DNA of 64,000 nucleotides from an uncultured Lachnospiraceae bacterium (GTDB taxonomy: Bacteria > Bacillota > Clostridia > Lachnospirales > Lachnospiraceae). Both the position numbers and the translations under genes were made by a program. Shown here in pieces: positions 1 to 64,000 of this stretch. Where the stretch lies: NCBI GenBank assembly GCA_934320895.1, contig CAKRFY010000005.1, positions 1 through 64,000 on the forward strand, read 5' to 3'. The notes under the pieces were generated by a model. It searched no databases and was not told where the DNA came from. It was given only the letters and a program-made list of their open reading frames with translations. Numbering within the stretch: the stretch's first letter is position 1; every line of letters starts with the position of its first letter.

Positions 1-76
1 AGAATCATAAAAATTCTGATGGATTTTTTCTTTTCTAAAAATCAAAACAAAAATGGTATGTTTTTCAGTGCCCTCG

Positions 77-97
77 CTTGTCCGTGGGAGTAGTCAG
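77..97 (+). repeat. Possible IS200/IS605-type right-end fragment
   Basis: These 21 bases match 13119-13139 with a single difference and share CCGTGGGAGTAGTCAG. At the second site the sequence is the 3' arm of a hairpin that resembles the right end of IS200/IS605-type elements. Here the 5' arm is degraded and no transposase remains. It is either a scar or a chance short match; confidence is low because no other part of the element is visible. Confidence 0.3.
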
Positions 98-134
98 AGT
101 GTGTTAGAAATTTTGAGATATGGAGGTGAGTTTC

Positions 135-239
135 ATGGATAGTAATGACAGTTTTGGGAGAAGTAGGAACAACAGTGTTTTATATCGTGAACAGGTGACA
201 TGGCTGTCGCATGAAAGTTTCAGCCATGTTTATAAATGA
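135..239 (+). CDS. Candidate 34-codon leader ORF upstream of mgtE
   Basis: An ATG at 135 follows a good ribosome binding site (GGAGGTGAG at 123-131) and opens 34 codons ending at TGA 239. The peptide is hydrophilic and starts MDSNDSFGRSRNN. A perfect 9-bp inverted repeat (ACATGGCTG at 198-206, CAGCCATGT at 221-229) lies in its last third, and an intrinsic terminator follows at 301-324, ahead of mgtE. This layout fits a leader peptide controlling read-through, as known for other magnesium transporter genes, but I do not recognise the peptide. It could also be non-coding leader RNA. The sequence does not look like an M-box. Confidence 0.35.
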   Translation: MDSNDSFGRSRNNSVLYREQVTWLSHESFSHVYK

Positions 240-300
240 TGCACATTTCGTGGTGATTGTCTCTGATTGAGGTCTATTTTAAATTTTTTGTTCATGTATA

Positions 301-324
301 AAGCACTGTTCTGGTGCTTTTTTT
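301..324 (+). terminator. Intrinsic terminator/attenuator in the mgtE leader
   Basis: AAGCAC (301-306) pairs with GTGCTT (314-319) across a 7-base loop and runs into a T tract. It sits about 65 bases before the mgtE start and downstream of the candidate leader ORF, so it is placed to attenuate mgtE or to end an upstream short transcript. Confidence 0.65.
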
Positions 325-389
325 GTTATGGGAAAACTATTTCTCTGGTCAGAATAAGTGGCTAAAGAAAGTGAACGGAGGTAGAGGAC

Positions 390-1372
390 ATGAACAGAAA
401 ATATTTGGAAATTGTAAATCTTATCAGAAATCATAAAAATGACAATGAAGTTTTAACATATCTGTCAAATTATCACGAAAATGATATAGCGGATATCATA
501 GAATTACTTACAACAGAAGAGCGAAAGAAAATATATAAATTGCTCGGATTTCAGAAAACTGCTGAAATATTTGCGTATTTTGATGAACCGGAAAAGTATC
601 TGGAAGAGATTTCTATTGAAAATGCAGCAAAGATAATTTCTTTTATGGATTCAGATGATGCTGTTGAAATCCTTGAAAAACTTGATACAAATATAAAAAA
701 TGAAATAGTTAAACGCCTTGATTTTGATGCACAGACAGATGTGAAGATGCTTCTTTCTTATAATGAGGATGAGTCAGAAAGATTTGCCGGAGCAATAGAT
801 TTAAAAGATCTTATAATTGCAAGGGAGAATGATAATCTTGAAGATATAGTAATTCACTCTTATCCATATGTCACAGACCATGAGCTGCTTGATGAATGTA
901 TAGAAAAGATTGTAGATTATTCAGAAGATTCAATCCCTGTACTCTCAGAGGATAAAAGACTGCTCGGAGTTATCACATCAGAAGATATTGTTGATATCGT
1001 CGATGATGAGATGGGAGAAGATTACGCTAAGTTGGCTGGACTTACTGCTGAGGAGGACTTGAAAGAGACAACTGTGCAGAGTATGAAAAAGAGACTGCCG
1101 TGGCTGGTGATACTCTTGTTTTTGGAATATATATTCATTTATTTAAAGGATATGGTTGGATAGGCGCATTTGCGATTTCTGGCTGTGTTGGGGTTTCGCT
1201 TATGGCTGCAATGGTCATTTCAAGTATGGTAGGAACAGTGATTCCTATGTTTTTCAATAAAATAAAGATTGATCCAGCAGTAGCATCTGGTCCTCTTATC
1301 ACAACAGTAAATGACCTTGTTGCAGTTGTAACTTATTATGGTCTTGCTTATATTTTTCTGATACAATTATAG
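390..1372 (+). pseudogene. mgtE: mgtE magnesium channel, broken by an internal deletion
   Basis: MgtE is a homodimeric Mg2+ channel with a cytosolic N domain, paired CBS domains and five membrane helices. The first frame (390-1163, ATG after CGGAGGTAGAGG) keeps the N domain and CBS pair to about residue 240 and enters the first helix at LPWLVILLF, then leaves frame and stops. The last two helices survive in another frame (about 1118-1372), including the conserved DPAVASGPLITT segment. Intact family members are about 450 residues; the two pieces add up to roughly 330, so about 110 residues covering the first three helices are missing at a junction near 1115-1130. A simple frameshift cannot restore a working pore. 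It is probably a recent pseudogene, since both halves are well conserved, unless the assembly is wrong. Confidence 0.8.
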
Positions 1373-1509
1373 TGATATGAAAATAAAAAATAGCGCAAGG
1401 CTGTGGATTAGTGTGCAAAATACTGTCGATGCAGTATTTTGTCACGAGTCCATGCAATTAATGTGTGAACGATAACAGAGTAGATAAGATATAGTTGGGA
1501 GAGAGAAAC

Positions 1510-2409
1510 TTGACACTACAGCAGTTAAAATATGTGATAATGGTTGCACAGACCGGCACGATTACCGAGGCGGCAAACAGACTGTATATTTCACAGCCAA
1601 GTCTTACAAGTGCGATACATGAGCTTGAAAAAGAAATGAACATTGTTATATTTAACAGAACAAATAAAGGCATAAATATCACAAAAGAGGGCGAGGACTT
1701 TTTGGGATATGCCAGACAGGTATTGGAGCAGGCGGCAATACTTGAAGATAAATATAAGAAAAATGCGGGCGGCAAAAAGCAGTTCTGTGTATCAACACAA
1801 CACTATTCATTTGCAGTAAATGCGTTTGTAGATCTTATTAAAAAATACGGTCAGGATGAGTATGATTTTTCATTAAGAGAGACACAGACCTATGAGATAA
1901 TCGAGGATGTTGCAAAGATGAGAAGTGAGCTTGGGATTTTGTTTTTGAATGATTTTAATGAGACAGTCATAAATAAGATACTGAAATCGCATGAACTCAA
2001 ATTTTCACAGTTGTTCGTGGCAAAACCTCATGTATTTATAAGCAGAAAGCATCCGCTTGCAGACAAAAAGATAATAACCAATGACGAACTTGAGATGTAT
2101 CCGTATCTTTCGTTTGAGCAAGGGGAGCATAATTCGTTTTATTTTTCGGAAGAAATTTTTTCTACATCAGAGAGAAAGAAAAATATACGAGTAAGAGATA
2201 GGGCAACACTTTTTAATCTGCTGATAGGATTAAATGGTTATACGGTATGTAGTGGTGTTATAGATAAAAAATTAAATGGTAAGGATATAATAGCTGTTCC
2301 TTTGGCAGATGAGGGAGATATGCGTATAGGTTATATCATGCATAAGAAAGGGATGCTTAGCAGACTCGGTGAGACTTATCTGGAGTCCCTTGAAAAATAT
2401 TTAAATTGA
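1510..2409 (+). CDS. LysR-family regulator, probably of methionine genes (MetR/MtaR-like)
   Basis: This 299-residue protein has an N-terminal winged helix-turn-helix (about residues 1-60, with the typical SQPSLTSAIHELE recognition region) and a LysR substrate-binding domain. I chose the TTG at 1510 because GGGAGAG lies just before it and the product begins MTLQQLKYV as in the family; an in-frame TTG at 1495 has no good site. metE lies downstream on the same strand behind a terminator and a palindrome matching the streptococcal Met-box, so control of methionine synthesis is likely. The ligand cannot be read from the sequence; O-acetylserine or homocysteine-type co-effectors are known for relatives. 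Confidence 0.85.
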   Translation: MTLQQLKYVIMVAQTGTITEAANRLYISQPSLTSAIHELEKEMNIVIFNRTNKGINITKEGEDFLGYARQVLEQAAILEDKYKKNAGGKKQFCVSTQHYSFAVNAFVDLIKKYGQDEYDFSLRETQTYEIIEDVAKMRSELGILFLNDFNETVINKILKSHELKFSQLFVAKPHVFISRKHPLADKKIITNDELEMYPYLSFEQGEHNSFYFSEEIFSTSERKKNIRVRDRATLFNLLIGLNGYTVCSGVIDKKLNGKDIIAVPLADEGDMRIGYIMHKKGMLSRLGETYLESLEKYLN

Positions 2410-2416
2410 GTTTTAG

Positions 2417-2456
2417 AGCCTTATTCTATTTGGGAGAAGATAGAGTAAGGCTTTTT
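2417..2456 (+). terminator. Terminator after the LysR gene
   Basis: AGCCTTATTCTAT (2417-2429) pairs with ATAGAGTAAGGCT (2440-2452), followed by a T run. It separates the regulator from metE. Confidence 0.85.
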
Positions 2457-2555
2457 AAAGTAAATATATGGAAAAAATACTATTTATACCGATACTTTAA
2501 AATGTTGTTTGATCTATTTAAGGTTAGAGTGAAAATTTATCCAAAATAACTTTGA

Positions 2556-2572
2556 TATAGTTTTAAACTATG
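2556..2572 (+). promoter_or_regulatory. Met-box-like LysR operator upstream of metE
   Basis: TATAGTTTTAAACTATG contains a 15-bp perfect palindrome (ATAGTTT-T-AAACTAT, 2557-2571). It matches 16 of 17 positions of the TATAGTTTnAAACTATA Met-box described for MetR/MtaR regulators in streptococci. It lies 120 bp before metE and is flanked by a wider inverted repeat, AGGTTAG (2521-2527) and CTAACCT (2574-2580). A half site, ATAGTT, also occurs at 1491-1496 in front of the LysR gene. This supports regulation of metE by the neighbouring LysR protein. Confidence 0.7.
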
Positions 2573-2691
2573 GCTAACCTATTTTTTATATATTATACGA
2601 TTATGGGAAACTTAACTATAATAAAGATATTTTTAAGATATAGCAGAGTTAAAAGTGAAGAATGTTTTTGCAGCGAAAATGGAGGTTAAAG

Positions 2692-4962
2692 ATGAAAACA
2701 TCAGTTATTGGTTTCCCGAGAATCGGAACATTGAGAGAGCTTAAATTTGCTTCAGAAAAATATTTTAGAAAAGAGATCAGCGAGAAGCAGCTTAAGGAAA
2801 CGGCAAAAGAACTTAGAAAAACACATTGGAATATGCAGAAAAATGCAGGAATTGATTTTATTTCAAGCAATGATTTTTCATTTTATGATATCGTGCTTGA
2901 CACAGCAGTATTGTTAAATATTATTCCAAAGAGATATAGAGAACTTGGTTTATCTGAGATTGACACATATTTTTCAATGGCACGAGGATATCAGGGAGAG
3001 CATGGTGATGTAAAAGCGCTTGCAATGAAGAAATGGTTTAATACAAACTATCATTATATAGTACCTGAGATAGATGATGATACAAAAATAAAATTGTCGG
3101 GTGATAAGATATGGAACGAATATGCAGAGGCAGATGAACTTGGCACAAAAACTAAGCCAATGCTTATAGGTGCATATACAATGTTAAAACTTTGCAGATA
3201 TACAGGAAATAAATCTGAAAAAGATTATGTTAATGATACAATAGAGGCATATAAAGAACTGTTACAGATATGCGGGAAAAAGCAGATTGCATGGGTACAG
3301 TTTGATGAGCCTGCACTTGTACTTGATATGGATGATAATGACAAGGCATTATTCCACAAGATTTATGATGAGCTGCTAGCTGCAAGCACAGATACAAAAG
3401 TTTTGTTACAGACATACTTTGGAGATATTCGTGATATTTACGAAGAAGTTATAAAAATGCCGTTTGCAGGAATCGGTCTTGATTTTATTGAGGGAAAACA
3501 GACATATGACCTCGTTTCTAAATATGGTTTTCCAAAGGATAAGGTACTTTTTGCAGGTCTTGTAAATGGTAAGAATATCTGGAAAAACCATTATGATAAA
3601 ACATTAAAAGTGGTAAATGAACTTGCGAATAAAGGTATTGATATAGTTATATCAACATCATGTTCACTTCTTCATGTGCCATATACATTAGAAAATGAGG
3701 AAAAACTTTCAAAAGAATATACAGCTTATTTTTCATTTGCAAAGGAAAAACTTGTCGAGCTTAGTGAACTTGGAAAACTTGCCGATAATAAAAATTATGT
3801 TGAGGATGAGATATTTAAAAAAAATCATGAACTTTTCAGCGGCAGCAGGAACTGCACAAATGAAGATGTGAGAAAACGTCTTTCTAAAGTAAGTGAGGAT
3901 GATTATATAAGACTTCCAAAGAGAAGTGAGCGTCAGAAACTTCAGAAAGAAGAATTTAAACTTCCTGATTTCCCAACAACAACGATAGGTTCATTTCCTC
4001 AGACAAAGGATGTAAAGGCAAATCGTTCTGCATTTAAGAGAGGGGAAAAGACAAAACAGGAATATGTTGATTTTAATAAGAAAAAGATTGCCGAATGTGT
4101 AAAATGGCAGGAAGAGATCGGTATTGATGTACTTGTACACGGTGAGTATGAGCGAAATGACATGGTAGAGTATTTTGGGGAATCGCTTGGTGGATTTTTA
4201 TTTACACAGAAAGCATGGGTGCAGTCATATGGTACAAGATGTGTAAAACCGCCTATCATATGGGGAGATGTGTACAGAGATAAGCCTATAACAGTAGAAT
4301 GGTCAGTTTATGCACAGTCACTTACAAAGAAGATTATGAAAGGTATGCTCACGGGACCGGTTACGATACTTAACTGGTCATTCCCAAGAGAAGATATCTC
4401 AATAAAAGAATCAATATCACAGATTGCATTAGCAATAAGAGATGAGGTACTTGACCTTGAAGCAAATGGCATCAAAATGATACAGATAGATGAGGCGGCT
4501 TTAAGAGAGAAACTTCCACTAAGAAAAACTGATTGGTATAAGGAGTATCTTGATTTTGCGATACCTGCATTCCGCCTTACACACAGCGGTGTAAAGCCTG
4601 AAACACAGATACACACACATATGTGCTACAGTGAATTTACGGATATAATTCCTGCGATTGACGATATGGATGCGGATGTAATCACATTTGAGGCATCACG
4701 CTCAGACCTTCAGATACTCGACTCACTAAGAGAAAATAATTTTGAGACAGAAGTAGGACCGGGAGTATATGATATTCATTCACCGAGAGTTCCATCAGTT
4801 GAGGAGATAACAAATGTATTAAAGATAATGCTTACAAAGATAGACAGAGATAAACTTTGGGTAAATCCGGACTGTGGATTAAAGACAAGAGGAATGGAAG
4901 AATCAGATGCAAGTCTTAGAAATATGGTGCTTGCAGCTGAAAGATTAAGAGAAGAAGCATAA
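2692..4962 (+). CDS. metE: Cobalamin-independent methionine synthase
   Basis: MetE transfers the methyl group of 5-methyltetrahydropteroyl-triglutamate to homocysteine, the last step of methionine synthesis, in the cytosol. The 756-residue product has the usual family length and two (beta-alpha)8 halves. The C-terminal catalytic zinc site is visible: His643 and Cys645 in THMCYSEF and Cys728 in NPDCGLKTRG, close to the numbering in E. coli. The ATG at 2692 follows GGAGGTTAAAG; an upstream in-frame ATG at 2662 lacks a good site. It is a single-gene unit with a Met-box upstream and a strong terminator downstream. Making this B12-free enzyme implies methionine synthesis without cobalamin supply. 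Confidence 0.97.
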   Translation: MKTSVIGFPRIGTLRELKFASEKYFRKEISEKQLKETAKELRKTHWNMQKNAGIDFISSNDFSFYDIVLDTAVLLNIIPKRYRELGLSEIDTYFSMARGYQGEHGDVKALAMKKWFNTNYHYIVPEIDDDTKIKLSGDKIWNEYAEADELGTKTKPMLIGAYTMLKLCRYTGNKSEKDYVNDTIEAYKELLQICGKKQIAWVQFDEPALVLDMDDNDKALFHKIYDELLAASTDTKVLLQTYFGDIRDIYEEVIKMPFAGIGLDFIEGKQTYDLVSKYGFPKDKVLFAGLVNGKNIWKNHYDKTLKVVNELANKGIDIVISTSCSLLHVPYTLENEEKLSKEYTAYFSFAKEKLVELSELGKLADNKNYVEDEIFKKNHELFSGSRNCTNEDVRKRLSKVSEDDYIRLPKRSERQKLQKEEFKLPDFPTTTIGSFPQTKDVKANRSAFKRGEKTKQEYVDFNKKKIAECVKWQEEIGIDVLVHGEYERNDMVEYFGESLGGFLFTQKAWVQSYGTRCVKPPIIWGDVYRDKPITVEWSVYAQSLTKKIMKGMLTGPVTILNWSFPREDISIKESISQIALAIRDEVLDLEANGIKMIQIDEAALREKLPLRKTDWYKEYLDFAIPAFRLTHSGVKPETQIHTHMCYSEFTDIIPAIDDMDADVITFEASRSDLQILDSLRENNFETEVGPGVYDIHSPRVPSVEEITNVLKIMLTKIDRDKLWVNPDCGLKTRGMEESDASLRNMVLAAERLREEA

Positions 4963-5002
4963 AATGATTTGACGTAATAGTAAAAAGTTTATAGACCTAA
5001 AA

Positions 5003-5047
5003 CTGCTGTCAGACTGCAAAATTGGTGTAGCCTGACAGCAGCTTTTT
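5003..5047 (+). terminator. Terminator after metE
   Basis: CTGCTGTCAG (5003-5012) pairs with CTGACAGCAG (5032-5041), followed by TTTTT. A second hairpin with a T run follows at 5111-5140 (AGGGCACT/AGTGCCCT). Confidence 0.9.
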
Positions 5048-5085
5048 ATGTTATAGGAAAATGCTGTAATGTAGTGGTGTACCAA

Positions 5086-5140
5086 CAAGAATTTCGAAGA
5101 AATTCTTGCTAGGGCACTAGCGCAGGCAGTGCCCTTTTTT
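5086..5140. terminator. Two hairpins between the convergent metE and TetR genes
   Basis: CAAGAATTT (5086-5094) pairs with AAATTCTTG (5100-5108); on the minus strand its loop is CTTCG. AGGGCACT (5111-5118) pairs with AGTGCCCT (5128-5135) and is followed by TTTTTT on the plus strand, directly at the stop codon of the minus-strand TetR gene. The second works as a plus-strand terminator; the pair may also stop minus-strand transcription. Confidence 0.6.
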
Positions 5141-5711
5141 ACTCCTTATTTCCGATAACAGCCGGCAATGATTTGGAGATAATAAGTGAAATATAATCGA
5201 TTATCTCATCTTTGTCATGTTTTTCCGGTTCTTTAAAGAGATTTATAAGCATACCTACGAGCCCTTCCGTATAAAAATCGCACAGAAAATGCCGGAAGTC
5301 ATCGGTAATCGTAGCATGGTTTGTTTTTTCTACTTTTCTTATAAGGTCTTCGATAAGACCGTTAAAATCCTGATAGAGGAAATGTTTCAACTGGTCACGT
5401 CCTACTGAATCATAAATACAGTTTAAAAAGTAAGAATTTTTTTCTACATAATTTATAACAAAATAAAAAGCATCTTTATAATCTAATAAAAGGTCAAATT
5501 GCTTGACAACTTCAAATGCTTCCTGTTCAAGCATCCATTTTAATAATCCGTATATATCTTCAAAATGATAATAAAAAGTTTTTCGATTTAGATTACAATT
5601 TTTAATAAGCTCACTGACAGTGATTTTCGAGAAAGGTTTTTGTTTCATCAGTTCTTTTAAAGACTGGCAGAGAGTCATTTTTGTCTGTAATGAAGCTTCT
5701 TCGTGTGTCAT
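5139..5711 (-). CDS. TetR-family transcriptional repressor
   Basis: The 190-residue protein has an N-terminal TetR helix-turn-helix at about residues 10-55 (LMKQKPFSKITVSELIKNC and NRKTFYYHFEDI) and an all-helical C-terminal domain that would bind an unknown ligand and dimerise. The ATG at 5711 follows AATGGAGG on the minus strand. It diverges from a gene set encoding a small protein, an RND/MMPL exporter and a heptad-repeat partner, and most likely represses them. The shared 285-bp region holds a direct repeat TGTGTAATT (5867-5875 and 5894-5902) that could be part of the operator. Confidence 0.9.
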   Translation of the reverse strand: MTHEEASLQTKMTLCQSLKELMKQKPFSKITVSELIKNCNLNRKTFYYHFEDIYGLLKWMLEQEAFEVVKQFDLLLDYKDAFYFVINYVEKNSYFLNCIYDSVGRDQLKHFLYQDFNGLIEDLIRKVEKTNHATITDDFRHFLCDFYTEGLVGMLINLFKEPEKHDKDEIIDYISLIISKSLPAVIGNKE

Positions 5712-5996
5712 AAAAATCCTCCATTATCAAAAATCAGTTTCAATGTTATATTTACATAAGTTTATTATACATATGACCGATAAAATTGCAACTGCTCCAT
5801 TATACTGAAAATAAGTTGATTTATAATGATAGCATAACTTGAATTTGACCATCAAATTTATCAATCTGTGTAATTTTACCCAATTTAACAGATTTGTGTA
5901 ATTATGCACAAACACTTGATATTGTCCGTGGTATTTGCCGCGGAATTTTTTTATTATCTATTCAGACGAAACGATAACACAGCAGATTATTAAGAA

Positions 5997-6311
5997 ATGA
6001 GGATAAGTGTGGAGCAGATTTATGATTATGATATTGAACTTAGAGTACCGCTCGGCATAAGAAAAGGCAGGATGCATTTTGTTGAAAATGAAGGTATTAT
6101 TACCGGAAACATAGAGGTGCTCGGAAATATTACCGCCTTTAAAGGGAGTATCAGAGATGGGATGATTGAGATTGAAGGTGTTTTAAAAACTTTTATAAGA
6201 GAAAATCCTTATAGGGGAAAAGGAACTGTTGATGATGGAGTTTTAAAAGTTATGCTCTATTGCAGAAATGATGTTTATGAACTTATTGGATATTTAAGAA
6301 AAGAGGTTTGA
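5997..6311 (+). CDS. Uncharacterised 104-residue protein ahead of the MMPL exporter
   Basis: I do not recognise a family. The product is soluble, has no signal or membrane segment and is rich in short predicted beta strands with repeated Gly-Xaa-Ile pairs (for example ITGNIEVLGNITAFKG), which suggests a small beta-sheet fold. It ends one base before the exporter start, so the two are co-transcribed and probably translationally coupled. The preceding ribosome binding site is weak (AAGAAATGAGGATAAGTG offers a later GTG at 6009 with a GAGG before it), so the true start could lie a few codons downstream. Confidence 0.7.
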   Translation: MRISVEQIYDYDIELRVPLGIRKGRMHFVENEGIITGNIEVLGNITAFKGSIRDGMIEIEGVLKTFIRENPYRGKGTVDDGVLKVMLYCRNDVYELIGYLRKEV

Positions 6312-6312
6312 T

Positions 6313-8370
6313 ATGAGAAAGTTTTATGAATGGGTAGTAAATCATTCAAAGCAGGTAGTCGTGATATTTACGATACTTTTTATTGTATGTGCTATCTGTA
6401 AAGGAATGATTTCGGTTGATTATGATATGAATGATTATCTGCCGGAGGACAGTGCTTCGACAAAGGCACTTGACCTTATGGATGAGGAGTTTGACGGCGG
6501 CGTACCAAATGCGAGGGTTATGGTTAAAAATGTAACTGTTCCGCAGGCTCTTTCCTATAAGGAAAAAATCGAGGCGGTTGACGGTGTTACAGAGGTTACA
6601 TGGCTTGATGATGCAGTATCGGTTGATGTGCCGCTTGAAACGGTTGATGAAGATACCATTGAAACATATTATAAAGATAAAAATGCATTGTTTTCAGTCA
6701 CTATTGATGAGGATAAAACAGTTCAGGCAGTTAAAGACATAAGAAAAATAATAGGTGATAAAAATTCGATGACTGGAAATGAAGTGTCAACAGCAGTAGC
6801 GACAGAAAGCACAACAAGTCAGATATCAAAGATAAGTGTAATTGCAATAATATTTGTTATCTTTGTATTGATGCTCACAACAGATTCATGGTTTGAACCG
6901 GTTATCGTGATGATTGGTCTTGCAGTTGCAATCATAATAAACGCAGGTTCAAATATAATATTTGGTGAAATTTCGTTCGTCACAAATGCTGCCGGTACGA
7001 TATTGCAGCTTGCAGTTTCACTTGATTATTCAGTATTTTTGATTCACAGGTTTACAGAGTGTCGTGAAAAGATAGATAATCCGAAAGAAGCTATGGTTGA
7101 AGCTCTTACAATGTCAACATTGTCTATTTTGTCAAGTGGTCTTACAACTGTTATAGGTTTTATGGCATTGTGTCTTATGCGTTTCCTTATAGGACTGGAT
7201 CTTGGAAGGGCACTTGCAAAGGGAATTGCAATAAGCCTTATAACTGTATTTACATTTATGCCTTGTGTAATACTTATAACTTACAAATGGCTTGATAAAT
7301 TCAAACATAAAACACTGATGCCTTCATTTAGAAGATTTGGCAAAATAGTATGTAAAGTGATGTTACCTGTTCTGGTATTATTTGTTTTAACGATAGTGCC
7401 TTCATATCTTGCATCAAACTCAAATAGTTTTTATTATGGCTCATCAAAGCTATTTAATGAAAAAACAAAATCAGGTGCAGATACGGCAGAAATAGAGAAA
7501 ATATTTGGAAAAAGTGATACATATGTGCTTATGGTTCCAAAAGAAAATAAAACGATACAGAAAAAACTTTCAGATGAGCTTCATGACCTTTCACAGGTAA
7601 AAAGTATCATATCATATGTAGATACGGTTGGGATGGAAATACCGGAAAGTTATCTTGATAAAGAAACATATTCAAAATTATGTTCAGATAAATACGCAAG
7701 AATGGTTATATCTGTTGATGCTGAGTATGAGGGAAGTGATACATTCAAGCTTGTTGAAAATATAAGAAAGAAAGCACAAAAATATTATCCTGATAAATGG
7801 TATCTTGCAGGTCAGGCAGTGTCTACATATGATCTTATGGATACTGTAACAAGTGATATGACAAAAGTAAATCTTGTAGCGATAGGAGCTGTATTTATCG
7901 TACTTCTGCTTACACTCCGCTCAGTTGTATTACCTGTACTTCTTGTACTTGGAATTGAGACGGCGATATGGATAAATTTATCAATACCGTACTTTGCAGA
8001 CCAGCCGATATTTTACATTGCTTATCTGATAATAAGTTCCGTACAGCTTGGTGCAACGGTTGATTATGCGATACTTTTTACTGAACGTTATAAGGAATAT
8101 AGGCAGCAATATAATTGCAGTAAGAAAGAGTCTGTTATAAATACGGTATCAGCCGTAACGGTTTCAATACTTACATCAGGAAGTGTTATGACAGTAGTTG
8201 GATTTTTGCTTGGAATAGTGTCAACGCATGGACTGTTATCACAGCTTGGTTATTTTTTGGGAAAAGGAACATTGTGTTCTCTGGTAATCGTATTCTTTGC
8301 GTTACCGGGAATGTTATATCTGTTTGACAAGACATTTATTAAGAAAGATGAGGGTAAAAAACATGAATAG
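6313..8370 (+). CDS. RND/MMPL-family membrane transporter
   Basis: The 685-residue protein has two homologous halves, each with one membrane helix, a large extracytoplasmic loop and a group of further helices, as in MMPL-type RND transporters that move lipids or drugs using the proton gradient. Visible signs are the transmembrane SLDYSVFLIHRF and ATVDYAILFTERY segments, the paired charged positions of the proton relay. It is co-transcribed with the short gene before it and overlaps the heptad-repeat gene after it by 8 bases. The divergent TetR gene suggests substrate-induced efflux. The substrate is unknown. Confidence 0.9.
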   Translation: MRKFYEWVVNHSKQVVVIFTILFIVCAICKGMISVDYDMNDYLPEDSASTKALDLMDEEFDGGVPNARVMVKNVTVPQALSYKEKIEAVDGVTEVTWLDDAVSVDVPLETVDEDTIETYYKDKNALFSVTIDEDKTVQAVKDIRKIIGDKNSMTGNEVSTAVATESTTSQISKISVIAIIFVIFVLMLTTDSWFEPVIVMIGLAVAIIINAGSNIIFGEISFVTNAAGTILQLAVSLDYSVFLIHRFTECREKIDNPKEAMVEALTMSTLSILSSGLTTVIGFMALCLMRFLIGLDLGRALAKGIAISLITVFTFMPCVILITYKWLDKFKHKTLMPSFRRFGKIVCKVMLPVLVLFVLTIVPSYLASNSNSFYYGSSKLFNEKTKSGADTAEIEKIFGKSDTYVLMVPKENKTIQKKLSDELHDLSQVKSIISYVDTVGMEIPESYLDKETYSKLCSDKYARMVISVDAEYEGSDTFKLVENIRKKAQKYYPDKWYLAGQAVSTYDLMDTVTSDMTKVNLVAIGAVFIVLLLTLRSVVLPVLLVLGIETAIWINLSIPYFADQPIFYIAYLIISSVQLGATVDYAILFTERYKEYRQQYNCSKKESVINTVSAVTVSILTSGSVMTVVGFLLGIVSTHGLLSQLGYFLGKGTLCSLVIVFFALPGMLYLFDKTFIKKDEGKKHE

Positions 8371-10363
8371 AAAAAGTTTATTAGCAGGAACGATGGCAGT
8401 TGTAATCGTAATACAAAGTGTGGGAGTAACAGGAGTAAATTCTTATGCGGCTGAAAAATCAACCGGCGGCAAAGAGGAAGTTATATATGTTATTACTGAT
8501 GCGTCAGGAAAAACAGAGAGTGTCAATGCGGTAAATATTTTTGGAAAAGGAAACGTTACCGATTATGGAAAATACAGTGAAGTAAAAATGCTTAACACTA
8601 CAGATGAGATAAAAAATGACGGTGATAAAATAACATTTTCCACGGATAAAGATAAGGTTTATTATCAGGGAACAATGGAAGATGCCCAAATTCCGTGGAA
8701 TATAAAATTTATTTATAAACTTGACGGAAAAGAGATTTCAGCAGAAGACCTTGCAGGAAAAAGCGGAAAACTTGAAATATATTTAACTATTTCCAAAAAT
8801 AAGAACTGCAAAACAGATTTTTATGACAGCAGTGCTTTGCAGGTCAGCCTTACACTTGATACCGAAAAATGCGAAAATATAGAAGCAGACGGAGCTACAC
8901 TTGCAAATGTCGGTGCCGATAAGCAGATAAGTTACACTATACTTCCGGGAAAAGGACTTGATGCAGAAATCACAACAGACGTAACAGATTTTGAGATGGA
9001 CGCTGCACAGATAAACGGAGTAAAACTCGACCTTGACCTTGATGTAGATGACGAAGAACTTATGGATAAAGTGCATGAGATAATGGACGCATCAAAAGAG
9101 ATAAATAAGGGTGCAACAAAAGTATCTGACGGAAGCAGTAAACTTGTTGACGGAGGAAGTAACCTGACTGACGGAACAGAGTCGCTTGACAGTGGAATAA
9201 ATTCACTCGATGAAGGTACCGGCAAGCTTGACGACGGTATTGAAGAAATGCAGAAAGCAATAAAAAAATTAAACTCAAAATCAGGAGACCTCACAAAGGG
9301 TTCTGCTAAGATGAAAAAGGGATTAAATCAGATTAAAAAGCAGTTATCCAAAGTGTCAATGTCAACAAAGCAGTTAAAACAGTTAAAAACAAGTTCTGCC
9401 GCAATAAAAAAAGGACTTATACAGGCATATGACGGTGCGGTTCAGTTAAACAACGGACTTTCATATGACAGTTATAAATCAGTAATGCAGACAAACGGAC
9501 TTGACATAGATAAACTTCAGGCAGGAAATGAAGATGCTATAAATACATTAAAAGCTCAGATAGAAAGCATTAACAGTTCGATAGAAAGTTTAAAGCAGAT
9601 ACCGGGATATGAAAATGAGGAGGATTACAAAAAACAGGTAGAGCAGCTGAGTGCACAGGTAAGCAGTCTTACACAGATAGTAACACTGCTTCAGGGAAAC
9701 AATGCAAATATAAGCGGAACAAAAAAATATTTTGACACGGTATCAGAAAAATCATCAGAGCTTGTGGCAGGACTTGAGCAGTTAAAAACAAGTTATAAAA
9801 AGTTTGACACGGCAATTGTACAGATTGTAGATAATCTTTCTGAATTGTCGACAAATATGACAAAATTAAAGAAGGCAATTAACCAGATGTCAACAAGCTA
9901 TAACAGTCTTGATAAAGGAATAAACTCTTATACATCAGGTGTAAATTCGATAGAAAAAGCTTTTTCAAAACTTTCAGATGCGACAGGAACTCTTGTAGAC
10001 GGAACAAAAGAACTTGTATCAGGGTCGAAAGATTTAAATGACGGAGCAAAAACATTGTATAACGGAATTGTAAAACTTGATGACGGGGCAGCAGACATCA
10101 GCGATGGAACAAAAGAGTTTTATGAGAAAACAGATGATATGGATACACAGGTAGAAGATGCGATAGACGACATGATAGATGAAATGTCGGGTGGAACATC
10201 AAAAACAGAATCATTTGTATCAGATAAAAATAAAGATGTAGAGTCAGTCCAGTTTGTAATAAAGACTGCGGCAATCGAGAAGAAAGAGGTTGTTAAGGAG
10301 GAAAAGACTAAGAGCAGTAAAAAAGGTTTCTTTGAAAAACTGCTTGGGTTATTTGGAATGTAG
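8363..10363 (+). CDS. Secreted heptad-repeat protein (YhgE/Pip-like), exporter partner
   Basis: The 666-residue protein starts with a signal or anchor segment (about residues 1-30) and then has a beta-rich region followed by long coiled-coil helices. Two blocks show the Leu-x-x-Gly repeat type (KLVDGGSNLTDGTESLDSG and TKELVSGSKDLNDGAKTL), which is diagnostic of YhgE/Pip-like proteins. Unlike full YhgE proteins it has no C-terminal membrane domain; it ends in a short amphipathic GFFEKLLGLFGM. The ATG at 8363 overlaps the end of the exporter gene and follows GAGGG. I infer a periplasm-like adaptor that bridges the exporter to the wall. Confidence 0.8.
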   Translation: MNRKSLLAGTMAVVIVIQSVGVTGVNSYAAEKSTGGKEEVIYVITDASGKTESVNAVNIFGKGNVTDYGKYSEVKMLNTTDEIKNDGDKITFSTDKDKVYYQGTMEDAQIPWNIKFIYKLDGKEISAEDLAGKSGKLEIYLTISKNKNCKTDFYDSSALQVSLTLDTEKCENIEADGATLANVGADKQISYTILPGKGLDAEITTDVTDFEMDAAQINGVKLDLDLDVDDEELMDKVHEIMDASKEINKGATKVSDGSSKLVDGGSNLTDGTESLDSGINSLDEGTGKLDDGIEEMQKAIKKLNSKSGDLTKGSAKMKKGLNQIKKQLSKVSMSTKQLKQLKTSSAAIKKGLIQAYDGAVQLNNGLSYDSYKSVMQTNGLDIDKLQAGNEDAINTLKAQIESINSSIESLKQIPGYENEEDYKKQVEQLSAQVSSLTQIVTLLQGNNANISGTKKYFDTVSEKSSELVAGLEQLKTSYKKFDTAIVQIVDNLSELSTNMTKLKKAINQMSTSYNSLDKGINSYTSGVNSIEKAFSKLSDATGTLVDGTKELVSGSKDLNDGAKTLYNGIVKLDDGAADISDGTKEFYEKTDDMDTQVEDAIDDMIDEMSGGTSKTESFVSDKNKDVESVQFVIKTAAIEKKEVVKEEKTKSSKKGFFEKLLGLFGM

Positions 10364-10383
10364 GAAAGGTTGTAGTGTGGCAG

Positions 10384-10408
10384 AGAGTTCCGCTTGCGGA
10401 ACTCTTTG
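10384..10408 (+). terminator. Terminator after the exporter operon
   Basis: AGAGTTCCG (10384-10392) pairs with CGGAACTCT (10397-10405) across a 4-base loop, followed by only TTG. The stem is strong and the T tract short. Confidence 0.65.
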
Positions 10409-10527
10409 TTGGCGTTTATAATAAACATAATTTAAGTTCTAGCTTGTTAGAAGATATTATATGATACATCTGATATTACTAATGACGCTATAGTGGGTGT
10501 TTTTTATTATATTGAGGGGGGAAGTTT

Positions 10528-12225
10528 ATGCGCAAAGTAAGTATAGGAAAGCAGGATTATGAATCGTTAATAATGTCAGGCTGTTTTTATGTGGACAAAA
10601 CATATTTTATAAAAGAATGGTGGGAGTCAGAGGATGATGTAACACTTATCACCCGTCCGAGAAGGTTTGGAAAAACATTGAATATGAGTATGTTAGAATG
10701 TTTTTTCTCAAACAAATATGCAGGCAGAGGTGATTTATTTGAGGGGTTGTCAATATGGAATGATGAAAAATACAGGCAGCTTCAGGGAACATATCCGGTG
10801 ATATTTCTTAGTTTTGCAGGTGTAAAACAAAATAATTATTTAGATACAGTTAAAAAAATAAAAAAATGCATTGTTGAATTGTATAATAAATATGACTATA
10901 TAATAAAAAGTGACATTTTTAATAACAATGAAAAAGAATTATATGCAATTGTAAAAGATACCATGGATGATGTTACTGCACAGGGAGCATTAAATACTCT
11001 TTCAAACTATTTGAGCAGATATTATAAAAAGAAAGTTATAATTCTTTTTGACGAATATGATACGCCGATGCAGGAAGCGTATGTAAATGGATTTTGGAAT
11101 GAACTAGTTGATTTTATACGAAGTTTGTTTAATTCAACTTTTAAAACAAATCCATATTTAGAGCGTGCAGTAATGACTGGTATTACAAGGATTTCTAAGG
11201 AGAGCATTTTCTCGGATTTAAATAATCTCAATGTCATCACGACTACATCTGATGAATATAGTACAAGTTTTGGTTTTACAGAAAATGAAGTTTTTGCGGC
11301 ATTGGATGAGGCAGGTTTGTCGGAGAAAAAAGATGATGTAAAGCTGTGGTACGATGGATTTACTTTCGGTAAGCACAAGGATATATATAATCCATGGTCG
11401 ATTACGAACTATCTTGACAAGAAAGAATTTAAGACCTATTGGGCTGACACAAGTTCCAATAGTCTTGTTGGCAAACTTATTCAAAGAGGTTCACCAAAAA
11501 TAAAGAAAGCTATGGAAAAGCTTTTAAATGGGGATTGCATAACAGTTGGCATTGATGAACAGATAGTATTTGATCAATTAGATAATGATGAGGATGCAAT
11601 ATGGAGTCTCTTGTTGGCAAGTGGTTATCTGAAAGTAGACAGCATGGATATTTGTGTAAGCACAGGAGAGCAGAAATATAAACTCAGTCTTACAAATTTA
11701 GAAGTCCGTGTTATGTTTCAGAAATTGATAAAAGGCTGGTTTATGACAGGAGATGATTCATCCAATGAATTTATAAAAGCATTGATAGATGGTGATTTAG
11801 AAGCAATGAATTACTATATAAATGAAATTACGCTAAATGTATTTAGTAGCTTTGATGTTGCAGGAAGGGATGAGTCAAGAATACGACCTGAAAATTTTTA
11901 CCATGGATTTGTATTGGGACTTATGGCCGGTCAGAGAAATAATTACATTATAAAATCAAATAGGGAAAGTGGTTTTGGACGTTATGATGTTATGATGATT
12001 CCAAAACACAATACAAATGAAAGTGGAAAGAAACTTCCTGCGATTGTACTTGAGTTTAAAGTGAAAAAAGCAAGCGAAAAATCACTTGAAGAAGCTGTGG
12101 ATGCAGCTTTAAAGCAGATAGAAGAAAAAAGATATGATGAAGAAATCCTGGCACTTGGTATAGAAAAAGAAAGAATAAGGCATTATGGATTTGCGTTTGA
12201 GGGAAAGAAAGTGCTTATAGGATAG
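10528..12225 (+). CDS. AAA-ATPase-like protein with C-terminal PD-(D/E)XK nuclease domain
   Basis: The 565-residue protein belongs to the large AAA-ATPase_like (PF09820) plus PDDEXK_9 (PF08011) family. The Walker A region is the family form RPRRFGKTLNMSM near residue 48, Walker B is VIILFDEYDTP near residue 175, and the C-terminal nuclease core shows Asp in FGRYDVMMIP and Glu-x-Lys in IVLEFKVKK. All key residues are present, so it looks intact. It stands alone after a terminator with a GAGGGGGG site before the ATG. Members occur in many copies in anaerobes; mobile or defence roles have been proposed, none established. The function is unknown. Confidence 0.85.
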   Translation: MRKVSIGKQDYESLIMSGCFYVDKTYFIKEWWESEDDVTLITRPRRFGKTLNMSMLECFFSNKYAGRGDLFEGLSIWNDEKYRQLQGTYPVIFLSFAGVKQNNYLDTVKKIKKCIVELYNKYDYIIKSDIFNNNEKELYAIVKDTMDDVTAQGALNTLSNYLSRYYKKKVIILFDEYDTPMQEAYVNGFWNELVDFIRSLFNSTFKTNPYLERAVMTGITRISKESIFSDLNNLNVITTTSDEYSTSFGFTENEVFAALDEAGLSEKKDDVKLWYDGFTFGKHKDIYNPWSITNYLDKKEFKTYWADTSSNSLVGKLIQRGSPKIKKAMEKLLNGDCITVGIDEQIVFDQLDNDEDAIWSLLLASGYLKVDSMDICVSTGEQKYKLSLTNLEVRVMFQKLIKGWFMTGDDSSNEFIKALIDGDLEAMNYYINEITLNVFSSFDVAGRDESRIRPENFYHGFVLGLMAGQRNNYIIKSNRESGFGRYDVMMIPKHNTNESGKKLPAIVLEFKVKKASEKSLEEAVDAALKQIEEKRYDEEILALGIEKERIRHYGFAFEGKKVLIG

Positions 12226-12242
12226 GAAGAGAGGAGTGAAAA

Positions 12243-12827
12243 ATGGACTCACAGATAAATATAAGGGCAGCCAAAATAGAAGATGCTGCAAGGTTACTTG
12301 AAATATACGCTTATTATGTAAAAGAAACGGCAATCACTTATGAGTATGAAGTGCCGTCACTTGATGAATTTAAACAAAGGATTTCACATACACTTGAAAC
12401 ACACCCTTATATTGTTGCGGAGTCAGATGGAGAAATCATCGGATATGCCTATGCCGGAAAATACCATCCGAGAGCGGCGTATAGCTGGGATGCGGAGATG
12501 ACTATATATCTTGACCACAATGTCAGGGGAAACGGTGTTGGGAAAAAACTATATTCATATCTTGAGGAAATCCTTAAGGAACAAGGGATTGTAAAAGCAA
12601 TCGCACTTATCACACCACCTATGACAGAGGCAGACTGTGATGTTTACAGAAGCGTACATTTCCATGAGAGTATGGGATACAAACTTTCTGGAAAGCTTAC
12701 ATATAGTGGTTATAAATTTGGCAGGTGGTTTGATACGGTAACTATGGATAAGATATTGTGTGAGCCGCATGAAAATATGGAGCCTGTAAAGACTTTTGAT
12801 GAGGTTAGAGGAAAGTTTGACATATGA
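12243..12827 (+). CDS. GNAT N-acetyltransferase (phosphinothricin acetyltransferase-like)
   Basis: The 194-residue protein has the GNAT fold with the acetyl-CoA loop at NVRGNGVGKKLYSYLEEIL (about residues 95-115) and an N-terminal segment like that of the Pat/Bar group. Such enzymes acetylate amino groups of methionine sulfoximine, phosphinothricin or amino acids, but the acceptor here cannot be told. It starts 17 bases after the nuclease gene behind GAAGAGAGGAG, so it may be co-transcribed, without obvious functional tie. Confidence 0.88.
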   Translation: MDSQINIRAAKIEDAARLLEIYAYYVKETAITYEYEVPSLDEFKQRISHTLETHPYIVAESDGEIIGYAYAGKYHPRAAYSWDAEMTIYLDHNVRGNGVGKKLYSYLEEILKEQGIVKAIALITPPMTEADCDVYRSVHFHESMGYKLSGKLTYSGYKFGRWFDTVTMDKILCEPHENMEPVKTFDEVRGKFDI

Positions 12828-12875
12828 TTCAATGCCTATAGCTAGCCTATGGGATGAAAGCCACATATTTTTTAC

Positions 12876-12904
12876 TTGACTTTTGCGTATTACATATATA
12901 ATAT
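12876..12904 (+). promoter_or_regulatory. Candidate promoter upstream of the IS remnant and aspS leader
   Basis: TTGACT (12876-12881) and TAATAT (12899-12904) are separated by 17 bases. The -10 region lies in a palindrome, ACATATA-TAA-TATATGT (12892-12908). It could transcribe the insertion-sequence end and continue into the T-box. Confidence 0.4.
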
Positions 12905-12989
12905 ATGTATAGATAGCATAAACTAAATACATATGGGAGATTGACTATACTTCCTTATCACAATCTGAATAGATTAAGATGATAGAAAT

Positions 12990-13139
12990 TTACCGTTAAT
13001 GTGGTCGTAGGACTGCTTGGTAATGAAAGTGCTTACTCAAATAGACTTATACTTGTATTTCCAAAGCCTGAAAGTGGTGTACGATTGCAACTAAACTTGG
13101 TAGTAAGAACCCCACGGACTTGCCCGTGGGAGTAGTCAG
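12990..13139 (+). mobile_element. IS200/IS605-type right end (possible omega-RNA scaffold) without transposase
   Basis: The segment ends in the hairpin CCCACGG-ACTTGC-CCGTGGG (13111-13130) followed by AGTAGTCAG. From memory, this and the preceding GCAACTAAACTTGGTA-type stretch resemble the right ends of IS200/IS605 and IS1341 elements in Clostridia, where the 3' region of tnpB also encodes the guide RNA of TnpB. No tnpA or tnpB remains. The last bases recur at 77-97. If it is transcribed as an omega-RNA, the guide would be the bases starting at 13140, inside the 5' edge of the T-box. Family assignment is by recall only. Confidence 0.45.
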
Positions 13140-13149
13140 GCAAATGCGA

Positions 13150-13466
13150 TGACGGAGAGAAGTAACATGATTTATCGTTCAAAGCGAGTGAAGGACGGTG
13201 AGAGCTTCGCAAAGTGAATTCATGTGAATAACACTCTATCAGCAGCAAACTGAACACAGCTTGCCGTATACAGACAGATTGAAATCTTTACCATACATAA
13301 GTATTGTATTGATACGGTTTCATACTGTATATAAAGTTTGTCAGTAGGGGAGCCGTAAGCTGCACGACAGACAGCACATGAGTGACTGACAAGACAGTAA
13401 TTCGGGTGGTACCGCGGACAATAATATGTTCGTCCTGAACTTTTAGTTTGGGGCGGACTTTTTTAT
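13150..13466 (+). ncRNA. T-box riboswitch upstream of aspS, probably reading tRNA-Asn
   Basis: T-box leaders sense uncharged tRNA by codon pairing in stem I and by pairing of the acceptor end with the antiterminator. The antiterminator core GGGTGGTACCGCGG is at 13404-13417 and the competing terminator follows (GTCC...GGAC, 13431-13460, then TTTTTT). Stem I starts near 13150 with GATGACGGAGAGAAGTA; ACATGA (13164-13169) pairs with TCATGT (13220-13225). The 3' side of the specifier loop reads GAATAACACTC, which by the usual GAA-n-NNN-A spacing gives AAC (13230-13232), an Asn codon; no Asp codon fits. The bulge UGGU can pair with the discriminator base A, or by wobble with G. Confidence 0.9.
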
Positions 13467-13494
13467 TTTATATACTGTCTGAACTATTTAGTTA

Positions 13495-13694
13495 TTTGCA
13501 AAACTTTTTTTAAATTTAATCTGCCTGCACAGATACAATAAATAATGTTAGCCGGCATTTTGTCGCCGTCAGCACTTAGTCAGCGTTTTCTGCTGACTTA
13601 TGTACTGCTACTGGCGACAATATAGCGGGAGCGTGCCGGCGGTATTATATATTGTATCTGTGCAGGCATCAAAGAGCAGAGTAAGTTTTGCAAA
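13495..13694. repeat. 200-bp nested palindrome between the T-box and aspS
   Basis: Four nested perfect arms are visible: TTTGCAAAACTT (13495-13506) with 13683-13694; TGCCTGCACAGATACAATA (13522-13540) with 13650-13668; GCCGGCA (13551-13557) with 13634-13640; TTGTCGCC (13560-13567) with 13613-13620. The centre holds GTCAGC (13579-13584) pairing with GCTGAC (13592-13597). As DNA it resembles a miniature inverted-repeat element; as RNA it would be one long hairpin in the aspS 5' UTR, ending 9 bases before TTTTTTAGGAGG. No target-site duplication is evident. It has no coding capacity. Confidence 0.75.
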
Positions 13695-13717
13695 GACCTG
13701 TTTTTTAGGAGGTAAAA

Positions 13718-15469
13718 ATGAACGTAGGAAACATTTATCGTGACAAAACATTAAACGATATTAGCGAGAGCAATGTCGGTGAAACATTAAGACTTGCCGG
13801 ATGGGTTGAAAATATCCGTGACCACGGCGGTGTATCATTTGTTGACCTTAGAGATATGTATGGCGTTATGCAGGTTGTTATGCGTGATACAAAACTTCTC
13901 GATGGAATAAGCAAAGAAGATTGTATTTCAGTTGAGGGTGTTGTAGAGCACAGAGATGAGGAGACATACAATCCAAAGATACCTACAGGAACTATTGAGC
14001 TTGAAGCACACAAGGTAGAGGTTCTTGGCAGGGTTTACAGACAGCTTCCTTTTGAGATTATGACATCAAAGGAGACAAGAGAGGATGTTCGTCTTAAATA
14101 TCGTTATCTTGACCTTAGAAATGCAAAAGTTCGTGACAATATGATATTCAGATCAAATGTTATCAGTTTTCTTCGTCAGAAGATGACAGACATGGGATTT
14201 TTAGAAATTCAGACACCTATCCTTTGTGCATCATCACCTGAAGGTGCGAGAGATTATATTGTGCCATCACGTAAATTCAAGGGTAAATTTTATGCGTTGC
14301 CACAGGCACCACAGCAGTACAAACAGCTTCTTATGGTATCAGGATTTGACAAGTATTTCCAGATAGCACCTTGTTTCAGAGATGAGGACGCAAGAGCAGA
14401 CCGTTCACCGGGAGAGTTTTATCAGCTTGATTTTGAGATGAGCTTTGCAACACAGGAAGATGTATTTAAAGTAGGTGAGGAAGTTCTCACAGCAGCATTT
14501 GAAAAATTTGCACCTGAAGGATATGAAGTTACACAGGCACCATATCCTATAATCAGCTACAAACAGGCAATGCTTGAGTTTGGTTCAGACAAGCCTGATC
14601 TTAGAAATCCACTTCGTATCGTTGATGTTACAGATTTCTTCCAGAGATGTACATTTAAGCCATTCCACGGAAAGACAGTTCGTGCGATAAATGTCCATGC
14701 AAAACTTTCAAAGGGACAGCATGAGAAACTTCTTAAATTTGCACAGTCTATAGGAATGGGTGGACTTGGTTATCTTGAGGTACTTGAAGATAAGTCATAC
14801 AAGGGACCTATTGACAAATTCATTCCTGATGATATGAAACAGGAAATAGCTGATATAGCAGGACTTACACCGGGAGATACGATCTTCTTTATCGCAGACA
14901 GAGAAGCACAGGCTGCTCTTTACGCAGGACAGATCCGTACGGAACTTGGAAACAGACTCGACATTATCGAGAAGAACAGCTACAGATTCTGCTATATAAA
15001 TGACTTCCCAATGTATGAGTATGACAATGAGGAGAAGAAATATATCTTTACTCATAATCCATTCTCAATGCCACAGGGTGGACTTGAGGCGTTAAATACA
15101 AAAGAGCCTTCAGAAATCCTTGCATACCAGTACGATATCGTATGTAATGGTATCGAGCTTTCATCAGGAGCAGTTCGTAACCACGACCTTGATATTATGG
15201 TTAAAGCATTTGAGATTGCAGGTTATACAGAGGAAGACTTAAAGGAAAAATTCGGAGCACTCTACAATGCATTCCAGTTCGGAGCACCACCACACGCAGG
15301 AATGGCACCGGGAGTTGATCGTATGATAATGCTTCTTCGCAATGAAGAAAATATCCGTGAGATAATACCATTCCCAATGAATGGAAATGCACAGGATCTT
15401 ATGTGCGGAGCGCCAAATGAAGTAAGCGAGCAGCAGCTTCGTGAAGTCCATATCAAAGTAAGACAGTAA
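13718..15469 (+). CDS. aspS: Aspartyl-tRNA synthetase, probably nondiscriminating
   Basis: This class II synthetase charges tRNA-Asp and, in bacteria that use the amidotransferase route, also tRNA-Asn with Asp. The 583-residue product has the N-terminal anticodon OB-fold, the catalytic core with FRDEDARADRSPGEFYQLDFEM, the bacterial GAD insertion and motif 3 GMAPGVDRMIMLL. His36 in RDHGG is the residue type linked to nondiscriminating bacterial AspRS, whereas E. coli has Leu there. With an Asn-type T-box upstream, this suggests a role in the indirect Asn-tRNA pathway with GatCAB, which is not in this window. The ATG at 13718 follows AGGAGGTAAAA. Confidence 0.96.
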   Translation: MNVGNIYRDKTLNDISESNVGETLRLAGWVENIRDHGGVSFVDLRDMYGVMQVVMRDTKLLDGISKEDCISVEGVVEHRDEETYNPKIPTGTIELEAHKVEVLGRVYRQLPFEIMTSKETREDVRLKYRYLDLRNAKVRDNMIFRSNVISFLRQKMTDMGFLEIQTPILCASSPEGARDYIVPSRKFKGKFYALPQAPQQYKQLLMVSGFDKYFQIAPCFRDEDARADRSPGEFYQLDFEMSFATQEDVFKVGEEVLTAAFEKFAPEGYEVTQAPYPIISYKQAMLEFGSDKPDLRNPLRIVDVTDFFQRCTFKPFHGKTVRAINVHAKLSKGQHEKLLKFAQSIGMGGLGYLEVLEDKSYKGPIDKFIPDDMKQEIADIAGLTPGDTIFFIADREAQAALYAGQIRTELGNRLDIIEKNSYRFCYINDFPMYEYDNEEKKYIFTHNPFSMPQGGLEALNTKEPSEILAYQYDIVCNGIELSSGAVRNHDLDIMVKAFEIAGYTEEDLKEKFGALYNAFQFGAPPHAGMAPGVDRMIMLLRNEENIREIIPFPMNGNAQDLMCGAPNEVSEQQLREVHIKVRQ

Positions 15470-15491
15470 TAAATAAAGATAAATTAAACAG

Positions 15492-15522
15492 GCCGGTAGA
15501 CAGCAAAATGCTGTTTGCCGGC
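15492..15522 (+). terminator. Terminator after aspS
   Basis: GCCGGTAGACAGCA (15492-15505) pairs with TGCTGTTTGCCGGC (15509-15522) with few mismatches, followed by TTGTTG. The stem is long and the T tract is weak. Confidence 0.7.
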
Positions 15523-15596
15523 TTGTTGTGCATGTTTAAGATGTTTTTGCTGCTAAAATAAATATTTTATAGTTTTATGAGCAAGTGGCAGGGCGG

Positions 15597-15642
15597 ATTG
15601 CGAATATCTACTTGACTTATTAGTAAAATAATTTAATATAAT
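15597..15642 (+). promoter_or_regulatory. Promoter of the arabinofuranosidase gene, with a repeated block
   Basis: TTGACT (15612-15617) is followed by TAATAT (15634-15639, spacing 16) or TATAAT (15637-15642, spacing 19). The 23 bases at 15597-15619 that include the -35 hexamer recur with one difference at 18783-18805, just downstream of the ArsR-type regulator gene. The shared part begins ATTGCGAATATCT and could be a regulatory site, but no palindrome is visible in it. Confidence 0.5.
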
Positions 15643-15700
15643 ATAAAAGACATTTAGGAATAATTGTCATTTGAAAAATAAAAGTTTAGAGGAGAAAACT

Positions 15701-17206
15701 ATGGCAAAGTTAATAATAAATGAAAATAATGAATTAAGCACGATTGAGCCAGAAGTATATGGTCATTTTTCAGAGCATCTTGGAAGATGCATTTATGAAG
15801 GGATTTATGTGGGAGAAAATTCAGATATACCTAATGTAAATGGTATGCGTAAGGATGTAGTTGACGCTTTGAAAGAACTTAAAGTGCCTGTACTTCGATG
15901 GCCGGGAGGATGTTTTGCAGATGAGTATCATTGGAAAGATGGCATAGGGCCGAAAGAGAAAAGAAAGAAAATGATAAACACACACTGGGGTGGTGTTGTA
16001 GAAGACAATAGTTTTGGAACGCATGAGTTTATGGAGTTGTGTCGCCAGATTGGGTGCAAGACTTATATAAATGGAAATCTTGGAAGCGGAACTGTTCAGG
16101 AAATGTCCGAATGGGTTGAGTATATGACATTTAATGGTGTGTCTCCTATGGCAGACCTCAGAAAAGAAAATGGTCACGAAGAACCATGGAAAGTTGACTT
16201 TTTCGGTGTTGGTAATGAAAACTGGGGATGTGGTGGAAATATGACACCAGAATATTATGCCAATGAGTACCGTCGTTATCAGACATATGTAAGAAACTAT
16301 GATCCTGAAAAACCAGTAAAAAAAGTATGTTGTGGTGCGAATGCAGAGGATTATTACTGGACAGAAGAAGTTATGAAGACATGTTTCAGTCATGCTCAAT
16401 GGGCGCATGGATTTATGGACTATCTTTCACTTCATTATTATGTATGTCCGGGTGGCTGGGATAATAAGGGAAGTGCGACTGATTTTGATGAGGAAGAATG
16501 GTACAAGACTCTTAATAAGGCACTTTATATGGATGAACTTGTCACAAGGCATGGAAATATCATGGATAAATATGATCCTGAAAAAAAGATAGGAATGTGT
16601 GTCGATGAATGGGGAGTATGGTATGATTGTGAACCTGGAACAAATCCCGGATTTTTGTATCAGCAGAATACGATGAGAGATGCCCTGGTAGCAGGAATTA
16701 TACTAAATATATTTAATAAGCATAGTGACAGAGTAAAAATGGCGGCAATCGCACAGATGGTGAATGTACTTCAGGCTGTTATTCTTACAGAAGGTGACAG
16801 GATGATAAAGACACCTACATATCATGTAATGCATATGTATAGACACCATCAGGGTGCCACACTTCTTGAAAGTAGTATTACAGGAGTAGAGGAGATTGGA
16901 ACTAAGGAATGTAAGGTTAAGAAAGTGACAGAATCAGTGTCAAAGGACAAGGAAGGAATTATCACGATAACACTTAACAATCTTTCAATTGAAGCTTTTG
17001 AAGAGATAGATATACAATGTGCAAATGGTGAATATAAAGTAGTTGAGGCGCGTATTGTGACAAATAGTGATATGCATGCTCATAATACATTTGAAGTATC
17101 TGACAAAGTGGTAGAAAAAGATTTTACTGGTTATGAAATTAAAAATAGCAATATAGTAGTAAAGCTTCCCGCAAATTCAGTTGTTGAACTCAGGCTTCAG
17201 AAATAG
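15701..17206 (+). CDS. Alpha-L-arabinofuranosidase, glycoside hydrolase family 51
   Basis: GH51 enzymes release terminal arabinofuranose from arabinoxylan and arabinan oligosaccharides by a retaining mechanism. The 501-residue protein has the family length, a (beta/alpha)8 barrel and a C-terminal beta domain. Glu173 in GVGNENWG is the expected acid/base and Glu303 in CVDEWGVWY the nucleophile. There is no signal peptide, so it acts in the cytosol on imported oligosaccharides. The ATG at 15701 follows GAGGAG; an in-frame upstream TTG at 15671 lacks support. A small cysteine-rich protein and an ArsR-type regulator follow; no sugar transporter is adjacent. Confidence 0.95.
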
Positions 17207-17224
17207 AAAATAGGGAGTGTTGTT

Positions 17225-17467
17225 ATGGCACATATCTGTAAAAAATGTTTTCTGCGTGAGATGGCAGAAAAAGATGCCAGAATGATAGAAAAATATAAGA
17301 ATGAAATAAAAGAAAATGACCGCGTATCGGAAGAAAAATACGAGGAGAGGCTTGCTGTTTGCAGGAGATGTGATTTTCTTAATGCTGGCACCTGTGGTGC
17401 CTGCGGATGTTATGTGGAGCTTAGGGCAGCAGCAAAGGTGGGAAGATGTCCACATAAATCATGGTAG
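17225..17467 (+). CDS. Small cysteine-rich protein (DUF6171-like)
   Basis: The 80-residue protein has seven Cys, arranged as CKKC near the N terminus, CRRC at about residue 47 and CGACGCYVE further on, with a charged helical middle. It looks like a small zinc-binding protein and matches the DUF6171 family as I recall it. It lies 18 bases after the arabinofuranosidase stop with its own GGGAG site, so it is in the same transcript. The function is unknown. Confidence 0.7.
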   Translation: MAHICKKCFLREMAEKDARMIEKYKNEIKENDRVSEEKYEERLAVCRRCDFLNAGTCGACGCYVELRAAAKVGRCPHKSW

Positions 17468-17795
17468 AGTTTTATGATATCATTTAGAAGATCTTGACAC
17501 TATCAGGGAAGTCCAACACTTTTATTGCGTGGAGCAATAAGTGAGGGTGTGACTTGTATAAATTTCCATCTGCTGAGTTGTAGTCAATCGCCGTAGCACG
17601 CTACGGCTCATTCCTACGTCTTGCAGACTGAAAATTTACCTTACGTTATTTAGCTGAAAGTCATTGATATACTACACTGGTAAAATATTGCTGTTTGGAA
17701 AAAGATAAAATGATTTAGGATATTGTTGACTGATTATTCGTTACTATTGTATAATAGATAGAAAGATTATTGTTTGTATAGTAGTAGAAAATTGT
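17468..17795 (+). other. Intergenic region with hairpin and dispersed repeat
   Basis: The 328-bp gap holds a hairpin, TTATTGC (17522-17528) with GCAATAA (17534-17540), and a copy of the palindromic repeat at 17552-17680. No open frame with a ribosome binding site is seen. The ArsR-type gene start is preceded by ATTGTATAATAG (about 17747-17758), a possible -10 region. Confidence 0.5.
17552..17680 (+). repeat. Palindromic miniature element, copy A
   Basis: This 129-bp segment aligns without gaps to 60097-60225, with about 12 differences counted by eye. It has a central hairpin GCCGTAGC/GCTACGGC and outer complementary arms around AAATTT...CTGC and GCAG...AAATTT. The left arm seen in copy B is absent here and replaced by unrelated sequence, so this copy is truncated or rearranged on its left. 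Confidence 0.75.
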
Positions 17796-18740
17796 ATGGA
17801 AAAGAAGGTGAAGGGATTGTTACATATTACATCATTAGATGATGGGGTTGGAATTTTTAAAGCATTGGGTTCGGATGTCAGAATACAGATTCTAAATATA
17901 TTGCTTGAAAACAGCAATATGAGTATGAAAGATCTTGCTGCAAGGTTAAATATTACAAATGGAGCACTCACGGGACATATTAAGAAGCTTGAGAGTTGTG
18001 GGCTTATTACAACTTTAGCTGAACCTGTTGTTCATGGAAACCAAAAGATATATTCGGTTAATTGGGACAGGGTAGTTGTTGATTTTAATAAGCCAGTTAA
18101 TGACAAAAATATATATAATACAGAAGTAAGGATAGGACATTATTCTAATTACAGCATTACACCGACATGTGGTCTTGCATCTGGCAAGTCACTTATAGGA
18201 GAGGTTGATGATGCAAGGTATTTTGAACATCCTGATAGGTTTAATGCTGAAATTTTATGGTTTACAGAAGGTTTTGTTGAATATGTTATTCCAAATTTTA
18301 TTCCAGGGTTCCAAAAGATTACACAAATTTCAATTAGCATGGAGATTTGTTCAGAAGCTCCCGGTGTTAATAATGACTGGCCTTCAGATATAGAATTTTA
18401 TATTAATGATAAATCGATCGGATATTGGACATCACCAGGAGATTTTGGTGATGTAAAGGGATTTTTTACGCCTACATGGTGGCCTAAAAACTGGAATCAG
18501 TATGGTCTTTTAAAGCTGCTTGTTATCAATGAAAAAGGAACATTTATAGATGGTATCAGGATATCTGATGTGACAATAAGTGAATTTAATCTTGATTATA
18601 GAAGTAATATAAGATTTAAACTTGGTGTAGCTGAAAATGCAAAACATAGAGGTGGGCTTACAATTTTTGGTAAGTCTTTTGGAAATTATGGACAGGACAT
18701 AAATGTTTCTATAAGTTATAAGCCTATGGATAGGGAGTAG
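17796..18740 (+). CDS. ArsR-type HTH regulator with large beta-rich C-terminal domain
   Basis: The first about 100 residues form an ArsR-like winged helix-turn-helix (FKALGSDVRIQILNILLEN, then MKDLAARLNITNGALTGHI). The following roughly 200 residues are unlike an ArsR metal sensor: no Cys/His metal motif is seen, and the segment is rich in Trp, Gly and beta strands (WWPKNWNQYGLLKLLV), reminiscent of a jelly-roll carbohydrate-binding module. The ATG at 17796 follows GTAGTAGAAAATTGT, a poor site. Its position behind the arabinofuranosidase gene suggests it senses a sugar and controls that gene; this is inference. Confidence 0.75.
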   Translation: MEKKVKGLLHITSLDDGVGIFKALGSDVRIQILNILLENSNMSMKDLAARLNITNGALTGHIKKLESCGLITTLAEPVVHGNQKIYSVNWDRVVVDFNKPVNDKNIYNTEVRIGHYSNYSITPTCGLASGKSLIGEVDDARYFEHPDRFNAEILWFTEGFVEYVIPNFIPGFQKITQISISMEICSEAPGVNNDWPSDIEFYINDKSIGYWTSPGDFGDVKGFFTPTWWPKNWNQYGLLKLLVINEKGTFIDGIRISDVTISEFNLDYRSNIRFKLGVAENAKHRGGLTIFGKSFGNYGQDINVSISYKPMDRE

Positions 18741-18813
18741 GTGCATTTTCTATTTGATACTATAAAGAAAGAGACGGAGTGCATTGCGAATATCTGCTTG
18801 ACTTAATAAGCTT

Positions 18814-18860
18814 AAAAAGGTTGTAAGATGATAAAATAAATCATTTTGCAACCTTTTTTG
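18814..18860 (+). terminator. Terminator after the ArsR-type gene
   Basis: AAAAAGGTTG and the following ATGAT pair with ATCAT and CAACCTTTTTT, giving a long stem that ends in a T run. It isolates the next gene. Confidence 0.85.
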
Positions 18861-18889
18861 ATAAGTTTTGTTCAACAAGCAAAAAAGGT

Positions 18890-18947
18890 TTGACTTCATT
18901 ATATGTAGCAAATATAATATCTTTGTTGCGGTAAGTGATGACTTACC
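18890..18947 (+). promoter_or_regulatory. Strong promoter and leader hairpin of the Tp47-domain gene
   Basis: TTGACT (18890-18895) and TATAAT (18913-18918) are 17 bases apart, a near-consensus housekeeping promoter. The predicted start of the RNA is close to a hairpin, GGTAAGT-GATG-ACTTACC (18930-18947), which could be an operator or an RNA-stabilising 5' hairpin. Confidence 0.75.
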
Positions 18948-18994
18948 AAACTTAGGATTATATAACAAAAACACACATAAGATAGGAGACAGCC

Positions 18995-20602
18995 ATGAGG
19001 AAACTTATTAAAAAAAGTGTGGCGGTTGCGTTGTCAACAGCGCTTCTTGTTACATTGGGACCTGTAACAGATATTGTAAAGACGAGAGCGGCAGCAGATG
19101 ATTATACATATCTCTATGCCGGACTTACATGGGATCAGTACTGGGATGCAGAACAGATATATCTGCAGAGCGGAAAGAGCATGACGGATGCAAATTCTGA
19201 AGCCGATGCAAGATCAGAGATGGATAAAGGTGCTTTTGATGCAGTTTCAAGAGCTACAACAAATCATGGACTTCATAGAGGAAGTTATCAGTGCGATGCA
19301 GTTATTTATGGTGAGGACGGAAGTGAGTTTGAAGTATCACACTGGTCAAAAGATGGAGCTACATTGTATCTTACAGATGGAACAAGCGTAGCTTACAATA
19401 AGGGGACTATTACTAAAGCTGATGGAACACAGACAACTTTAAAAGAGTATAAAGTTAAAGGAATCAAATATGTTCCTGTTGCTGTAAAGACATCAGAACT
19501 TGCAGATTTTAAGAAGGCTTACAAAGTTGTTGAAAATGATGGCGAACTTGTTGGAGGATACAGCGAGGCTAACCTTTCTGCATATGATCTTAAGGCAGAT
19601 GTAACAGCAGATACAAATGGTCTTAAGACAGCAACAGAAAAAAAGGATGGAACATTTGAGTTTAGTGCAAGAAAGACAGGTAAAGATTCAGGTATAAAGG
19701 ATCAGACACTTGCAAAGGCATCAAAACTTAAGGTAGAAGTTAAGGAAGCAAATGGAAGCTACGGAGAGTTTCTTCGTGTGGACATAAATAATGCTGATGA
19801 TGCAGATACATCAAAGGGAGAGGGATATGGAGCTCTCGGAGCAAAGATGCAGGCTGTAAAGTGGACATATTATGGTAAGGATTCTACACGCAAAACAGCA
19901 ATCGCAAATTTTGGAACGAAGTTTGCAGCAGACAACTGGATGCATAAGTCTATGGGAATCCAGCTTGGCCTTACAGATTCATACAGAGCAGCACTTCCGG
20001 GAGGTACTGACGGAACAGGTTACTGGAGTCTTACAGTATATGCACTCGGATTTGAAGATGAGACAGTTGATTTTGAGGTGACAGAGGATAATATCGTTGA
20101 TACGGTAAATATATCTGAGAATGCAGATACAACAAAATTAAGTGACCTTGTAAAAAAAGCAAAATCATTAAAAGAATCTGATTATACAGCAGACAGTTGG
20201 AAAAATTTTGCAGGAGAACTTGAAGAGGCCGAGGAAGAACTCGCAAAGACAAATCATTATCAGGCAATGGTAGATGAGGCTTACAATCATCTCAGTGAAG
20301 CAATCAAAGCTCTTGTAAAGAAAACAAAATCATTGAAGGCACCTGTGTTTGTTAAGGCTACAGCAAAGAAAAAAGCAATGACAGTTACATGGAAAAAAGT
20401 AAGTGGCGCAAAAGAGTATCAGGTACAGTATTCTCTTTCAAAGAACTTTAAGAAAGCTACTGTTAAGACAGCTAAAAAGACTTCTTTAACAGTTAATAAG
20501 TTAAAGACAGGAAACAAGTATTATGTAAGAGTTAAGGCTGTGGCATCTGATAAAAAGCTTAACAGTGGATGGTCAGCAGTAAAGATGGTTAAAGTAAAAT
20601 AA
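18995..20602 (+). CDS. Secreted Tp47-domain protein with FIVAR-like and fibronectin III-like regions
   Basis: The 535-residue protein starts with a signal peptide (about 1-33, ending near TRAAADD). Residues 35-135 match what I recall of the Treponema pallidum Tp47 C domain (YTYLYAGLTWDQYWDAEQIY, then DKGAFDAVSRATTNHGLHRG), and about 160-350 a second Tp47-like beta domain. Residues 370-440 are a helical FIVAR-like module and 445-535 a fibronectin III-like domain (AMTVTWKKVSGAKEYQVQY). No lipobox or sortase motif is present. Tp47 was once reported as a penicillin-binding protein; its physiological role is unclear. It is followed by ApbE and FMN-binding genes, which suggests a part in flavin-based redox at the cell surface. 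Confidence 0.75.
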   Translation: MRKLIKKSVAVALSTALLVTLGPVTDIVKTRAAADDYTYLYAGLTWDQYWDAEQIYLQSGKSMTDANSEADARSEMDKGAFDAVSRATTNHGLHRGSYQCDAVIYGEDGSEFEVSHWSKDGATLYLTDGTSVAYNKGTITKADGTQTTLKEYKVKGIKYVPVAVKTSELADFKKAYKVVENDGELVGGYSEANLSAYDLKADVTADTNGLKTATEKKDGTFEFSARKTGKDSGIKDQTLAKASKLKVEVKEANGSYGEFLRVDINNADDADTSKGEGYGALGAKMQAVKWTYYGKDSTRKTAIANFGTKFAADNWMHKSMGIQLGLTDSYRAALPGGTDGTGYWSLTVYALGFEDETVDFEVTEDNIVDTVNISENADTTKLSDLVKKAKSLKESDYTADSWKNFAGELEEAEEELAKTNHYQAMVDEAYNHLSEAIKALVKKTKSLKAPVFVKATAKKKAMTVTWKKVSGAKEYQVQYSLSKNFKKATVKTAKKTSLTVNKLKTGNKYYVRVKAVASDKKLNSGWSAVKMVKVK

Positions 20603-20647
20603 CAATATATCTGTTAGTAGAATTATTTTTGGGATATTAATGATAGT

Positions 20648-20684
20648 GCAAAAGGGAAGGTTGTTTTTCAGCCTTCCGTTTTGC
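20648..20684 (+). terminator. Hairpin between the Tp47-domain gene and apbE
   Basis: GCAAAAGGGAAGG (20648-20660) pairs with CCTTCCGTTTTGC (20672-20684). There is no T run after it and it ends 6 bases before the apbE ribosome binding site (AAGGGGGGCGG), so it may reduce read-through or protect mRNA rather than fully terminate. Confidence 0.55.
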
Positions 20685-20707
20685 GCGTTAAGGGGGGCGG
20701 AATATTT

Positions 20708-21784
20708 GTGAGACTTAAAAAAATAGTTTTTGGTTTTGCTTTGTGTGCGGCACTTTTTACGGGGTGTCAGAGTGGCGGTGATAAGTCCGGTGTGACGGAT
20801 AAGACAGCTAAGACGAGTAAACAGGGTGATTGTGTTGAGGCTCAGAAAGATATTTTTGCGATGGATACTTATATGACTGTCAAGACTTATGGAAAGGCGG
20901 CAGAAAAGGCGGCTGATGCGGCTGTTGATGAGATAAACAGGCTTGATGATATGTTTAGTACAGGTAATAAAGAGAGTGAAATAGCTATTTTAAATGATAA
21001 TGGAAGTGAGATTTTGTCTAAGGAGACAGGGACTCTTATCGAAAGATCATGTGACCTGTACAAAAGTACAGACGGTGCGTTTAATATAGCTGTTTATCCA
21101 CTCATGAAAGAGTGGGGATTTACAAATGAGAAATACAAGGTTCCTGATGAAAAAACGATAAAAGGTCTTTTAAAAAATATTGATGTTTCAAAGATTAAAT
21201 ATAATAAGAAGAAAAGACAGATAACACTGCCTGAGAATTATAAGATAGATCTCGGTGGTATTGCAAAGGGTTATACATCGTCAAGGCTTATGGAGATATT
21301 TAAGAAATACAAGCTTGATGGCGGCATTGTTTCACTTGGTGGAAATGTTCAGACTTACGGGCATAAAGATGGCAGTAAAAACTGGAAAGTAGCGATTGAA
21401 AATCCTGAGACTTCACCGTTTGATGGTGATTACCTTGGTGTGCTTAAGATTACTGATAAAGCAGTTATCACCTCTGGAAGTTATGAGAGATATTTTGAAA
21501 AAGATGGAAAGAGATATCATCATATTTTAGATCCAAAAACAGGCAGACCAGCAGAAAGTGGTCTTATAAGTGTGTCTGTGATAAGTGATGATGGGACTCT
21601 TGCGGATGGATTGTCAACTTCATTATTTATAATGGGGAAGAAAAAGGGAGAGAAATACTGGCAGGAAAACAGGGATAAATTTGATGTTGTCTGGCTTGAG
21701 GAAGATGGAACTGTGACTATAACAGATGGAATAAAGGATGTGTTTTCATCTGACTTTAAATATAGTGTTGTGAGTGATGAGTAG
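20708..21784 (+). CDS. apbE: FAD:protein FMN transferase, lipoprotein
   Basis: ApbE covalently attaches FMN from FAD to a Ser/Thr in FMN-binding domains outside the membrane. The 358-residue protein begins with a lipoprotein signal (LFTGCQSGG, lipidated Cys about residue 18). Family motifs include AMDTYMTVKTYG, IDLGGIAKGYTSSRL, SGSYERYF, HHILDPKTGRP and the Mg2+-binding ISDDGTLADGLSTSLF. The GTG at 20708 follows AAGGGGGGCGG; upstream in-frame starts overlap that site. Its substrates are very likely the FMN-binding proteins encoded directly downstream, which carry five flavinylation motifs in total. Confidence 0.95.
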   Translation: MRLKKIVFGFALCAALFTGCQSGGDKSGVTDKTAKTSKQGDCVEAQKDIFAMDTYMTVKTYGKAAEKAADAAVDEINRLDDMFSTGNKESEIAILNDNGSEILSKETGTLIERSCDLYKSTDGAFNIAVYPLMKEWGFTNEKYKVPDEKTIKGLLKNIDVSKIKYNKKKRQITLPENYKIDLGGIAKGYTSSRLMEIFKKYKLDGGIVSLGGNVQTYGHKDGSKNWKVAIENPETSPFDGDYLGVLKITDKAVITSGSYERYFEKDGKRYHHILDPKTGRPAESGLISVSVISDDGTLADGLSTSLFIMGKKKGEKYWQENRDKFDVVWLEEDGTVTITDGIKDVFSSDFKYSVVSDE

Positions 21785-21841
21785 ACTTGATCATGTGTGA
21801 AAATTATAAAACTCTTTTAATATAGAAAATACTAGAAAGAT

Positions 21842-21908
21842 ATAGTGTAAAAATCCATATATGTAAGATCTTTCACACTATGCATAAAAAATGTGTGCAG
21901 AAATGGGG
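21842..21908 (+). repeat. Hairpin-plus-SD leader element, copy a
   Basis: TAGTGT...ACACTA forms an outer hairpin, followed by TGCATAAAAAATGTGTGCA and GAAATGGGG, which serves as the ribosome binding site of the next gene (ATG 21915). The TGCAnAAAAAATGTGTGCAG core is shared with copies at 28.7, 32.6 and 35.6 kb. Confidence 0.65.
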
Positions 21909-21914
21909 ATTAGA

Positions 21915-23717
21915 ATGAAGGAAAAATTTTTAGAAAAGGCTAAGCCGTTTGTTTTTATTTTGCCATCTGTTCTTGTAGCAGCTTTTTCTATCGGTGGCTT
22001 TTTTATAGGTAGCGATATTGCAGCAAAAAACAGTCTGTTAAAGGGGAGCTTGGGAAATGATGTAGTAAATGAAGCAAATGCTCAGGAAAATAGTGGTGCT
22101 TATGAGAATGAGACAGATAAGAAGAAAACAGTTCAGAGGGTTGTCAAAATTGATACTGCCGGACTTAAAAATGGTACTTTTTCAGGTTCAGCCAGAGGAT
22201 ATGGCGGGACTGTCGGCGTGAAAGTTACTATATATGGTGGAAAAATAAAGAGTATAATAATAGTTTCGCATTCAGGGGAAACACCGGCGTTTTTTGAAAA
22301 AGCAAAGGCGGTGGTTACAAAGATACTCGCTTCACAGAGCGTAAACGTGGATACAGTGTCAGGTGCTACATATTCTTCAAATGGTATAATAAATGCTGTG
22401 GCTGATGCTCTTTCAAAGGCGGGAGATAAGACTGTAAGGACAAAGAAAGCTGCTATAAAAAAGACGGTAGATGTTAGTATAAGCAAGGTAAAAAAAACAA
22501 AGGTAAAAAGCGGAAAACCTGCTGATGGAGTGTTTGAGGGCAGCAGTGTATGTGAAAAATTTGGATATACGGTAAGTTTGAAAGCAAAATTTAAAGACGG
22601 AGAGCCTGCGGCAGTCTATGATATGAAGATGCTTAACAATAGTGACAGTTCAAATAATGCTTATATGACAAAAGCATGGCGTGGCATGGTTAAACGTATA
22701 ATAGGTGGCAATGTCGGTGTAAATGCATCAGATATAGATATAGTGTCAGGCGCTACATATTCTTCAAATGCAATCCTTAATGCATATTTTGATGCACGCA
22801 ATAAAGCTATTGCAAAGGCTGATGGAACAAAGATAAAATCTACGCCAAAGCCTAAGATAGTGCCTTCAAAGAAACCGACAGCAGTAAAGGTGCCACAACC
22901 GGCTAAAGTACCTGATGGTGATATAGCAGATGGAAAATACAGGGTAAGTGCTGTATGTGAACCGGATGAAGATGAGGATTTTGAAAAATATACGCTCAGT
23001 GCGTCATTTACATTTTTAAAAGGTAAATGTATAGATATAGCTCATTTTTCTTCGACAGCCGAAAGTAATAAGAATTATTATATGAAAGCGGCAAATGGGG
23101 ATGGTAAAGTAAAAGGTGTTGCAGCACAGATATTAAATAAACAGTCAGCAGATGGTATAAGTGCTGTATCTGGTGCGACATGTTCATCTAAAACAATCGT
23201 GAAACTTTATGTTAAAGCACTTGAAGAAGCAGCTAAGAAAGCGGGGGTAAATAAGACTCCAATGCCTTCTGAAAGTCCTGTACCGACATTGCAGCCTGAA
23301 AATACATCTTCTCCACAGGATACCCAGACTCCAATGCCGGCGGCAACATCTGATGTGTTACCAAGTGCAGAACCGGCACCGGAGCCTAGTCTTATTCCAT
23401 TAAATTCAGGAACATACAACGAGACGATAACTGTATATCCAAATGAATCTAATGAATTTAGAGAGTATACGCTGACAGCAGATGTTTTATTTGATGACAA
23501 TCGTTTCTGCGGTTTTGAGAATGTGACTTTGTCTGATGAAACAAACAGATTTTATTATAATAAAGCAGTAAATGGAACAAAAAAGAAGCCGGGACTTATA
23601 TCACAGATAAATGCAAAACAAAATGATGAACTTGATGCTGTATCGGGAGCTACATGTACATCAAATGCACTTATAGAATTGTTTTCAAAGGCGTGGAATG
23701 AGGCTAAAGTAAAATAG
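21915..23717 (+). CDS. Surface protein with four FMN-binding domains
   Basis: The 600-residue protein has one N-terminal membrane segment (about 8-32), then four FMN_bind domains ending near residues 170, 300, 435 and 600. Each holds a flavinylation motif: VSGATYSSN twice, VSGATCSSK and VSGATCTSN, with the modified Thr expected in SGAT. Pro- and Ser-rich linkers separate domains 2-3 and 3-4, typical of proteins that span a cell wall. The arrangement resembles PplA-type and multi-flavinylated proteins of extracellular electron transfer. The ATG at 21915 follows GGGGA; an earlier in-frame ATG at 21891 lies inside the leader hairpin. Neighbours supply ApbE and a membrane iron-sulphur protein. 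Confidence 0.9.
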   Translation: MKEKFLEKAKPFVFILPSVLVAAFSIGGFFIGSDIAAKNSLLKGSLGNDVVNEANAQENSGAYENETDKKKTVQRVVKIDTAGLKNGTFSGSARGYGGTVGVKVTIYGGKIKSIIIVSHSGETPAFFEKAKAVVTKILASQSVNVDTVSGATYSSNGIINAVADALSKAGDKTVRTKKAAIKKTVDVSISKVKKTKVKSGKPADGVFEGSSVCEKFGYTVSLKAKFKDGEPAAVYDMKMLNNSDSSNNAYMTKAWRGMVKRIIGGNVGVNASDIDIVSGATYSSNAILNAYFDARNKAIAKADGTKIKSTPKPKIVPSKKPTAVKVPQPAKVPDGDIADGKYRVSAVCEPDEDEDFEKYTLSASFTFLKGKCIDIAHFSSTAESNKNYYMKAANGDGKVKGVAAQILNKQSADGISAVSGATCSSKTIVKLYVKALEEAAKKAGVNKTPMPSESPVPTLQPENTSSPQDTQTPMPAATSDVLPSAEPAPEPSLIPLNSGTYNETITVYPNESNEFREYTLTADVLFDDNRFCGFENVTLSDETNRFYYNKAVNGTKKKPGLISQINAKQNDELDAVSGATCTSNALIELFSKAWNEAKVK

Positions 23718-23770
23718 GGGTGTTTGGATTACATGGTGATTAGTTTGTTTAAGAGAAAAGAGGACAAAAG

Positions 23771-24175
23771 TTGAAGATATTTATAGCAAAGAGTGTAAAT
23801 CTTTTGCTTGTCGTAGGGATAATATTTGTTTATTGTACGCAGACAGGCAAAATTCAGAAAGAAACATCAACTGATATGGGTGTGGACAATTCACAGTCGT
23901 ATTTTGCGGATGATGGTATATATGAGGGGAGTGGTGATGGATTTGGAGGAAAGATAAAGGTGCGCCTTGCCGTGAAGGACAAAAAACTTCAAAGTGCAGA
24001 GATATTATCGGCGGAAAACGAGACAAAAGATTATCTTGAATCAGCAAAAAAAATACTTGACGATGCAGTAAAACAACAGTCCACAGATGTAGATACAGTG
24101 TCTGGTGCGACATTATCGTCAAATGGCATAATCAGTGCTATGAAGGATGCACTTGCGAATGGAAAGGAACAATAG
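23771..24175 (+). CDS. Small FMN-binding protein
   Basis: The 134-residue protein has an N-terminal membrane anchor (about 5-24) and a single FMN_bind domain with the motif DTVSGATLSSNG near residue 110. It starts at TTG 23771 behind AAGAGGAC; no ATG is available in frame. It lies 4 bases before the iron-sulphur membrane protein gene, a pairing seen where a flavinylated domain receives electrons from a NapH- or NosR-like membrane protein. Confidence 0.9.
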   Translation: MKIFIAKSVNLLLVVGIIFVYCTQTGKIQKETSTDMGVDNSQSYFADDGIYEGSGDGFGGKIKVRLAVKDKKLQSAEILSAENETKDYLESAKKILDDAVKQQSTDVDTVSGATLSSNGIISAMKDALANGKEQ

Positions 24176-24179
24176 ATAA

Positions 24180-24953
24180 ATGGCAAATGTAAAAACAAAA
24201 TTGAAGTGTTTACAGATATCAAGGATAGTTATACAGCTTGCATTTTTTATATTTATGCCGTCACTGTTTTCGCAGGCTTTTGCAGGCGTAAAGGAAGCAG
24301 CGGCACTTATGGGAAAAGGTCAGCCATTGAAAGAATCTGACTTTGCGGTAAAACTGCTCATATTATGTACTATTACTGTGATTTTTGGAAGGATTTTCTG
24401 TGGATTTATGTGCTCATTTGGAGCGATAGGTGACTGGTTTTATATGCTCTCTGGGTTTATTCAGAAAAAAACGGGTATAAAATTTCCAAAGATTTCAGAA
24501 AAATACCAGATTATTATGCAAAAATTTAAGTACATCATATTATTGCTGATTGTAGTTATATGTTTTGTTGGAAATGGTGAGTACATTACTAAATACAGTC
24601 CGTGGACGGTATTTTCGCTTATAACACAGAGAAATTTCAAGATAGGAGCTTATGCAACAGGCATTTTTCTGCTTATTCTTATAATAATAGGAATGATGTT
24701 AAAAGAGAGATTTTTTTGTCAGTTTCTATGTCCGTTGGGGGCGGTATTTTCACTTCTTCCAAAAATTCCTTTGTTTCATGTGAAAAAGAAAGGGCAGCAG
24801 TGTTTTAATGGTTGTAAGGCATGTACAAATAAGTGTCCCGTTAATCTTAAGTATGATGAAGCCGGAATGAGAGAGGGTGAGTGTATAAGCTGTGGAAGAT
24901 GTTTTATGGTCTGCCCACACAGGATGAAGAAAAATACTGCCGCAAAATCATAA
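24180..24953 (+). CDS. NapH-like membrane iron-sulphur protein
   Basis: The 257-residue protein has four or five membrane helices with two CxxxC motifs at helix ends (FCGFMCSFGA and FFCQFLCPLGA), as in Fer4_5 proteins such as NapH and NosR. The C-terminal cytosolic tail carries two 4Fe-4S clusters in CFNGCKACTNKCP and CISCGRCFMVCP. Such proteins carry electrons across the membrane. Here the partners are the flavinylated proteins just upstream, so I infer electron flow from the cytosol or quinones to external FMN domains. The final electron acceptor is not encoded nearby. Confidence 0.9.
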   Translation: MANVKTKLKCLQISRIVIQLAFFIFMPSLFSQAFAGVKEAAALMGKGQPLKESDFAVKLLILCTITVIFGRIFCGFMCSFGAIGDWFYMLSGFIQKKTGIKFPKISEKYQIIMQKFKYIILLLIVVICFVGNGEYITKYSPWTVFSLITQRNFKIGAYATGIFLLILIIIGMMLKERFFCQFLCPLGAVFSLLPKIPLFHVKKKGQQCFNGCKACTNKCPVNLKYDEAGMREGECISCGRCFMVCPHRMKKNTAAKS

Positions 24954-25167
24954 GATTTCTTATAAAATAAAAATCACAGCAGCGTTTCATGGTTCAGACA
25001 ATACTTTTATAAGATATGCCTGTTGGTACATAAATAGATAGAGCGTGTTAAGATTATAATATATTGCAATGTATATTTTAATATTACCGGAATATTATTT
25101 AAAGATAGCATAAATAATAAACTGACCTTATTATACAGGGATGGTTAAAGATTTATTGGAGGTGCGT

Positions 25168-25791
25168 ATGCTTAACTATATCTGGGCGTTTATGATACTT
25201 GGAGGACTGGCGTATGGTGTGACATGCGGTCAGGCAAAGGCTCTGTCGGATTGTATTATTGATAGTTCGGGAGAAGCAGTGTCACTTGCAATTACGATGC
25301 TTGGTGTTATGGCGATGTGGTGTGGTATAATGGAAGTTGCAAAACAGTCGGGACTTATGGATAAAATGACAAAACTTTTGTCCCCGGCTGTTCATTTTTT
25401 ATTTCCTGAAATTGATAAAAAACATATTGTAAATGAATATATAACGGCCAATATAGTTGCAAATATGCTTGGCCTTGGCTGGGCTGCAACGCCTATGGGA
25501 TTAAAGGCGATAAAAGAAATGGCAAAGCTAGAGTGTGACAGACTCGTCAAAGAGGGTATTGACATATCAAAGGTAAAGTTAAAAGCAAGCAATGAGATGT
25601 GTACATTTCTTGTTATAAATATATCATCACTACAACTGATACCTGTAAATATAATAGCATATAGAAGCCAGTATGGCAGTGTTAATCCTGTGAGCATAGT
25701 TGTTCCAGGTTTGATAGCAACAGGTGTAAGTACATTTGTGGCAGTGATATTTTGCAGAGTGATGTCAAAGGTAAGAAAGACAGGATTATAG
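25168..25791 (+). CDS. spmA: Spore maturation protein A-like membrane protein
   Basis: The 207-residue protein has several membrane helices and the Gate-domain pattern of SpmA (MAMWCGIMEVAKQSGLMDKM; EYITANIVANMLGLGWAATP). SpmA is needed for spore core dehydration in Bacillus, but homologues also occur in non-sporulating bacteria. It usually precedes spmB; none follows here. The ATG at 25168 follows TTGGAGG. Upstream, 24954-25167 holds an inverted repeat TAATATT-ACCGG-AATATTA (25079-25097) and no gene. Confidence 0.85.
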   Translation: MLNYIWAFMILGGLAYGVTCGQAKALSDCIIDSSGEAVSLAITMLGVMAMWCGIMEVAKQSGLMDKMTKLLSPAVHFLFPEIDKKHIVNEYITANIVANMLGLGWAATPMGLKAIKEMAKLECDRLVKEGIDISKVKLKASNEMCTFLVINISSLQLIPVNIIAYRSQYGSVNPVSIVVPGLIATGVSTFVAVIFCRVMSKVRKTGL

Positions 25792-25918
25792 AGATTGTTG
25801 TAAGTACTGGACAGTAACACTGGATGAAGGCTTATAATACCATTATTTATATATGTTGCACTTTATATATATTTTGTGTTAAATTATATATTGGTATTAT
25901 TTTTAAGGGGGTGTGTAG

Positions 25919-27217
25919 ATGCTTAGAAAACCATCTGCAAGAAGAGCTCTTGGTTCATATATAGACAGTCAGGAACGAGTAGACATAAAGGTTACGATCA
26001 TTCTGGTCATGCTTAATATTTTTGGTATAATTATGATATATAGTGCATCGAGTTACAGATGCAGCTTAAGTCCAAAATACAATTATGACAGTATGTATTT
26101 TGAAAAAAAGCAGATAATGTATGTGATACTTGGTTTTATTGTTATGTTTATCGTGAGAGTCTGCAATTATAATAATCTGAATATATTACGCTTTTCAAAT
26201 ATACCATTACTTAAAAATATAAAAGCACTTCAAAATAAAAAAATATCAATGTCATGGTTTATCTATTTATTATCAATATTTATGACATGCACATTATTTA
26301 CTCCACTTGCGAGATCTGCAAAAGGCGCTGTAAGATGGATAAAATTGGGGCCATTGTCACTTCAGGTTGCGGAAGTTTCAAAGATACTTATCATACTCTG
26401 GATAGGGACAAGGATATCAAGATATATCAAATATAGAAGTAAATGGAGAATATTGTGGTTTATCTGGATTCCAGCTGGTGTATCAGCATTGTTTCTTTGT
26501 GCCAAAAGTTCAAATTTATCAACACTTATCATACTTTGTGGTATTATTTTTGGAATGACGGTTATAATGACTCCGTTTAACAAGACACATGCAGTGATTT
26601 TTTTTACAGCATTAGGTACTGTTGGCATAGTTATCAACCATATTTATAGTATTATAAATTCTAATGGTGCTTTTAAAGATTTCAGATATGGAAGACTTGG
26701 TGCATGGCTTGCTCCTGAGAAATATTCAACTGATGAAAGCTATCAGTCACTTCAGGCATTGTACGCCGTTGCCTCAGGTGGATTTACGGGTAAGGGACTC
26801 GGAAACAGTGTACAGAAACTCTCAAGGATACCAGAGGCACAGAATGATATGATATTTTCTATTATATGTGAAGAACTTGGCATGTTTGGTGCGTTTGTTC
26901 TGCTTGGTATGTTTCTGTATCTTATTTTTCAGCTGTTTAAGATAGCTAGCAGAGCCGAAACTGTATTTGGAAGGGCTGTTGTAACAGGAATTGCAATACA
27001 TATTTCTTTGCAGACTATAGTTAATATATTTGTAGTACTGATGATTTTTCCAAATACCGGTGTATCACTTCCATTTATAAGTTATGGTGGTTCAGCGGTT
27101 ATATTTACCATGGCGGAAATGGGAATTGCATTGTCTGTAGACAGAGAGCACTTCCGGGGAAAAATAGAGAGAAAAGCAAAGCAGATAATAGAGGAAAAAG
27201 AACTTCCAGAATATTGA
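25919..27217 (+). CDS. SEDS-family peptidoglycan polymerase (FtsW/RodA/SpoVE type)
   Basis: SEDS proteins polymerise lipid II into glycan strands together with a class B penicillin-binding protein. The 432-residue product has about ten membrane helices. Family hallmarks include GAVRWIKLGPLSLQ, the extracellular loop with GLGNSVQKL, PEAQNDMIFSIICEELG and the C-terminal FPNTGVSLPFISYGGSA. The ATG follows AAGGGGG. The sequence alone does not separate FtsW, RodA and SpoVE; the adjacent spmA slightly favours a sporulation link. No penicillin-binding protein is adjacent. Confidence 0.92.
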   Translation: MLRKPSARRALGSYIDSQERVDIKVTIILVMLNIFGIIMIYSASSYRCSLSPKYNYDSMYFEKKQIMYVILGFIVMFIVRVCNYNNLNILRFSNIPLLKNIKALQNKKISMSWFIYLLSIFMTCTLFTPLARSAKGAVRWIKLGPLSLQVAEVSKILIILWIGTRISRYIKYRSKWRILWFIWIPAGVSALFLCAKSSNLSTLIILCGIIFGMTVIMTPFNKTHAVIFFTALGTVGIVINHIYSIINSNGAFKDFRYGRLGAWLAPEKYSTDESYQSLQALYAVASGGFTGKGLGNSVQKLSRIPEAQNDMIFSIICEELGMFGAFVLLGMFLYLIFQLFKIASRAETVFGRAVVTGIAIHISLQTIVNIFVVLMIFPNTGVSLPFISYGGSAVIFTMAEMGIALSVDREHFRGKIERKAKQIIEEKELPEY

Positions 27218-27260
27218 CATATAAATTACAGAAACAAAACATTAAAGATTTTTTTTAGGG

Positions 27261-27289
27261 TTGCATAGCCAAAAAAATTGTGTTAAAGT
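27261..27289 (+). promoter_or_regulatory. Promoter of the ZTP-controlled purine genes
   Basis: TTGCAT (27261-27266) and TAAAGT (27284-27289) are 17 bases apart, shortly before the riboswitch. Confidence 0.5.
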
Positions 27290-27297
27290 GAATTTAG

Positions 27298-27395
27298 TTA
27301 TATAACTGACGGAAGTGGAAGTGACCACAGGGAGTATAACAGTTTGATAGCCGACCGTCTGGGCAGAAAAGTCCGGAGCAGTGTCGGTTTTTTTT
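27298..27395 (+). ncRNA. ZTP riboswitch (pfl motif)
   Basis: ZTP riboswitches sense ZMP/ZTP, which build up when 10-formyl-tetrahydrofolate is short, and switch on purine and one-carbon genes. The conserved parts are present: ACTGACGG, a short hairpin around GTGACCAC, GGGAGT and the distal CCGACCGTCTGGGCA (27351-27365). CCGAC (27351-27355) can pair with GTCGG followed by eight T, forming the terminator that ligand binding would disrupt. The downstream gene consumes ZMP, which matches the ligand. Confidence 0.9.
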
Positions 27396-27412
27396 ATGAG
27401 AGGAGATTACTA

Positions 27413-28591
27413 ATGAACGAAATTCAGTTAAAGTACGGATGTAACCCAAATCAGAAACCAGCGAGAGTATTTATGAAAGACGGAAGTGACCTTCCATTTG
27501 AAGTATTAAATGGAAAGCCGGGATATATAAATCTTTTAGATGCTTTTAACAGCTGGCAGCTTGTCAAGGAAGTAAAAGAAGCTACAGGTCATGTTGCTGC
27601 TGCTTCATTCAAGCATGTAAGTCCTGCTGGAGCAGCTATAGATGTTCCACTTACAGATACTATGAAAAAAGTTTATTTTGTAGATGATGATATTGAACTT
27701 ACTCCTATGGCCACAGCCTATATCAGAGCTAGGGGTGCTGACAGAATGTCTTCATTTGGTGATTTTGTGGCACTTTCAGACGAGTGTGATGTTGCAACAG
27801 CAAAATATCTTAAGACACTCGTATCAGATGGTATTATTGCACCTTCATATTCTGATGAGGCACTTGAGATTCTTAAGGGCAAAAAGCGTGGAAATTACTG
27901 TGTCATCAAGATTGACCCTGATTATGAAGCAGCACCACTTGAGACAAAAGATGTATTTGGAATTACATTTGAACAGGGACACAATACAGTCAAAACAACA
28001 AAAGAGCTTTTTGAAAATATTGTAACTGAAAAGAAAGAACTTTCAGAAGATGCACTTAATGATATGATAATTGCTAATATCGTGCTTAAGTATACACAGT
28101 CAAATTCGGTATGTTATGTAAAGGATGGTCAGGCAATCGGTATCGGTGCGGGACAGCAGTCACGTATCCATTGTACGAGACTTGCAGGAGACAAGGCAGA
28201 TAAATGGTTCCTTCGTCAGTCACCAAAAGCACTTGATCTTCCATTTAGAGATGACATTAGAAAGCCTGATAGAGACAACACTATCGATGTATATCTCTCA
28301 GATGATTATATGGATGTTATTGCAGATGGAAAATGGGAGCAGTTCTTTACTAAAAAACCTGAACCAATGACAAGAGAAGAACGTGCAGAGTGGATTAAAA
28401 ATCTTGATGGAGTTACACTTGGTTCAGATGCATTTATACCATTCAGTGACAATATTGAGCGTGCAAATAAGAGTGGTGTTAAGTATGTTGCACAGGCAGG
28501 CGGTTCAAAGAATGACCAGTCTGTAATTGATGCATGTAATGAATTTGGAATACTTATGGCATTTACAGGTCTTAGACTTTTCCATCACTAA
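27413..28591 (+). CDS. Stand-alone AICAR transformylase (PurH C-terminal type)
   Basis: This enzyme formylates AICAR (ZMP) with 10-formyl-tetrahydrofolate, the ninth step of IMP synthesis. The 392-residue protein corresponds to the transformylase half of PurH only: it begins LKYGCNPNQKPAR, contains the catalytic-type SFKHVSPAG and ends at the usual C terminus TGLRLFHH. The IMP cyclohydrolase domain of bifunctional PurH is missing and is replaced by the separate gene at 28718. The ATG at 27413 follows GAGAGGAG. Expression is under the ZTP riboswitch. Confidence 0.93.
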   Translation: MNEIQLKYGCNPNQKPARVFMKDGSDLPFEVLNGKPGYINLLDAFNSWQLVKEVKEATGHVAAASFKHVSPAGAAIDVPLTDTMKKVYFVDDDIELTPMATAYIRARGADRMSSFGDFVALSDECDVATAKYLKTLVSDGIIAPSYSDEALEILKGKKRGNYCVIKIDPDYEAAPLETKDVFGITFEQGHNTVKTTKELFENIVTEKKELSEDALNDMIIANIVLKYTQSNSVCYVKDGQAIGIGAGQQSRIHCTRLAGDKADKWFLRQSPKALDLPFRDDIRKPDRDNTIDVYLSDDYMDVIADGKWEQFFTKKPEPMTREERAEWIKNLDGVTLGSDAFIPFSDNIERANKSGVKYVAQAGGSKNDQSVIDACNEFGILMAFTGLRLFHH

Positions 28592-28620
28592 AATTAGAAT
28601 ACAGAAAAAATGGAGGTAGT

Positions 28621-28711
28621 ATGAAAAATAAAATTTTTCATACACAAGATTTGTGTCTGCGCACACTTGACACAAACTTTATATGCACAAAAAATGTGTG
28701 CAGAAATGAGG
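28621..28711 (+). repeat. Hairpin-plus-SD leader element, copy b
   Basis: Three hairpins follow each other: ATGAAAAAT/ATTTTTCAT (28621-28641), TTTGTGTC/GACACAAA and TGCACA/TGTGCA, ending in GAAATGAGG, which is the ribosome binding site of the next gene. Copy c at 32.5 kb has the same order, with changed but still complementary bases in the first hairpin. Short frames run through both copies but in different registers, so it is not a conserved peptide. Confidence 0.7.
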
Positions 28712-28717
28712 CGTTTT

Positions 28718-29431
28718 ATGGAAAAAATATCTTTAAAGAATGAATTATCTTCAAATGCATATCCAGGTCGTGGAATTGTTGTTGGTAAGACTGCTGACGG
28801 AAAACATGCGGCTATTGCATATTTTATCATGGGCAGAAGTGAGAACAGCAGAAACAGAGTATTTGTGACAGAAGGAGATGGTATCCGTACACAGGCTTTT
28901 GATCCTTCAAAGCTTACAGATCCAAGCCTTATAATATATGCATCTGTACGTGTTCTTGGTAATGATACGATAGTTACAAATGGTGATCAGACAGATACCG
29001 TATACGATCTTATGCAGGATGGTTCTACATTTGAACAGTCTCTTTGTACAAGGGAGTTCGAGCCTGATGAACCAAACTTTACACCTAGAATCTCAGCTAT
29101 TCTTCATGTAGAAGATGGTGGATTTGATTATTCAATGTCTATACTTAAGAGCAACAATGGAAATCCTGATTGTTGCAATAGATACACATTTGATTATGAA
29201 AATCCTATAGCGGGAGAGGGAAGATTTATCCATACATATATGCATGATGGAAATCCACTTCCAAGTTTTGAGGGTGAACCAAAACTTGTCGATATACCAA
29301 ATGATATGGATGAGTTTGGTGAACTTGTATGGAACAGTTTAAATGATGATAATAAGGTGTCGCTTTTTATCAGATTTATAAATATTGGGGATGGAACATT
29401 CGAGAGTAAGATATATAATAAAAATAAATAG
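28718..29431 (+). CDS. IMP cyclohydrolase, PurO-like (PF07826)
   Basis: The 237-residue protein belongs to the IMP_cyclohyd family first known from archaeal PurO; it closes FAICAR to IMP, the last step of IMP synthesis. Typical stretches are YPGRGIVVGKTADGKHA and YFIMGRSENSRNRVF near the N terminus. It complements the stand-alone transformylase upstream, so the two together replace PurH. I chose ATG 28718 because GAGG ends 6 bases before it; ATG 28706 overlaps the leader hairpin. The 126-bp gap to the upstream gene contains the leader element. Confidence 0.88.
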   Translation: MEKISLKNELSSNAYPGRGIVVGKTADGKHAAIAYFIMGRSENSRNRVFVTEGDGIRTQAFDPSKLTDPSLIIYASVRVLGNDTIVTNGDQTDTVYDLMQDGSTFEQSLCTREFEPDEPNFTPRISAILHVEDGGFDYSMSILKSNNGNPDCCNRYTFDYENPIAGEGRFIHTYMHDGNPLPSFEGEPKLVDIPNDMDEFGELVWNSLNDDNKVSLFIRFINIGDGTFESKIYNKNK

Positions 29432-29447
29432 AGCTAAAGTGAATAAA

Positions 29448-29502
29448 TAACAACAAGCAGGAAAGAATTTTATGTGTAAATTTCTTTCCTGTTTGTTGTT
29501 TT
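29448..29502 (+). terminator. Terminator after the purine pair
   Basis: AACAACAAGCAGGAAAGAA pairs with TTCTTTCCTGTTTGTTGTT with one mismatch and a short loop, followed by a T run. Confidence 0.88.
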
Positions 29503-29635
29503 AATAGTAATGTAGCAGCGAAGGTGTAATCGGTAATATGCTTTAAAGGAAAGAATATAAGTTGCTAATTATATCAGAAATGATTATACTGATAATGCAT
29601 TTGAGATACAAAGTACAAAATGAGGAGGCAACGCT

Positions 29636-30415
29636 ATGGATATCGAAGAAAACATAAAATTATTTCAGCAGTACCAGAAAAGCAACAAACTTGAGAAGGC
29701 ATCAGAGGTGGTTGATAGCATAGCTGATGCGCTTAAAACAGATGATAAGCCTGTTTTGTGTGCAAATCATATCTTAGAGTTCTATCTGTTTGAATATTAT
29801 TTTAAGACAAGAGAATATGAGGCAGTGAGATATCCTGTGCATCGCATGTATCATTCTCTCGCAAAGAAATATATGGAGAGGATGCATTTTGAAAAAGCAT
29901 ATAAAAAGCTTGTCAAGGCGGCGGAGTGGAATCCAGTTGATATGGATATCTACTGGGAAAAAACTGAGTGTCAAAAGCAGCTTGGTGAGCTTAAAAAACT
30001 TAAAGAAACAACAAAGGAACTTTATAAATTTATATATACGAGGGCAGACATTGCACGTTATTATAGAAATATTGCATATTATTATGTAGAGAAAAAAGAG
30101 CCGGAAAAAGCAATGATGTTGTATACATACAGCAATATGTTCAGCCACAGTAAGACTGCTGACAGCGAGATCAACTTTCTTGAGACAGCACTTGAAAAGG
30201 AGTGTCCGGAATATACTGTTGAGCAGATACAAAAGGATGTAAAGAAATTGAAACTTCCGGTTGGAATATCGGAAACGACACTGACAATACTTTTCAGGGC
30301 AGGACAGCTTGAGATGGAACAGGGGGATAAAGCTTCGGGTGTTGAATGTATGCAGCTTTTATATCAGGTGACAGGTGATGAAAACATAAGAAAGATTGTA
30401 GAGGTAAATTCATGA
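29636..30415 (+). CDS. TPR-like helical protein of unknown role
   Basis: The 259-residue protein is all-helical with tetratricopeptide-like repeats (HFEKAYKKLVKAAEWNPVDMD at about residues 83-103; KEPEKAMMLYTYSNMF later). No signal peptide or membrane segment is seen. Its stop overlaps the start of the patatin-like gene by 4 bases (ATGA type), so the two proteins are made together and may interact. The ATG follows GAGGAGGCAACGCT. Confidence 0.75.
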   Translation: MDIEENIKLFQQYQKSNKLEKASEVVDSIADALKTDDKPVLCANHILEFYLFEYYFKTREYEAVRYPVHRMYHSLAKKYMERMHFEKAYKKLVKAAEWNPVDMDIYWEKTECQKQLGELKKLKETTKELYKFIYTRADIARYYRNIAYYYVEKKEPEKAMMLYTYSNMFSHSKTADSEINFLETALEKECPEYTVEQIQKDVKKLKLPVGISETTLTILFRAGQLEMEQGDKASGVECMQLLYQVTGDENIRKIVEVNS

Positions 30416-31263
30416 CGGGAGTATTATTTGAGGGAGGATCTTTTAGACCGGTTTTTAGTTGTGGAGTAATGGATGCATTATTGGAGGAAGATATTCTGTT
30501 TCAATATTGTATAGGAGTATCGGCCGGAGCAGCAGATGCAGCATCATATATATCAAAACAGAAAGAGCGTAATATAAGAGTACTTGAAAAATATAGAAAC
30601 GATAAACGCTATTTAAGTAAGAGAAATTTCTTGAAAGAAAAAAGTATATTTGGACTAAATTTTGTATTTAGAGAAATACCAAATAAACTTGACCTGTTTG
30701 ATATGAAAACATTTAAAGATTATAATGGGCGATTTGTTATAGTAGCAACAGACGCAAAAACGGGCAAAGTACATTATTTTGATCAGAATGATGTAGATGA
30801 AACATTTGAGGTTTTCTGTGCTACTTGTGCATTACCTGGAGCATGTCCGCCAGCCAAAATAAATGGCAGAAAATATTATGATGGAGGATTATCAAACCCG
30901 GTACCGATAGACAAATGCCTTGAAGATGGTTGTGATAAAATGCTTATAGTACTCACGCAGCCTGAGGGTTTTGTTAAAACACCGAGAAAATCAGAAAAAA
31001 ACATAGCAAAGATAATGAAACTAAAATATCCGGCGGTAGCAGAAGAACTACTGCACAGATGTGACAAGTACAATGAGTCGATACGAATATGCGAGAAACT
31101 AGAAAAAGCAGGCAAAGCCGTAATACTCAGACCGAAATATAAATTAAACAGTCTTGAGGATGATGTAAATGTATTAAGAAAGACATATGAGATGGGCAAA
31201 GCGGTGGCAAAAGCTAATATGGATAAAATAAAATTTATATATGGCTGTACAGTTGCTGTTTAA
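30412..31263 (+). CDS. Patatin-like phospholipase
   Basis: Patatin-family serine hydrolases cleave acyl esters of lipids with a Ser-Asp dyad. The 283-residue protein shows the oxyanion region FEGGSFRPVFSCGV, the nucleophile elbow GVSAG near residue 40 and the Asp motif DGGLSNP near residue 160. It is most like bacterial YjjU/RssA-type proteins. It has no signal peptide, so a cytosolic or membrane-surface role is likely. It overlaps the TPR gene by 4 bases. Confidence 0.9.
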   Translation: MTGVLFEGGSFRPVFSCGVMDALLEEDILFQYCIGVSAGAADAASYISKQKERNIRVLEKYRNDKRYLSKRNFLKEKSIFGLNFVFREIPNKLDLFDMKTFKDYNGRFVIVATDAKTGKVHYFDQNDVDETFEVFCATCALPGACPPAKINGRKYYDGGLSNPVPIDKCLEDGCDKMLIVLTQPEGFVKTPRKSEKNIAKIMKLKYPAVAEELLHRCDKYNESIRICEKLEKAGKAVILRPKYKLNSLEDDVNVLRKTYEMGKAVAKANMDKIKFIYGCTVAV

Positions 31264-31324
31264 AATTACGGTGCGGCCAGTAACGATGCATCTCATATCA
31301 CGACAAAAAAATCTTAAAAATGAT

Positions 31325-31352
31325 TTGATTTTTGTAAGAAATAGTATATAAT
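31325..31352 (+). promoter_or_regulatory. Promoter of the aldolase gene
   Basis: TTGATT (31325-31330) and TATAAT (31347-31352) are 16 bases apart. The leader that follows holds small hairpins, AAAGCC/GGCTTT (about 31380-31402) and GTTCCTG/CAGGGAC (about 31412-31436), then GGAGG. They may stabilise a highly expressed mRNA. Confidence 0.7.
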
Positions 31353-31460
31353 AAAACTGATTGAGAGTAGTTTTGCCTACAAAGCCTTAAATAAAGGGCT
31401 TTAGGGAAATAAAGTTCCTGTCATATATCAGGGACAAGTCTAAAGATGGAGGATTTTAAA

Positions 31461-32333
31461 ATGAGTAGATTAGTTTCAGCAAAAGAAATGCTTACAAAAG
31501 CTAAGGCTGGTAAGTATGCAGTAGGTCAGTTCAACATCAACAACTTAGAGTGGACAAAAGCTATTTTACAGACAGCAGAAGAATTACAGTCACCTGTTAT
31601 CCTTGGTGTATCAGAAGGTGCAGGAAAGTATATGTGTGGTTATAAAACAGTAGTTGGTATGGTTAATGGTATGCTTGAGGAGTTAAACATTACAGTTCCT
31701 GTAGCACTTCATCTTGACCACGGTTCATTTGAAGGTGCAAAAGCTTGTATCAATGCAGGATTTTCTTCAATCATGTTTGATGGTTCAAGCCTTCCAATTG
31801 AAGAAAATGTTCAGAAAACAACAGAGTTAGTAAATACATGTAACATTCTTGGTCTTTCACTTGAAGCAGAAGTTGGTTCTATCGGTGGAGAAGAAGATGG
31901 AGTTATCGGTGCAGGTGAGTGTGCAGATCCAGAAGAGTGTAAGAAAGTTGCAGACCTCGGTGTTACAATGCTTGCAGCAGGTATCGGAAACATTCATGGT
32001 AAATATCCTGAGAATTGGGCAGGACTTAGCTTTGAGACACTTGATGCTATTCAGGCTAAGACAGGAGATATGCCACTCGTTCTTCATGGTGGTACAGGAA
32101 TCCCTGCTGACATGATCAAGAAAGCTATCTCACTTGGTGTTGCAAAGATCAATGTAAACACAGAGTGTCAGTTAGCATTCCAGGAAGCTACACGTAAGTA
32201 CATCGAAGAAGGCAAGGACTTAGAAGGAAAGGGATTTGATCCTCGTAAACTTCTTGCTCCTGGTGCAGAAGCAATCAAAGCAACTGTAAAAGAGAAGATG
32301 GAACTCTTCGGATCAGTTGGAAAAGCTAAATAG
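31461..32333 (+). CDS. fba: Class II fructose-1,6-bisphosphate aldolase
   Basis: This zinc enzyme splits fructose-1,6-bisphosphate in glycolysis. The 290-residue protein has the zinc and catalytic motifs LHLDHGSFEG near residue 83, EAEVGSIGGEEDG near residue 140 and LHGGTGIP near residue 215. The ATG at 31461 follows GGAGG; an upstream in-frame ATG at 31446 lies inside that site. It is a single-gene unit with its own promoter and terminator, as usual for a strongly expressed glycolytic gene. Confidence 0.97.
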   Translation: MSRLVSAKEMLTKAKAGKYAVGQFNINNLEWTKAILQTAEELQSPVILGVSEGAGKYMCGYKTVVGMVNGMLEELNITVPVALHLDHGSFEGAKACINAGFSSIMFDGSSLPIEENVQKTTELVNTCNILGLSLEAEVGSIGGEEDGVIGAGECADPEECKKVADLGVTMLAAGIGNIHGKYPENWAGLSFETLDAIQAKTGDMPLVLHGGTGIPADMIKKAISLGVAKINVNTECQLAFQEATRKYIEEGKDLEGKGFDPRKLLAPGAEAIKATVKEKMELFGSVGKAK

Positions 32334-32376
32334 AGCGAGCCATAGTTCAATAAGGACAAAGGCAATTATTATTTGA

Positions 32377-32412
32377 CAACTTTGCAGCACTTGTTGCTGC
32401 AAAGTTGTTTTT
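32377..32412 (+). terminator. Terminator after fba
   Basis: CAACTTTGCAGCA (32377-32389) pairs perfectly with TGCTGCAAAGTTG (32395-32407), followed by TTTTT. Confidence 0.95.
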
Positions 32413-32499
32413 CCTTTACGAAGATTATTAAATTTCAATTATGAAAACCTAAATTTTCTTAAAACTTATAATGTTATAATGCCTTGGAAGGAGTGATAG

Positions 32500-32590
32500 T
32501 GTGAAAATAAAACTTTTCACACCCAAGATTTGTGTCGGCGCACACTTGACACAAACTTGATATGCACAAAAAACGTGTGCAGAAATGAGG
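32500..32590 (+). repeat. Hairpin-plus-SD leader element, copy c
   Basis: The order of hairpins is as in copy b: GTGTGAAAA/TTTTCACAC, TTTGTGTC/GACACAAA and TGCACA/TGTGCA, then GAAATGAGG as the ribosome binding site of ATG 32597. The stretch with TTTGTGTC, CGCACACTTGACACAAACTT and ATATGCACAAAAAA is nearly identical between b and c. A likely -10 box (TATAAT, 32475-32480) lies just upstream, so this would be the very 5' end of the mRNA. Confidence 0.7.
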
Positions 32591-32596
32591 ATTTAT

Positions 32597-34606
<2,010 letters not shown>

Positions 34607-34632
34607 GCCTCGGAAATTAAAAATATTAATGA

Positions 34633-34678
34633 AAAAGCTTTAAATTCACATAACGGCTGTGGATTTAAAGCTTTTTTT
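34633..34678. terminator. Terminator between yajC and the convergent PHP gene
   Basis: AAAGCTTTAAATTCACA pairs with TGTGGATTTAAAGCTTT with one mismatch, flanked by an A run and a T run, so it can serve both directions. The T run ends directly at the PHP stop codon. Confidence 0.88.
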
Positions 34679-34679
34679 A

Positions 34680-35588
34680 TCAATCAATATTTTTATCAAA
34701 GTCTAATATTTTTTTTGTAAATTCAGAAGGCGTTGCTGCTTTTGCTATATTTATTAGGTAATTGAAGGGAACGCTTAGTGTTCCACGACCAGTGCCCATG
34801 TCGATTGCAGGTTTATTGCTTCCGTGGAAATCAGAACCGCCGCTAGGCAGCAATTCATATTTGTTGCACAACTTTCTTGCATATGCTTCATCCTGGGCGG
34901 TGTGATTTGAATATTTAACTTCCATACCCTTTAATCCAGCATTCTTAAGGCGGGCTATAAGAGATTCAAGCTCTTTTTCTTCGAGTTTATAGTGAAGAGG
35001 ATGCGCAAGTATAGGAACACCGCCTGCTTCAAGTATAAGTTCGATACCTTCTTCAGGAGTTATATATTTTCTGGGAACATAGTAGGGACAGTTTTTATCA
35101 AGATATTTGTCAAAAGCTTCAGCAGCATTTTTTACGACGCCATGTTCAATAAGCCATCTTGCAAAATGTGCTCTTGTAATTACAGTGTCAGGATTTCCCT
35201 CCTGAAGCTCCTCGTATGTCATATTTATTGAATCGGCACGAAATTTCTGGATTATTTCATTGTTTCGCTCGATTCTTCTGGCAAGCAGCAGGTCAGATAT
35301 TTTTTTAAATGCGGGATTTTTATGATTAATGAAAAGACCGACAATATGTATATCACCGTCTTTATAGCCCACTGAAAGCTCAGTGCCGGGAACAAACATT
35401 ATAGGTGCATTCTGTTCTTTGATAGCAGAGATGGCACTTTCTATACCGCCAACGGCATCGTGGTCAGTAAGAGCGAATGCAAGAAGATTTTTGTCAACTG
35501 CCTTTTTAACGAGTTCAGCTGGAGAGAATGTTCCATCAGAAAAATTTGAATGTGTATGTAAATCTACTGTTTTTGTAATATTTTTCAT
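34680..35588 (-). CDS. PHP-domain phosphoesterase (YciV/RNase AM-like)
   Basis: The 302-residue protein has PHP metal motifs: DLHTHSNFSDG near residue 9, ALTDHDAVGG near 40, then AHPLHY near 195 and the C-terminal SDFHG. Relatives hydrolyse 3',5'-nucleotide bisphosphates or 5' ends of short RNAs. The ATG at 35588 (minus) follows AACGAGGCAATAA, where GAGG comes from the leader element copy d. It stands alone and converges on yajC. Confidence 0.9.
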   Translation of the reverse strand: MKNITKTVDLHTHSNFSDGTFSPAELVKKAVDKNLLAFALTDHDAVGGIESAISAIKEQNAPIMFVPGTELSVGYKDGDIHIVGLFINHKNPAFKKISDLLLARRIERNNEIIQKFRADSINMTYEELQEGNPDTVITRAHFARWLIEHGVVKNAAEAFDKYLDKNCPYYVPRKYITPEEGIELILEAGGVPILAHPLHYKLEEKELESLIARLKNAGLKGMEVKYSNHTAQDEAYARKLCNKYELLPSGGSDFHGSNKPAIDMGTGRGTLSVPFNYLINIAKAATPSEFTKKILDFDKNID

Positions 35589-35594
35589 TTATTG

Positions 35595-35621
35595 CCTCGT
35601 TTCTGCACACATTTTTTGTGT
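35595..35621 (-). repeat. Hairpin-plus-SD leader element, copy d
   Basis: Read on the minus strand, ACACAAAAAATGTGTGCAG is followed by AAACGAGG, the ribosome binding site of the PHP gene. The upstream part differs from copies a-c, although another hairpin, CCTGTTTA/TAAACAGG, lies farther upstream (35658-35684). Confidence 0.6.
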
Positions 35622-35772
35622 AAAGTTACTTTTGATTAAGTAGATATAATTCATGTCCTGTTTAAAGTGTGCATATAAACAGGAGTTGTGGATTAAAAAA
35701 CTATTTTCCTGTTTAAATTTTAACATAAAATTATGGCAAAATGAATAGATATTGAAAAAAAGGAGTTTTGTC

Positions 35773-36138
35773 ATGGCAGAAAAGATAGTTAAAAATCTTG
35801 TGATTATTTTTTTGATACAGGTTTTGATTACTGCGGTAATATTATTTATATCATCGGTAATAATATGGAAGTATGCTTATGATGAGAAAGCGATAAGTGC
35901 AGTTACCATATGTACTTATATAGTAGTAAATATTTCAGGAGGACTGATAGCGGGAAAATTATTTAAGAAAAATAAATTTTTGTGGGGGCTTGCGTCAGGA
36001 ATTTTGTATTTTTCAGTATTACTGTTAAGTGGATTGTTCATATTTAAGACAGGCAGACTGGAAATGAGTGTTATTGGAAATGGTCTTATCTGTGCAATAT
36101 CCGGAATGACAGGGGGGATGTTTGCACGAACATCATAA
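35773..36138 (+). CDS. TIGR04086-family membrane protein
   Basis: The 121-residue protein has four membrane helices and the glycine-rich signature NISGGLIAGKLFKKN and GNGLICAISGMTGG, typical of the TIGR04086 (YrzE-like) family often found near yajC and secDF in Clostridia. The ATG at 35773 follows AAAGGAG; an upstream in-frame start at 35752 precedes that site. The role is unknown; location suggests a link to membrane or protein export. Confidence 0.8.
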   Translation: MAEKIVKNLVIIFLIQVLITAVILFISSVIIWKYAYDEKAISAVTICTYIVVNISGGLIAGKLFKKNKFLWGLASGILYFSVLLLSGLFIFKTGRLEMSVIGNGLICAISGMTGGMFARTS

Positions 36139-36228
36139 TAGAATAAAACTTAATAGAAATGTAATCACATATCGTAAAAATTGTGTTATTATGAATTACG
36201 AAATATATGAGTGGAGGCAGGGAACTTT

Positions 36229-37200
36229 ATGAGACATAATGATGAAATGAAGATTGAGAGCTATCGGAATAGGGAAATGAGAAGCAGAAGACGCAGAGAG
36301 CGTGAACTTAGAAAGACAAGGATGATACTTATAAATGCTGCTATTGCACTTGTGGTTATACTTGTTGTATTTATTGCTGCAATTATAAAATTAAACGGAA
36401 AAGGTAATTCAAATATAAAAAATTATTCTGATAAAAATATAAGCCAAAAGAGCAAAACAAATGAAAATTCAAAAAATAAAGCAAAAAAGGATTCAGCTGA
36501 AAAGAAAAAGCCTGTTGCTACACCGACTGCGGTTCCTGCAAATGATGATTCAACTGGAAATGGAACCAAGAAGTGGATAAGAACAGATCTTGATAAGGAT
36601 AAACCTATGATAGCACTATCATTTGATGATGGTCCTTATACACCTGTTACAGGAAAAATATTAAAAGTATTGAAAAAATATGATGCGAGAGCTACATTTT
36701 TTGTTGTTGGAAACAGAGTAAATACTTACAGTAAAGTGCTTAAAGAATCTTATGATATGGGAAATCAGATAGCAAGTCACACATATGATCATGAAGATCT
36801 TAGCAAGATGACAAAGAAGCAGATTTCAGCAGAGATGACTAAAACAAACAAAGCATTACAGTCAGTCATAGGGTGTCATGCTTCGCTTATAAGACCGCCT
36901 TATGGAAATATAAGTGATGTTATGAGAAAAAACATAAAGATTCCAATGATATACTGGAGTATAGATACTGATGACTGGAAGTGGAGAAATGCCAAAAAGG
37001 TTTTAGCAGAATGTCAAAATGTAAAAGATGGTGACATAATCCTTATGCATGATCTTTATTCAAGTACGGCTTTGGCAGTGAAAAAGCTGGTGCCACGTCT
37101 TCAGAAGAAGGGATATCAGCTCGTGACAATAGATGAAATGTTTTATTATAAAGGAATTAAGGCAGAAGCTGGCAAGGTATATGCAAGTGGAAGAAAATAG
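36229..37200 (+). CDS. Polysaccharide deacetylase (NodB domain), membrane-anchored
   Basis: The 323-residue protein has a basic N terminus, one membrane helix (about 33-53), a Lys/Ser/Pro-rich linker and a C-terminal NodB domain from about residue 125. Carbohydrate esterase 4 motifs are visible: SFDDGPYTP with the catalytic Asp and metal Asp, SHTYDHEDL with the two metal His, RPPYGN, and LMHDLY with the catalytic His. It probably removes acetyl groups from peptidoglycan sugars outside the cell. The ATG at 36229 follows GGAGG with wide spacing; a GTG at 36211 overlaps the site. Confidence 0.92.
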   Translation: MRHNDEMKIESYRNREMRSRRRRERELRKTRMILINAAIALVVILVVFIAAIIKLNGKGNSNIKNYSDKNISQKSKTNENSKNKAKKDSAEKKKPVATPTAVPANDDSTGNGTKKWIRTDLDKDKPMIALSFDDGPYTPVTGKILKVLKKYDARATFFVVGNRVNTYSKVLKESYDMGNQIASHTYDHEDLSKMTKKQISAEMTKTNKALQSVIGCHASLIRPPYGNISDVMRKNIKIPMIYWSIDTDDWKWRNAKKVLAECQNVKDGDIILMHDLYSSTALAVKKLVPRLQKKGYQLVTIDEMFYYKGIKAEAGKVYASGRK

Positions 37201-37248
37201 AAAATACTACTGTCAGTTCTGAAAAACTCTATATGGAAACAAAAAAGT

Positions 37249-37278
37249 TTGCAATCATGTTGTACTCTATGTTATAAT
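37249..37278 (+). promoter_or_regulatory. Promoter of secDF
   Basis: TTGCAA (37249-37254) and TATAAT (37273-37278) are 18 bases apart, 78 bases before the start codon. Confidence 0.7.
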
Positions 37279-37355
37279 GTAATTTAGCGTGGCTTATTAT
37301 ACGGTAAACCGCCAAAATCATGTTATAAGTATTAAGTTAAAGGAGAAAAAACAGC

Positions 37356-39581
37356 ATGAAGGACAGGAAAAAAGGATTATTGCATTTGTTCATAATAATT
37401 GCAGTGATCGGACTCTGTGCTTATACAACATTAGTTGGTATCACTAGTGCACATAAGGGCAGTGCCAAAAACATTAAACTTGGTTTGGACTTAGCTGGTG
37501 GTGTAAGTATTACTTATGAGGCTACTAAGGGCAATCCAACGGCAACAGAGATGAAAGATACCATTCAGATGATGCAGCAGCGTGCTGAAGTTTATAGTAC
37601 AGAATCTTCAGTAGTACAGGTTGGGGAAAATCGTATTGAGATTGATATACCTGGTGTTGCGAATGCAGACGAAGTGCTTAAATCACTTGGTAAAGAGGGT
37701 TCGCTTGACTTTGTAGCACAGGATGATATGTCATTTGACAAGAATAATAATCCTAAATATACAAAGACAGTATGTACAGGTAAACATATTAAAAAGGCTG
37801 AAGCAGGTACACAGCAGGATGAGGTTACAAAGAATAAAGAGTATGTTGTACAGCTTACATTTAATGCAAAGGGTACAAAATTATTTGCAGATGCGACAGC
37901 AGCCGCATATCCATCTAAGAAAAAGATCTATATAGTATATGATGGAAAAGTTCTTTCAGCACCAAATGTACAGGCTGAGATCAAAGATGGAAAAGCAGTT
38001 ATTTCAGGAAGCTTTGAAACATATGAGTCGGCAGAAGAACTTGCGTCAATGATCCGTATTGGAGCACTTCCTGTAGAACTTAAAGAAATTCAGTCACAGG
38101 TAGTAGGTGCACAGCTTGGTCAGGATGCTATTCAGACAAGTTTACTTGCTGGTGCGATCGGATTTGCACTTGTAGTTATATTTATGCTTATATTCTACAG
38201 ACTTCCGGGACTTGCAGCATCTATAGCACTTGTATTTTATCTTGTATTGATGCTTGTGGCACTCAATGGACTGAACATAACGCTGACACTTCCGGGTGTG
38301 GCTGGTATCATATTGAACATAGGTATGGCGGTAGATGCCAATGTTATCATATTTACACGTATTAAGGAGGAACTTGCGAAAGGTAAGTCAGTTCAGGCAA
38401 GTATTAAGCTTGGTTTTGAAAAAGCCCTCTCAGCTATCGTGGATGGTAATGTGACAACACTTATTGCAGCGTTCGTGCTTTATATAAAGGGTTCAGGAAC
38501 AATAAGAGGTTTTGCAACGACACTTGCACTTGGTATTATCCTCTCAATGTTTACAGCACTCTATGTTACAAAATATATTCTTAAAGCCATGTATTCACTT
38601 GGTGTTGATGATGTTAAATACTTTGGAGTTGAAAAACCAAGAAGACAGATTAAGTTTGTGCAGAACAGAGTTAAATTCTTTGCTATTTCAAGTGTGCTTA
38701 TTATTGCTTGTATAGTATGCCTTATAGTAAATAAAGCAACTTCAGGAAATATTTTAAACTATGGACTTGATTTCCTCGGTGGAACAACATATGATATTCC
38801 ATTTGGAAAAAATACTAAAATTGATGCAAGCCTTAAGAAGGAAGTTGAATCTATCTTTTCTAAGAACAGCAGTTCAAGTGATATCGTTATATCAGAAGTT
38901 GCAGGTTCAAATGAGCTTAATGTAAAGACTGTTGAGCTTACAGAAGAGCAGAGAGCAGCAGTTACATCTGAACTCGCAAAGAAGTACAGCATAAAAGAAA
39001 ACAGTATTCAGATACAGAGCATCAGTGCATCAGTGTCAGGAGAGATGAAGCGTGACGCTGTACTTGCGGTAGTCATAGCAGCAATCTGTATGCTTATCTA
39101 CATCTGGTTTAGATTTAAAGATATTGTATTTGCCGGAAGTGCAGTACTTGCATTGTTACATGATGTACTTGTAGTGCTTCTTGTATATGCAGCAGCAAGA
39201 ATATCAGTAGGTAACACATTTATTGCATGTATGCTTACAATAGTAGGTTACTCAATAAACGCAACAATCGTCATATTCGATCGTATTCGTGAGAATATTG
39301 GTGGACGTTCATCAATCAGCGAAGAGAGAATGACTGAGATCGTAAATGACAGTATAACTCAGACATTAACAAGAAGTATAAATACATCGCTTACAACATT
39401 CTTCATGGTATTCATGCTTGCAGTACTTGGAGTAGAATCAGTAAGAGAATTTGCTATACCACTTCTTGCTGGTATCATATGTGGAGCATATTCATCAGTA
39501 TGTATAACAGGAACTCTCTGGTATACGATCAAGAAAGCAATACATAATAAGACAGGAAAAGCTGTTAAGAAAGCTAAGTAA
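37356..39581 (+). CDS. secDF: Fused protein-export membrane protein SecDF
   Basis: SecDF uses the proton gradient to pull secreted proteins through SecYEG. The 741-residue protein joins SecD (about 1-430, GLDLAGGVSITYEA and GIILNIGMAVDANVIIFTRIKEEL) and SecF (about 445-741, NYGLDFLGGTTYDI and VGYSINATIVIFDRIREN). Twelve membrane helices are expected. The fused form is common in Firmicutes. The ATG follows AAAGGAGAAAA. Confidence 0.97.
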   Translation: MKDRKKGLLHLFIIIAVIGLCAYTTLVGITSAHKGSAKNIKLGLDLAGGVSITYEATKGNPTATEMKDTIQMMQQRAEVYSTESSVVQVGENRIEIDIPGVANADEVLKSLGKEGSLDFVAQDDMSFDKNNNPKYTKTVCTGKHIKKAEAGTQQDEVTKNKEYVVQLTFNAKGTKLFADATAAAYPSKKKIYIVYDGKVLSAPNVQAEIKDGKAVISGSFETYESAEELASMIRIGALPVELKEIQSQVVGAQLGQDAIQTSLLAGAIGFALVVIFMLIFYRLPGLAASIALVFYLVLMLVALNGLNITLTLPGVAGIILNIGMAVDANVIIFTRIKEELAKGKSVQASIKLGFEKALSAIVDGNVTTLIAAFVLYIKGSGTIRGFATTLALGIILSMFTALYVTKYILKAMYSLGVDDVKYFGVEKPRRQIKFVQNRVKFFAISSVLIIACIVCLIVNKATSGNILNYGLDFLGGTTYDIPFGKNTKIDASLKKEVESIFSKNSSSSDIVISEVAGSNELNVKTVELTEEQRAAVTSELAKKYSIKENSIQIQSISASVSGEMKRDAVLAVVIAAICMLIYIWFRFKDIVFAGSAVLALLHDVLVVLLVYAAARISVGNTFIACMLTIVGYSINATIVIFDRIRENIGGRSSISEERMTEIVNDSITQTLTRSINTSLTTFFMVFMLAVLGVESVREFAIPLLAGIICGAYSSVCITGTLWYTIKKAIHNKTGKAVKKAK

Positions 39582-39607
39582 GATTTTAGCAGCATTACAG
39601 ACATAAA

Positions 39608-39646
39608 AATAAGGAATGTCTCATATGGGACATTCCTTATTTTTTG
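39608..39646. terminator. Bidirectional terminator between secDF and prmA
   Basis: AATAAGGAATGTC (39608-39620) pairs with GACATTCCTTATT (39629-39641), with a T run to 39646 on the plus strand. Confidence 0.9.
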
Positions 39647-39676
39647 GTCTATTGGTGTTCGATATGTTAAACAGTA

Positions 39677-40714
39677 TCACTCACATCTGCAAACAAACGA
39701 AACCCACTCGCCTAGTGTATTGCGTTCAAGTATCTTAAATTTATTTTTAAGAAGTGCCTCTTCAACAAGTTCAGCTTTTTGGGCAAGTATTCCAGATGAT
39801 ATAAAAAGACCACCCGGTTTGATAAAATCGGCTATACAGTCTGAAAGAGGGATGATTACATCAGCGAGTATATTAGCAACTGCTATGTCAACAGGTGCTT
39901 TTAATTCATTGCGTACATTTTTGGTATCTTCAAGTATATTAAAATGTTTTGCAATTATACGGTTTTCTTCTATATTATTTAATTTCGCATTTTCAATCGT
40001 TGCCTCGACAGCATACGGGTCAATATCGAGACAGAAGGCTGATCTGGCACCACAGAGTAGTGAACAGATCGCAAGTATTCCACTTCCACAGCCTGCATCA
40101 AGAAGTGTAGTTTCAGGTGTGATATATTTTCGGAGTGATAAAAGACAGAGTTTTGTTGTCTCGTGAGTTCCGGTACCAAAAGCAGAGCCGGGGTCTATCT
40201 GCATGATTATGTCATTTTTAGAGACATCATCTGGGACTTCTTCCCATGTTGGTTTTATGATGATATCATCTGCCACCCTGAATGTTTTGAAATTGTCTTT
40301 CCATTTATCTTTCCACTGGCTGTCGTCCTCTATGGAATAGGTTATCTGTGGCATTTTAATATGTGTAAATTTTTTAATCTTTTTAATTTTCTTTTTAATT
40401 CTTTTAATAAGAATCTCAGGCTCTAATACTTCTCTTTTTTCGTCAATCATATTTTCATCTCTTATAGAAGAGCCGGTGCTGAAAAATTCTGTGTTTTCTT
40501 CACCGGGAACTTCGGTATAAAAAGTGAGAATGGAACTTCCATCATCTACTCCCATATCGGCAGGAATATCAGTGTACATCAGTTTTTCTTCTTTTTCGGT
40601 CAGTGGAACATGATCTTTTATCTCGTATCCTTCAATACCCATAGAACAGAGGAGATTTCCAATAATAGGGGCATCGTGTGTGGTTGTATGTAATTCATAT
40701 TTAAGCCAGTTCAT
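39677..40714 (-). CDS. prmA: Ribosomal protein L11 methyltransferase
   Basis: PrmA trimethylates ribosomal protein L11 with S-adenosylmethionine. The 345-residue protein has an N-terminal substrate-recognition domain and a Rossmann methyltransferase domain with PGSAFGTGTHETT, LLDAGCGSGILAI and VANILADVI. It is somewhat longer than the common length of about 310, with an acidic and Lys-rich insert near residues 80-130. The start is ATG 40714 (minus), behind AAAGGA, not the upstream in-frame ATG at 40768. Confidence 0.94.
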   Translation of the reverse strand: MNWLKYELHTTTHDAPIIGNLLCSMGIEGYEIKDHVPLTEKEEKLMYTDIPADMGVDDGSSILTFYTEVPGEENTEFFSTGSSIRDENMIDEKREVLEPEILIKRIKKKIKKIKKFTHIKMPQITYSIEDDSQWKDKWKDNFKTFRVADDIIIKPTWEEVPDDVSKNDIIMQIDPGSAFGTGTHETTKLCLLSLRKYITPETTLLDAGCGSGILAICSLLCGARSAFCLDIDPYAVEATIENAKLNNIEENRIIAKHFNILEDTKNVRNELKAPVDIAVANILADVIIPLSDCIADFIKPGGLFISSGILAQKAELVEEALLKNKFKILERNTLGEWVSFVCRCE

Positions 40715-40870
40715 AAATAGGGTCCTTTCGTTGTTTTTGTGATAATTTTGATAACATAATTGTAGCATAGGTTACCGCTTGCTCGCAAGTTGTTACTGTT
40801 TACAATGATATTTGCATATTGCAGTAAAATATGAAATAATAAAAAGAGGTAAAAAAACAGGAGATTTACA

Positions 40871-42610
40871 ATGAAACAATGGATGTATAAAAAGTGCAAT
40901 GCCGATACTGCGGCGGTTGCAAAAAGATATAATATTTCAGAGATATTTGCGAGAGTTCTTATAAACAGAGGACTTTATTCGTGGAAAGCGATGGACAATT
41001 ATCTTTTTCCGGATATGGAAAAGATGTATGCGCCTGAACTTATGAAGGATTTAATAAAAGCGGCAGAGATTTTGCTTGATGCTGTGAAACATCATATAAA
41101 GATAAGAGTGATAGGTGATTATGATGTTGATGGAGTTATGTCATCTTACATTCTTTTTAAAGGTATTGATATGCTTGGCGGTGATGTGACATGCCGTATT
41201 CCACATAGAGTAAGGGACGGCTATGGTATTCGTGACTATATGGTAGATGAGGCAGCAGATGAGGGTGTTGGGCTTATTATAACGTGTGACAATGGGATAT
41301 CGGCCGTAAGTGCGGCAGATAGGGCAAAAGAACTTGGAATCACATATATTCTTACAGACCACCATGAAGTTCCTGATAAAGATGGGGAGGAGATGATTCC
41401 TCATGCTGATGCGGTGGTAAACCCAAAACAGAAGGCATGTAGATATCCCTATGATATGCTTTGTGGTGCTGGGGTTGTATATAAGCTTATGAGTTATATT
41501 TTTGAAAAGAAGGGTGATAAATCCTATATAAGTGAACTTCTTCCATTTGCGGCTATTGCAACGGTGTGTGATGTTGTACCTCTTGCAGATGAGAACCGCA
41601 TTATTGTAAGTAATGGTCTTAAGATATTGAATGATACCATGCATCTAAAGAATATTGGTATGCGAAAAATGATAGAACTGCTTGAACTGTCTGAACATGT
41701 AAAGTCGGGGGCGCTTGGATTTCGTATAGGCCCGTGTATAAATGCAGCGGGAAGACTTGATGATGCAGCACTTGGCCTTAAGATGCTAATGACAAAAGAT
41801 GAAAATGAAGCGGTAGAACTTGTAAATAAACTTATAACTCTCAATGAAGAAAGGAAAGAACTTACGGAGCAGGCGACAAAAGAGGCTGTTGCACAGATAG
41901 AGGAGACAAAAGCACTTGAAAGACCGGTGCTTGTGATCTATCTTAAAGATTGTCACGAAAGTGTGGCTGGAATAGTAGCTGGGAGAATAAGGGAAAAATA
42001 TTACAGACCGGCATATATACTTACTGATGGAGAAAAGGGATTAAAAGGCTCAGGACGCTCAATTCCCGGATATCATATGCAGCAGGCTCTACAGAACTGT
42101 CAGGAATTACTTACGGAGTTTGGTGGCCATGCGCTTGCAGCGGGTTTTTCTCTTCCAAAAGAAAATCTTAGAAAATTTAGAGAGACCTTGAATGAGCAGT
42201 GCTCTCTTTCTGATGAGCAGTTAGTCGAAAAGGTGAGTTTTGATATGGAACTTGAATTGTCAAAGGCAACTAAAAATCTTGTAGAACAGCTCCATTATAT
42301 GGAACCATTTGGAGAGGCAAATGACAGTGCCGTATTTGCGAGAGGAAAACTTAAGATAAGATCAATGTATCTTTGCGGAAAGGAAAAACAGATAGCGAAA
42401 TTAAAACTTGAAGATGACGGGTTGCTTTATGAAGCTGTAGATTTTCATGCAGATAACTGCCTTTCTCGGGTTATAGAAGAAAAATATGGAGTAAACGAGT
42501 GGGAAGAAATGAAACAGGGAAAATACGGACAGCAGATAAGCATATTGTATCAGCCAGAGATAAATAACTGGAGTGGAAATGTACAGATGAAAATACTTGA
42601 TTGTATGTAA
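40871..42610 (+). CDS. recJ: Single-strand DNA exonuclease RecJ
   Basis: RecJ degrades single-stranded DNA 5' to 3' in repair and recombination. The 579-residue protein has the DHH motifs (VIGDYDVDGVMSS near residue 80, ITCDNGIS, LTDHHEVPD, PLADENRI) and the DHHA1 motif GSGRSIPGYHM with GGHALAAGFS. The OB-fold end is present, so it appears complete. The ATG follows ACAGGAGATT. Confidence 0.94.
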   Translation: MKQWMYKKCNADTAAVAKRYNISEIFARVLINRGLYSWKAMDNYLFPDMEKMYAPELMKDLIKAAEILLDAVKHHIKIRVIGDYDVDGVMSSYILFKGIDMLGGDVTCRIPHRVRDGYGIRDYMVDEAADEGVGLIITCDNGISAVSAADRAKELGITYILTDHHEVPDKDGEEMIPHADAVVNPKQKACRYPYDMLCGAGVVYKLMSYIFEKKGDKSYISELLPFAAIATVCDVVPLADENRIIVSNGLKILNDTMHLKNIGMRKMIELLELSEHVKSGALGFRIGPCINAAGRLDDAALGLKMLMTKDENEAVELVNKLITLNEERKELTEQATKEAVAQIEETKALERPVLVIYLKDCHESVAGIVAGRIREKYYRPAYILTDGEKGLKGSGRSIPGYHMQQALQNCQELLTEFGGHALAAGFSLPKENLRKFRETLNEQCSLSDEQLVEKVSFDMELELSKATKNLVEQLHYMEPFGEANDSAVFARGKLKIRSMYLCGKEKQIAKLKLEDDGLLYEAVDFHADNCLSRVIEEKYGVNEWEEMKQGKYGQQISILYQPEINNWSGNVQMKILDCM

Positions 42611-42627
42611 AAATATAAAAATACCGG

Positions 42628-42656
42628 TTGCCGATTAAAAATAACAATGCTATTAT
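42628..42656 (+). promoter_or_regulatory. Promoter of the Ser-rich protein gene
   Basis: TTGCCG (42628-42633) and TATTAT (42651-42656) are 17 bases apart, 36 bases before the start codon. Confidence 0.5.
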
Positions 42657-42692
42657 AAATGGTATAGAATAAAAAGTTACGGGGGTATAAAT

Positions 42693-43346
42693 ATGTCAGA
42701 TTTATCAGCATTATCAGCAATTTCAGGACTTAACGGATTAAATGAGAGAGATTCGTATTATCAATATCTTATAAATAATAATTCAACAAGCACAATGTTA
42801 AATGCATTGTCAGGTGATTCGGATGAAAGTGACAGCAGCAGTCTGTCAGGCGTGTCAAATCTTTTAAGCCAGGCATCAGGACTTACGGGGACAAATTCGT
42901 CATCATTAACAGGGTTATCATCATTGCTTGGAAATTCGTCAGGTGACAGTGATGGTTCGTCTCTTAGTGCTCTTACGAGCTTTTCTCAAATATTAAAGAC
43001 ATATCTTTCCTCAGAGCAGACGGAAGCTGCAAATATGGCTGAAAGTATGTCAGGTGTACTTGAGCAGGCAGATAACAATGGTGAGGATACAGGCTCTGTA
43101 ACATATAAAACAGTGCAGGAACTTTATAAATACTTTACAGAAAAGGCAAATGCAGAGGGAAAATCAAACATTGCGTCTGCATCGGGAGTATCAGGTACAG
43201 AAAATACATCAAAGACAGATAATACACAGAGTGCTGATACGCAACAGATAGCATCAGCAGCGGCAGAGTTTGACTTTGATAGTTTTGAAAGTGATATAGA
43301 TAGCAGCATAGAGTCATCTATGGCATCAACAGGAATTACAATGTAA
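42693..43346 (+). CDS. Uncharacterised Ser/Leu/Gly-rich protein
   Basis: I do not recognise this 217-residue protein. It starts MSDLSALSAISGLNGLNERD and repeats Ser-Ser-Leu-(Ser/Thr)-Gly units (SSSLSGVSNLLSQASGLTG; SSSLTGLSSLLGNSSGDSD), then a short helical region (TVQELYKYFTEKANAE) and an acidic tail. It has almost no Cys, Trp or Arg and no signal peptide. Low-complexity, Cys-free and leaderless composition resembles flagellar or type III-exported proteins, and flagellar genes begin 2 kb downstream, but that is only a guess. GGGGG precedes the ATG. Confidence 0.7.
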   Translation: MSDLSALSAISGLNGLNERDSYYQYLINNNSTSTMLNALSGDSDESDSSSLSGVSNLLSQASGLTGTNSSSLTGLSSLLGNSSGDSDGSSLSALTSFSQILKTYLSSEQTEAANMAESMSGVLEQADNNGEDTGSVTYKTVQELYKYFTEKANAEGKSNIASASGVSGTENTSKTDNTQSADTQQIASAAAEFDFDSFESDIDSSIESSMASTGITM

Positions 43347-43372
43347 TAACAGCTTTTATGTCAATTCTTGCA

Positions 43373-43849
43373 TTAAGTGATATTCATGTTCATAAAATCA
43401 TGGTGAAGTTTTATTCTAAATATAATATTTGCCAAAAATCTTGATAAGATGTATATGATAAGTATAAAACTGGGAATGATATTTTTGGGATAGGTAAAAA
43501 TATTGTCCTTGTTTATAGTAAACTGCCATACAAAAAGGAGCACTACAATAAGTATAAAATTATAGGATTCACAGCGGTACTTAATAAAAGAAAATTTATA
43601 TTTTTTGGCTGTTGGATAGAGCGTAAGGTTTGTAATATCATCGTCATATTTATGATCATTTTTGTCATTTATTGCAAAGCTGAGTCCGGCGGGAAAAACA
43701 ATACCTGCTAAAAGTATATATCCAGGGATTATGTTCATGGGGTATAAAGTTACTATAAGAAGTATAAAAACGATATATTTGGATGTTATAAGTCCAAGGT
43801 ATCTGCTTATGATACTTAATTCATGATTATTTTTTTTCTTATCTGACAT
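43373..43849 (-). CDS. Uncharacterised four-helix membrane protein
   Basis: The 158-residue protein has about four membrane helices in two pairs (23-45, 44-60, 95-112 and 122-142) around a charged loop with KNDHKYDDDITNL. No family is recognised. It converges on the Ser-rich gene with 26 bases between them and its ATG follows AAGGAGC on the minus strand. It may be an orphan inner-membrane protein. Confidence 0.65.
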   Translation of the reverse strand: MSDKKKNNHELSIISRYLGLITSKYIVFILLIVTLYPMNIIPGYILLAGIVFPAGLSFAINDKNDHKYDDDITNLTLYPTAKKYKFSFIKYRCESYNFILIVVLLFVWQFTINKDNIFTYPKNIIPSFILIIYILSRFLANIIFRIKLHHDFMNMNIT

Positions 43850-43953
43850 ATGATTGCTCCTTATTTTGAAAAAATATATATAAAGATTATAAACAGTATA
43901 GCAAATTTAGTCAAAAATGACAAAAATATTACATTTTATTTTAATATTAAAAA

Positions 43954-43982
43954 TTGACTTTTAAATTGAAAGAAAATAGTAT
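43954..43982 (+). promoter_or_regulatory. Promoter region of mbl
   Basis: TTGACT (43954-43959) and TAGTAT (43977-43982) are 17 bases apart; an overlapping TATAAT follows at 43982-43987. The position is about 100 bases before the start codon. Confidence 0.55.
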
Positions 43983-44086
43983 ATAATGGATTGGAATATG
44001 TAGAAATATGAAGAAAAATAAAAATAGTAATATAGTTGCTATTTTGCTACAACAAAGTTATAAATGTGTCGAAAGGAGAAACAGAG

Positions 44087-45082
44087 ATGGTAGGTAGCGA
44101 TATCGGAATAGATCTTGGTACAGCAAATGTACTTGTTTATATAAAGGGAAAAGGCGTTGTTTTAAGGGAGCCTTCAGTAGTGGCTTTTGACAGAGATACA
44201 AATAAAATTAAGGCTATAGGTGAGGATGCCAGATTAATGCTTGGCCGTACACCGGGAAATATAGTAGCAGTACGTCCTCTTCGTCAGGGCGTTATTTCTG
44301 ATTATACTGTTACAGAGAAAATGCTTAGATATTTTATTCAGAAATCATGCGGAAAGACCCGTTTTAGAAAGCCTCGCATCAGCGTATGTGTTCCTAGTGG
44401 AGTTACAGAGGTGGAAAAGAAAGCGGTTGAAGATGCTACCTATGAAGCTGGTGCAAGAGAAGTTGCTATCATCGAAGAACCTATAGCAGCAGCAATCGGT
44501 GCTGGAATCGACATTTCAAAACCATGTGGAAACATGATCGTAGATATAGGTGGAGGTACAGCTGATATAGCTGTCATTTCGCTTGGAGGAACAGTTGTAA
44601 GTACATCTATCAAAGTTGCTGGAGATAATTTTGATGATGCTATCGTAAGATATATGAGAAAAAATCATAATCTTCTTATCGGAGAGAGAACGGCAGAAGA
44701 AATTAAGATAAAGATCGGTTCTGCATATAAACGTCCGGAAGTTGAGACTATGGATGTCAGAGGAAGAAATCTTGTTACCGGTCTTCCAAAAACTATCACT
44801 GTTACATCTGATGAGACACTTGATGCACTCAAGGAGATTACTTCACAGATCGTTGAAGCAGTCCACAGTGTACTTGAGAAAACTCCACCAGAGCTTGCAG
44901 CGGATGTCTCTGACAGGGGTATTGTTCTGACTGGAGGCGGAAGTCTATTATATGGTCTTGAGGAACTTATAGAAGAGAAAACAGGTATTACCACAATGAC
45001 AGCAGAAGAGCCAATGACAGCAGTTGCTATCGGTACAGGTAAATTTGTTGAGTTTCTGAGTGGAAAACGTGATGATGACTAA
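44087..45082 (+). CDS. mbl: Rod-shape protein Mbl/MreB (actin homologue)
   Basis: MreB-family actins form membrane filaments that guide side-wall synthesis. The 331-residue protein has the phosphate and adenosine motifs GIDLGTANVLVY, VDIGGGTADIAVISLGG and VLTGGGSLLYGLEEL. Being followed by flagellar rod genes is the arrangement of B. subtilis mbl-flhO-flhP, which favours Mbl over MreB; no mreC or mreD is adjacent. The ATG at 44087 follows AAAGGAG. Confidence 0.93.
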   Translation: MVGSDIGIDLGTANVLVYIKGKGVVLREPSVVAFDRDTNKIKAIGEDARLMLGRTPGNIVAVRPLRQGVISDYTVTEKMLRYFIQKSCGKTRFRKPRISVCVPSGVTEVEKKAVEDATYEAGAREVAIIEEPIAAAIGAGIDISKPCGNMIVDIGGGTADIAVISLGGTVVSTSIKVAGDNFDDAIVRYMRKNHNLLIGERTAEEIKIKIGSAYKRPEVETMDVRGRNLVTGLPKTITVTSDETLDALKEITSQIVEAVHSVLEKTPPELAADVSDRGIVLTGGGSLLYGLEELIEEKTGITTMTAEEPMTAVAIGTGKFVEFLSGKRDDD

Positions 45083-45188
45083 ACAAATATATTGCTTTTG
45101 ACGATATATTTATATATTAGAAATATGCAGCTAAAGTACTGCATAAGCAGAAAATGTATTTTTTGTTCCTTTAGAAAGGGGATCGTAG

Positions 45189-45962
45189 ATGGTTAGAGGA
45201 TTATATACTGCCTACACGGGTATGGTAAATGAACAAAAGAGACTTGATATTATATCAAACAATCTTGCAAATTCCGCAACAGTAGGATATAAAGAAGAAA
45301 ATGTCACCAGCAGGTCATTTAAAGATTATATGATGACAAAGATAAAAGATGGTTCAGAAGCATTTGTGGATAGAGAGATAGGGGTATCAAATCCTGGTGT
45401 AAAGATAGGTGAGACTTATATGGACTGGAGTCAGGGGTCACTCAGGGAGACAGACAACACATATGATATGGCCATTCAGGGAGACGGATTCTTTGCGATA
45501 AAAGTTGTAGATGAAAAGGGTAATTCATCTATAAAGTATACAAGAAATGGTCAGTTTAGCATTACAAGTGATGGTTATGTGGTTGATGTAGATGGAAACA
45601 GACTTCAGGGGGCAAATGGTGATGTTCAGGTTCCGGTAGATGCCACAGATATAGCTATAAAGCTAAATGGTGCCGTATATGCGGATGGAACTCAGGTTGA
45701 TACTATCACGCTTACAGACTTTGATGATTATAATTATCTTGAACTATATGGAGATAATATGTACACTGCAGTTGACGGAGCTACGACAAAAGATAGTTCT
45801 GCGACTATTCTTCAGGGATTTACAGAACAGTCGAATGTAAATGTTATTGATGAGATGGTTTCAATGATAACTATTACACGTGCATATGAAGCAGGTCAGA
45901 AGATGATCCGTACACAGGACAGTTTGCTTGAACAGGCGGTTTCAAGTGTAGGTAAGGTATAA
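45189..45962 (+). CDS. flgF: Flagellar basal-body rod protein (FlgF/FlhO type)
   Basis: This is an axial structural protein of the flagellar rod, exported by the flagellar type III apparatus. The 257-residue product has the N-terminal signature GLYTAYTGMVNEQKRLDIISNNLANS and the C-terminal helix VIDEMVSMITITRAYEAGQKMI typical of the FlgF/FlgG family. Together with the following gene it forms the flhO-flhP pair of Firmicutes. The ATG follows AGAAAGGGGATCGT. Confidence 0.93.
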   Translation: MVRGLYTAYTGMVNEQKRLDIISNNLANSATVGYKEENVTSRSFKDYMMTKIKDGSEAFVDREIGVSNPGVKIGETYMDWSQGSLRETDNTYDMAIQGDGFFAIKVVDEKGNSSIKYTRNGQFSITSDGYVVDVDGNRLQGANGDVQVPVDATDIAIKLNGAVYADGTQVDTITLTDFDDYNYLELYGDNMYTAVDGATTKDSSATILQGFTEQSNVNVIDEMVSMITITRAYEAGQKMIRTQDSLLEQAVSSVGKV

Positions 45963-46031
45963 CTTAAACTATAGGATTGTTGGTTTATGTATAAATATTT
46001 TTTATACATATGACGGAAATGGAGAGTCAAT

Positions 46032-46850
46032 ATGATGAGATCACTTTGGACTGCTGCATCGGGCATGAAAGCTCAGCAGACAAGTCTTGACACAATATCA
46101 AATAACTTATCAAATATAAATACTACTGGTTATAAAAAGGAGACGGCAGAGTTTCGTTCTCTTTTATATCAGAACATTCAGAAAGAAACTACTGATACAA
46201 ATGGTCAGCAAAAACCAATAGGAGCGCAGGTTGGTCTTGGTGTAAAGGTTGCCGCTATAGGTACATCTTTCAAGCAGGGCAATATGTTACATACTGAAGG
46301 TCAGTTTGACTTTGCAATCGAGGGTGATGGTTTTTTCATGATCGAGCAGCCTGATGGTAGTGTTTCATACACAAGAAACGGTAATTTTCAGCTTGCAGTA
46401 AACTCATCAGGAGGGCTTTCACTTTGTACATCAGATGGAAATGCTGTACTTGATTCTACGGGAAATCCGATTACTTTTGATTCAACCATAAAAACAAATA
46501 ACCTTGTATTTGACAATTATGGAAACATTAAATATACAGATACAGCCGGAAATGCACAAAGTCTTGGTATTTCTATTGGAATAGCACAGTATAACAATCC
46601 GGCAGGACTTGAAAAAATAGGAGACAGTTATTTTAAGGAATCGGCGGCTTCAGGAACTCCAAGAATAGAAGGTCAGGATGCAAATCTTAAGAGAAGTATC
46701 GTGAAGAATGGTTATCTTGAGGGTTCAAGTGTACAGGCTGTTGATGAGATGGTAGATATGATCGTTACACAGCGTGCTTATGAGATGAACTCAAAAGCAA
46801 TCACAGCATCAGATGAGATGCTTCAGCAGGCAAACAACTTGAGATCATAG
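46032..46850 (+). CDS. flgG: Flagellar distal rod protein FlgG (FlhP type)
   Basis: The 272-residue protein has MMRSLWTAASGMKAQQTSLD and NNLSNINTTGYKKE at the N terminus and AVDEMVDMIVTQRAYEMNSK at the C terminus, diagnostic of FlgG. It builds the distal rod that connects basal body to hook. It is 69 bases after flgF and 14 bases before the rod-binding protein gene, in one unit. The ATG follows GGAAATGGAGAGTC. Confidence 0.95.
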   Translation: MMRSLWTAASGMKAQQTSLDTISNNLSNINTTGYKKETAEFRSLLYQNIQKETTDTNGQQKPIGAQVGLGVKVAAIGTSFKQGNMLHTEGQFDFAIEGDGFFMIEQPDGSVSYTRNGNFQLAVNSSGGLSLCTSDGNAVLDSTGNPITFDSTIKTNNLVFDNYGNIKYTDTAGNAQSLGISIGIAQYNNPAGLEKIGDSYFKESAASGTPRIEGQDANLKRSIVKNGYLEGSSVQAVDEMVDMIVTQRAYEMNSKAITASDEMLQQANNLRS

Positions 46851-46864
46851 TCAGGAGGTAGGAC

Positions 46865-47206
46865 ATGAGTTCAGTTTTAGATATTTCATCAATGTATAAT
46901 TCATATTCATCAAAACTTAGTTCTGCATCTGCAGATTCTTTGGAGAATACACTTAAAAGGACAAATTCTTCATCGGATGATGAAAAACTGATGGATGTGT
47001 GTAAAGATTTTGAATCGTATTTTGTGCAGAAGATTATCGAGGAGTCTAAAAAAACTCTTGATAATGAGGATGAACAGGGTGAGTATATGCAGTATTTTTC
47101 CGACACGTTAAATCAGGAGTATGCAGATATTATTACTGAGAATGGCGGAACAGGTCTTGCACAGCAGTTATATGATTCATTAAAGGGTACATACAATATA
47201 AAATAA
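46865..47206 (+). CDS. FlgJ-type rod-binding protein
   Basis: The 113-residue protein corresponds to the N-terminal rod-binding domain of FlgJ (KLMDVCKDFESYFVQKIIEESKKTL; YMQYFSDTLNQEYADIITENGGTGLAQQLYDSLK). The muramidase half of proteobacterial FlgJ is absent, as usual in Firmicutes. It likely caps or scaffolds rod assembly. AGGAGG lies directly before the ATG. Two small hairpins follow (GATTCG/CGAATC at 47215-47230 and another near 47238-47266). Confidence 0.9.
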   Translation: MSSVLDISSMYNSYSSKLSSASADSLENTLKRTNSSSDDEKLMDVCKDFESYFVQKIIEESKKTLDNEDEQGEYMQYFSDTLNQEYADIITENGGTGLAQQLYDSLKGTYNIK

Positions 47207-47296
47207 AACATGGGGATTCGTGTGCGAATCTAAAAATGAGCCGCTTCACTTTTTGTGTGGTGGCTTTAATTATTTTTGAAATGAGGAATATCATAC

Positions 47297-49531
47297 ATGA
47301 AACAGGTAGAGGGATATGTAGAGAGAATTACATATAGAAATGAAGAAAACGGTTATAGTGTTATTTATCTTTCAAATCCGGAACCAAAAGCTGATGAGGT
47401 ATGCTGTGTCGGATATTTTTCTTTTGTATCGGAAGGGGAATACCTTGTCATAAATGGCAGAGAAACGGTACATAAAAGCTATGGACCACAGATTCAGGTT
47501 GAAAGTTACGAGACAAAAAGACCGGAAAGCTCTATTGCGGTTGAAAAATATCTTGGATCGGGTGCGATAAAAGGGGTAGGTGCAGCACTTGCGGCAAGAA
47601 TTGTCAGAAGGTTTGGAGAAAAGACATTTGACATTATTGAAAAAGAACCTGAGAGACTTGCAGAGATAAAAGGCATAAGTATGAAAATGGCTGCAAGTAT
47701 TGCAGAGCAGTTTAATGATAAAAGACAGATGCGGCAGTCTGTTATTTTTCTTCAGGAATATGGTATATCTGTTAATATGGCGGTAAAGATATACAAGCAA
47801 TATGGGGAAAAAGTTTATGAAGTTATGAAGGAAAATCCGTATAAACTGGCAGAAGATATAACGGGAATCGGTTTTAAGATAGCAGATTCAATAGCTTTAA
47901 AAGCAGGTTTTTATCAGGATAGCGAGTACAGGATAAAGGCAGGAATACTGTATGTGTTACAGCAGTCGGGTTCAAACGGACATTGTTATCTTCCAGAAAA
48001 AGAACTGATTGAGCAAACTGCATATCTTCTTGGGATAGAGAAAGAAGATGTTGAAAGAGAGCTTGATGATCTGACATTAAATAAGGAGCTTGTCATAGAT
48101 GAATGTGACGGGGAGAGGAGACTCTATCAGAGTAATCTTTATTATATGGAAATGAATTGTGGCAGGATGCTTCATGACCTTAACATCTCATATAAGATAA
48201 AGCCTGCCGTGCTTGAAAAGAAAATAGCTTCGATAGAGAAAAAAGACAGGATAGAACTTGATAAGATGCAGAAGGATGCTGTTTTTCAGGCAGTAAAAAA
48301 TGGTATTATGATCATTACCGGTGGGCCTGGAACGGGTAAGACGACAACAATAAACACCATTATACAGATTATGGAGAGTGAGGGCTTTGACATACTGCTT
48401 GCTGCACCTACGGGCAGAGCTGCAAAGAGAATGTCAGAAACATCGGGAATGGAAGCACAGACTATACACAGATTGCTTGAGATAGATGGAGGTTCATTAG
48501 ATGATGATAAGGGTGGCATGCATTTTCAGAGAAATGAAAATAAACCTCTTGAAGCAGATGTGATAATAGTAGATGAGTTTTCAATGGTTGACATATATAT
48601 GTTAAATGCACTTTTAAAAGCTATTATTCCGGGGACGAGGCTTATAATGGTTGGTGATGTTAATCAGCTTCCGTCGGTAGGGCCTGGAAATGTGCTTAAA
48701 GATATGATAAAGTCTGAGTTTTGCAATGTTGTAAAGTTAAACCGTATATTCAGACAGGCAGCAGAGAGCCAGATTGTAACAAACGCGCACAAGATAAATG
48801 CGGGTGAACAGATAAAACTTGATAACAAAAATATGGATTTTTTCCATCTTGAGAGAAATAATAGTCAGGATGTTATAAATGTAACGATTCAGCTTATAAT
48901 GAAAAATCTTCCACCATATGTAGATGCTACAAGTTATGATATTCAGGTGCTTACACCTATGAGAAAGGGTGAGCTTGGTGTGGAAAATTTAAATAAAGTA
49001 CTGCAGGCATATATGAATCCGAAAATGCATGGCAAAAGTGAGCATGAGTTTCATGGAGTTATTTTCAGGGAAAATGACAAAGTTATGCAGATAAAAAATA
49101 ATTATCAGATAAAATGGCAGAAAAAAAACAGATTTGATGATGTTATCGACGAGGGAACCGGGGTGTTTAATGGTGATACCGGTATAATAAAACAGATAGT
49201 TGAATCAGCAGAGGTTGTTTATGTTGAGTACGAGGAAGGCAAGATTGTTGAATATAATTTCAGTGATATGGATGAGATGGAGCTGGCCTATGCGATAACT
49301 ATCCACAAATCTCAGGGTAGTGAATATCCGGCAGTAATCCTTCCTATTATATCAGGGCCAAAAATGCTTTTAAACAGAAATCTGTTATATACGGCAGTAA
49401 CGAGGGCAAAAAAGTGTGTAACTATTGTTGGAAGTGCTGACACGGTAAGGAAAATGATAAAAAATGTTAATGAACAGAAGAGATATTCAACACTTTGCAG
49501 ACGCATTATAGAAATGGGGGAATACAAATAG
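47297..49531 (+). CDS. recD2: RecD2-type DNA helicase (YrrC)
   Basis: RecD2 is a 5'-3' superfamily 1B helicase found in bacteria without RecBC; it affects recombination and mismatch repair. The 744-residue protein has an N-terminal OB-like region, helix-hairpin-helix repeats (about 95-205), Walker A TGGPGTGKTTTIN, Walker B IIVDEFSMVD, GDVNQLPSVGPG and the C-terminal AYAITIHKSQGSEYPAV and YTAVTRAKK. It sits between flagellar and comF/chemotaxis genes, with which it shares direction. Confidence 0.95.
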   Translation: MKQVEGYVERITYRNEENGYSVIYLSNPEPKADEVCCVGYFSFVSEGEYLVINGRETVHKSYGPQIQVESYETKRPESSIAVEKYLGSGAIKGVGAALAARIVRRFGEKTFDIIEKEPERLAEIKGISMKMAASIAEQFNDKRQMRQSVIFLQEYGISVNMAVKIYKQYGEKVYEVMKENPYKLAEDITGIGFKIADSIALKAGFYQDSEYRIKAGILYVLQQSGSNGHCYLPEKELIEQTAYLLGIEKEDVERELDDLTLNKELVIDECDGERRLYQSNLYYMEMNCGRMLHDLNISYKIKPAVLEKKIASIEKKDRIELDKMQKDAVFQAVKNGIMIITGGPGTGKTTTINTIIQIMESEGFDILLAAPTGRAAKRMSETSGMEAQTIHRLLEIDGGSLDDDKGGMHFQRNENKPLEADVIIVDEFSMVDIYMLNALLKAIIPGTRLIMVGDVNQLPSVGPGNVLKDMIKSEFCNVVKLNRIFRQAAESQIVTNAHKINAGEQIKLDNKNMDFFHLERNNSQDVINVTIQLIMKNLPPYVDATSYDIQVLTPMRKGELGVENLNKVLQAYMNPKMHGKSEHEFHGVIFRENDKVMQIKNNYQIKWQKKNRFDDVIDEGTGVFNGDTGIIKQIVESAEVVYVEYEEGKIVEYNFSDMDEMELAYAITIHKSQGSEYPAVILPIISGPKMLLNRNLLYTAVTRAKKCVTIVGSADTVRKMIKNVNEQKRYSTLCRRIIEMGEYK

Positions 49532-50289
49532 AAATTAAAAAGATAGCGAAAAGTCTTATAGAGGGGATAGGAGATATACTTTATCCGCACCGATGTCCTG
49601 TTTGCGATGATGTGCTGCCAGTTGGCAGTGATTGTACATTGTGTATAAAATGTAAGGGGAAGGTTGAAAAAGTGACGGATCCGTATTGCCTGAAATGTGG
49701 AAAAAAGATCTGTGATGATAGCAGGCAGTATTGTACAGATTGTCAAAAAAAAGAGCATATTTATACACAGGGCAGAGCAGCATTTGTATATGACAGACAT
49801 ATGAAAAAATCAATTGCAGCATTTAAATATGGCGGTAGAAGAGAATATGGGAAGTATTATTCTGGAGAGATTGTAAAAAAATATGGAGAATGGATAGATA
49901 GCATAGGTGCGCAGTGTCTTATACCAGTACCGATACATCGTGAGCGATATAGAAAAAGAGGTTACAATCAGGCAAAGGTGATAGCGGATGAAATAGGCAA
50001 TATGACAAAACTTCCAGTTATAGATGACTATATTGAGAGAGGAAAAAATACGGAAGCTTTAAAAAATCTTAACGAGGCACAGAGAAAATTGTGTTTAAAA
50101 GATGCATTTTTTATTTCGGAAGCTTCCAAATTGTTGTATCACGATTTAAGGTGTGTTATACTTGTAGATGATATATACACTACGGGGAGTACCATAGATG
50201 AGTGTGCCCGTGTTTTGAAGAAAACAGGTGTGAAAAAAATTTATTTTCTATGTATATGCATAGGAAAAGATGACCAAGGAGGGGAATAG
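49528..50289 (+). CDS. comFC: ComF-family phosphoribosyltransferase-like protein, atypical start
   Basis: ComFC-type proteins combine an N-terminal zinc ribbon (CPVCDDVLP...CTLCIKC; CLKCGKKICDDSRQYCTDC) with a phosphoribosyltransferase core (CVILVDDIYTTGSTIDECA) and help DNA uptake or processing. No ATG, GTG or TTG lies between the SD-like GGGGG (49516-49520) and the first zinc cysteines. Family members begin about where ATA 49528 or ATT 49534 lies; the only upstream standard start is TTG 49495 inside recD2. Initiation at ATA or ATT coupled to the recD2 stop (49529-49531), or at the TTG, is possible. I give 49528 as the likely start. Confidence 0.85.
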   Translation: MEIKKIAKSLIEGIGDILYPHRCPVCDDVLPVGSDCTLCIKCKGKVEKVTDPYCLKCGKKICDDSRQYCTDCQKKEHIYTQGRAAFVYDRHMKKSIAAFKYGGRREYGKYYSGEIVKKYGEWIDSIGAQCLIPVPIHRERYRKRGYNQAKVIADEIGNMTKLPVIDDYIERGKNTEALKNLNEAQRKLCLKDAFFISEASKLLYHDLRCVILVDDIYTTGSTIDECARVLKKTGVKKIYFLCICIGKDDQGGE

Positions 50290-50291
50290 AT

Positions 50292-50699
50292 ATGGACGTA
50301 CGAAATTGCAAAAGTTGTGGAAATTTATTTCAATATGTGGGAAAGCCTATATGTCCTGCATGCGCTAAAAAACTTGAAGATAAATTCTTTGAAGTCAGGA
50401 ATTACATATATGAAAACCCAACTGCTAATATGGGTACGGTTGCAGAAGAAATGGATGTACCGATTCAGCAGATAAAGAAATGGGTCAGGGAGGAGAGGCT
50501 TGCATTTTCAAAAGATTCAGGGATAACTATTTCATGTGAGAAATGTGGAAAGCCTATTTTGACCGGTAGATTCTGTAAAGAATGTAAAAACAGTATGCGT
50601 AATGATCTGTTTAATGTGTACGGAACGGAGAATCGCGCTAAAAGTCAAAAACAGGATACTGCTGATTCAAATGGCAGGATGCGTTTCCTTAAGAATTAG
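50292..50699 (+). CDS. YvyF-like flagellar operon protein (TIGR03826)
   Basis: The 135-residue protein has a zinc ribbon at the N terminus (CKSCGNLFQYVGKPICPAC), a helix-turn-helix-like middle (MGTVAEEMDVPIQQIKKWVREERL) and a second CEKCGKPILTGRFCKEC. This matches the YvyF family found with comF and flgM in Firmicutes flagellar operons; YvyF is thought to aid late flagellar gene control. It starts 3 bases after comF, so they are one unit. No flgM follows here. Confidence 0.85.
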   Translation: MDVRNCKSCGNLFQYVGKPICPACAKKLEDKFFEVRNYIYENPTANMGTVAEEMDVPIQQIKKWVREERLAFSKDSGITISCEKCGKPILTGRFCKECKNSMRNDLFNVYGTENRAKSQKQDTADSNGRMRFLKN

Positions 50700-50727
50700 T
50701 TTACTGACTGATGAAAGGGGGATTGCA

Positions 50728-51183
50728 TTGACTGATGTGAAGGTAGAAGAAATTTTTAATGATGCTTTTATAAATGTTTCAAAAAAGATTATTCATTTGG
50801 AACTGCATAGAAAAGCGATTGAAAAGATGGATGTTAAATATTTGGAGATGGTGCATACAAGGGGAAGCTTTACATCAACTATAATATGCGGTTTTTCACC
50901 GGCAATGTTTGAGACGATCATAAAAAACATGAATGGTGGAAAGATGCCTTCAGAAGATGAAAAGATATTGTATATAAATGAGTATGTAAACATCGTATGT
51001 GGCAGGGCATTGTCTGAAATAAATAATCAGATGGGGGTTTCATCGAGACTTACTGTGCCTACATTATGTTTAGAGGCTGATGGTATAAATGTTGAGCCGG
51101 GAAAAACAGGAAATGAGATTTTATATTACGAAACAGAGTTTGGACAAATAGAGATTGCAATCCATTATACTGTCGCAGAGTAA
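50728..51183 (+). CDS. cheX: CheX-like chemotaxis phosphatase
   Basis: CheX removes phosphate from CheY-P. The 151-residue protein has the CheC/CheX fold and the active-site pair Glu-x-x-Asn in NEYVNIVCGRALSEINN near residue 90. It starts at TTG 50728 behind AAAGGGGGA, giving MTDVKVEEIF; a longer frame from 50602 overlaps the YvyF-like gene and lacks support. A CheY-type regulator follows 25 bases later, the natural substrate pair. Confidence 0.82.
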   Translation: MTDVKVEEIFNDAFINVSKKIIHLELHRKAIEKMDVKYLEMVHTRGSFTSTIICGFSPAMFETIIKNMNGGKMPSEDEKILYINEYVNIVCGRALSEINNQMGVSSRLTVPTLCLEADGINVEPGKTGNEILYYETEFGQIEIAIHYTVAE

Positions 51184-51208
51184 AATATTTGTCAAAGGAG
51201 GACATAAA

Positions 51209-51592
51209 ATGGATAAAACAACTATAATTGTAGTAGATGATTCACCATTTGCTTCAAAACAGATAAAAGACCTTGTTGAGGAAAATGGATATGAAGTGAT
51301 TGGTTATGCTAAGAGTGGCGAAGATGGAATAAAGATGTATGAGGAACTTCATCCTGATATCGTTATTCTTGATATTATCATGCCGGGCATTGATGGAATA
51401 GAGACAGCAGAGATTTTGGAGAAGAGTGATCCGAATGTAACGATACTTATGCTTAGTTCATTATGTGATGCTGGAACATTGGAAGAGGTAAGGGCTATAG
51501 GTGTTAAATATCTTATACCTAAACCTTGGGAAAACGATGTTTTGCTTGCGACACTTGAGCTTTTGAAGAAGCAGAGAGAAGAGAAAAATTAA
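51209..51592 (+). CDS. cheY: CheY-type response regulator (receiver domain only)
   Basis: The 127-residue protein is a stand-alone receiver domain with acidic pair Asp10-Asp11, phospho-acceptor Asp55 in ILDIIMPGIDG, Ser in LMLSSL and Lys in YLIPKPW. It is likely to act on the flagellar switch or another chemotaxis target, with CheX upstream as its phosphatase. The ATG at 51209 follows AAAGGAGGAC; an in-frame upstream TTG/ATG is not needed. No histidine kinase is adjacent. Confidence 0.9.
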   Translation: MDKTTIIVVDDSPFASKQIKDLVEENGYEVIGYAKSGEDGIKMYEELHPDIVILDIIMPGIDGIETAEILEKSDPNVTILMLSSLCDAGTLEEVRAIGVKYLIPKPWENDVLLATLELLKKQREEKN

Positions 51593-51681
51593 AAAATGAC
51601 AAATGGTTTTTAAAACTATTTTATCTGGAAAATAAAAACTTTGAATATCAAAATAAATGCCGCGCAAATGGTATTAAAAAC

Positions 51682-51732
51682 AAAAGAGTTGTATTTTTTG
51701 TTGATGTTTCACAAAAACGCAACTCTTTTATT
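51682..51732 (+). terminator. Terminator after cheY
   Basis: AAAAGAGTTG (51682-51691) pairs with CAACTCTTTT (51720-51729) around a loop that itself contains TTTTTTG and CAAAAA complements. It separates the chemotaxis genes from the fatty-acid operon. Confidence 0.85.
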
Positions 51733-51803
51733 GTGAAAAAACACAATAAAAGTATGGTTGACGAAGTGGTAGATTTTAGAATATACTTTTAATTGTTTGA
51801 TAA

Positions 51804-51820
51804 AGTTTGATATACAAACT
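51804..51820 (+). promoter_or_regulatory. FabT-type operator upstream of the fatty-acid operon
   Basis: AGTTTGATATACAAACT has perfect 6-bp arms, AGTTTG and CAAACT, and resembles the TTTGA-centred FabT box of streptococci. A second half site, GTTTGATAAAG, lies just upstream (51795-51805). It sits 55 bases before the MarR-family gene, so it likely mediates autoregulation and control of the fab/acc genes. Confidence 0.65.
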
Positions 51821-51874
51821 ATTTTGCTGAAGATAAGAGTAAAATAGTACTGTGCATTGGTAAAGGGAAAACAA

Positions 51875-52333
51875 ATGAATAATGTTTTAGGATCGATCAG
51901 TACTAATCTGATAAAATTATTTGAAAAGATTATGGAAGCTGAAGCATGTACTATAAGAAATGAGTACGGCGATAAAATTTCCATGACGGAAGTTCATACT
52001 ATTGCCGCGATAGGAATCGCTGAGTTAAAGAGCATGAGTGAACTTGCTGCACAGTTAAATATTACTGTCGGAACATTGACAGTTGGGATAAATAATCTTG
52101 TAAAAAAAGGATTTGTAGAGCGTTATAAGACTGAGCGTGACAGAAGGGTTGTTAAGATTGCGCTGACAAAAGAAGGTAAAAAAATATATTTATTACACGA
52201 ACAATTTCATAAGGATGTTGTATTTGCATTGATAAAGGGACTTAATGAGAGCGAGATGGATGTTGTTGAAAAGGCTCTGAGCAATCTGGACAGCTTCGTG
52301 GAAAAACGTTTTGAGAATGGAGAAAAAAAATGA
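51875..52333 (+). CDS. fabT: MarR-family repressor, FabT-like
   Basis: The 152-residue protein is a MarR winged-helix regulator (SMSELAAQLNITVGTLTVGINNLVKKGFVER; wing ERDRRVVKIALTKEGKK). Its place as first gene of the fab operon, overlapping fabH by 4 bases, is that of FabT, which represses fatty-acid synthesis with long-chain acyl-ACP as co-repressor. The ATG at 51875 follows AAAGGGAAAAC. No fapR is present. The FabT assignment rests on context plus the TTTGA-type operator. Confidence 0.85.
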   Translation: MNNVLGSISTNLIKLFEKIMEAEACTIRNEYGDKISMTEVHTIAAIGIAELKSMSELAAQLNITVGTLTVGINNLVKKGFVERYKTERDRRVVKIALTKEGKKIYLLHEQFHKDVVFALIKGLNESEMDVVEKALSNLDSFVEKRFENGEKK

Positions 52334-53307
52334 TAACAACCAGAATTATTTCAACAGGTGCAGATGTGCCTGAGCAGGTCATAACAAATGATGATCTGTC
52401 AAAAATAGTTGATACGAGTGATGAGTGGATCACCCAAAGAACAGGCATAAAGAGAAGACATATATCAGCAGGGGAAAACACATCACATTTTGCGATAAAC
52501 ACTGCAAGACAGGTACTTGAGAGAGCACAGGTTTCGGCTGAGGATGTTGATCTTATTATAGTTGCAAGTGTTACGGCAGATTATGGAACACCATCGCTTG
52601 CATGCATGGTTCAAAAAGAGATCGGTGCCGTAAATGCAGTGGCGTTTGACGTCAATGCCGCATGCAGTGGTTTTATGTTCGCACTCAGCATAGCTGATAA
52701 ATACATAAAAACAGGCATGTATGATAATGCAATCGTTATAGGAGCCGAGACATTATCAAAGATTGTTGACTGGAAAGACAGGTCAACATGTGTATTATTT
52801 GGAGATGGTTCTGGTGGTGCATATGTAGAAAAGTCAGAGGATGAGGGAATATTAAAGGAAGAACTTGGAGCAAAAGGAGAACTTTGGAATATTCTCACAC
52901 AGGGTTATGTTGGATGTTCAAATGCATTTAATGATATTGAGCATGAAAAGGACAACCTCTGGTATGTGAATATGGATGGAAGGGCAGTATTTAAATTTGC
53001 GACAAAGGCTGTTACAAAAAGTATAGAAAGAGTTATCGAGGCAGCCGGAATAAAACCAGAAGAAATAAAATATGTTGTGCCACATCAGGCAAATGCAAGG
53101 ATTGTTGATATAATTTCAAGAAAACTTGGAATAAGCAATGATAAATGCTATATGAATATGGCTGAATACGGAAATACTTCATCTGCAAGTATTCCGATCG
53201 TATTAAATGAAATGAATGAAAAGGGACTTATTGAGAGAGGTGATAAACTTCTTCTTACAGGTTTCGGTGGTGGAATGACATGGGGAACCATGCTCATTTC
53301 ATGGTAG
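52330..53307 (+). CDS. fabH: Beta-ketoacyl-ACP synthase III
   Basis: FabH starts fatty-acid synthesis by condensing acetyl-CoA or branched acyl-CoA with malonyl-ACP. The 325-residue protein has the Cys-His-Asn triad: Cys112 in AACSGFMFAL, His in VPHQANARI and Asn in EYGNTSSAS, and the usual end GFGGGMTWG. It overlaps the regulator gene by 4 bases. Confidence 0.97.
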   Translation: MITTRIISTGADVPEQVITNDDLSKIVDTSDEWITQRTGIKRRHISAGENTSHFAINTARQVLERAQVSAEDVDLIIVASVTADYGTPSLACMVQKEIGAVNAVAFDVNAACSGFMFALSIADKYIKTGMYDNAIVIGAETLSKIVDWKDRSTCVLFGDGSGGAYVEKSEDEGILKEELGAKGELWNILTQGYVGCSNAFNDIEHEKDNLWYVNMDGRAVFKFATKAVTKSIERVIEAAGIKPEEIKYVVPHQANARIVDIISRKLGISNDKCYMNMAEYGNTSSASIPIVLNEMNEKGLIERGDKLLLTGFGGGMTWGTMLISW

Positions 53308-53436
53308 ATGGTTATTAGAAAATTTTATTACGGCTGTTTATGGTGGCGGAGATTAAAGGTTTACTATAGATTGGTCTGATAAAATCTTCATAACAAAAAA
53401 TATATATATTTTAATCTATTTTTAGGAGGAAAAACC

Positions 53437-53661
53437 ATGGTATTTGAGAAAATCAGAGAAATTATTGCTGAGCAGACAGGTAAGGATGTTGATGAGATTA
53501 CATTGGAGACAAATGTAAAAGAGGATCTTGATGCAGATTCTTTAGACTTATTCCAGATTATCAATGACATTGAAGATGAGTTTGATGTATCAGTTGAGGA
53601 TCCTGAGTCAATAGTTACAGTTCAGGATGCAGTTGATTTTGTAGAAAGTCACAAGAACTAA
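53437..53661 (+). CDS. acpP: Acyl carrier protein
   Basis: The 74-residue acidic protein carries growing acyl chains on a phosphopantetheine attached to Ser35 in LDADSLDLF. It has a strong AGGAGG site. A 130-bp gap with a weak inverted repeat (AGCAGG at 53674-53679 with CCTGCT) separates it from fabD, at the place where many clostridial operons carry fabK. Confidence 0.96.
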   Translation: MVFEKIREIIAEQTGKDVDEITLETNVKEDLDADSLDLFQIINDIEDEFDVSVEDPESIVTVQDAVDFVESHKN

Positions 53662-53804
53662 CATTAGTAAAAACAGCAGGGTGGTGGCGCTGGAGGTTGA
53701 TATTTTTATCCGCCTGCTAGCGCTATCTCTTTACCTTTTATAAATTATAAAGATATATTTGTAGTGTATTTTGATATCAGAACCTGAAAATGGAGGAAAT
53801 ATTT

Positions 53805-54740
53805 ATGAAAACAGTATTTATGTTTAGCGGACAGGGTGCGCAGTATGCAGGCATGGGAAAAGATCTTTATGAAAACTATGCCGTTGCCAGGGAAGTTTTT
53901 GAAAGAGCAGATGAGGTTTTGGGATATTCAATAAAAGATATATGCTTTTCTGATGAGGAAAAACTCGGACTTACCGAGTTTACACAGCCAGCTATTCTGA
54001 CAATGAGTATTGCGGCTATGAAGGTTATGCAGGAAAATGGAATAAATGCTGATATGACAGCAGGACTTAGTCTTGGTGAGTATTCAGCACTTGTTGCAAG
54101 TGGCGCATTGAAGTTTGAGGAAGCGGTAGCACTTGTACAGAAAAGAGGAAAATTCATGGCAGAGGCCGTTCCGAATGGAAAAGGTGGAATGTTTGCCATT
54201 ATAGGCCTTGATACTAAGCTTGTGGAAGCATCTTGCGAAGAGGCCGTTAAAGAGGTTGGAGGGGTCTGCGTCCCAGCAAATTATAATGCACCGGGACAGA
54301 TAGTGATCGGCGGTGATGCAGCTACAGTAGAAAAGGCAGCACAGATAGCTAAGGAAAATGGAGCAAAGATGGCAGTTAAGCTTAAAGTAAGCGGCCCGTT
54401 CCATACAAGTCTTTTACAGCCGGCAGCAGATAAGCTTTTGCCTGAACTTGAAAAGTTAAATATAGGAAAGATGGAAATTCCTGTATATACAAATGTAACT
54501 GCTGAGATACTTAAGAGTGAAAATGATATAGTTCCTACACTTGCAAAACAGGTTGTATCACCTGTTCGTTGGGAACACATAATAAGAAATATGTATGATG
54601 CGGGAGCAGATACATTTATTGAACTTGGACCTGGAAAGACTCTTTGTGGATTTGTAAAGAGAACTGTTAAGGGTATTGTTAATGTGAATGTTGAGGATAC
54701 AGCATCACTTGAGAAAGCGTTGGAAAAAATCAGAAAATAG
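53805..54740 (+). CDS. fabD: Malonyl-CoA:ACP transacylase
   Basis: FabD loads malonyl groups onto ACP. The 311-residue protein shows FSGQGAQYAGMGKDLY, the nucleophile motif GLSLGEYSAL, and the His in GPFHTSLLQPA. The ATG at 53805 follows GGAGGAAATATTT; an upstream in-frame ATG overlaps that site. Confidence 0.96.
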   Translation: MKTVFMFSGQGAQYAGMGKDLYENYAVAREVFERADEVLGYSIKDICFSDEEKLGLTEFTQPAILTMSIAAMKVMQENGINADMTAGLSLGEYSALVASGALKFEEAVALVQKRGKFMAEAVPNGKGGMFAIIGLDTKLVEASCEEAVKEVGGVCVPANYNAPGQIVIGGDAATVEKAAQIAKENGAKMAVKLKVSGPFHTSLLQPAADKLLPELEKLNIGKMEIPVYTNVTAEILKSENDIVPTLAKQVVSPVRWEHIIRNMYDAGADTFIELGPGKTLCGFVKRTVKGIVNVNVEDTASLEKALEKIRK

Positions 54741-54758
54741 ATAGAAATGAGGTTAAAT

Positions 54759-55487
54759 ATGTTAAAAGGAAAGACAGTCATTGTTACAGGAGCTGCTAAG
54801 GGTATCGGTAAGGCTATTGCAGTTGCTTTTGCTAAGGAGGGCTGCAATATAGTTTTAAACTATCATAGCAGTGTATCTGATGAGACTATTAAGGAAATTG
54901 AGGACTGTGGTGTTAAGTGTATGCCTGTTCAGGGTGATGTGAGTGATTTTGATTTTGCAAAAAATCTTGTCAAGGATGTCAAGAAGGAATTGGGTTCTAT
55001 TGATGTACTTGTTAATAATGCGGGTATTACAAAAGATATGCTTCTTATGAGAATGTCTGAGGAAGAGTTTGATTCTGTTATAAATACAAATCTTAAAGGC
55101 TCTTTTAATATGATACGTCATGTAAGCAATGTTATGCTCAAGCAAAGAAGTGGTGCGATCATAAATATGTCATCTGTTTCAGGTGTTGCCGGCAATATAG
55201 GTCAGGCAAACTATGCTGCTTCAAAAGCTGGTGTTATCGGTCTTACTAAAGCAACAGCAAAGGAACTTGCTAAAAGAGGTGTTACATGTAATGCTATAGC
55301 ACCTGGATTTATTGAAACAGATATGACAGCAGTTTTAGCTGATGAGACAAAAGAAGCAATCCTTAATTCAATTCCGCTTGGCAAGGCAGGAAGTCCCGAA
55401 GATGTTGCGAGTGCAGCAGTATTTTTAGCAAAGAATAACTACATTACCGGACAGGTCTTAAATGTGGATGGCGGTATGGTAATGTAG
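54759..55487 (+). CDS. fabG: 3-oxoacyl-ACP reductase
   Basis: FabG reduces 3-ketoacyl-ACP with NADPH. The 242-residue short-chain dehydrogenase has TGAAKGIGKAIA for cofactor binding, NNAGITKDM, the catalytic Ser in INMSSVSG and YAASK. The ATG at 54759 follows AATGAGG; an upstream in-frame ATG at 54747 lies in front of that site. It starts 18 bases after fabD. Confidence 0.96.
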   Translation: MLKGKTVIVTGAAKGIGKAIAVAFAKEGCNIVLNYHSSVSDETIKEIEDCGVKCMPVQGDVSDFDFAKNLVKDVKKELGSIDVLVNNAGITKDMLLMRMSEEEFDSVINTNLKGSFNMIRHVSNVMLKQRSGAIINMSSVSGVAGNIGQANYAASKAGVIGLTKATAKELAKRGVTCNAIAPGFIETDMTAVLADETKEAILNSIPLGKAGSPEDVASAAVFLAKNNYITGQVLNVDGGMVM

Positions 55488-55589
55488 CATTGTATTTTAC
55501 AATATTGTAAAAATGGTGCAGGGATTATATTAGGACAGATTAAATAGAAGATATAGAAATCAGCAGTAAGCTGTAGAAACGGGGGAATT

Positions 55590-56831
55590 ATGTCAAGAAG
55601 ATGTGTGATAACTGGAATGGGCGTTGTTAGTCCTATTGGAAGTACAGTGGATAGTATGTGGGAAAATGCCAAAAACGGTGTATGTGGTATCGATAATATT
55701 ACACAGTTTGATACTACAGATTTTAAGGTTAAAGTAGCTGGCGAAGTAAAGGGATTTAACCCGGAAGACTATATGACTAAAAAAGATATAAAGAGAAATG
55801 ATCCTTTTGCAATCTATGCTATGGGTGCAGCTGTTCAGGCTATGGACGACAGCAAGATCAACATGGAAGAAGAAGACGCTTCAAGAGTCGGAGTTATATT
55901 TGGTTCAGGAGTAGGCGGACTTGGAACTATGCAGGAACAGGTTACTAGAATGAGAGAAAAAGGACCATCAAGAGTTTCTCCTATGTTTATTCCGATGACA
56001 ATAGGAAACATGGCGGCAGGAAATATTGCCATCAGATTTGGCGCAAAGGGTATAAATGAAGATATAGTTACTGCATGTGCAACGGCTACAAGCAGTATCG
56101 GTGCAGCTTTTAGAAACATTATTCACGGATATGCAGATGTTATAATAACAGGTGGTGCTGAGGCAGGGCTTTGTGAGATAGGTATCGCAGGATTTACAAA
56201 TCTTACTGCTCTTTCAACAAATCCTGATCCAAAAGATGCATGCAAGCCTTTTGACAAGGAAAGAGATGGATTTGTTCTTGGCAATGGCGCAGGAGCACTC
56301 GTTGTTGAGGAACTGGAGCATGCGCTTGCAAGAAATGCAACAATCTATGGAGAAATTGTGGGATATGGCGCAACAAGTGATGCATATCATATAACACTTC
56401 CTGAAAAGAGTGGAGCAGGTGCTGCAAAGGCAATGGAAATCGCAATGGATGAAGCTGGTATAAAGCCTGAGCAGGTATCATATATCAATGCACATGGAAC
56501 AAGCACACCGGCAAATGATTCAACAGAGACAAATGCTATTAAACTTGCATTTGGCGATGCTGCAAAGAACGTTGCAATAAGTTCAACAAAATCAATGACA
56601 GGACATTTACTTGGAGCAGCAGGAGCAGTTGAGGCAGTTATGTGTGTTAAGGCATTACAGGAGGATATACTTCCACCTACTATAAATTATAAAACACCTG
56701 ATGAGGAATGTGACCTTGATTATATTCCAAATGAGGCAAGAAAGGTTGAAAAAGCTGAATATGCATTGTCAAATTCACTTGGATTTGGTGGACATAATGC
56801 AGTGCTTTGTTTTAAAAAGTGGGGGGAATAG
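55590..56831 (+). CDS. fabF: Beta-ketoacyl-ACP synthase II
   Basis: FabF elongates acyl-ACP with malonyl-ACP. The 413-residue protein has the Cys-His-His triad: Cys163 in TACATATSSIG, His in NAHGTSTPAND and His in GHLLGAAGAVE. GGGGGAATT precedes the ATG. accB begins 5 bases after its stop. Confidence 0.97.
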   Translation: MSRRCVITGMGVVSPIGSTVDSMWENAKNGVCGIDNITQFDTTDFKVKVAGEVKGFNPEDYMTKKDIKRNDPFAIYAMGAAVQAMDDSKINMEEEDASRVGVIFGSGVGGLGTMQEQVTRMREKGPSRVSPMFIPMTIGNMAAGNIAIRFGAKGINEDIVTACATATSSIGAAFRNIIHGYADVIITGGAEAGLCEIGIAGFTNLTALSTNPDPKDACKPFDKERDGFVLGNGAGALVVEELEHALARNATIYGEIVGYGATSDAYHITLPEKSGAGAAKAMEIAMDEAGIKPEQVSYINAHGTSTPANDSTETNAIKLAFGDAAKNVAISSTKSMTGHLLGAAGAVEAVMCVKALQEDILPPTINYKTPDEECDLDYIPNEARKVEKAEYALSNSLGFGGHNAVLCFKKWGE

Positions 56832-56835
56832 TTTT

Positions 56836-57342
56836 ATGAAATTTGATGAGGTTAAGGAACTTATCGCTATTTTTGAAAAAAGTGATATGGGTGAAATGGA
56901 GATAAAACTTGACGGCGACAGTGTACATCTTGGAAGAAATGCTTCATTTTCAGTAGGAAGCAGTGAAACTGAAAATGTGAAAACTGTTATAACAACAGGT
57001 GCAAAGCCGGAAAATGTGTCAGCAACTAAAAACAGTGGTGCAGCTTTTGAAGAGACAAAAGGTATTCAGTCTTCAGAAAAAGAAATTGAAAGCACTGATA
57101 CAGAAGATACAAAGACAGTGACGGCGCCTATTGTCGGAACATATTACCAGAGTCAGGCACCTGATAAGCCGCCTTTTGTAAAGGTTGGAGATACAGTTGC
57201 AAAAGGTGATGTTGTTTGTATCATCGAAGCCATGAAATTTATGAATGAAGTTGTAAGTGAAGTAAGTGGAAAAATTGTAGAAGTTCTTGTTGAGGATGGA
57301 GAGTTTGTAGAGTTTGGACAACCGCTTTTCAGAGTTCAATAA
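56836..57342 (+). CDS. accB: Biotin carboxyl carrier protein of acetyl-CoA carboxylase
   Basis: The 168-residue protein has an N-terminal helical segment, a Ser/Thr/Glu-rich linker and a C-terminal biotinyl domain with Lys134 in EAMKFMNEV as the biotin site. It carries carboxybiotin between AccC and AccDA. The ATG at 56836 is tightly coupled to fabF. A longer frame from 56701 lies within fabF and is not supported. Confidence 0.96.
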   Translation: MKFDEVKELIAIFEKSDMGEMEIKLDGDSVHLGRNASFSVGSSETENVKTVITTGAKPENVSATKNSGAAFEETKGIQSSEKEIESTDTEDTKTVTAPIVGTYYQSQAPDKPPFVKVGDTVAKGDVVCIIEAMKFMNEVVSEVSGKIVEVLVEDGEFVEFGQPLFRVQ

Positions 57343-57375
57343 AACATAGATCTTGTGTAAGAATGGAGAAATATT

Positions 57376-57801
57376 ATGTCAATGGATATTAAAGAAATAA
57401 TGAGTATAATCCCTCACAGGCAACCTTTTCTTCTTATCGACAGGGTGGAAGAGATTGTCGAAGGGGAGTCGGTTACAGCCATAAAAAATGTTACATATAA
57501 TGAGCCGTTTTTTGCCGGACATTTCCCAAGTGAACCTGTAATGCCGGGAGTACTTATTGTTGAGGCAATGGCACAGGCAGGAGCAGTTGCGATATTGTCT
57601 ATGGATGAGTTTAAAGGAAAGACAGCGTACTTTGGTGGAATAAACAAAGCTAAATTTAAGAAGAAAGTTGTTCCTGGGGATACACTACGTCTTGAAGTTA
57701 AGATTGAAAAGCTTAAGAAGAATGCTGGTATCGGACAGGGTACAGCTTATGTAGGTGACAAGGTTGCAGCACAGGCAGAACTTGTATTTATGATTGGTTA
57801 G
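57376..57801 (+). CDS. fabZ: 3-hydroxyacyl-ACP dehydratase
   Basis: FabZ dehydrates 3-hydroxyacyl-ACP to trans-2-enoyl-ACP. The 141-residue hotdog-fold protein has the active-site His in [14 protein letters not shown] and the Glu region [15 protein letters not shown]. Its product would need an enoyl reductase, which this operon lacks. Confidence 0.96.
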
Positions 57802-57814
57802 AGGTGAAAACTTT

Positions 57815-59167
57815 ATGTTTGACAAAATTTTGATTGCAAATCGTGGAGAGATTGCAGTAAGGATCATCAGGGCATGTCGTGAGATGGGAATAAAAACTGT
57901 GGCTGTATTTTCAGAGCCTGACAGAGAGGCGCTTCATACACAGCTTGCTGATGAGGCGGTTTGTATAGGTTCGGCAAAAGTCGGTGATAGTTATCTTGAC
58001 ATGAATAACATAATCAGTGCAGCAGTTGAAAAAAAGGCACAGGCAATACATCCGGGATTTGGATTTTTGTCGGAAAACAGTATGTTTGCCGGAGTATGTA
58101 AGGATTGTAATATCAAATTTATCGGACCAGAAGGTTCAGTGATAGATGCACTTGGAAATAAGGCAAACGCAAGAAAAATGATGATAAATGCAGGGGTACC
58201 GGTTATTCCGGGAAGTGACGGAGTACTTGCTGATGTTGAGCAGGCTTATGAGATGGCAGATAAACTTGGTTATCCTGTCATTGTGAAAGCATCTGCCGGA
58301 GGTGGTGGAAAAGGAATAAGGATCGTCAGGAAAAAAGAGGATTTAAAAGAAGCCTTTTTGTCAGCTCAAAGTGAGACAAAGGCGGCTTTTGGAGATGACT
58401 CTATGTACATGGAAAAACTTATCGAGGGTGCAAGACATGTGGAGGTACAGATACTTGGAGACAGTTTTGGAAATGTGATACATCTTGGAGAGAGAGATTG
58501 TTCGTTACAGAGAAAGAATCAGAAAGTTCTTGAGGAAACACCTTGTGAGGTTTTATCAGAGAGTACGAGAGCAAAAATCTGTGAGTCTGCCGTAAAGGCA
58601 GCTAAAGCGGCAGGATATGAGAATGCTGGAACTATTGAATTTTTATATGATGAGGAATCTGATAAATATTATTTTATGGAGATGAATACAAGAGTTCAGG
58701 TAGAGCATCCGATAACAGAGATGGTAACAGGTGTTGATATAGTAAAAGAGCAGATAAGGATAGCTGCCGGAGAGAAGTTATCATATACACAGGATGATAT
58801 AAAGATAAGTGGTCATGCGATAGAGTGCAGGATAAATGCGGAAGATCCGTCAAGAAACTTTGCCCCTTGTCCGGGAACTATTGAGTATCTTCTAATGCCT
58901 GCAGGGGGACTTGGTCTTAGAGTTGACAGTGCGATATATCAGGGATATGAGATACCGCCATACTATGATTCTATGCTTGCAAAAGTTATCGTTCATGGTA
59001 AGAACAGGGACGAGGCGATAGCAAAAATGAAAAGGGCATTGTATGAATTTATAATAGAAGGTGTAGATACTAATTTAGAATATCAGAACAAGATTCTTAA
59101 TAATAAGCAGTTTGAAAAATGTCAGTATAATACGTCGTTTTTAGAGTCAGATGTTGGAGTGAAGTAG
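57815..59167 (+). CDS. accC: Acetyl-CoA carboxylase biotin carboxylase subunit
   Basis: AccC carboxylates biotin on AccB with ATP and bicarbonate. The 450-residue ATP-grasp protein shows IANRGEIAVRIIRACRE, the glycine-rich ASAGGGGKGIR, HLGERDCSLQRKNQK and EMNTRVQVEHPITEMVTG. The ATG at 57815 follows AGAGGTGAAAAC. Confidence 0.97.
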   Translation: MFDKILIANRGEIAVRIIRACREMGIKTVAVFSEPDREALHTQLADEAVCIGSAKVGDSYLDMNNIISAAVEKKAQAIHPGFGFLSENSMFAGVCKDCNIKFIGPEGSVIDALGNKANARKMMINAGVPVIPGSDGVLADVEQAYEMADKLGYPVIVKASAGGGGKGIRIVRKKEDLKEAFLSAQSETKAAFGDDSMYMEKLIEGARHVEVQILGDSFGNVIHLGERDCSLQRKNQKVLEETPCEVLSESTRAKICESAVKAAKAAGYENAGTIEFLYDEESDKYYFMEMNTRVQVEHPITEMVTGVDIVKEQIRIAAGEKLSYTQDDIKISGHAIECRINAEDPSRNFAPCPGTIEYLLMPAGGLGLRVDSAIYQGYEIPPYYDSMLAKVIVHGKNRDEAIAKMKRALYEFIIEGVDTNLEYQNKILNNKQFEKCQYNTSFLESDVGVK

Positions 59168-59170
59168 GCT

Positions 59171-60034
59171 ATGAATATTTTCAAGAAAAAAAGTTATTTT
59201 TCAGTAAATGGTACAGAAGAAAAGAAAAAAACTGAAAAAAATAAAAAAAGTCAGGAACCATCGATTCCGGATGGTATGTGGATAAAGTGCAACACTTGTA
59301 AAAATATAATATACAAAAAGGAAGTCACAGAATTTAAACTTTGTCCAAACTGTGGGGCACATTTCAGAATGAATCCTGCTGAGAGGATAAAGATAATATG
59401 TGATGAGGGCAGTTTCAAAGAACTTGACGCAGATATGTCAACAAAAAATCCTATGAATTATCCTGATTATGACAAGGTGATAAAAAAAGCAAAGGCTAAG
59501 TCAGGAATAAATGAGGGAGTTGTGACAGGTGAATGTACGATAGGCGGCTTTCAAACTGTGATAGCTATCATGGACAGCCACTTTATGATGGGAAGTATGG
59601 GTTCAGTTGTCGGTGAAAAGATAACAAGAGCGATAGAATATTCGACAGAAAAGAAACTTCCTATTATAATATTTACAACATCAGGCGGTGCAAGGATGCA
59701 GGAGGGAATAGTTTCTCTCATGCAGATGGCAAAAACTGCGGAAGCTGTTGGAAGACATGATGAAGCTGGTCTTTTATATGTTACAGTTTTGACTGACCCA
59801 ACAACAGGTGGAGTAACAGCAAGTTTTGCAATGCTTGGAGATATCATTCTTGCTGAGCCAAAGGCACTTATAGGATTTGCGGGACAGCGAGTTATTCAGG
59901 GAACAATTCATCAGAAACTACCAGAGGGATTTCAGCGTGCAGAATTTCAGCTGGAACATGGATTTGTAGACAGGATAGTCAACAGGGAAGATATGAGAGA
60001 TGAACTTATCTCTATATTAAAATTGCACTGCTAG
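59171..60034 (+). CDS. accD: Acetyl-CoA carboxylase carboxyltransferase subunit beta
   Basis: AccD is half of the carboxyltransferase that moves CO2 from biotin to acetyl-CoA. The 287-residue protein has the four-Cys zinc finger CNTCKN...[10 protein letters not shown] near residue 37-60 and the crotonase-like [12 protein letters not shown] and [16 protein letters not shown]. It starts 3 bases after accC. A palindromic element, not a gene, separates it from its partner accA. Confidence 0.96.
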
Positions 60035-60066
60035 TACAACGAAAAATTAATTATTCGTTGTACTAG
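60031..60066. repeat. Inverted repeat at the accD end
   Basis: CTAGTACAACGAA (60031-60043) pairs perfectly with TTCGTTGTACTAG (60054-60066). It has no T run and shares its last bases with the left end of the miniature element. It may be a hairpin end of the element or an mRNA 3' stabiliser for the accBCD part. Confidence 0.6.
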
Positions 60067-60226
60067 TGTACTGTATCATTGACATTTCACAAAATAACTT
60101 GTATAAATTTCCATCTGCTGCGTTGTCATCAATCGCCGTAGCCCGCTACGGCTCATTCTTCCGTCTTGCAGACTGAAAATTTACCCTGCGTTATTTAGCT
60201 GAAAGTCAGTGATACAGTACACTAGT
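60062..60226 (+). repeat. Palindromic miniature element, copy B (complete)
   Basis: The 165-bp element is bounded by 17-bp perfect inverted repeats, ACTAGTGTACTGTATCA (60062-60078) and its complement (60210-60226), and the complementarity continues with mismatches to the centre over about 58 bp per arm. The middle holds GCCGTAGC/GCTACGGC. It matches 17552-17680. No open frame of note. It looks like a MITE-type non-autonomous element inserted between accD and accA. Confidence 0.8.
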
Positions 60227-60273
60227 TTTGCAATCATCTATAGTGATTTTATATTAAGAAAGGAAGTGCCGGT

Positions 60274-61071
60274 GTGAATAATGCAATGAAATCCGTAAGG
60301 ATTGCAAGAAAGATAGACAGACCTAATACAAGAGAGTTTATCGATAAATTGTTTGAAAATTTTATGGAAATGCATGGTGACAGGCTGTTTGCCGATGATG
60401 GTGCGATAGTCGGAGGAATTGCTTCTTTCGAGGGGATACCCGTTACCGTTATTGGAATACAGAAAGGTCACACACTTGATGAAAATGTGGAATGTAATTT
60501 TGGAAGTCCAAATCCAGAAGGTTACAGGAAGGCACTTAGGCTTATGAAGCAGGCTGAAAAATTTCACAGACCTGTTATCACACTTGTAAATACAGCCGGA
60601 GCTTTCTGCGGTATAGGGGCTGAAGAACGCGGCCAGGGAGAGGCAATCGCAAGAAATATAATGGAAATGTCAAGGCTTAAGACACCCATAATATCAATAT
60701 TTACAGGTGAAGGTGGAAGTGGTGGAGCATTGGCACTGGCAGTCGCAGATGAAGTGTGGATGCTTGAGCATAGTCTTTATTCGGTACTCTCACCAGAAGG
60801 CTTTGCAAGTATCCTTTGGAGAGATTCGACAAGAGTTGAAGAAGCAGCAGAACTTATGAAGATGACATCAAATGAGCTTTTAAAAAACAATGTATCGGAC
60901 AGAACTTTTTCAGAACACAAGGACGGAATAGAAAATAACTTAAATTACACAGCAGACCAGATAAGGGAAGCACTTAGAAAAAAAATTCCTGAACTTATGA
61001 AAAAAGATATAAAGACATTACTTGATTGCAGATATGAGAGATTTAGGAAATTTGGAGAATTTGCAGAGTAG
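60274..61071 (+). CDS. accA: Acetyl-CoA carboxylase carboxyltransferase subunit alpha
   Basis: AccA pairs with AccD to carboxylate acetyl-CoA. The 265-residue protein has [37 protein letters not shown] and [20 protein letters not shown], and is complete though shorter than the E. coli enzyme at the N terminus, as usual in Firmicutes. I chose GTG 60274 behind AAAGGAAG; an ATG at 60286 is a possible alternative. Confidence 0.95.
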
Positions 61072-61080
61072 TGAAAATAG

Positions 61081-61120
61081 AAAGGTTTCAAAAAATTTAT
61101 AATTTTTTGGAACCTTTTGT
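61081..61120 (+). terminator. Terminator of the fab/acc operon
   Basis: AAAGGTTTCAAAAAATT (61081-61097) pairs with AATTTTTTGGAACCTTTT (61101-61118) with one bulge, ending in TTTTG. Confidence 0.85.
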
Positions 61121-61211
61121 CATTTTAAAGTATCATTATAAATAGAGGGGGCAAAGTGGGAGGTTTGGAAAAAGATAAAGATGTACATCGAAAATGGAAA
61201 GGTAACTGTAT

Positions 61212-61688
61212 ATGGATACGAAAAAATTTTGTGAATGTGTTGATAAGTATAAAGATGCTTTATATTTTATGGCACTTGGAATACTAAAGAATGAGGCTGA
61301 TGCAGAAGATGCCGTAAGTAGTGCAATTTTAAAAGCATATGAAAATAAGGATCAGATTCGTATTTTTCACAAGGTGAAACCGTGGATGCTTATAATTACA
61401 AAGAATGAGGCATTGAAGATACTGAAAAAAAGATTATATCTTCCAGGTGATGAAAATGTGGAAGCTTTGGCAGAATCAATTGAACCGCACTATGATGAGA
61501 TGTGGGATGTTGTCCAACAGATAAAAGAGACGTATCGTCTTGTAATAATTTTATACTATTATGATGGTTTATCAGTAAGGGATATATCTGAGGTGCTTGA
61601 TATTCCTATAGGTACTGTAAAGTCGAGGTTGAACAGAGGAAAAGCTAAATTAAAAGAAGCTTTGGAAAGGGGAAAAATAAATGACTAA
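61212..61688 (+). CDS. ECF-type RNA polymerase sigma factor
   Basis: The 158-residue protein has sigma region 2 (YFMALGILKNEADAEDAVSSAILKAYEN) and region 4 (TYRLVIILYYYDGLSVRDISEVLDIPIGTVKSRLNRGKAKL). It overlaps the following membrane protein gene by 8 bases, the usual sigma/anti-sigma layout. The signal sensed and the regulon are unknown. GGAAAGG precedes the ATG. Confidence 0.92.
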   Translation: MDTKKFCECVDKYKDALYFMALGILKNEADAEDAVSSAILKAYENKDQIRIFHKVKPWMLIITKNEALKILKKRLYLPGDENVEALAESIEPHYDEMWDVVQQIKETYRLVIILYYYDGLSVRDISEVLDIPIGTVKSRLNRGKAKLKEALERGKIND

Positions 61689-62766
61689 GTTTGATAGAAA
61701 AATTAGAAAATTATCAAAAGGTTACAAGATACCTGATACATATTATGACAAAGTAGATGAAATAATAGACAAAATTAGTGAAGATAATGTCGAACCGCCG
61801 AAAAACAAAGTGTTTGCAAAGGCTGCCGTTGTCATGGCAACGATATTTATTGTATTAACAGGCTATCTCTTTGCTTCCGGAACAAAAAAAGCAGAGGCAA
61901 GTTTATGGAGTTCTTTTAGGCAGACAATTATGGACTTTTTCGGAGTCAGTGGAGAAGATTCGGCAAAAATGGGAATTGACAGTAAAAAGGAAGATGCGGT
62001 AAGTAAGCCTGATCTTATGATGGAATTACAGGAAGTGGTTATGGATACACAGAATATATACGCCGTAGTAAAGATAACAGCCCCGTCAACAATAGAATTT
62101 GACAGTAAGATGTCATTTGACTATTTTGGATTCTGTGAGGGAACAAACTACAATGTATCAAATGTTGTCGGCGGAGCGAGATCGTGCGAGGTATTTGAAC
62201 TCTCGAAAGAAAGACCTAATATTGCAACTTTTGTTGTGAATATTGTTACAGACAAGCAGATAAAAGAGGGCAAGGATGTAACAGTGTTCTTTAAAGACCT
62301 GATAAAAGATCCTAGAGAAGCTGAGCCTGATGTGCTTGTATCTGGATTGTGGAGTCTTTCATTTAAAGCCTCTTACACAAAGTCGGAAGAAATAAATATT
62401 AATGGGAAAAAAGATACAAAATTTACGCTCTTGAAGAAAAGAAAAAAAGTTACCATAAAAAAATTAAAACTTATGCCATTGGGAATGTCGATGGTAGTTG
62501 ATGTTACAGTGATACCTGCGGATATATTAAATACATCAGATACCAGAATAACGGTAAGACTAAAAATGCTCGATGGAAGCAAGCCTGCTGTCCAGAGTCG
62601 TGATGATGAGCCTACATTGTCAACATCAGGCTCTATAGCAAATTATGACAAAAAGGGAAAGTCATATCAGAAACACGTTTATCAATTTGATAAGGCTGTT
62701 GATATCAGTAAGATAACAGGCGTCTATGTGCAGGACTGCTATATACCGGTGAAAGATTATGATTGA
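61681..62766 (+). CDS. DUF4179-like membrane protein, probable anti-sigma factor
   Basis: The 361-residue protein has a short cytosolic N terminus (about 1-43), one membrane helix (about 44-66, AAVVMATIFIVLTGYLFASG) and a large extracytoplasmic beta-rich domain. DUF4179 proteins are typically encoded with ECF sigma factors and are thought to hold them at the membrane. The overlap with the sigma gene supports that role. The ligand domain gives no clue to the signal. Confidence 0.8.
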   Translation: MTKFDRKIRKLSKGYKIPDTYYDKVDEIIDKISEDNVEPPKNKVFAKAAVVMATIFIVLTGYLFASGTKKAEASLWSSFRQTIMDFFGVSGEDSAKMGIDSKKEDAVSKPDLMMELQEVVMDTQNIYAVVKITAPSTIEFDSKMSFDYFGFCEGTNYNVSNVVGGARSCEVFELSKERPNIATFVVNIVTDKQIKEGKDVTVFFKDLIKDPREAEPDVLVSGLWSLSFKASYTKSEEININGKKDTKFTLLKKRKKVTIKKLKLMPLGMSMVVDVTVIPADILNTSDTRITVRLKMLDGSKPAVQSRDDEPTLSTSGSIANYDKKGKSYQKHVYQFDKAVDISKITGVYVQDCYIPVKDYD

Positions 62767-62833
62767 TGTAAAACTAAAACATCATATCATTCTAATAAAT
62801 TTAATTAAAAAATAAGGAAAGGTGGAAAAAACT

Positions 62834-63430
62834 ATGGTGAGACTTATGAAGAAAAGTAAAGTTAAAGCGTGGATATTAAGTTTTGCATTATGTACTGCAT
62901 CAGTAGAAGGAAATAATGTAACGGTCAGTGCAGAAACAGAGGATTTTACAAAAAATAAGGGGGGAGTGTATATGAGGAGGATAAAAAAATATATCTGTCT
63001 TATACTTTTAGTTTCAATGTTTACGGTGCTCTTTGCTCCATGTCAGAAAAACGGTGTTGTAAGTGAAGCAAAAGTTAAGACTTACACCATAAAAGTTCCG
63101 GCAGGTTATAAATTAAAACTGCCTAAATTCTGGAAAAATAACTATGTGTTGGATGATATTAAGGATAAAGATGTTAGATATACAAATTTTTATGCAAAGA
63201 AGTGTCACAAACAGAATGGCGAGGGCTTTTTAGTTTCCGTAGCATCTTTTAAAGACAAGAGTTATACCGAGATGCCGTCATATGATGTTATCAAAAAGAG
63301 AAACGGCATAACCTATGTCGCACTATATCCTACAGATGTACAGTATATGGGGACAACAAAAGCAGCCGCTAAACAGTATCAGAAAATGGAAATGTATGTT
63401 TATATGGTCGCAATGTCACTTTATTTCTGA
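62834..63430 (+). CDS. Secreted protein of unknown function with two stacked signal sequences
   Basis: Two starts are plausible. ATG 62834, after AAAGGTGG, gives a first signal peptide (MVRLMKKSKVKAWILSFALC...) ending near VSAETED. An in-frame ATG at 62972 after AAGGGGGGAG gives a second basic-hydrophobic signal with FAPC as possible lipobox and a 152-residue product. The mature part (from about KVKTYTIKVPAGYKLKLP) is a small basic domain I do not recognise. The first segment may be the remnant of another secreted gene fused by deletion, or a leader ORF. It follows the sigma/DUF4179 pair and may belong to its regulon. Confidence 0.65.
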   Translation: MVRLMKKSKVKAWILSFALCTASVEGNNVTVSAETEDFTKNKGGVYMRRIKKYICLILLVSMFTVLFAPCQKNGVVSEAKVKTYTIKVPAGYKLKLPKFWKNNYVLDDIKDKDVRYTNFYAKKCHKQNGEGFLVSVASFKDKSYTEMPSYDVIKKRNGITYVALYPTDVQYMGTTKAAAKQYQKMEMYVYMVAMSLYF

Positions 63431-63489
63431 TATGATAAGATAAAAGTCATAAGGATGAATGACTGAAAAAATCCAGGGAGGGAAGAAGT

Positions 63490-64000
63490 ATGGAAATGAA
63501 ATCTGACAAATTGCATAAATGCCTGAAACACACTTTTATACTGCTGGTTATTATAGTTTTCGCATATTTTTTATTGGGTGAATTATTTCTTCCCTCAGAC
63601 AATGAGATAAATAATATAAATATATGCAGCGAGTATAAAGGTCAATGGGAGCATATAACTGCCGATGGAAAGAAAGAGAAGATAAATATTCCCGGAAAAT
63701 GCAGGGCTGCAAGAAATGAGACTGTGGTGTTTCAGACGACACTTCCCAAAAAGATAGACGGCATACAGTATCTCTGTTTTAGAAGTGCAAAACAGGATAT
63801 GAACTTTTATATTGATGGAATTAAGAGGCTTCAATATTCGACAAGAGATAAAAGGGCATTTGGAAAACTCAGTCCGGCGGCATATATTTTTCTTAAAGTA
63901 AAGGAAAGTGATGCCGATAAGACGCTTAGGATCGAGACAAGAACTGATTCAGCTTATTCAGGAATAATGTATAGGGTTTATTATGGAAACCAGCTTGGAA
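63490..64000 (+). CDS. Membrane signalling protein, N-terminal part (window edge)
   Basis: The frame is open from ATG 63490 (after GGGAGGGAAGAAGT) to the window end, 170 codons. It has an N-terminal membrane helix (HTFILLVIIVFAYFLLGELF) and a beta-rich extracytoplasmic domain with FYIDGIKRLQYSTRDK and AFGKLSPAAYIFLKV. This resembles the N-terminal galactose-binding-like sensor domain of Lachnospiraceae GGDEF or 7TM signalling proteins. The output domain lies beyond the window, so the final function is open. Confidence 0.7.
   Translation, partial: MEMKSDKLHKCLKHTFILLVIIVFAYFLLGELFLPSDNEINNINICSEYKGQWEHITADGKKEKINIPGKCRAARNETVVFQTTLPKKIDGIQYLCFRSAKQDMNFYIDGIKRLQYSTRDKRAFGKLSPAAYIFLKVKESDADKTLRIETRTDSAYSGIMYRVYYGNQLG

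Follow-up and report, generated by a model that had tools for sequence, protein, structure and literature searches.

Results

A Tp47-domain gene lies in a cluster encoding predicted flavinylated proteins

The window analysed here, a stretch of 64,000 nucleotides from an uncultured Lachnospiraceae bacterium, contains five genes on the forward strand (+) that span positions 18995 to 24953 and are separated by gaps of 78, 106, 53 and 4 bp. In order, they encode a secreted Tp47-domain protein of 535 aa (18995..20602; Pfam PF14889 and PF14888), the FAD:protein FMN transferase ApbE (20681..21784; PF02424, E 9.9e-86), a predicted multi-flavinylated protein of 608 aa (21891..23717; four stretches matching FMN_bind, PF04205, E 3.4e-38), a one-domain FMN_bind protein of 134 aa (23771..24175; PF04205, E 1.1e-16) and a NapH-like Fe-S membrane protein of 257 aa (24180..24953; Fer4_5, PF12801, E 1.1e-13). 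Open reading frames and Pfam matches placed all five genes where the original prediction had located them. We infer that they form a single operon. Upstream of the Tp47 start, the promoter-like element TTGACT-17-TATAAT (18890..18918, +) is a consensus match only (11/12), and such matches were no more frequent in the stretch than in shuffles (25 versus a mean of 25.2). A Pfam scan of the 8 ORFs at 17796-27214 detected no iron or haem transporter and no NADH dehydrogenase; the absence of the latter, also part of the original prediction, holds for these ORFs.

Tp47 is a leading antigen of syphilis whose cellular job is unsettled; the Treponema pallidum protein has been assigned a penicillin-binding or carboxypeptidase role. 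The window protein carries an N-terminal hydrophobic segment (residues 9-27) followed by Tp47 domain a (PF14889, residues 35-198, E 1.3e-69) and domain c (PF14888, residues 205-370, E 2.5e-75), both far over the cut-off, which assigns it to the Tp47 family. Among the fold-search matches listed, its best solved-structure match was 1o75, T. pallidum Tp47. Pfam also detected an fn3 domain (E 5.2e-8) and, short of its cut-off, FIVAR; Shr-like_HID was not found in this protein.

ApbE is a probable lipoprotein, as judged from an LFTGC motif read by eye. The 608-aa protein begins with a hydrophobic stretch (residues 21-39) and contains SGAT at residues 157, 286, 427 and 585, in the contexts DTVSGAT, DIVSGAT, SAVSGAT and DAVSGAT. 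The four expected motifs are thus present, the third having Ser at the Asp position of the published ApbE motif, D-x-x-[S/T]-G-A-[S/T] (PMC12052999). With four FMN_bind stretches, this protein has the more than one domain that defines a multi-flavinylated protein. The 134-aa protein has a hydrophobic N-terminal stretch (residues 3-21) and one site, DTVSGAT (SGAT at residue 111), so that four of the five predicted FMN sites in both proteins show the full published motif. The best NCBIfam match of the NapH-like protein was TIGR02163 (NapH/MauN family; E 3.9e-24, below cut-off). It contains 15 cysteines, C-terminal cysteine motifs and, on hydropathy only, four hydrophobic 19-residue stretches above 1.6 on the Kyte-Doolittle scale.

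Tp47 genes are linked to flavin modules

The original prediction had named a lack of enrichment of Tp47 genes near FMN_bind and ApbE as one outcome that would refute it. In a phylum-wide sample, Tp47 was found in 1 of 398 genomes, namely the search centre, and the test was therefore moved to the family level. Among 397 Lachnospiraceae genomes, 12 contained Tp47, including the search-centre genome, which had been picked for its Tp47. A close NapH (E <= 2.6e-38, 40/397 genomes; the next genome gave 3.4e-23, and the threshold was chosen after seeing the list) was present in 12/12 Tp47 genomes versus 28/385 genomes lacking Tp47, and the two genes lay 0.8-5.5 kb apart in 11 of the 12. The hypergeometric P value was 2e-13, or 2e-12 leaving out the search centre. 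Of the 66 genomes matching NapH at E <= 1e-15, this count leaves out 26 as more distant; using all 66, P was 1.8e-10 (1e-9 without the centre), all of these values presuming more independence than related genomes have. The expected enrichment was thus strongly borne out. Other samples yielded few Tp47 genes: a further family gave 2/99 genomes, the centre and G880 (the genome of locus L043), and the Faecalibacterium family gave 1/119 over cut-off, again the centre, with a second, weak match falling short of the cut-off. NapH occurred in 4/119 genomes of the latter sample, one of which had Tp47 over cut-off; because this was the centre, the sample is uninformative beyond it. Searching 72,556 plasmid records gave no Tp47 match.

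We then compared 53 Tp47 loci, mostly from Lachnospiraceae but also from Faecalibacterium, Coriobacteriia, Thomasclavelia and others. At least one separate FMN_bind, ApbE or NapH gene was nearby in 48 of them: a separate FMN_bind ORF in 47 (within 5 kb in 45), NapH in 44 and ApbE in 39. Gene order and strand varied, with arrangements including T-A-F-F-N, F-N-A-T-F, A-F-F-N-T, T-F-F-N-A (T, Tp47; A, ApbE; F, FMN_bind; N, NapH) and divergent ones, so the linkage has outlived rearrangement. At L006, L012 and L014, Tp47 and ApbE adjoin a membrane protein ending in FMN_bind, and the fetched flanks yielded no NapH. Around Tp47 in three Anaerostipes loci (L002, L003 and L011), the fetched flanks contained no flavin-module gene, none being found among the 8 neighbours scanned. 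All three genomes have FMN_bind genes elsewhere, which says little because so do 47/47 genomes searched (covering 47 of the 53 loci), often including an RnfG-sized one. At L020 and L048, a separate flavin partner was not found in the fetched stretch. L020 itself presented an apparent ApbE-Tp47 fusion. Of the 266 ApbE profile positions only 1-122 are matched there, and the sequence continues into the tail of a Tp47-like domain; we therefore take it for a metagenome-assembly chimera or a decayed gene and left it out of the fusion count.

Some Tp47 domains are fused to FMN_bind, and Tp47 has divergent relatives

The neighbourhood survey also revealed fusions, as 14 of the 53 Tp47 proteins themselves match FMN_bind (E <= 0.001). 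Further domains in the set were Shr-like_HID (16 proteins), FIVAR (17), choline-binding repeats (3) and SLH (1), and about 10 proteins had sorting-like tails by a rough pattern.

A divergent Tp47-like domain, related to Tp47 by profile comparison (probability 99.1%, E 7.6e-19, 194 columns), was found at 13 of 20 NapH loci lacking Tp47, these 20 being drawn from the 28 genomes with a close NapH and no Tp47. In 13 genomes without a close NapH, the Tp47-like domain lay beside or was fused to FMN_bind at 14 of 15 loci. All seven flavin partners scanned from these genomes matched PF04205 over cut-off, and three of the seven also matched Ferric_reduct (PF01794) with E values no higher than 1.3e-5, two of these matches exceeding the cut-off. 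Three of four further Tp47-like loci (L115, L116 and L118) had no flavin gene in the fetched stretch, two of them being short contigs.

A conserved heptapeptide in Tp47 domain a resembles the ApbE motif

Residues 82-88 of the window protein, within domain a, read DAVSRAT (19238..19258, +) and depart from the ApbE motif only at the glycine. T. pallidum Tp47 (1o75) carries the identical heptapeptide. Its D, V, R, A and T were kept in 55/55 aligned Tp47 domains, and in the Tp47-like domains we found D in 61/62, S/T in 62/62, A in 59/62 and T in 60/62 (plus one S). Glycine occupied the motif position in none of the 55 Tp47 or 62 Tp47-like domains.

The likeness of DAVSRAT to DAVSGAT prompted the idea that domain a might be FMN_bind in disguise, or a circular permutation of it. 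The profile and fold searches lent this idea no support and we set it aside, retaining the heptapeptide itself as a lead. Profile comparison of Tp47-like domains with FMN_bind gave a probability of 4.7% over 11 columns, aligning the heptapeptide alone; for Tp47 it gave 1.2% and aligned elsewhere, not even at the heptapeptide. No FMN_bind protein was among the best 50 matches of either fold search, whether run with the two-domain model or with domain a alone (mean pLDDT 75.9). In the FMN_bind domains of the Tp47 and Tp47-like 'head' proteins, S or T replaced the motif glycine in 4 of the 16 with a readable motif; such shares exclude domains without one (20 from ordinary proteins, 4 from head proteins), and the profile used was built from domains with SGAT.

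We also looked for the motifs of serine-type penicillin-binding proteins, a conserved S-x-x-K and a K-[S/T]-G. Across 56 aligned Tp47 domains, just 55% shared S-x-x-K at one alignment column, and no K[ST]G column was kept in over half. Tp47 domains do contain invariant His, Arg and Trp residues that resemble a ligand site. These domains are not known to bind a cofactor, and none of the structural matches listed for them points to one.

Discussion

The gene set, the repeated linkage of Tp47, the domain fusions and the occurrence of a wider Tp47-like family beside two predicted flavinylated membrane proteins all emerge from sequence comparison. On these grounds, the best reading of Tp47-family proteins is that they partner flavinylated membrane electron carriers on the outer side, and in the window it is likely that the five genes make one electron-transfer unit with Tp47 as the secreted outer partner of a flavin relay. 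Such a gene set probably passes electrons out through the cell membrane. We infer a scheme in which the NapH-like Fe-S membrane protein would take electrons from a reduced carrier in the cell or membrane and pass them to covalently held flavins outside. ApbE would attach one FMN at each of the five SGAT sites, and the one-domain and four-domain FMN_bind proteins could then form a short outward relay. The Tp47 'head' may dock on this relay and, at the cell surface, engage the final electron acceptor; were the flow reversed, it would engage a donor instead.

The head need carry no electrons itself: Tp47 proteins could be receptors that capture a substrate such as haem, iron complexes or a quinone and offer it to the flavin relay, where the chemistry would take place. 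The 16 of 53 proteins matching Shr-like_HID (haem-binding protein Shr-like, Hb-interacting domain), the 17 matching FIVAR, the invariant residues resembling a ligand site and the reported proximity of flavinylation genes to iron transporters (PMC8238504) are all consistent with this. However, Shr-like_HID is missing from the window protein and from 37 of 53 others, and the 8 ORFs scanned in the window include no iron or haem transporter, leaving this explanation conceivable but unlikely. We find it improbable that Tp47 is a peptidoglycan-acting protein that merely positions flavin proteins in the wall. The family name and the T. pallidum precedent point that way, as do the wall-related parts of some members (FIVAR, choline-binding repeats, SLH and sorting-like tails); yet these parts are separate domains missing from many Tp47 proteins, the motifs of serine-type penicillin-binding proteins are not generally conserved, and the recurrent neighbours are flavin genes, in a neighbour survey limited to flavin-module genes.

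A further reading gives Tp47 an FMN of its own, attached by ApbE at the D-x-x-[S/T]-x-A-T heptapeptide that Tp47 shares with the Tp47-like domains; we regard it as quite improbable. The near-invariance of the heptapeptide argues for this, as do the S or T found at the glycine position in some head-protein FMN_bind domains and the report that the glycine is not strict, a G to A change leaving about 50% flavinylation (PMC12052999). Against it stand the complete absence of glycine from the Tp47-type domains, the lack of FMN_bind similarity outside the heptapeptide and the fold searches, which returned no FMN_bind protein among their best 50 matches. Shared ancestry or chance linkage, devoid of functional meaning, fits the origin of nearly all loci in related Firmicutes and Coriobacteriia and the three unlinked Anaerostipes loci, but the varied gene orders, the fusions, the swapped membrane partner and a divergent family with the same pattern make it very hard to credit.

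Tp47 as outer partner of a flavin relay may bear on the syphilis antigen. TP0572 is annotated as 'FMN-binding domain protein, putative membrane protein' (PMC5607219), in keeping with the original prediction as far as annotation goes, and TPANIC_0574 has been equated with Tp47 (PMC5956850). Our literature search, supplementary files aside, listed no paper joining Tp47 with flavin; in one of the three papers that contain both words, they stand in unrelated passages. The boldest version of the proposal, in which Tp47 and its divergent relatives are redox heads devoted to flavinylated membrane carriers of electrons, T. pallidum Tp47 works with TP0572 and the heptapeptide is a variant ApbE site through which Tp47 carries covalent FMN, is in our judgement a long shot. 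The recurrence of the Tp47-flavin pairing in many related bacteria is a testable clue to the role of Tp47. With linkage kept through rearrangement in most loci and two membrane entry proteins involved, attention shifts away from enzymes of the wall and towards redox chemistry at the surface, a question that can be put to direct test in harmless bacteria. The loci also point to genes that may serve flavin-dependent electron transfer in anaerobes of the gut, including Faecalibacterium (L022, L023, L025, L030 and L036).

Comparison with known systems

The cluster in the window belongs with the NapH-like systems with multi-flavinylated proteins that Meheust et al. 2021 have described (PMC8238504), and Tp47 is its new part. 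Like the published systems, it combines a PF12801 membrane protein, with several hydrophobic stretches by hydropathy only, with clustered FMN_bind and ApbE genes and a multi-FMN_bind protein. In NapH-like clusters, that study observed large proteins that lack annotation and bear domains for wall binding (SLH, Rib, FIVAR, LysM); its main text does not mention Tp47, although its supplement may hold Tp47 rows. The MsrQ-like flavinylation systems of the same study resemble related loci in which Ferric_reduct-type membrane proteins lie beside Tp47 or Tp47-like domains; they are absent from the window, and in those related loci the membrane part and FMN_bind form one protein. Listeria-type flavin-based extracellular electron transfer has two of the same parts: ApbE, which in Listeria is called FmnB, and an FMN_bind protein on the outside, here with a weak match to lipo_FMN_PplA (E 9.1e-8, below cut-off). 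The window differs from the Listeria system by its NapH-like entry protein and Tp47 head and by having, among the 8 ORFs at 17796-27214, no NADH dehydrogenase with a TM helix, which marks the Listeria-type cluster (PMC8238504). Finally, the window protein shares 23% identity with T. pallidum Tp47 (TP0574; PDB 1o75) over the aligned part, from which it differs by its added FIVAR-like and fn3 parts.

Tp47 genes accompany flavin genes

The window cluster (18995-24953, forward strand) encodes a secreted protein with Tp47 domains, ApbE, two FMN_bind proteins, the first with four domains and the second with one, and an Fe-S membrane protein resembling NapH, consecutive genes being 78, 106, 53 and 4 bp apart when the ApbE, multi-FMN and small FMN_bind genes are taken from the first start codon after a stop, from which the true starts may differ. 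A Gate-domain (nucleoside recognition) protein encoded 187 bp after the cluster (25141-25791) is probably unrelated to it. This gene is also present in Butyribacter intestini (locus L013), the nearest named relative found, whose Tp47 protein is 81% identical. There, an FMN_bind gene lies 300 bp and NapH 2.6 kb from the Tp47 gene, and the retrieved sequence of the locus showed no ApbE.

A degenerate-pattern scan of one genome per species (84,980 species), biased towards relatives of the window Tp47 protein, yielded 53 Tp47 loci. Consistent with the original prediction that Tp47-domain genes lie near FMN_bind and ApbE genes, a separate FMN_bind open reading frame was present in 47/53 (within 5 kb in 45), NapH in 44/53, ApbE in 39/53 and one or more of these genes in 48/53; none was found near Tp47 in L002, L003, L011, L020 and L048. 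At L020:4058-6343, a partial ApbE domain is continuous in frame with the Tp47 protein, an open frame that we set aside as probably a chimera or a decayed gene. All 47 genomes searched (from 47 of the 53 loci) carry FMN_bind genes somewhere, which says little by itself. Among the 53 Tp47 proteins, matches at E <= 0.001 were to FMN_bind (14), FIVAR (17), Shr-like_HID (16) and fn3 (9).

Because the pattern scan was biased, 397 Lachnospiraceae genomes were searched with Pfam's Tp47 domain c profile, which matched 12, of which 10 overlap with the 53 loci and one is the survey centre, G001, selected for its Tp47. The window NapH matched 66 of the same genomes at 1e-15; 40 of these reached 2.6e-38 or lower (hereafter close NapH), the next genome standing at 3.4e-23. 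All 12 Tp47 genomes fall within these 40 (P 2e-13; 2e-12 without G001; 1.8e-10 using all 66), in P values that count related genomes as independent. The Tp47_c match lies 0.8-5.5 kb from NapH in 11 of the 12; in the other, an Anaerostipes (G644), the two are on separate contigs.

Five Faecalibacterium loci (L022, L023, L025, L030, L036) hold a Tp47 - FMN_bind - FMN_bind - NapH cluster. Flavin-linked extracellular electron transfer has been reported for this genus, and the cluster is a candidate source of it. Another genome of the Faecalibacterium family has a weak Tp47_c match (G996:C22:23030-23482, E 6e-4), below cut-off, within a 1296-aa open frame.

A divergent Tp47-like domain in NapH loci lacking Tp47

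Of 28 genomes with close NapH but no Tp47 by PF14888, 20 had their NapH loci retrieved. Ten large neighbours in them gave few Pfam matches, and one of the ten proved to be a histidine kinase. A profile of eleven regions (seven in loci lacking Tp47, four in Tp47 loci) defined a Tp47-like domain (TLD) of about 225 residues, a distant relative of Tp47 domains a and c (profile alignment probability 99.1% over 194 columns). It was found at >100 bits in 13/20 Tp47-less NapH loci and 25/53 Tp47 proteins. In the proteins tried it is unnamed by Pfam and by NCBIfam (six proteins, nothing over its cut-off on the TLD region), except for a Tp47_a match barely over the Pfam cut-off in L090 (26.3 vs 25 bits). 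Secreted proteins containing the TLD are found repeatedly next to flavinylated membrane proteins (L080-L097, L100-L118 and the 25 Tp47 proteins). In Eubacterium ramulus, a second head protein with FMN_bind and TLD adjoins the Tp47 protein (L047:3280-6165, also with choline-binding repeats, and L049:5483-7951).

In the Lachnospiraceae survey, 38/397 genomes have a TLD, 25 of them with close NapH (P 5e-20, counted likewise), and Tp47 or TLD occurs in 29/40 close-NapH genomes. Seven of the remaining 11 have the NapH match inside an open frame of 427-601 aa, which may be an FMN-NapH fusion. The 13 TLD genomes without close NapH contribute 15 loci, some of them close kin, with FMN_bind adjacent to or in the TLD protein in 14; L102 is the sole exception. 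Four further TLD loci come from NapH genomes in which the TLD is distant from NapH or on another contig: L117 has an entire flavin module nearby, and in L115, L116 and L118 the retrieved sequence holds no flavin gene.

The membrane partner is exchanged

Gene order differs among Tp47 loci, including opposite-strand arrangements. In L006, L012 and L014, NapH is absent from the fetched flanks, and a membrane protein with a C-terminal FMN_bind domain adjoins Tp47 and ApbE. Its membrane part aligns with ten proteins of other loci, two His being kept in 13/13. Seven of these ten were scanned: FMN_bind was over cut-off in 7/7 and Ferric_reduct (PF01794) matched 3/7 (E 1.3e-5 or lower; over cut-off in two), the same type as the MsrQ-like systems of Meheust et al. 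(PMC8238504). As Pfam gave no ferric-reductase match in L006, L012 and L014 themselves, their MsrQ-like assignment rests on the alignment. Retention of the Tp47-type head while NapH is swapped for an MsrQ-like protein speaks for a head that goes with the flavin end of the chain and is not tied to one membrane protein. As read from gene neighbourhoods, the Tp47-flavin link persists through rearrangement and partner change.

A heptapeptide resembling the flavinylation motif

On a less likely reading, Tp47 and TLD could themselves carry flavin. Domain a of Tp47 contains D-[A/T/V]-V-[S/T]-R-A-T, with D, V, R, A and T kept in 55/55 (DAVSRAT in T. pallidum Tp47, PDB 1o75), and the TLD counterpart keeps D in 61, S/T in 62, A in 59 and T in 60 of 62. 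This candidate flavin site resembles the ApbE motif, D-x-x-[S/T]-G-A-[S/T], in which about half of flavinylation remains when G is changed to A (PMC12052999). However, no Tp47 or TLD domain counted has G at the fifth position (S or T in 58/62 TLDs, G in 0/62), and profile comparison and fold searches gave no wider similarity to FMN_bind. With a profile built from SGAT domains, G was counted there in 257 of 285 readable FMN_bind domains of ordinary proteins in these loci, and in 12 of 16 readable FMN_bind domains of head proteins (T 3, S 1). Head-protein FMN_bind domains with S or T replacing the glycine occur in L009, L015, L041 and L043.

Proposed relay and known systems

Under the definitions of PMC8238504, the window cluster counts as a multi-flavinylated system of the NapH-like type. 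Electrons delivered to the outer side of the membrane by the NapH-like protein would be passed along by five FMNs that ApbE would attach covalently, and the Tp47 protein would contact the acceptor; both the direction and the acceptor are what we infer for this system. In a multi-FMN protein studied by others, three flavins share one potential, -184 mV, the reduced form reacts with oxygen, and the authors report no sign of directionality (PMC10339131).

In Treponema pallidum, TP0572 (622652-623734, 1083 bp) is an FMN-binding domain protein and putative membrane protein (PMC5607219), and Tp47 is TPANIC_0574 (PMC5956850). The tags TP0572 and TP0574 differ by two, and the genes are therefore presumably near each other. 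At about 360 codons, TP0572 is similar in length to the flavin membrane proteins beside TLD genes (350-467 aa). Our literature search found no paper linking Tp47 with flavin, and neither PMC8238504 nor PMC11334425 mentions 'Tp47' in its main text, supplements lying outside the search. The flavin module of the window is of a known kind; what is new is its link to Tp47 and the divergent TLD family.
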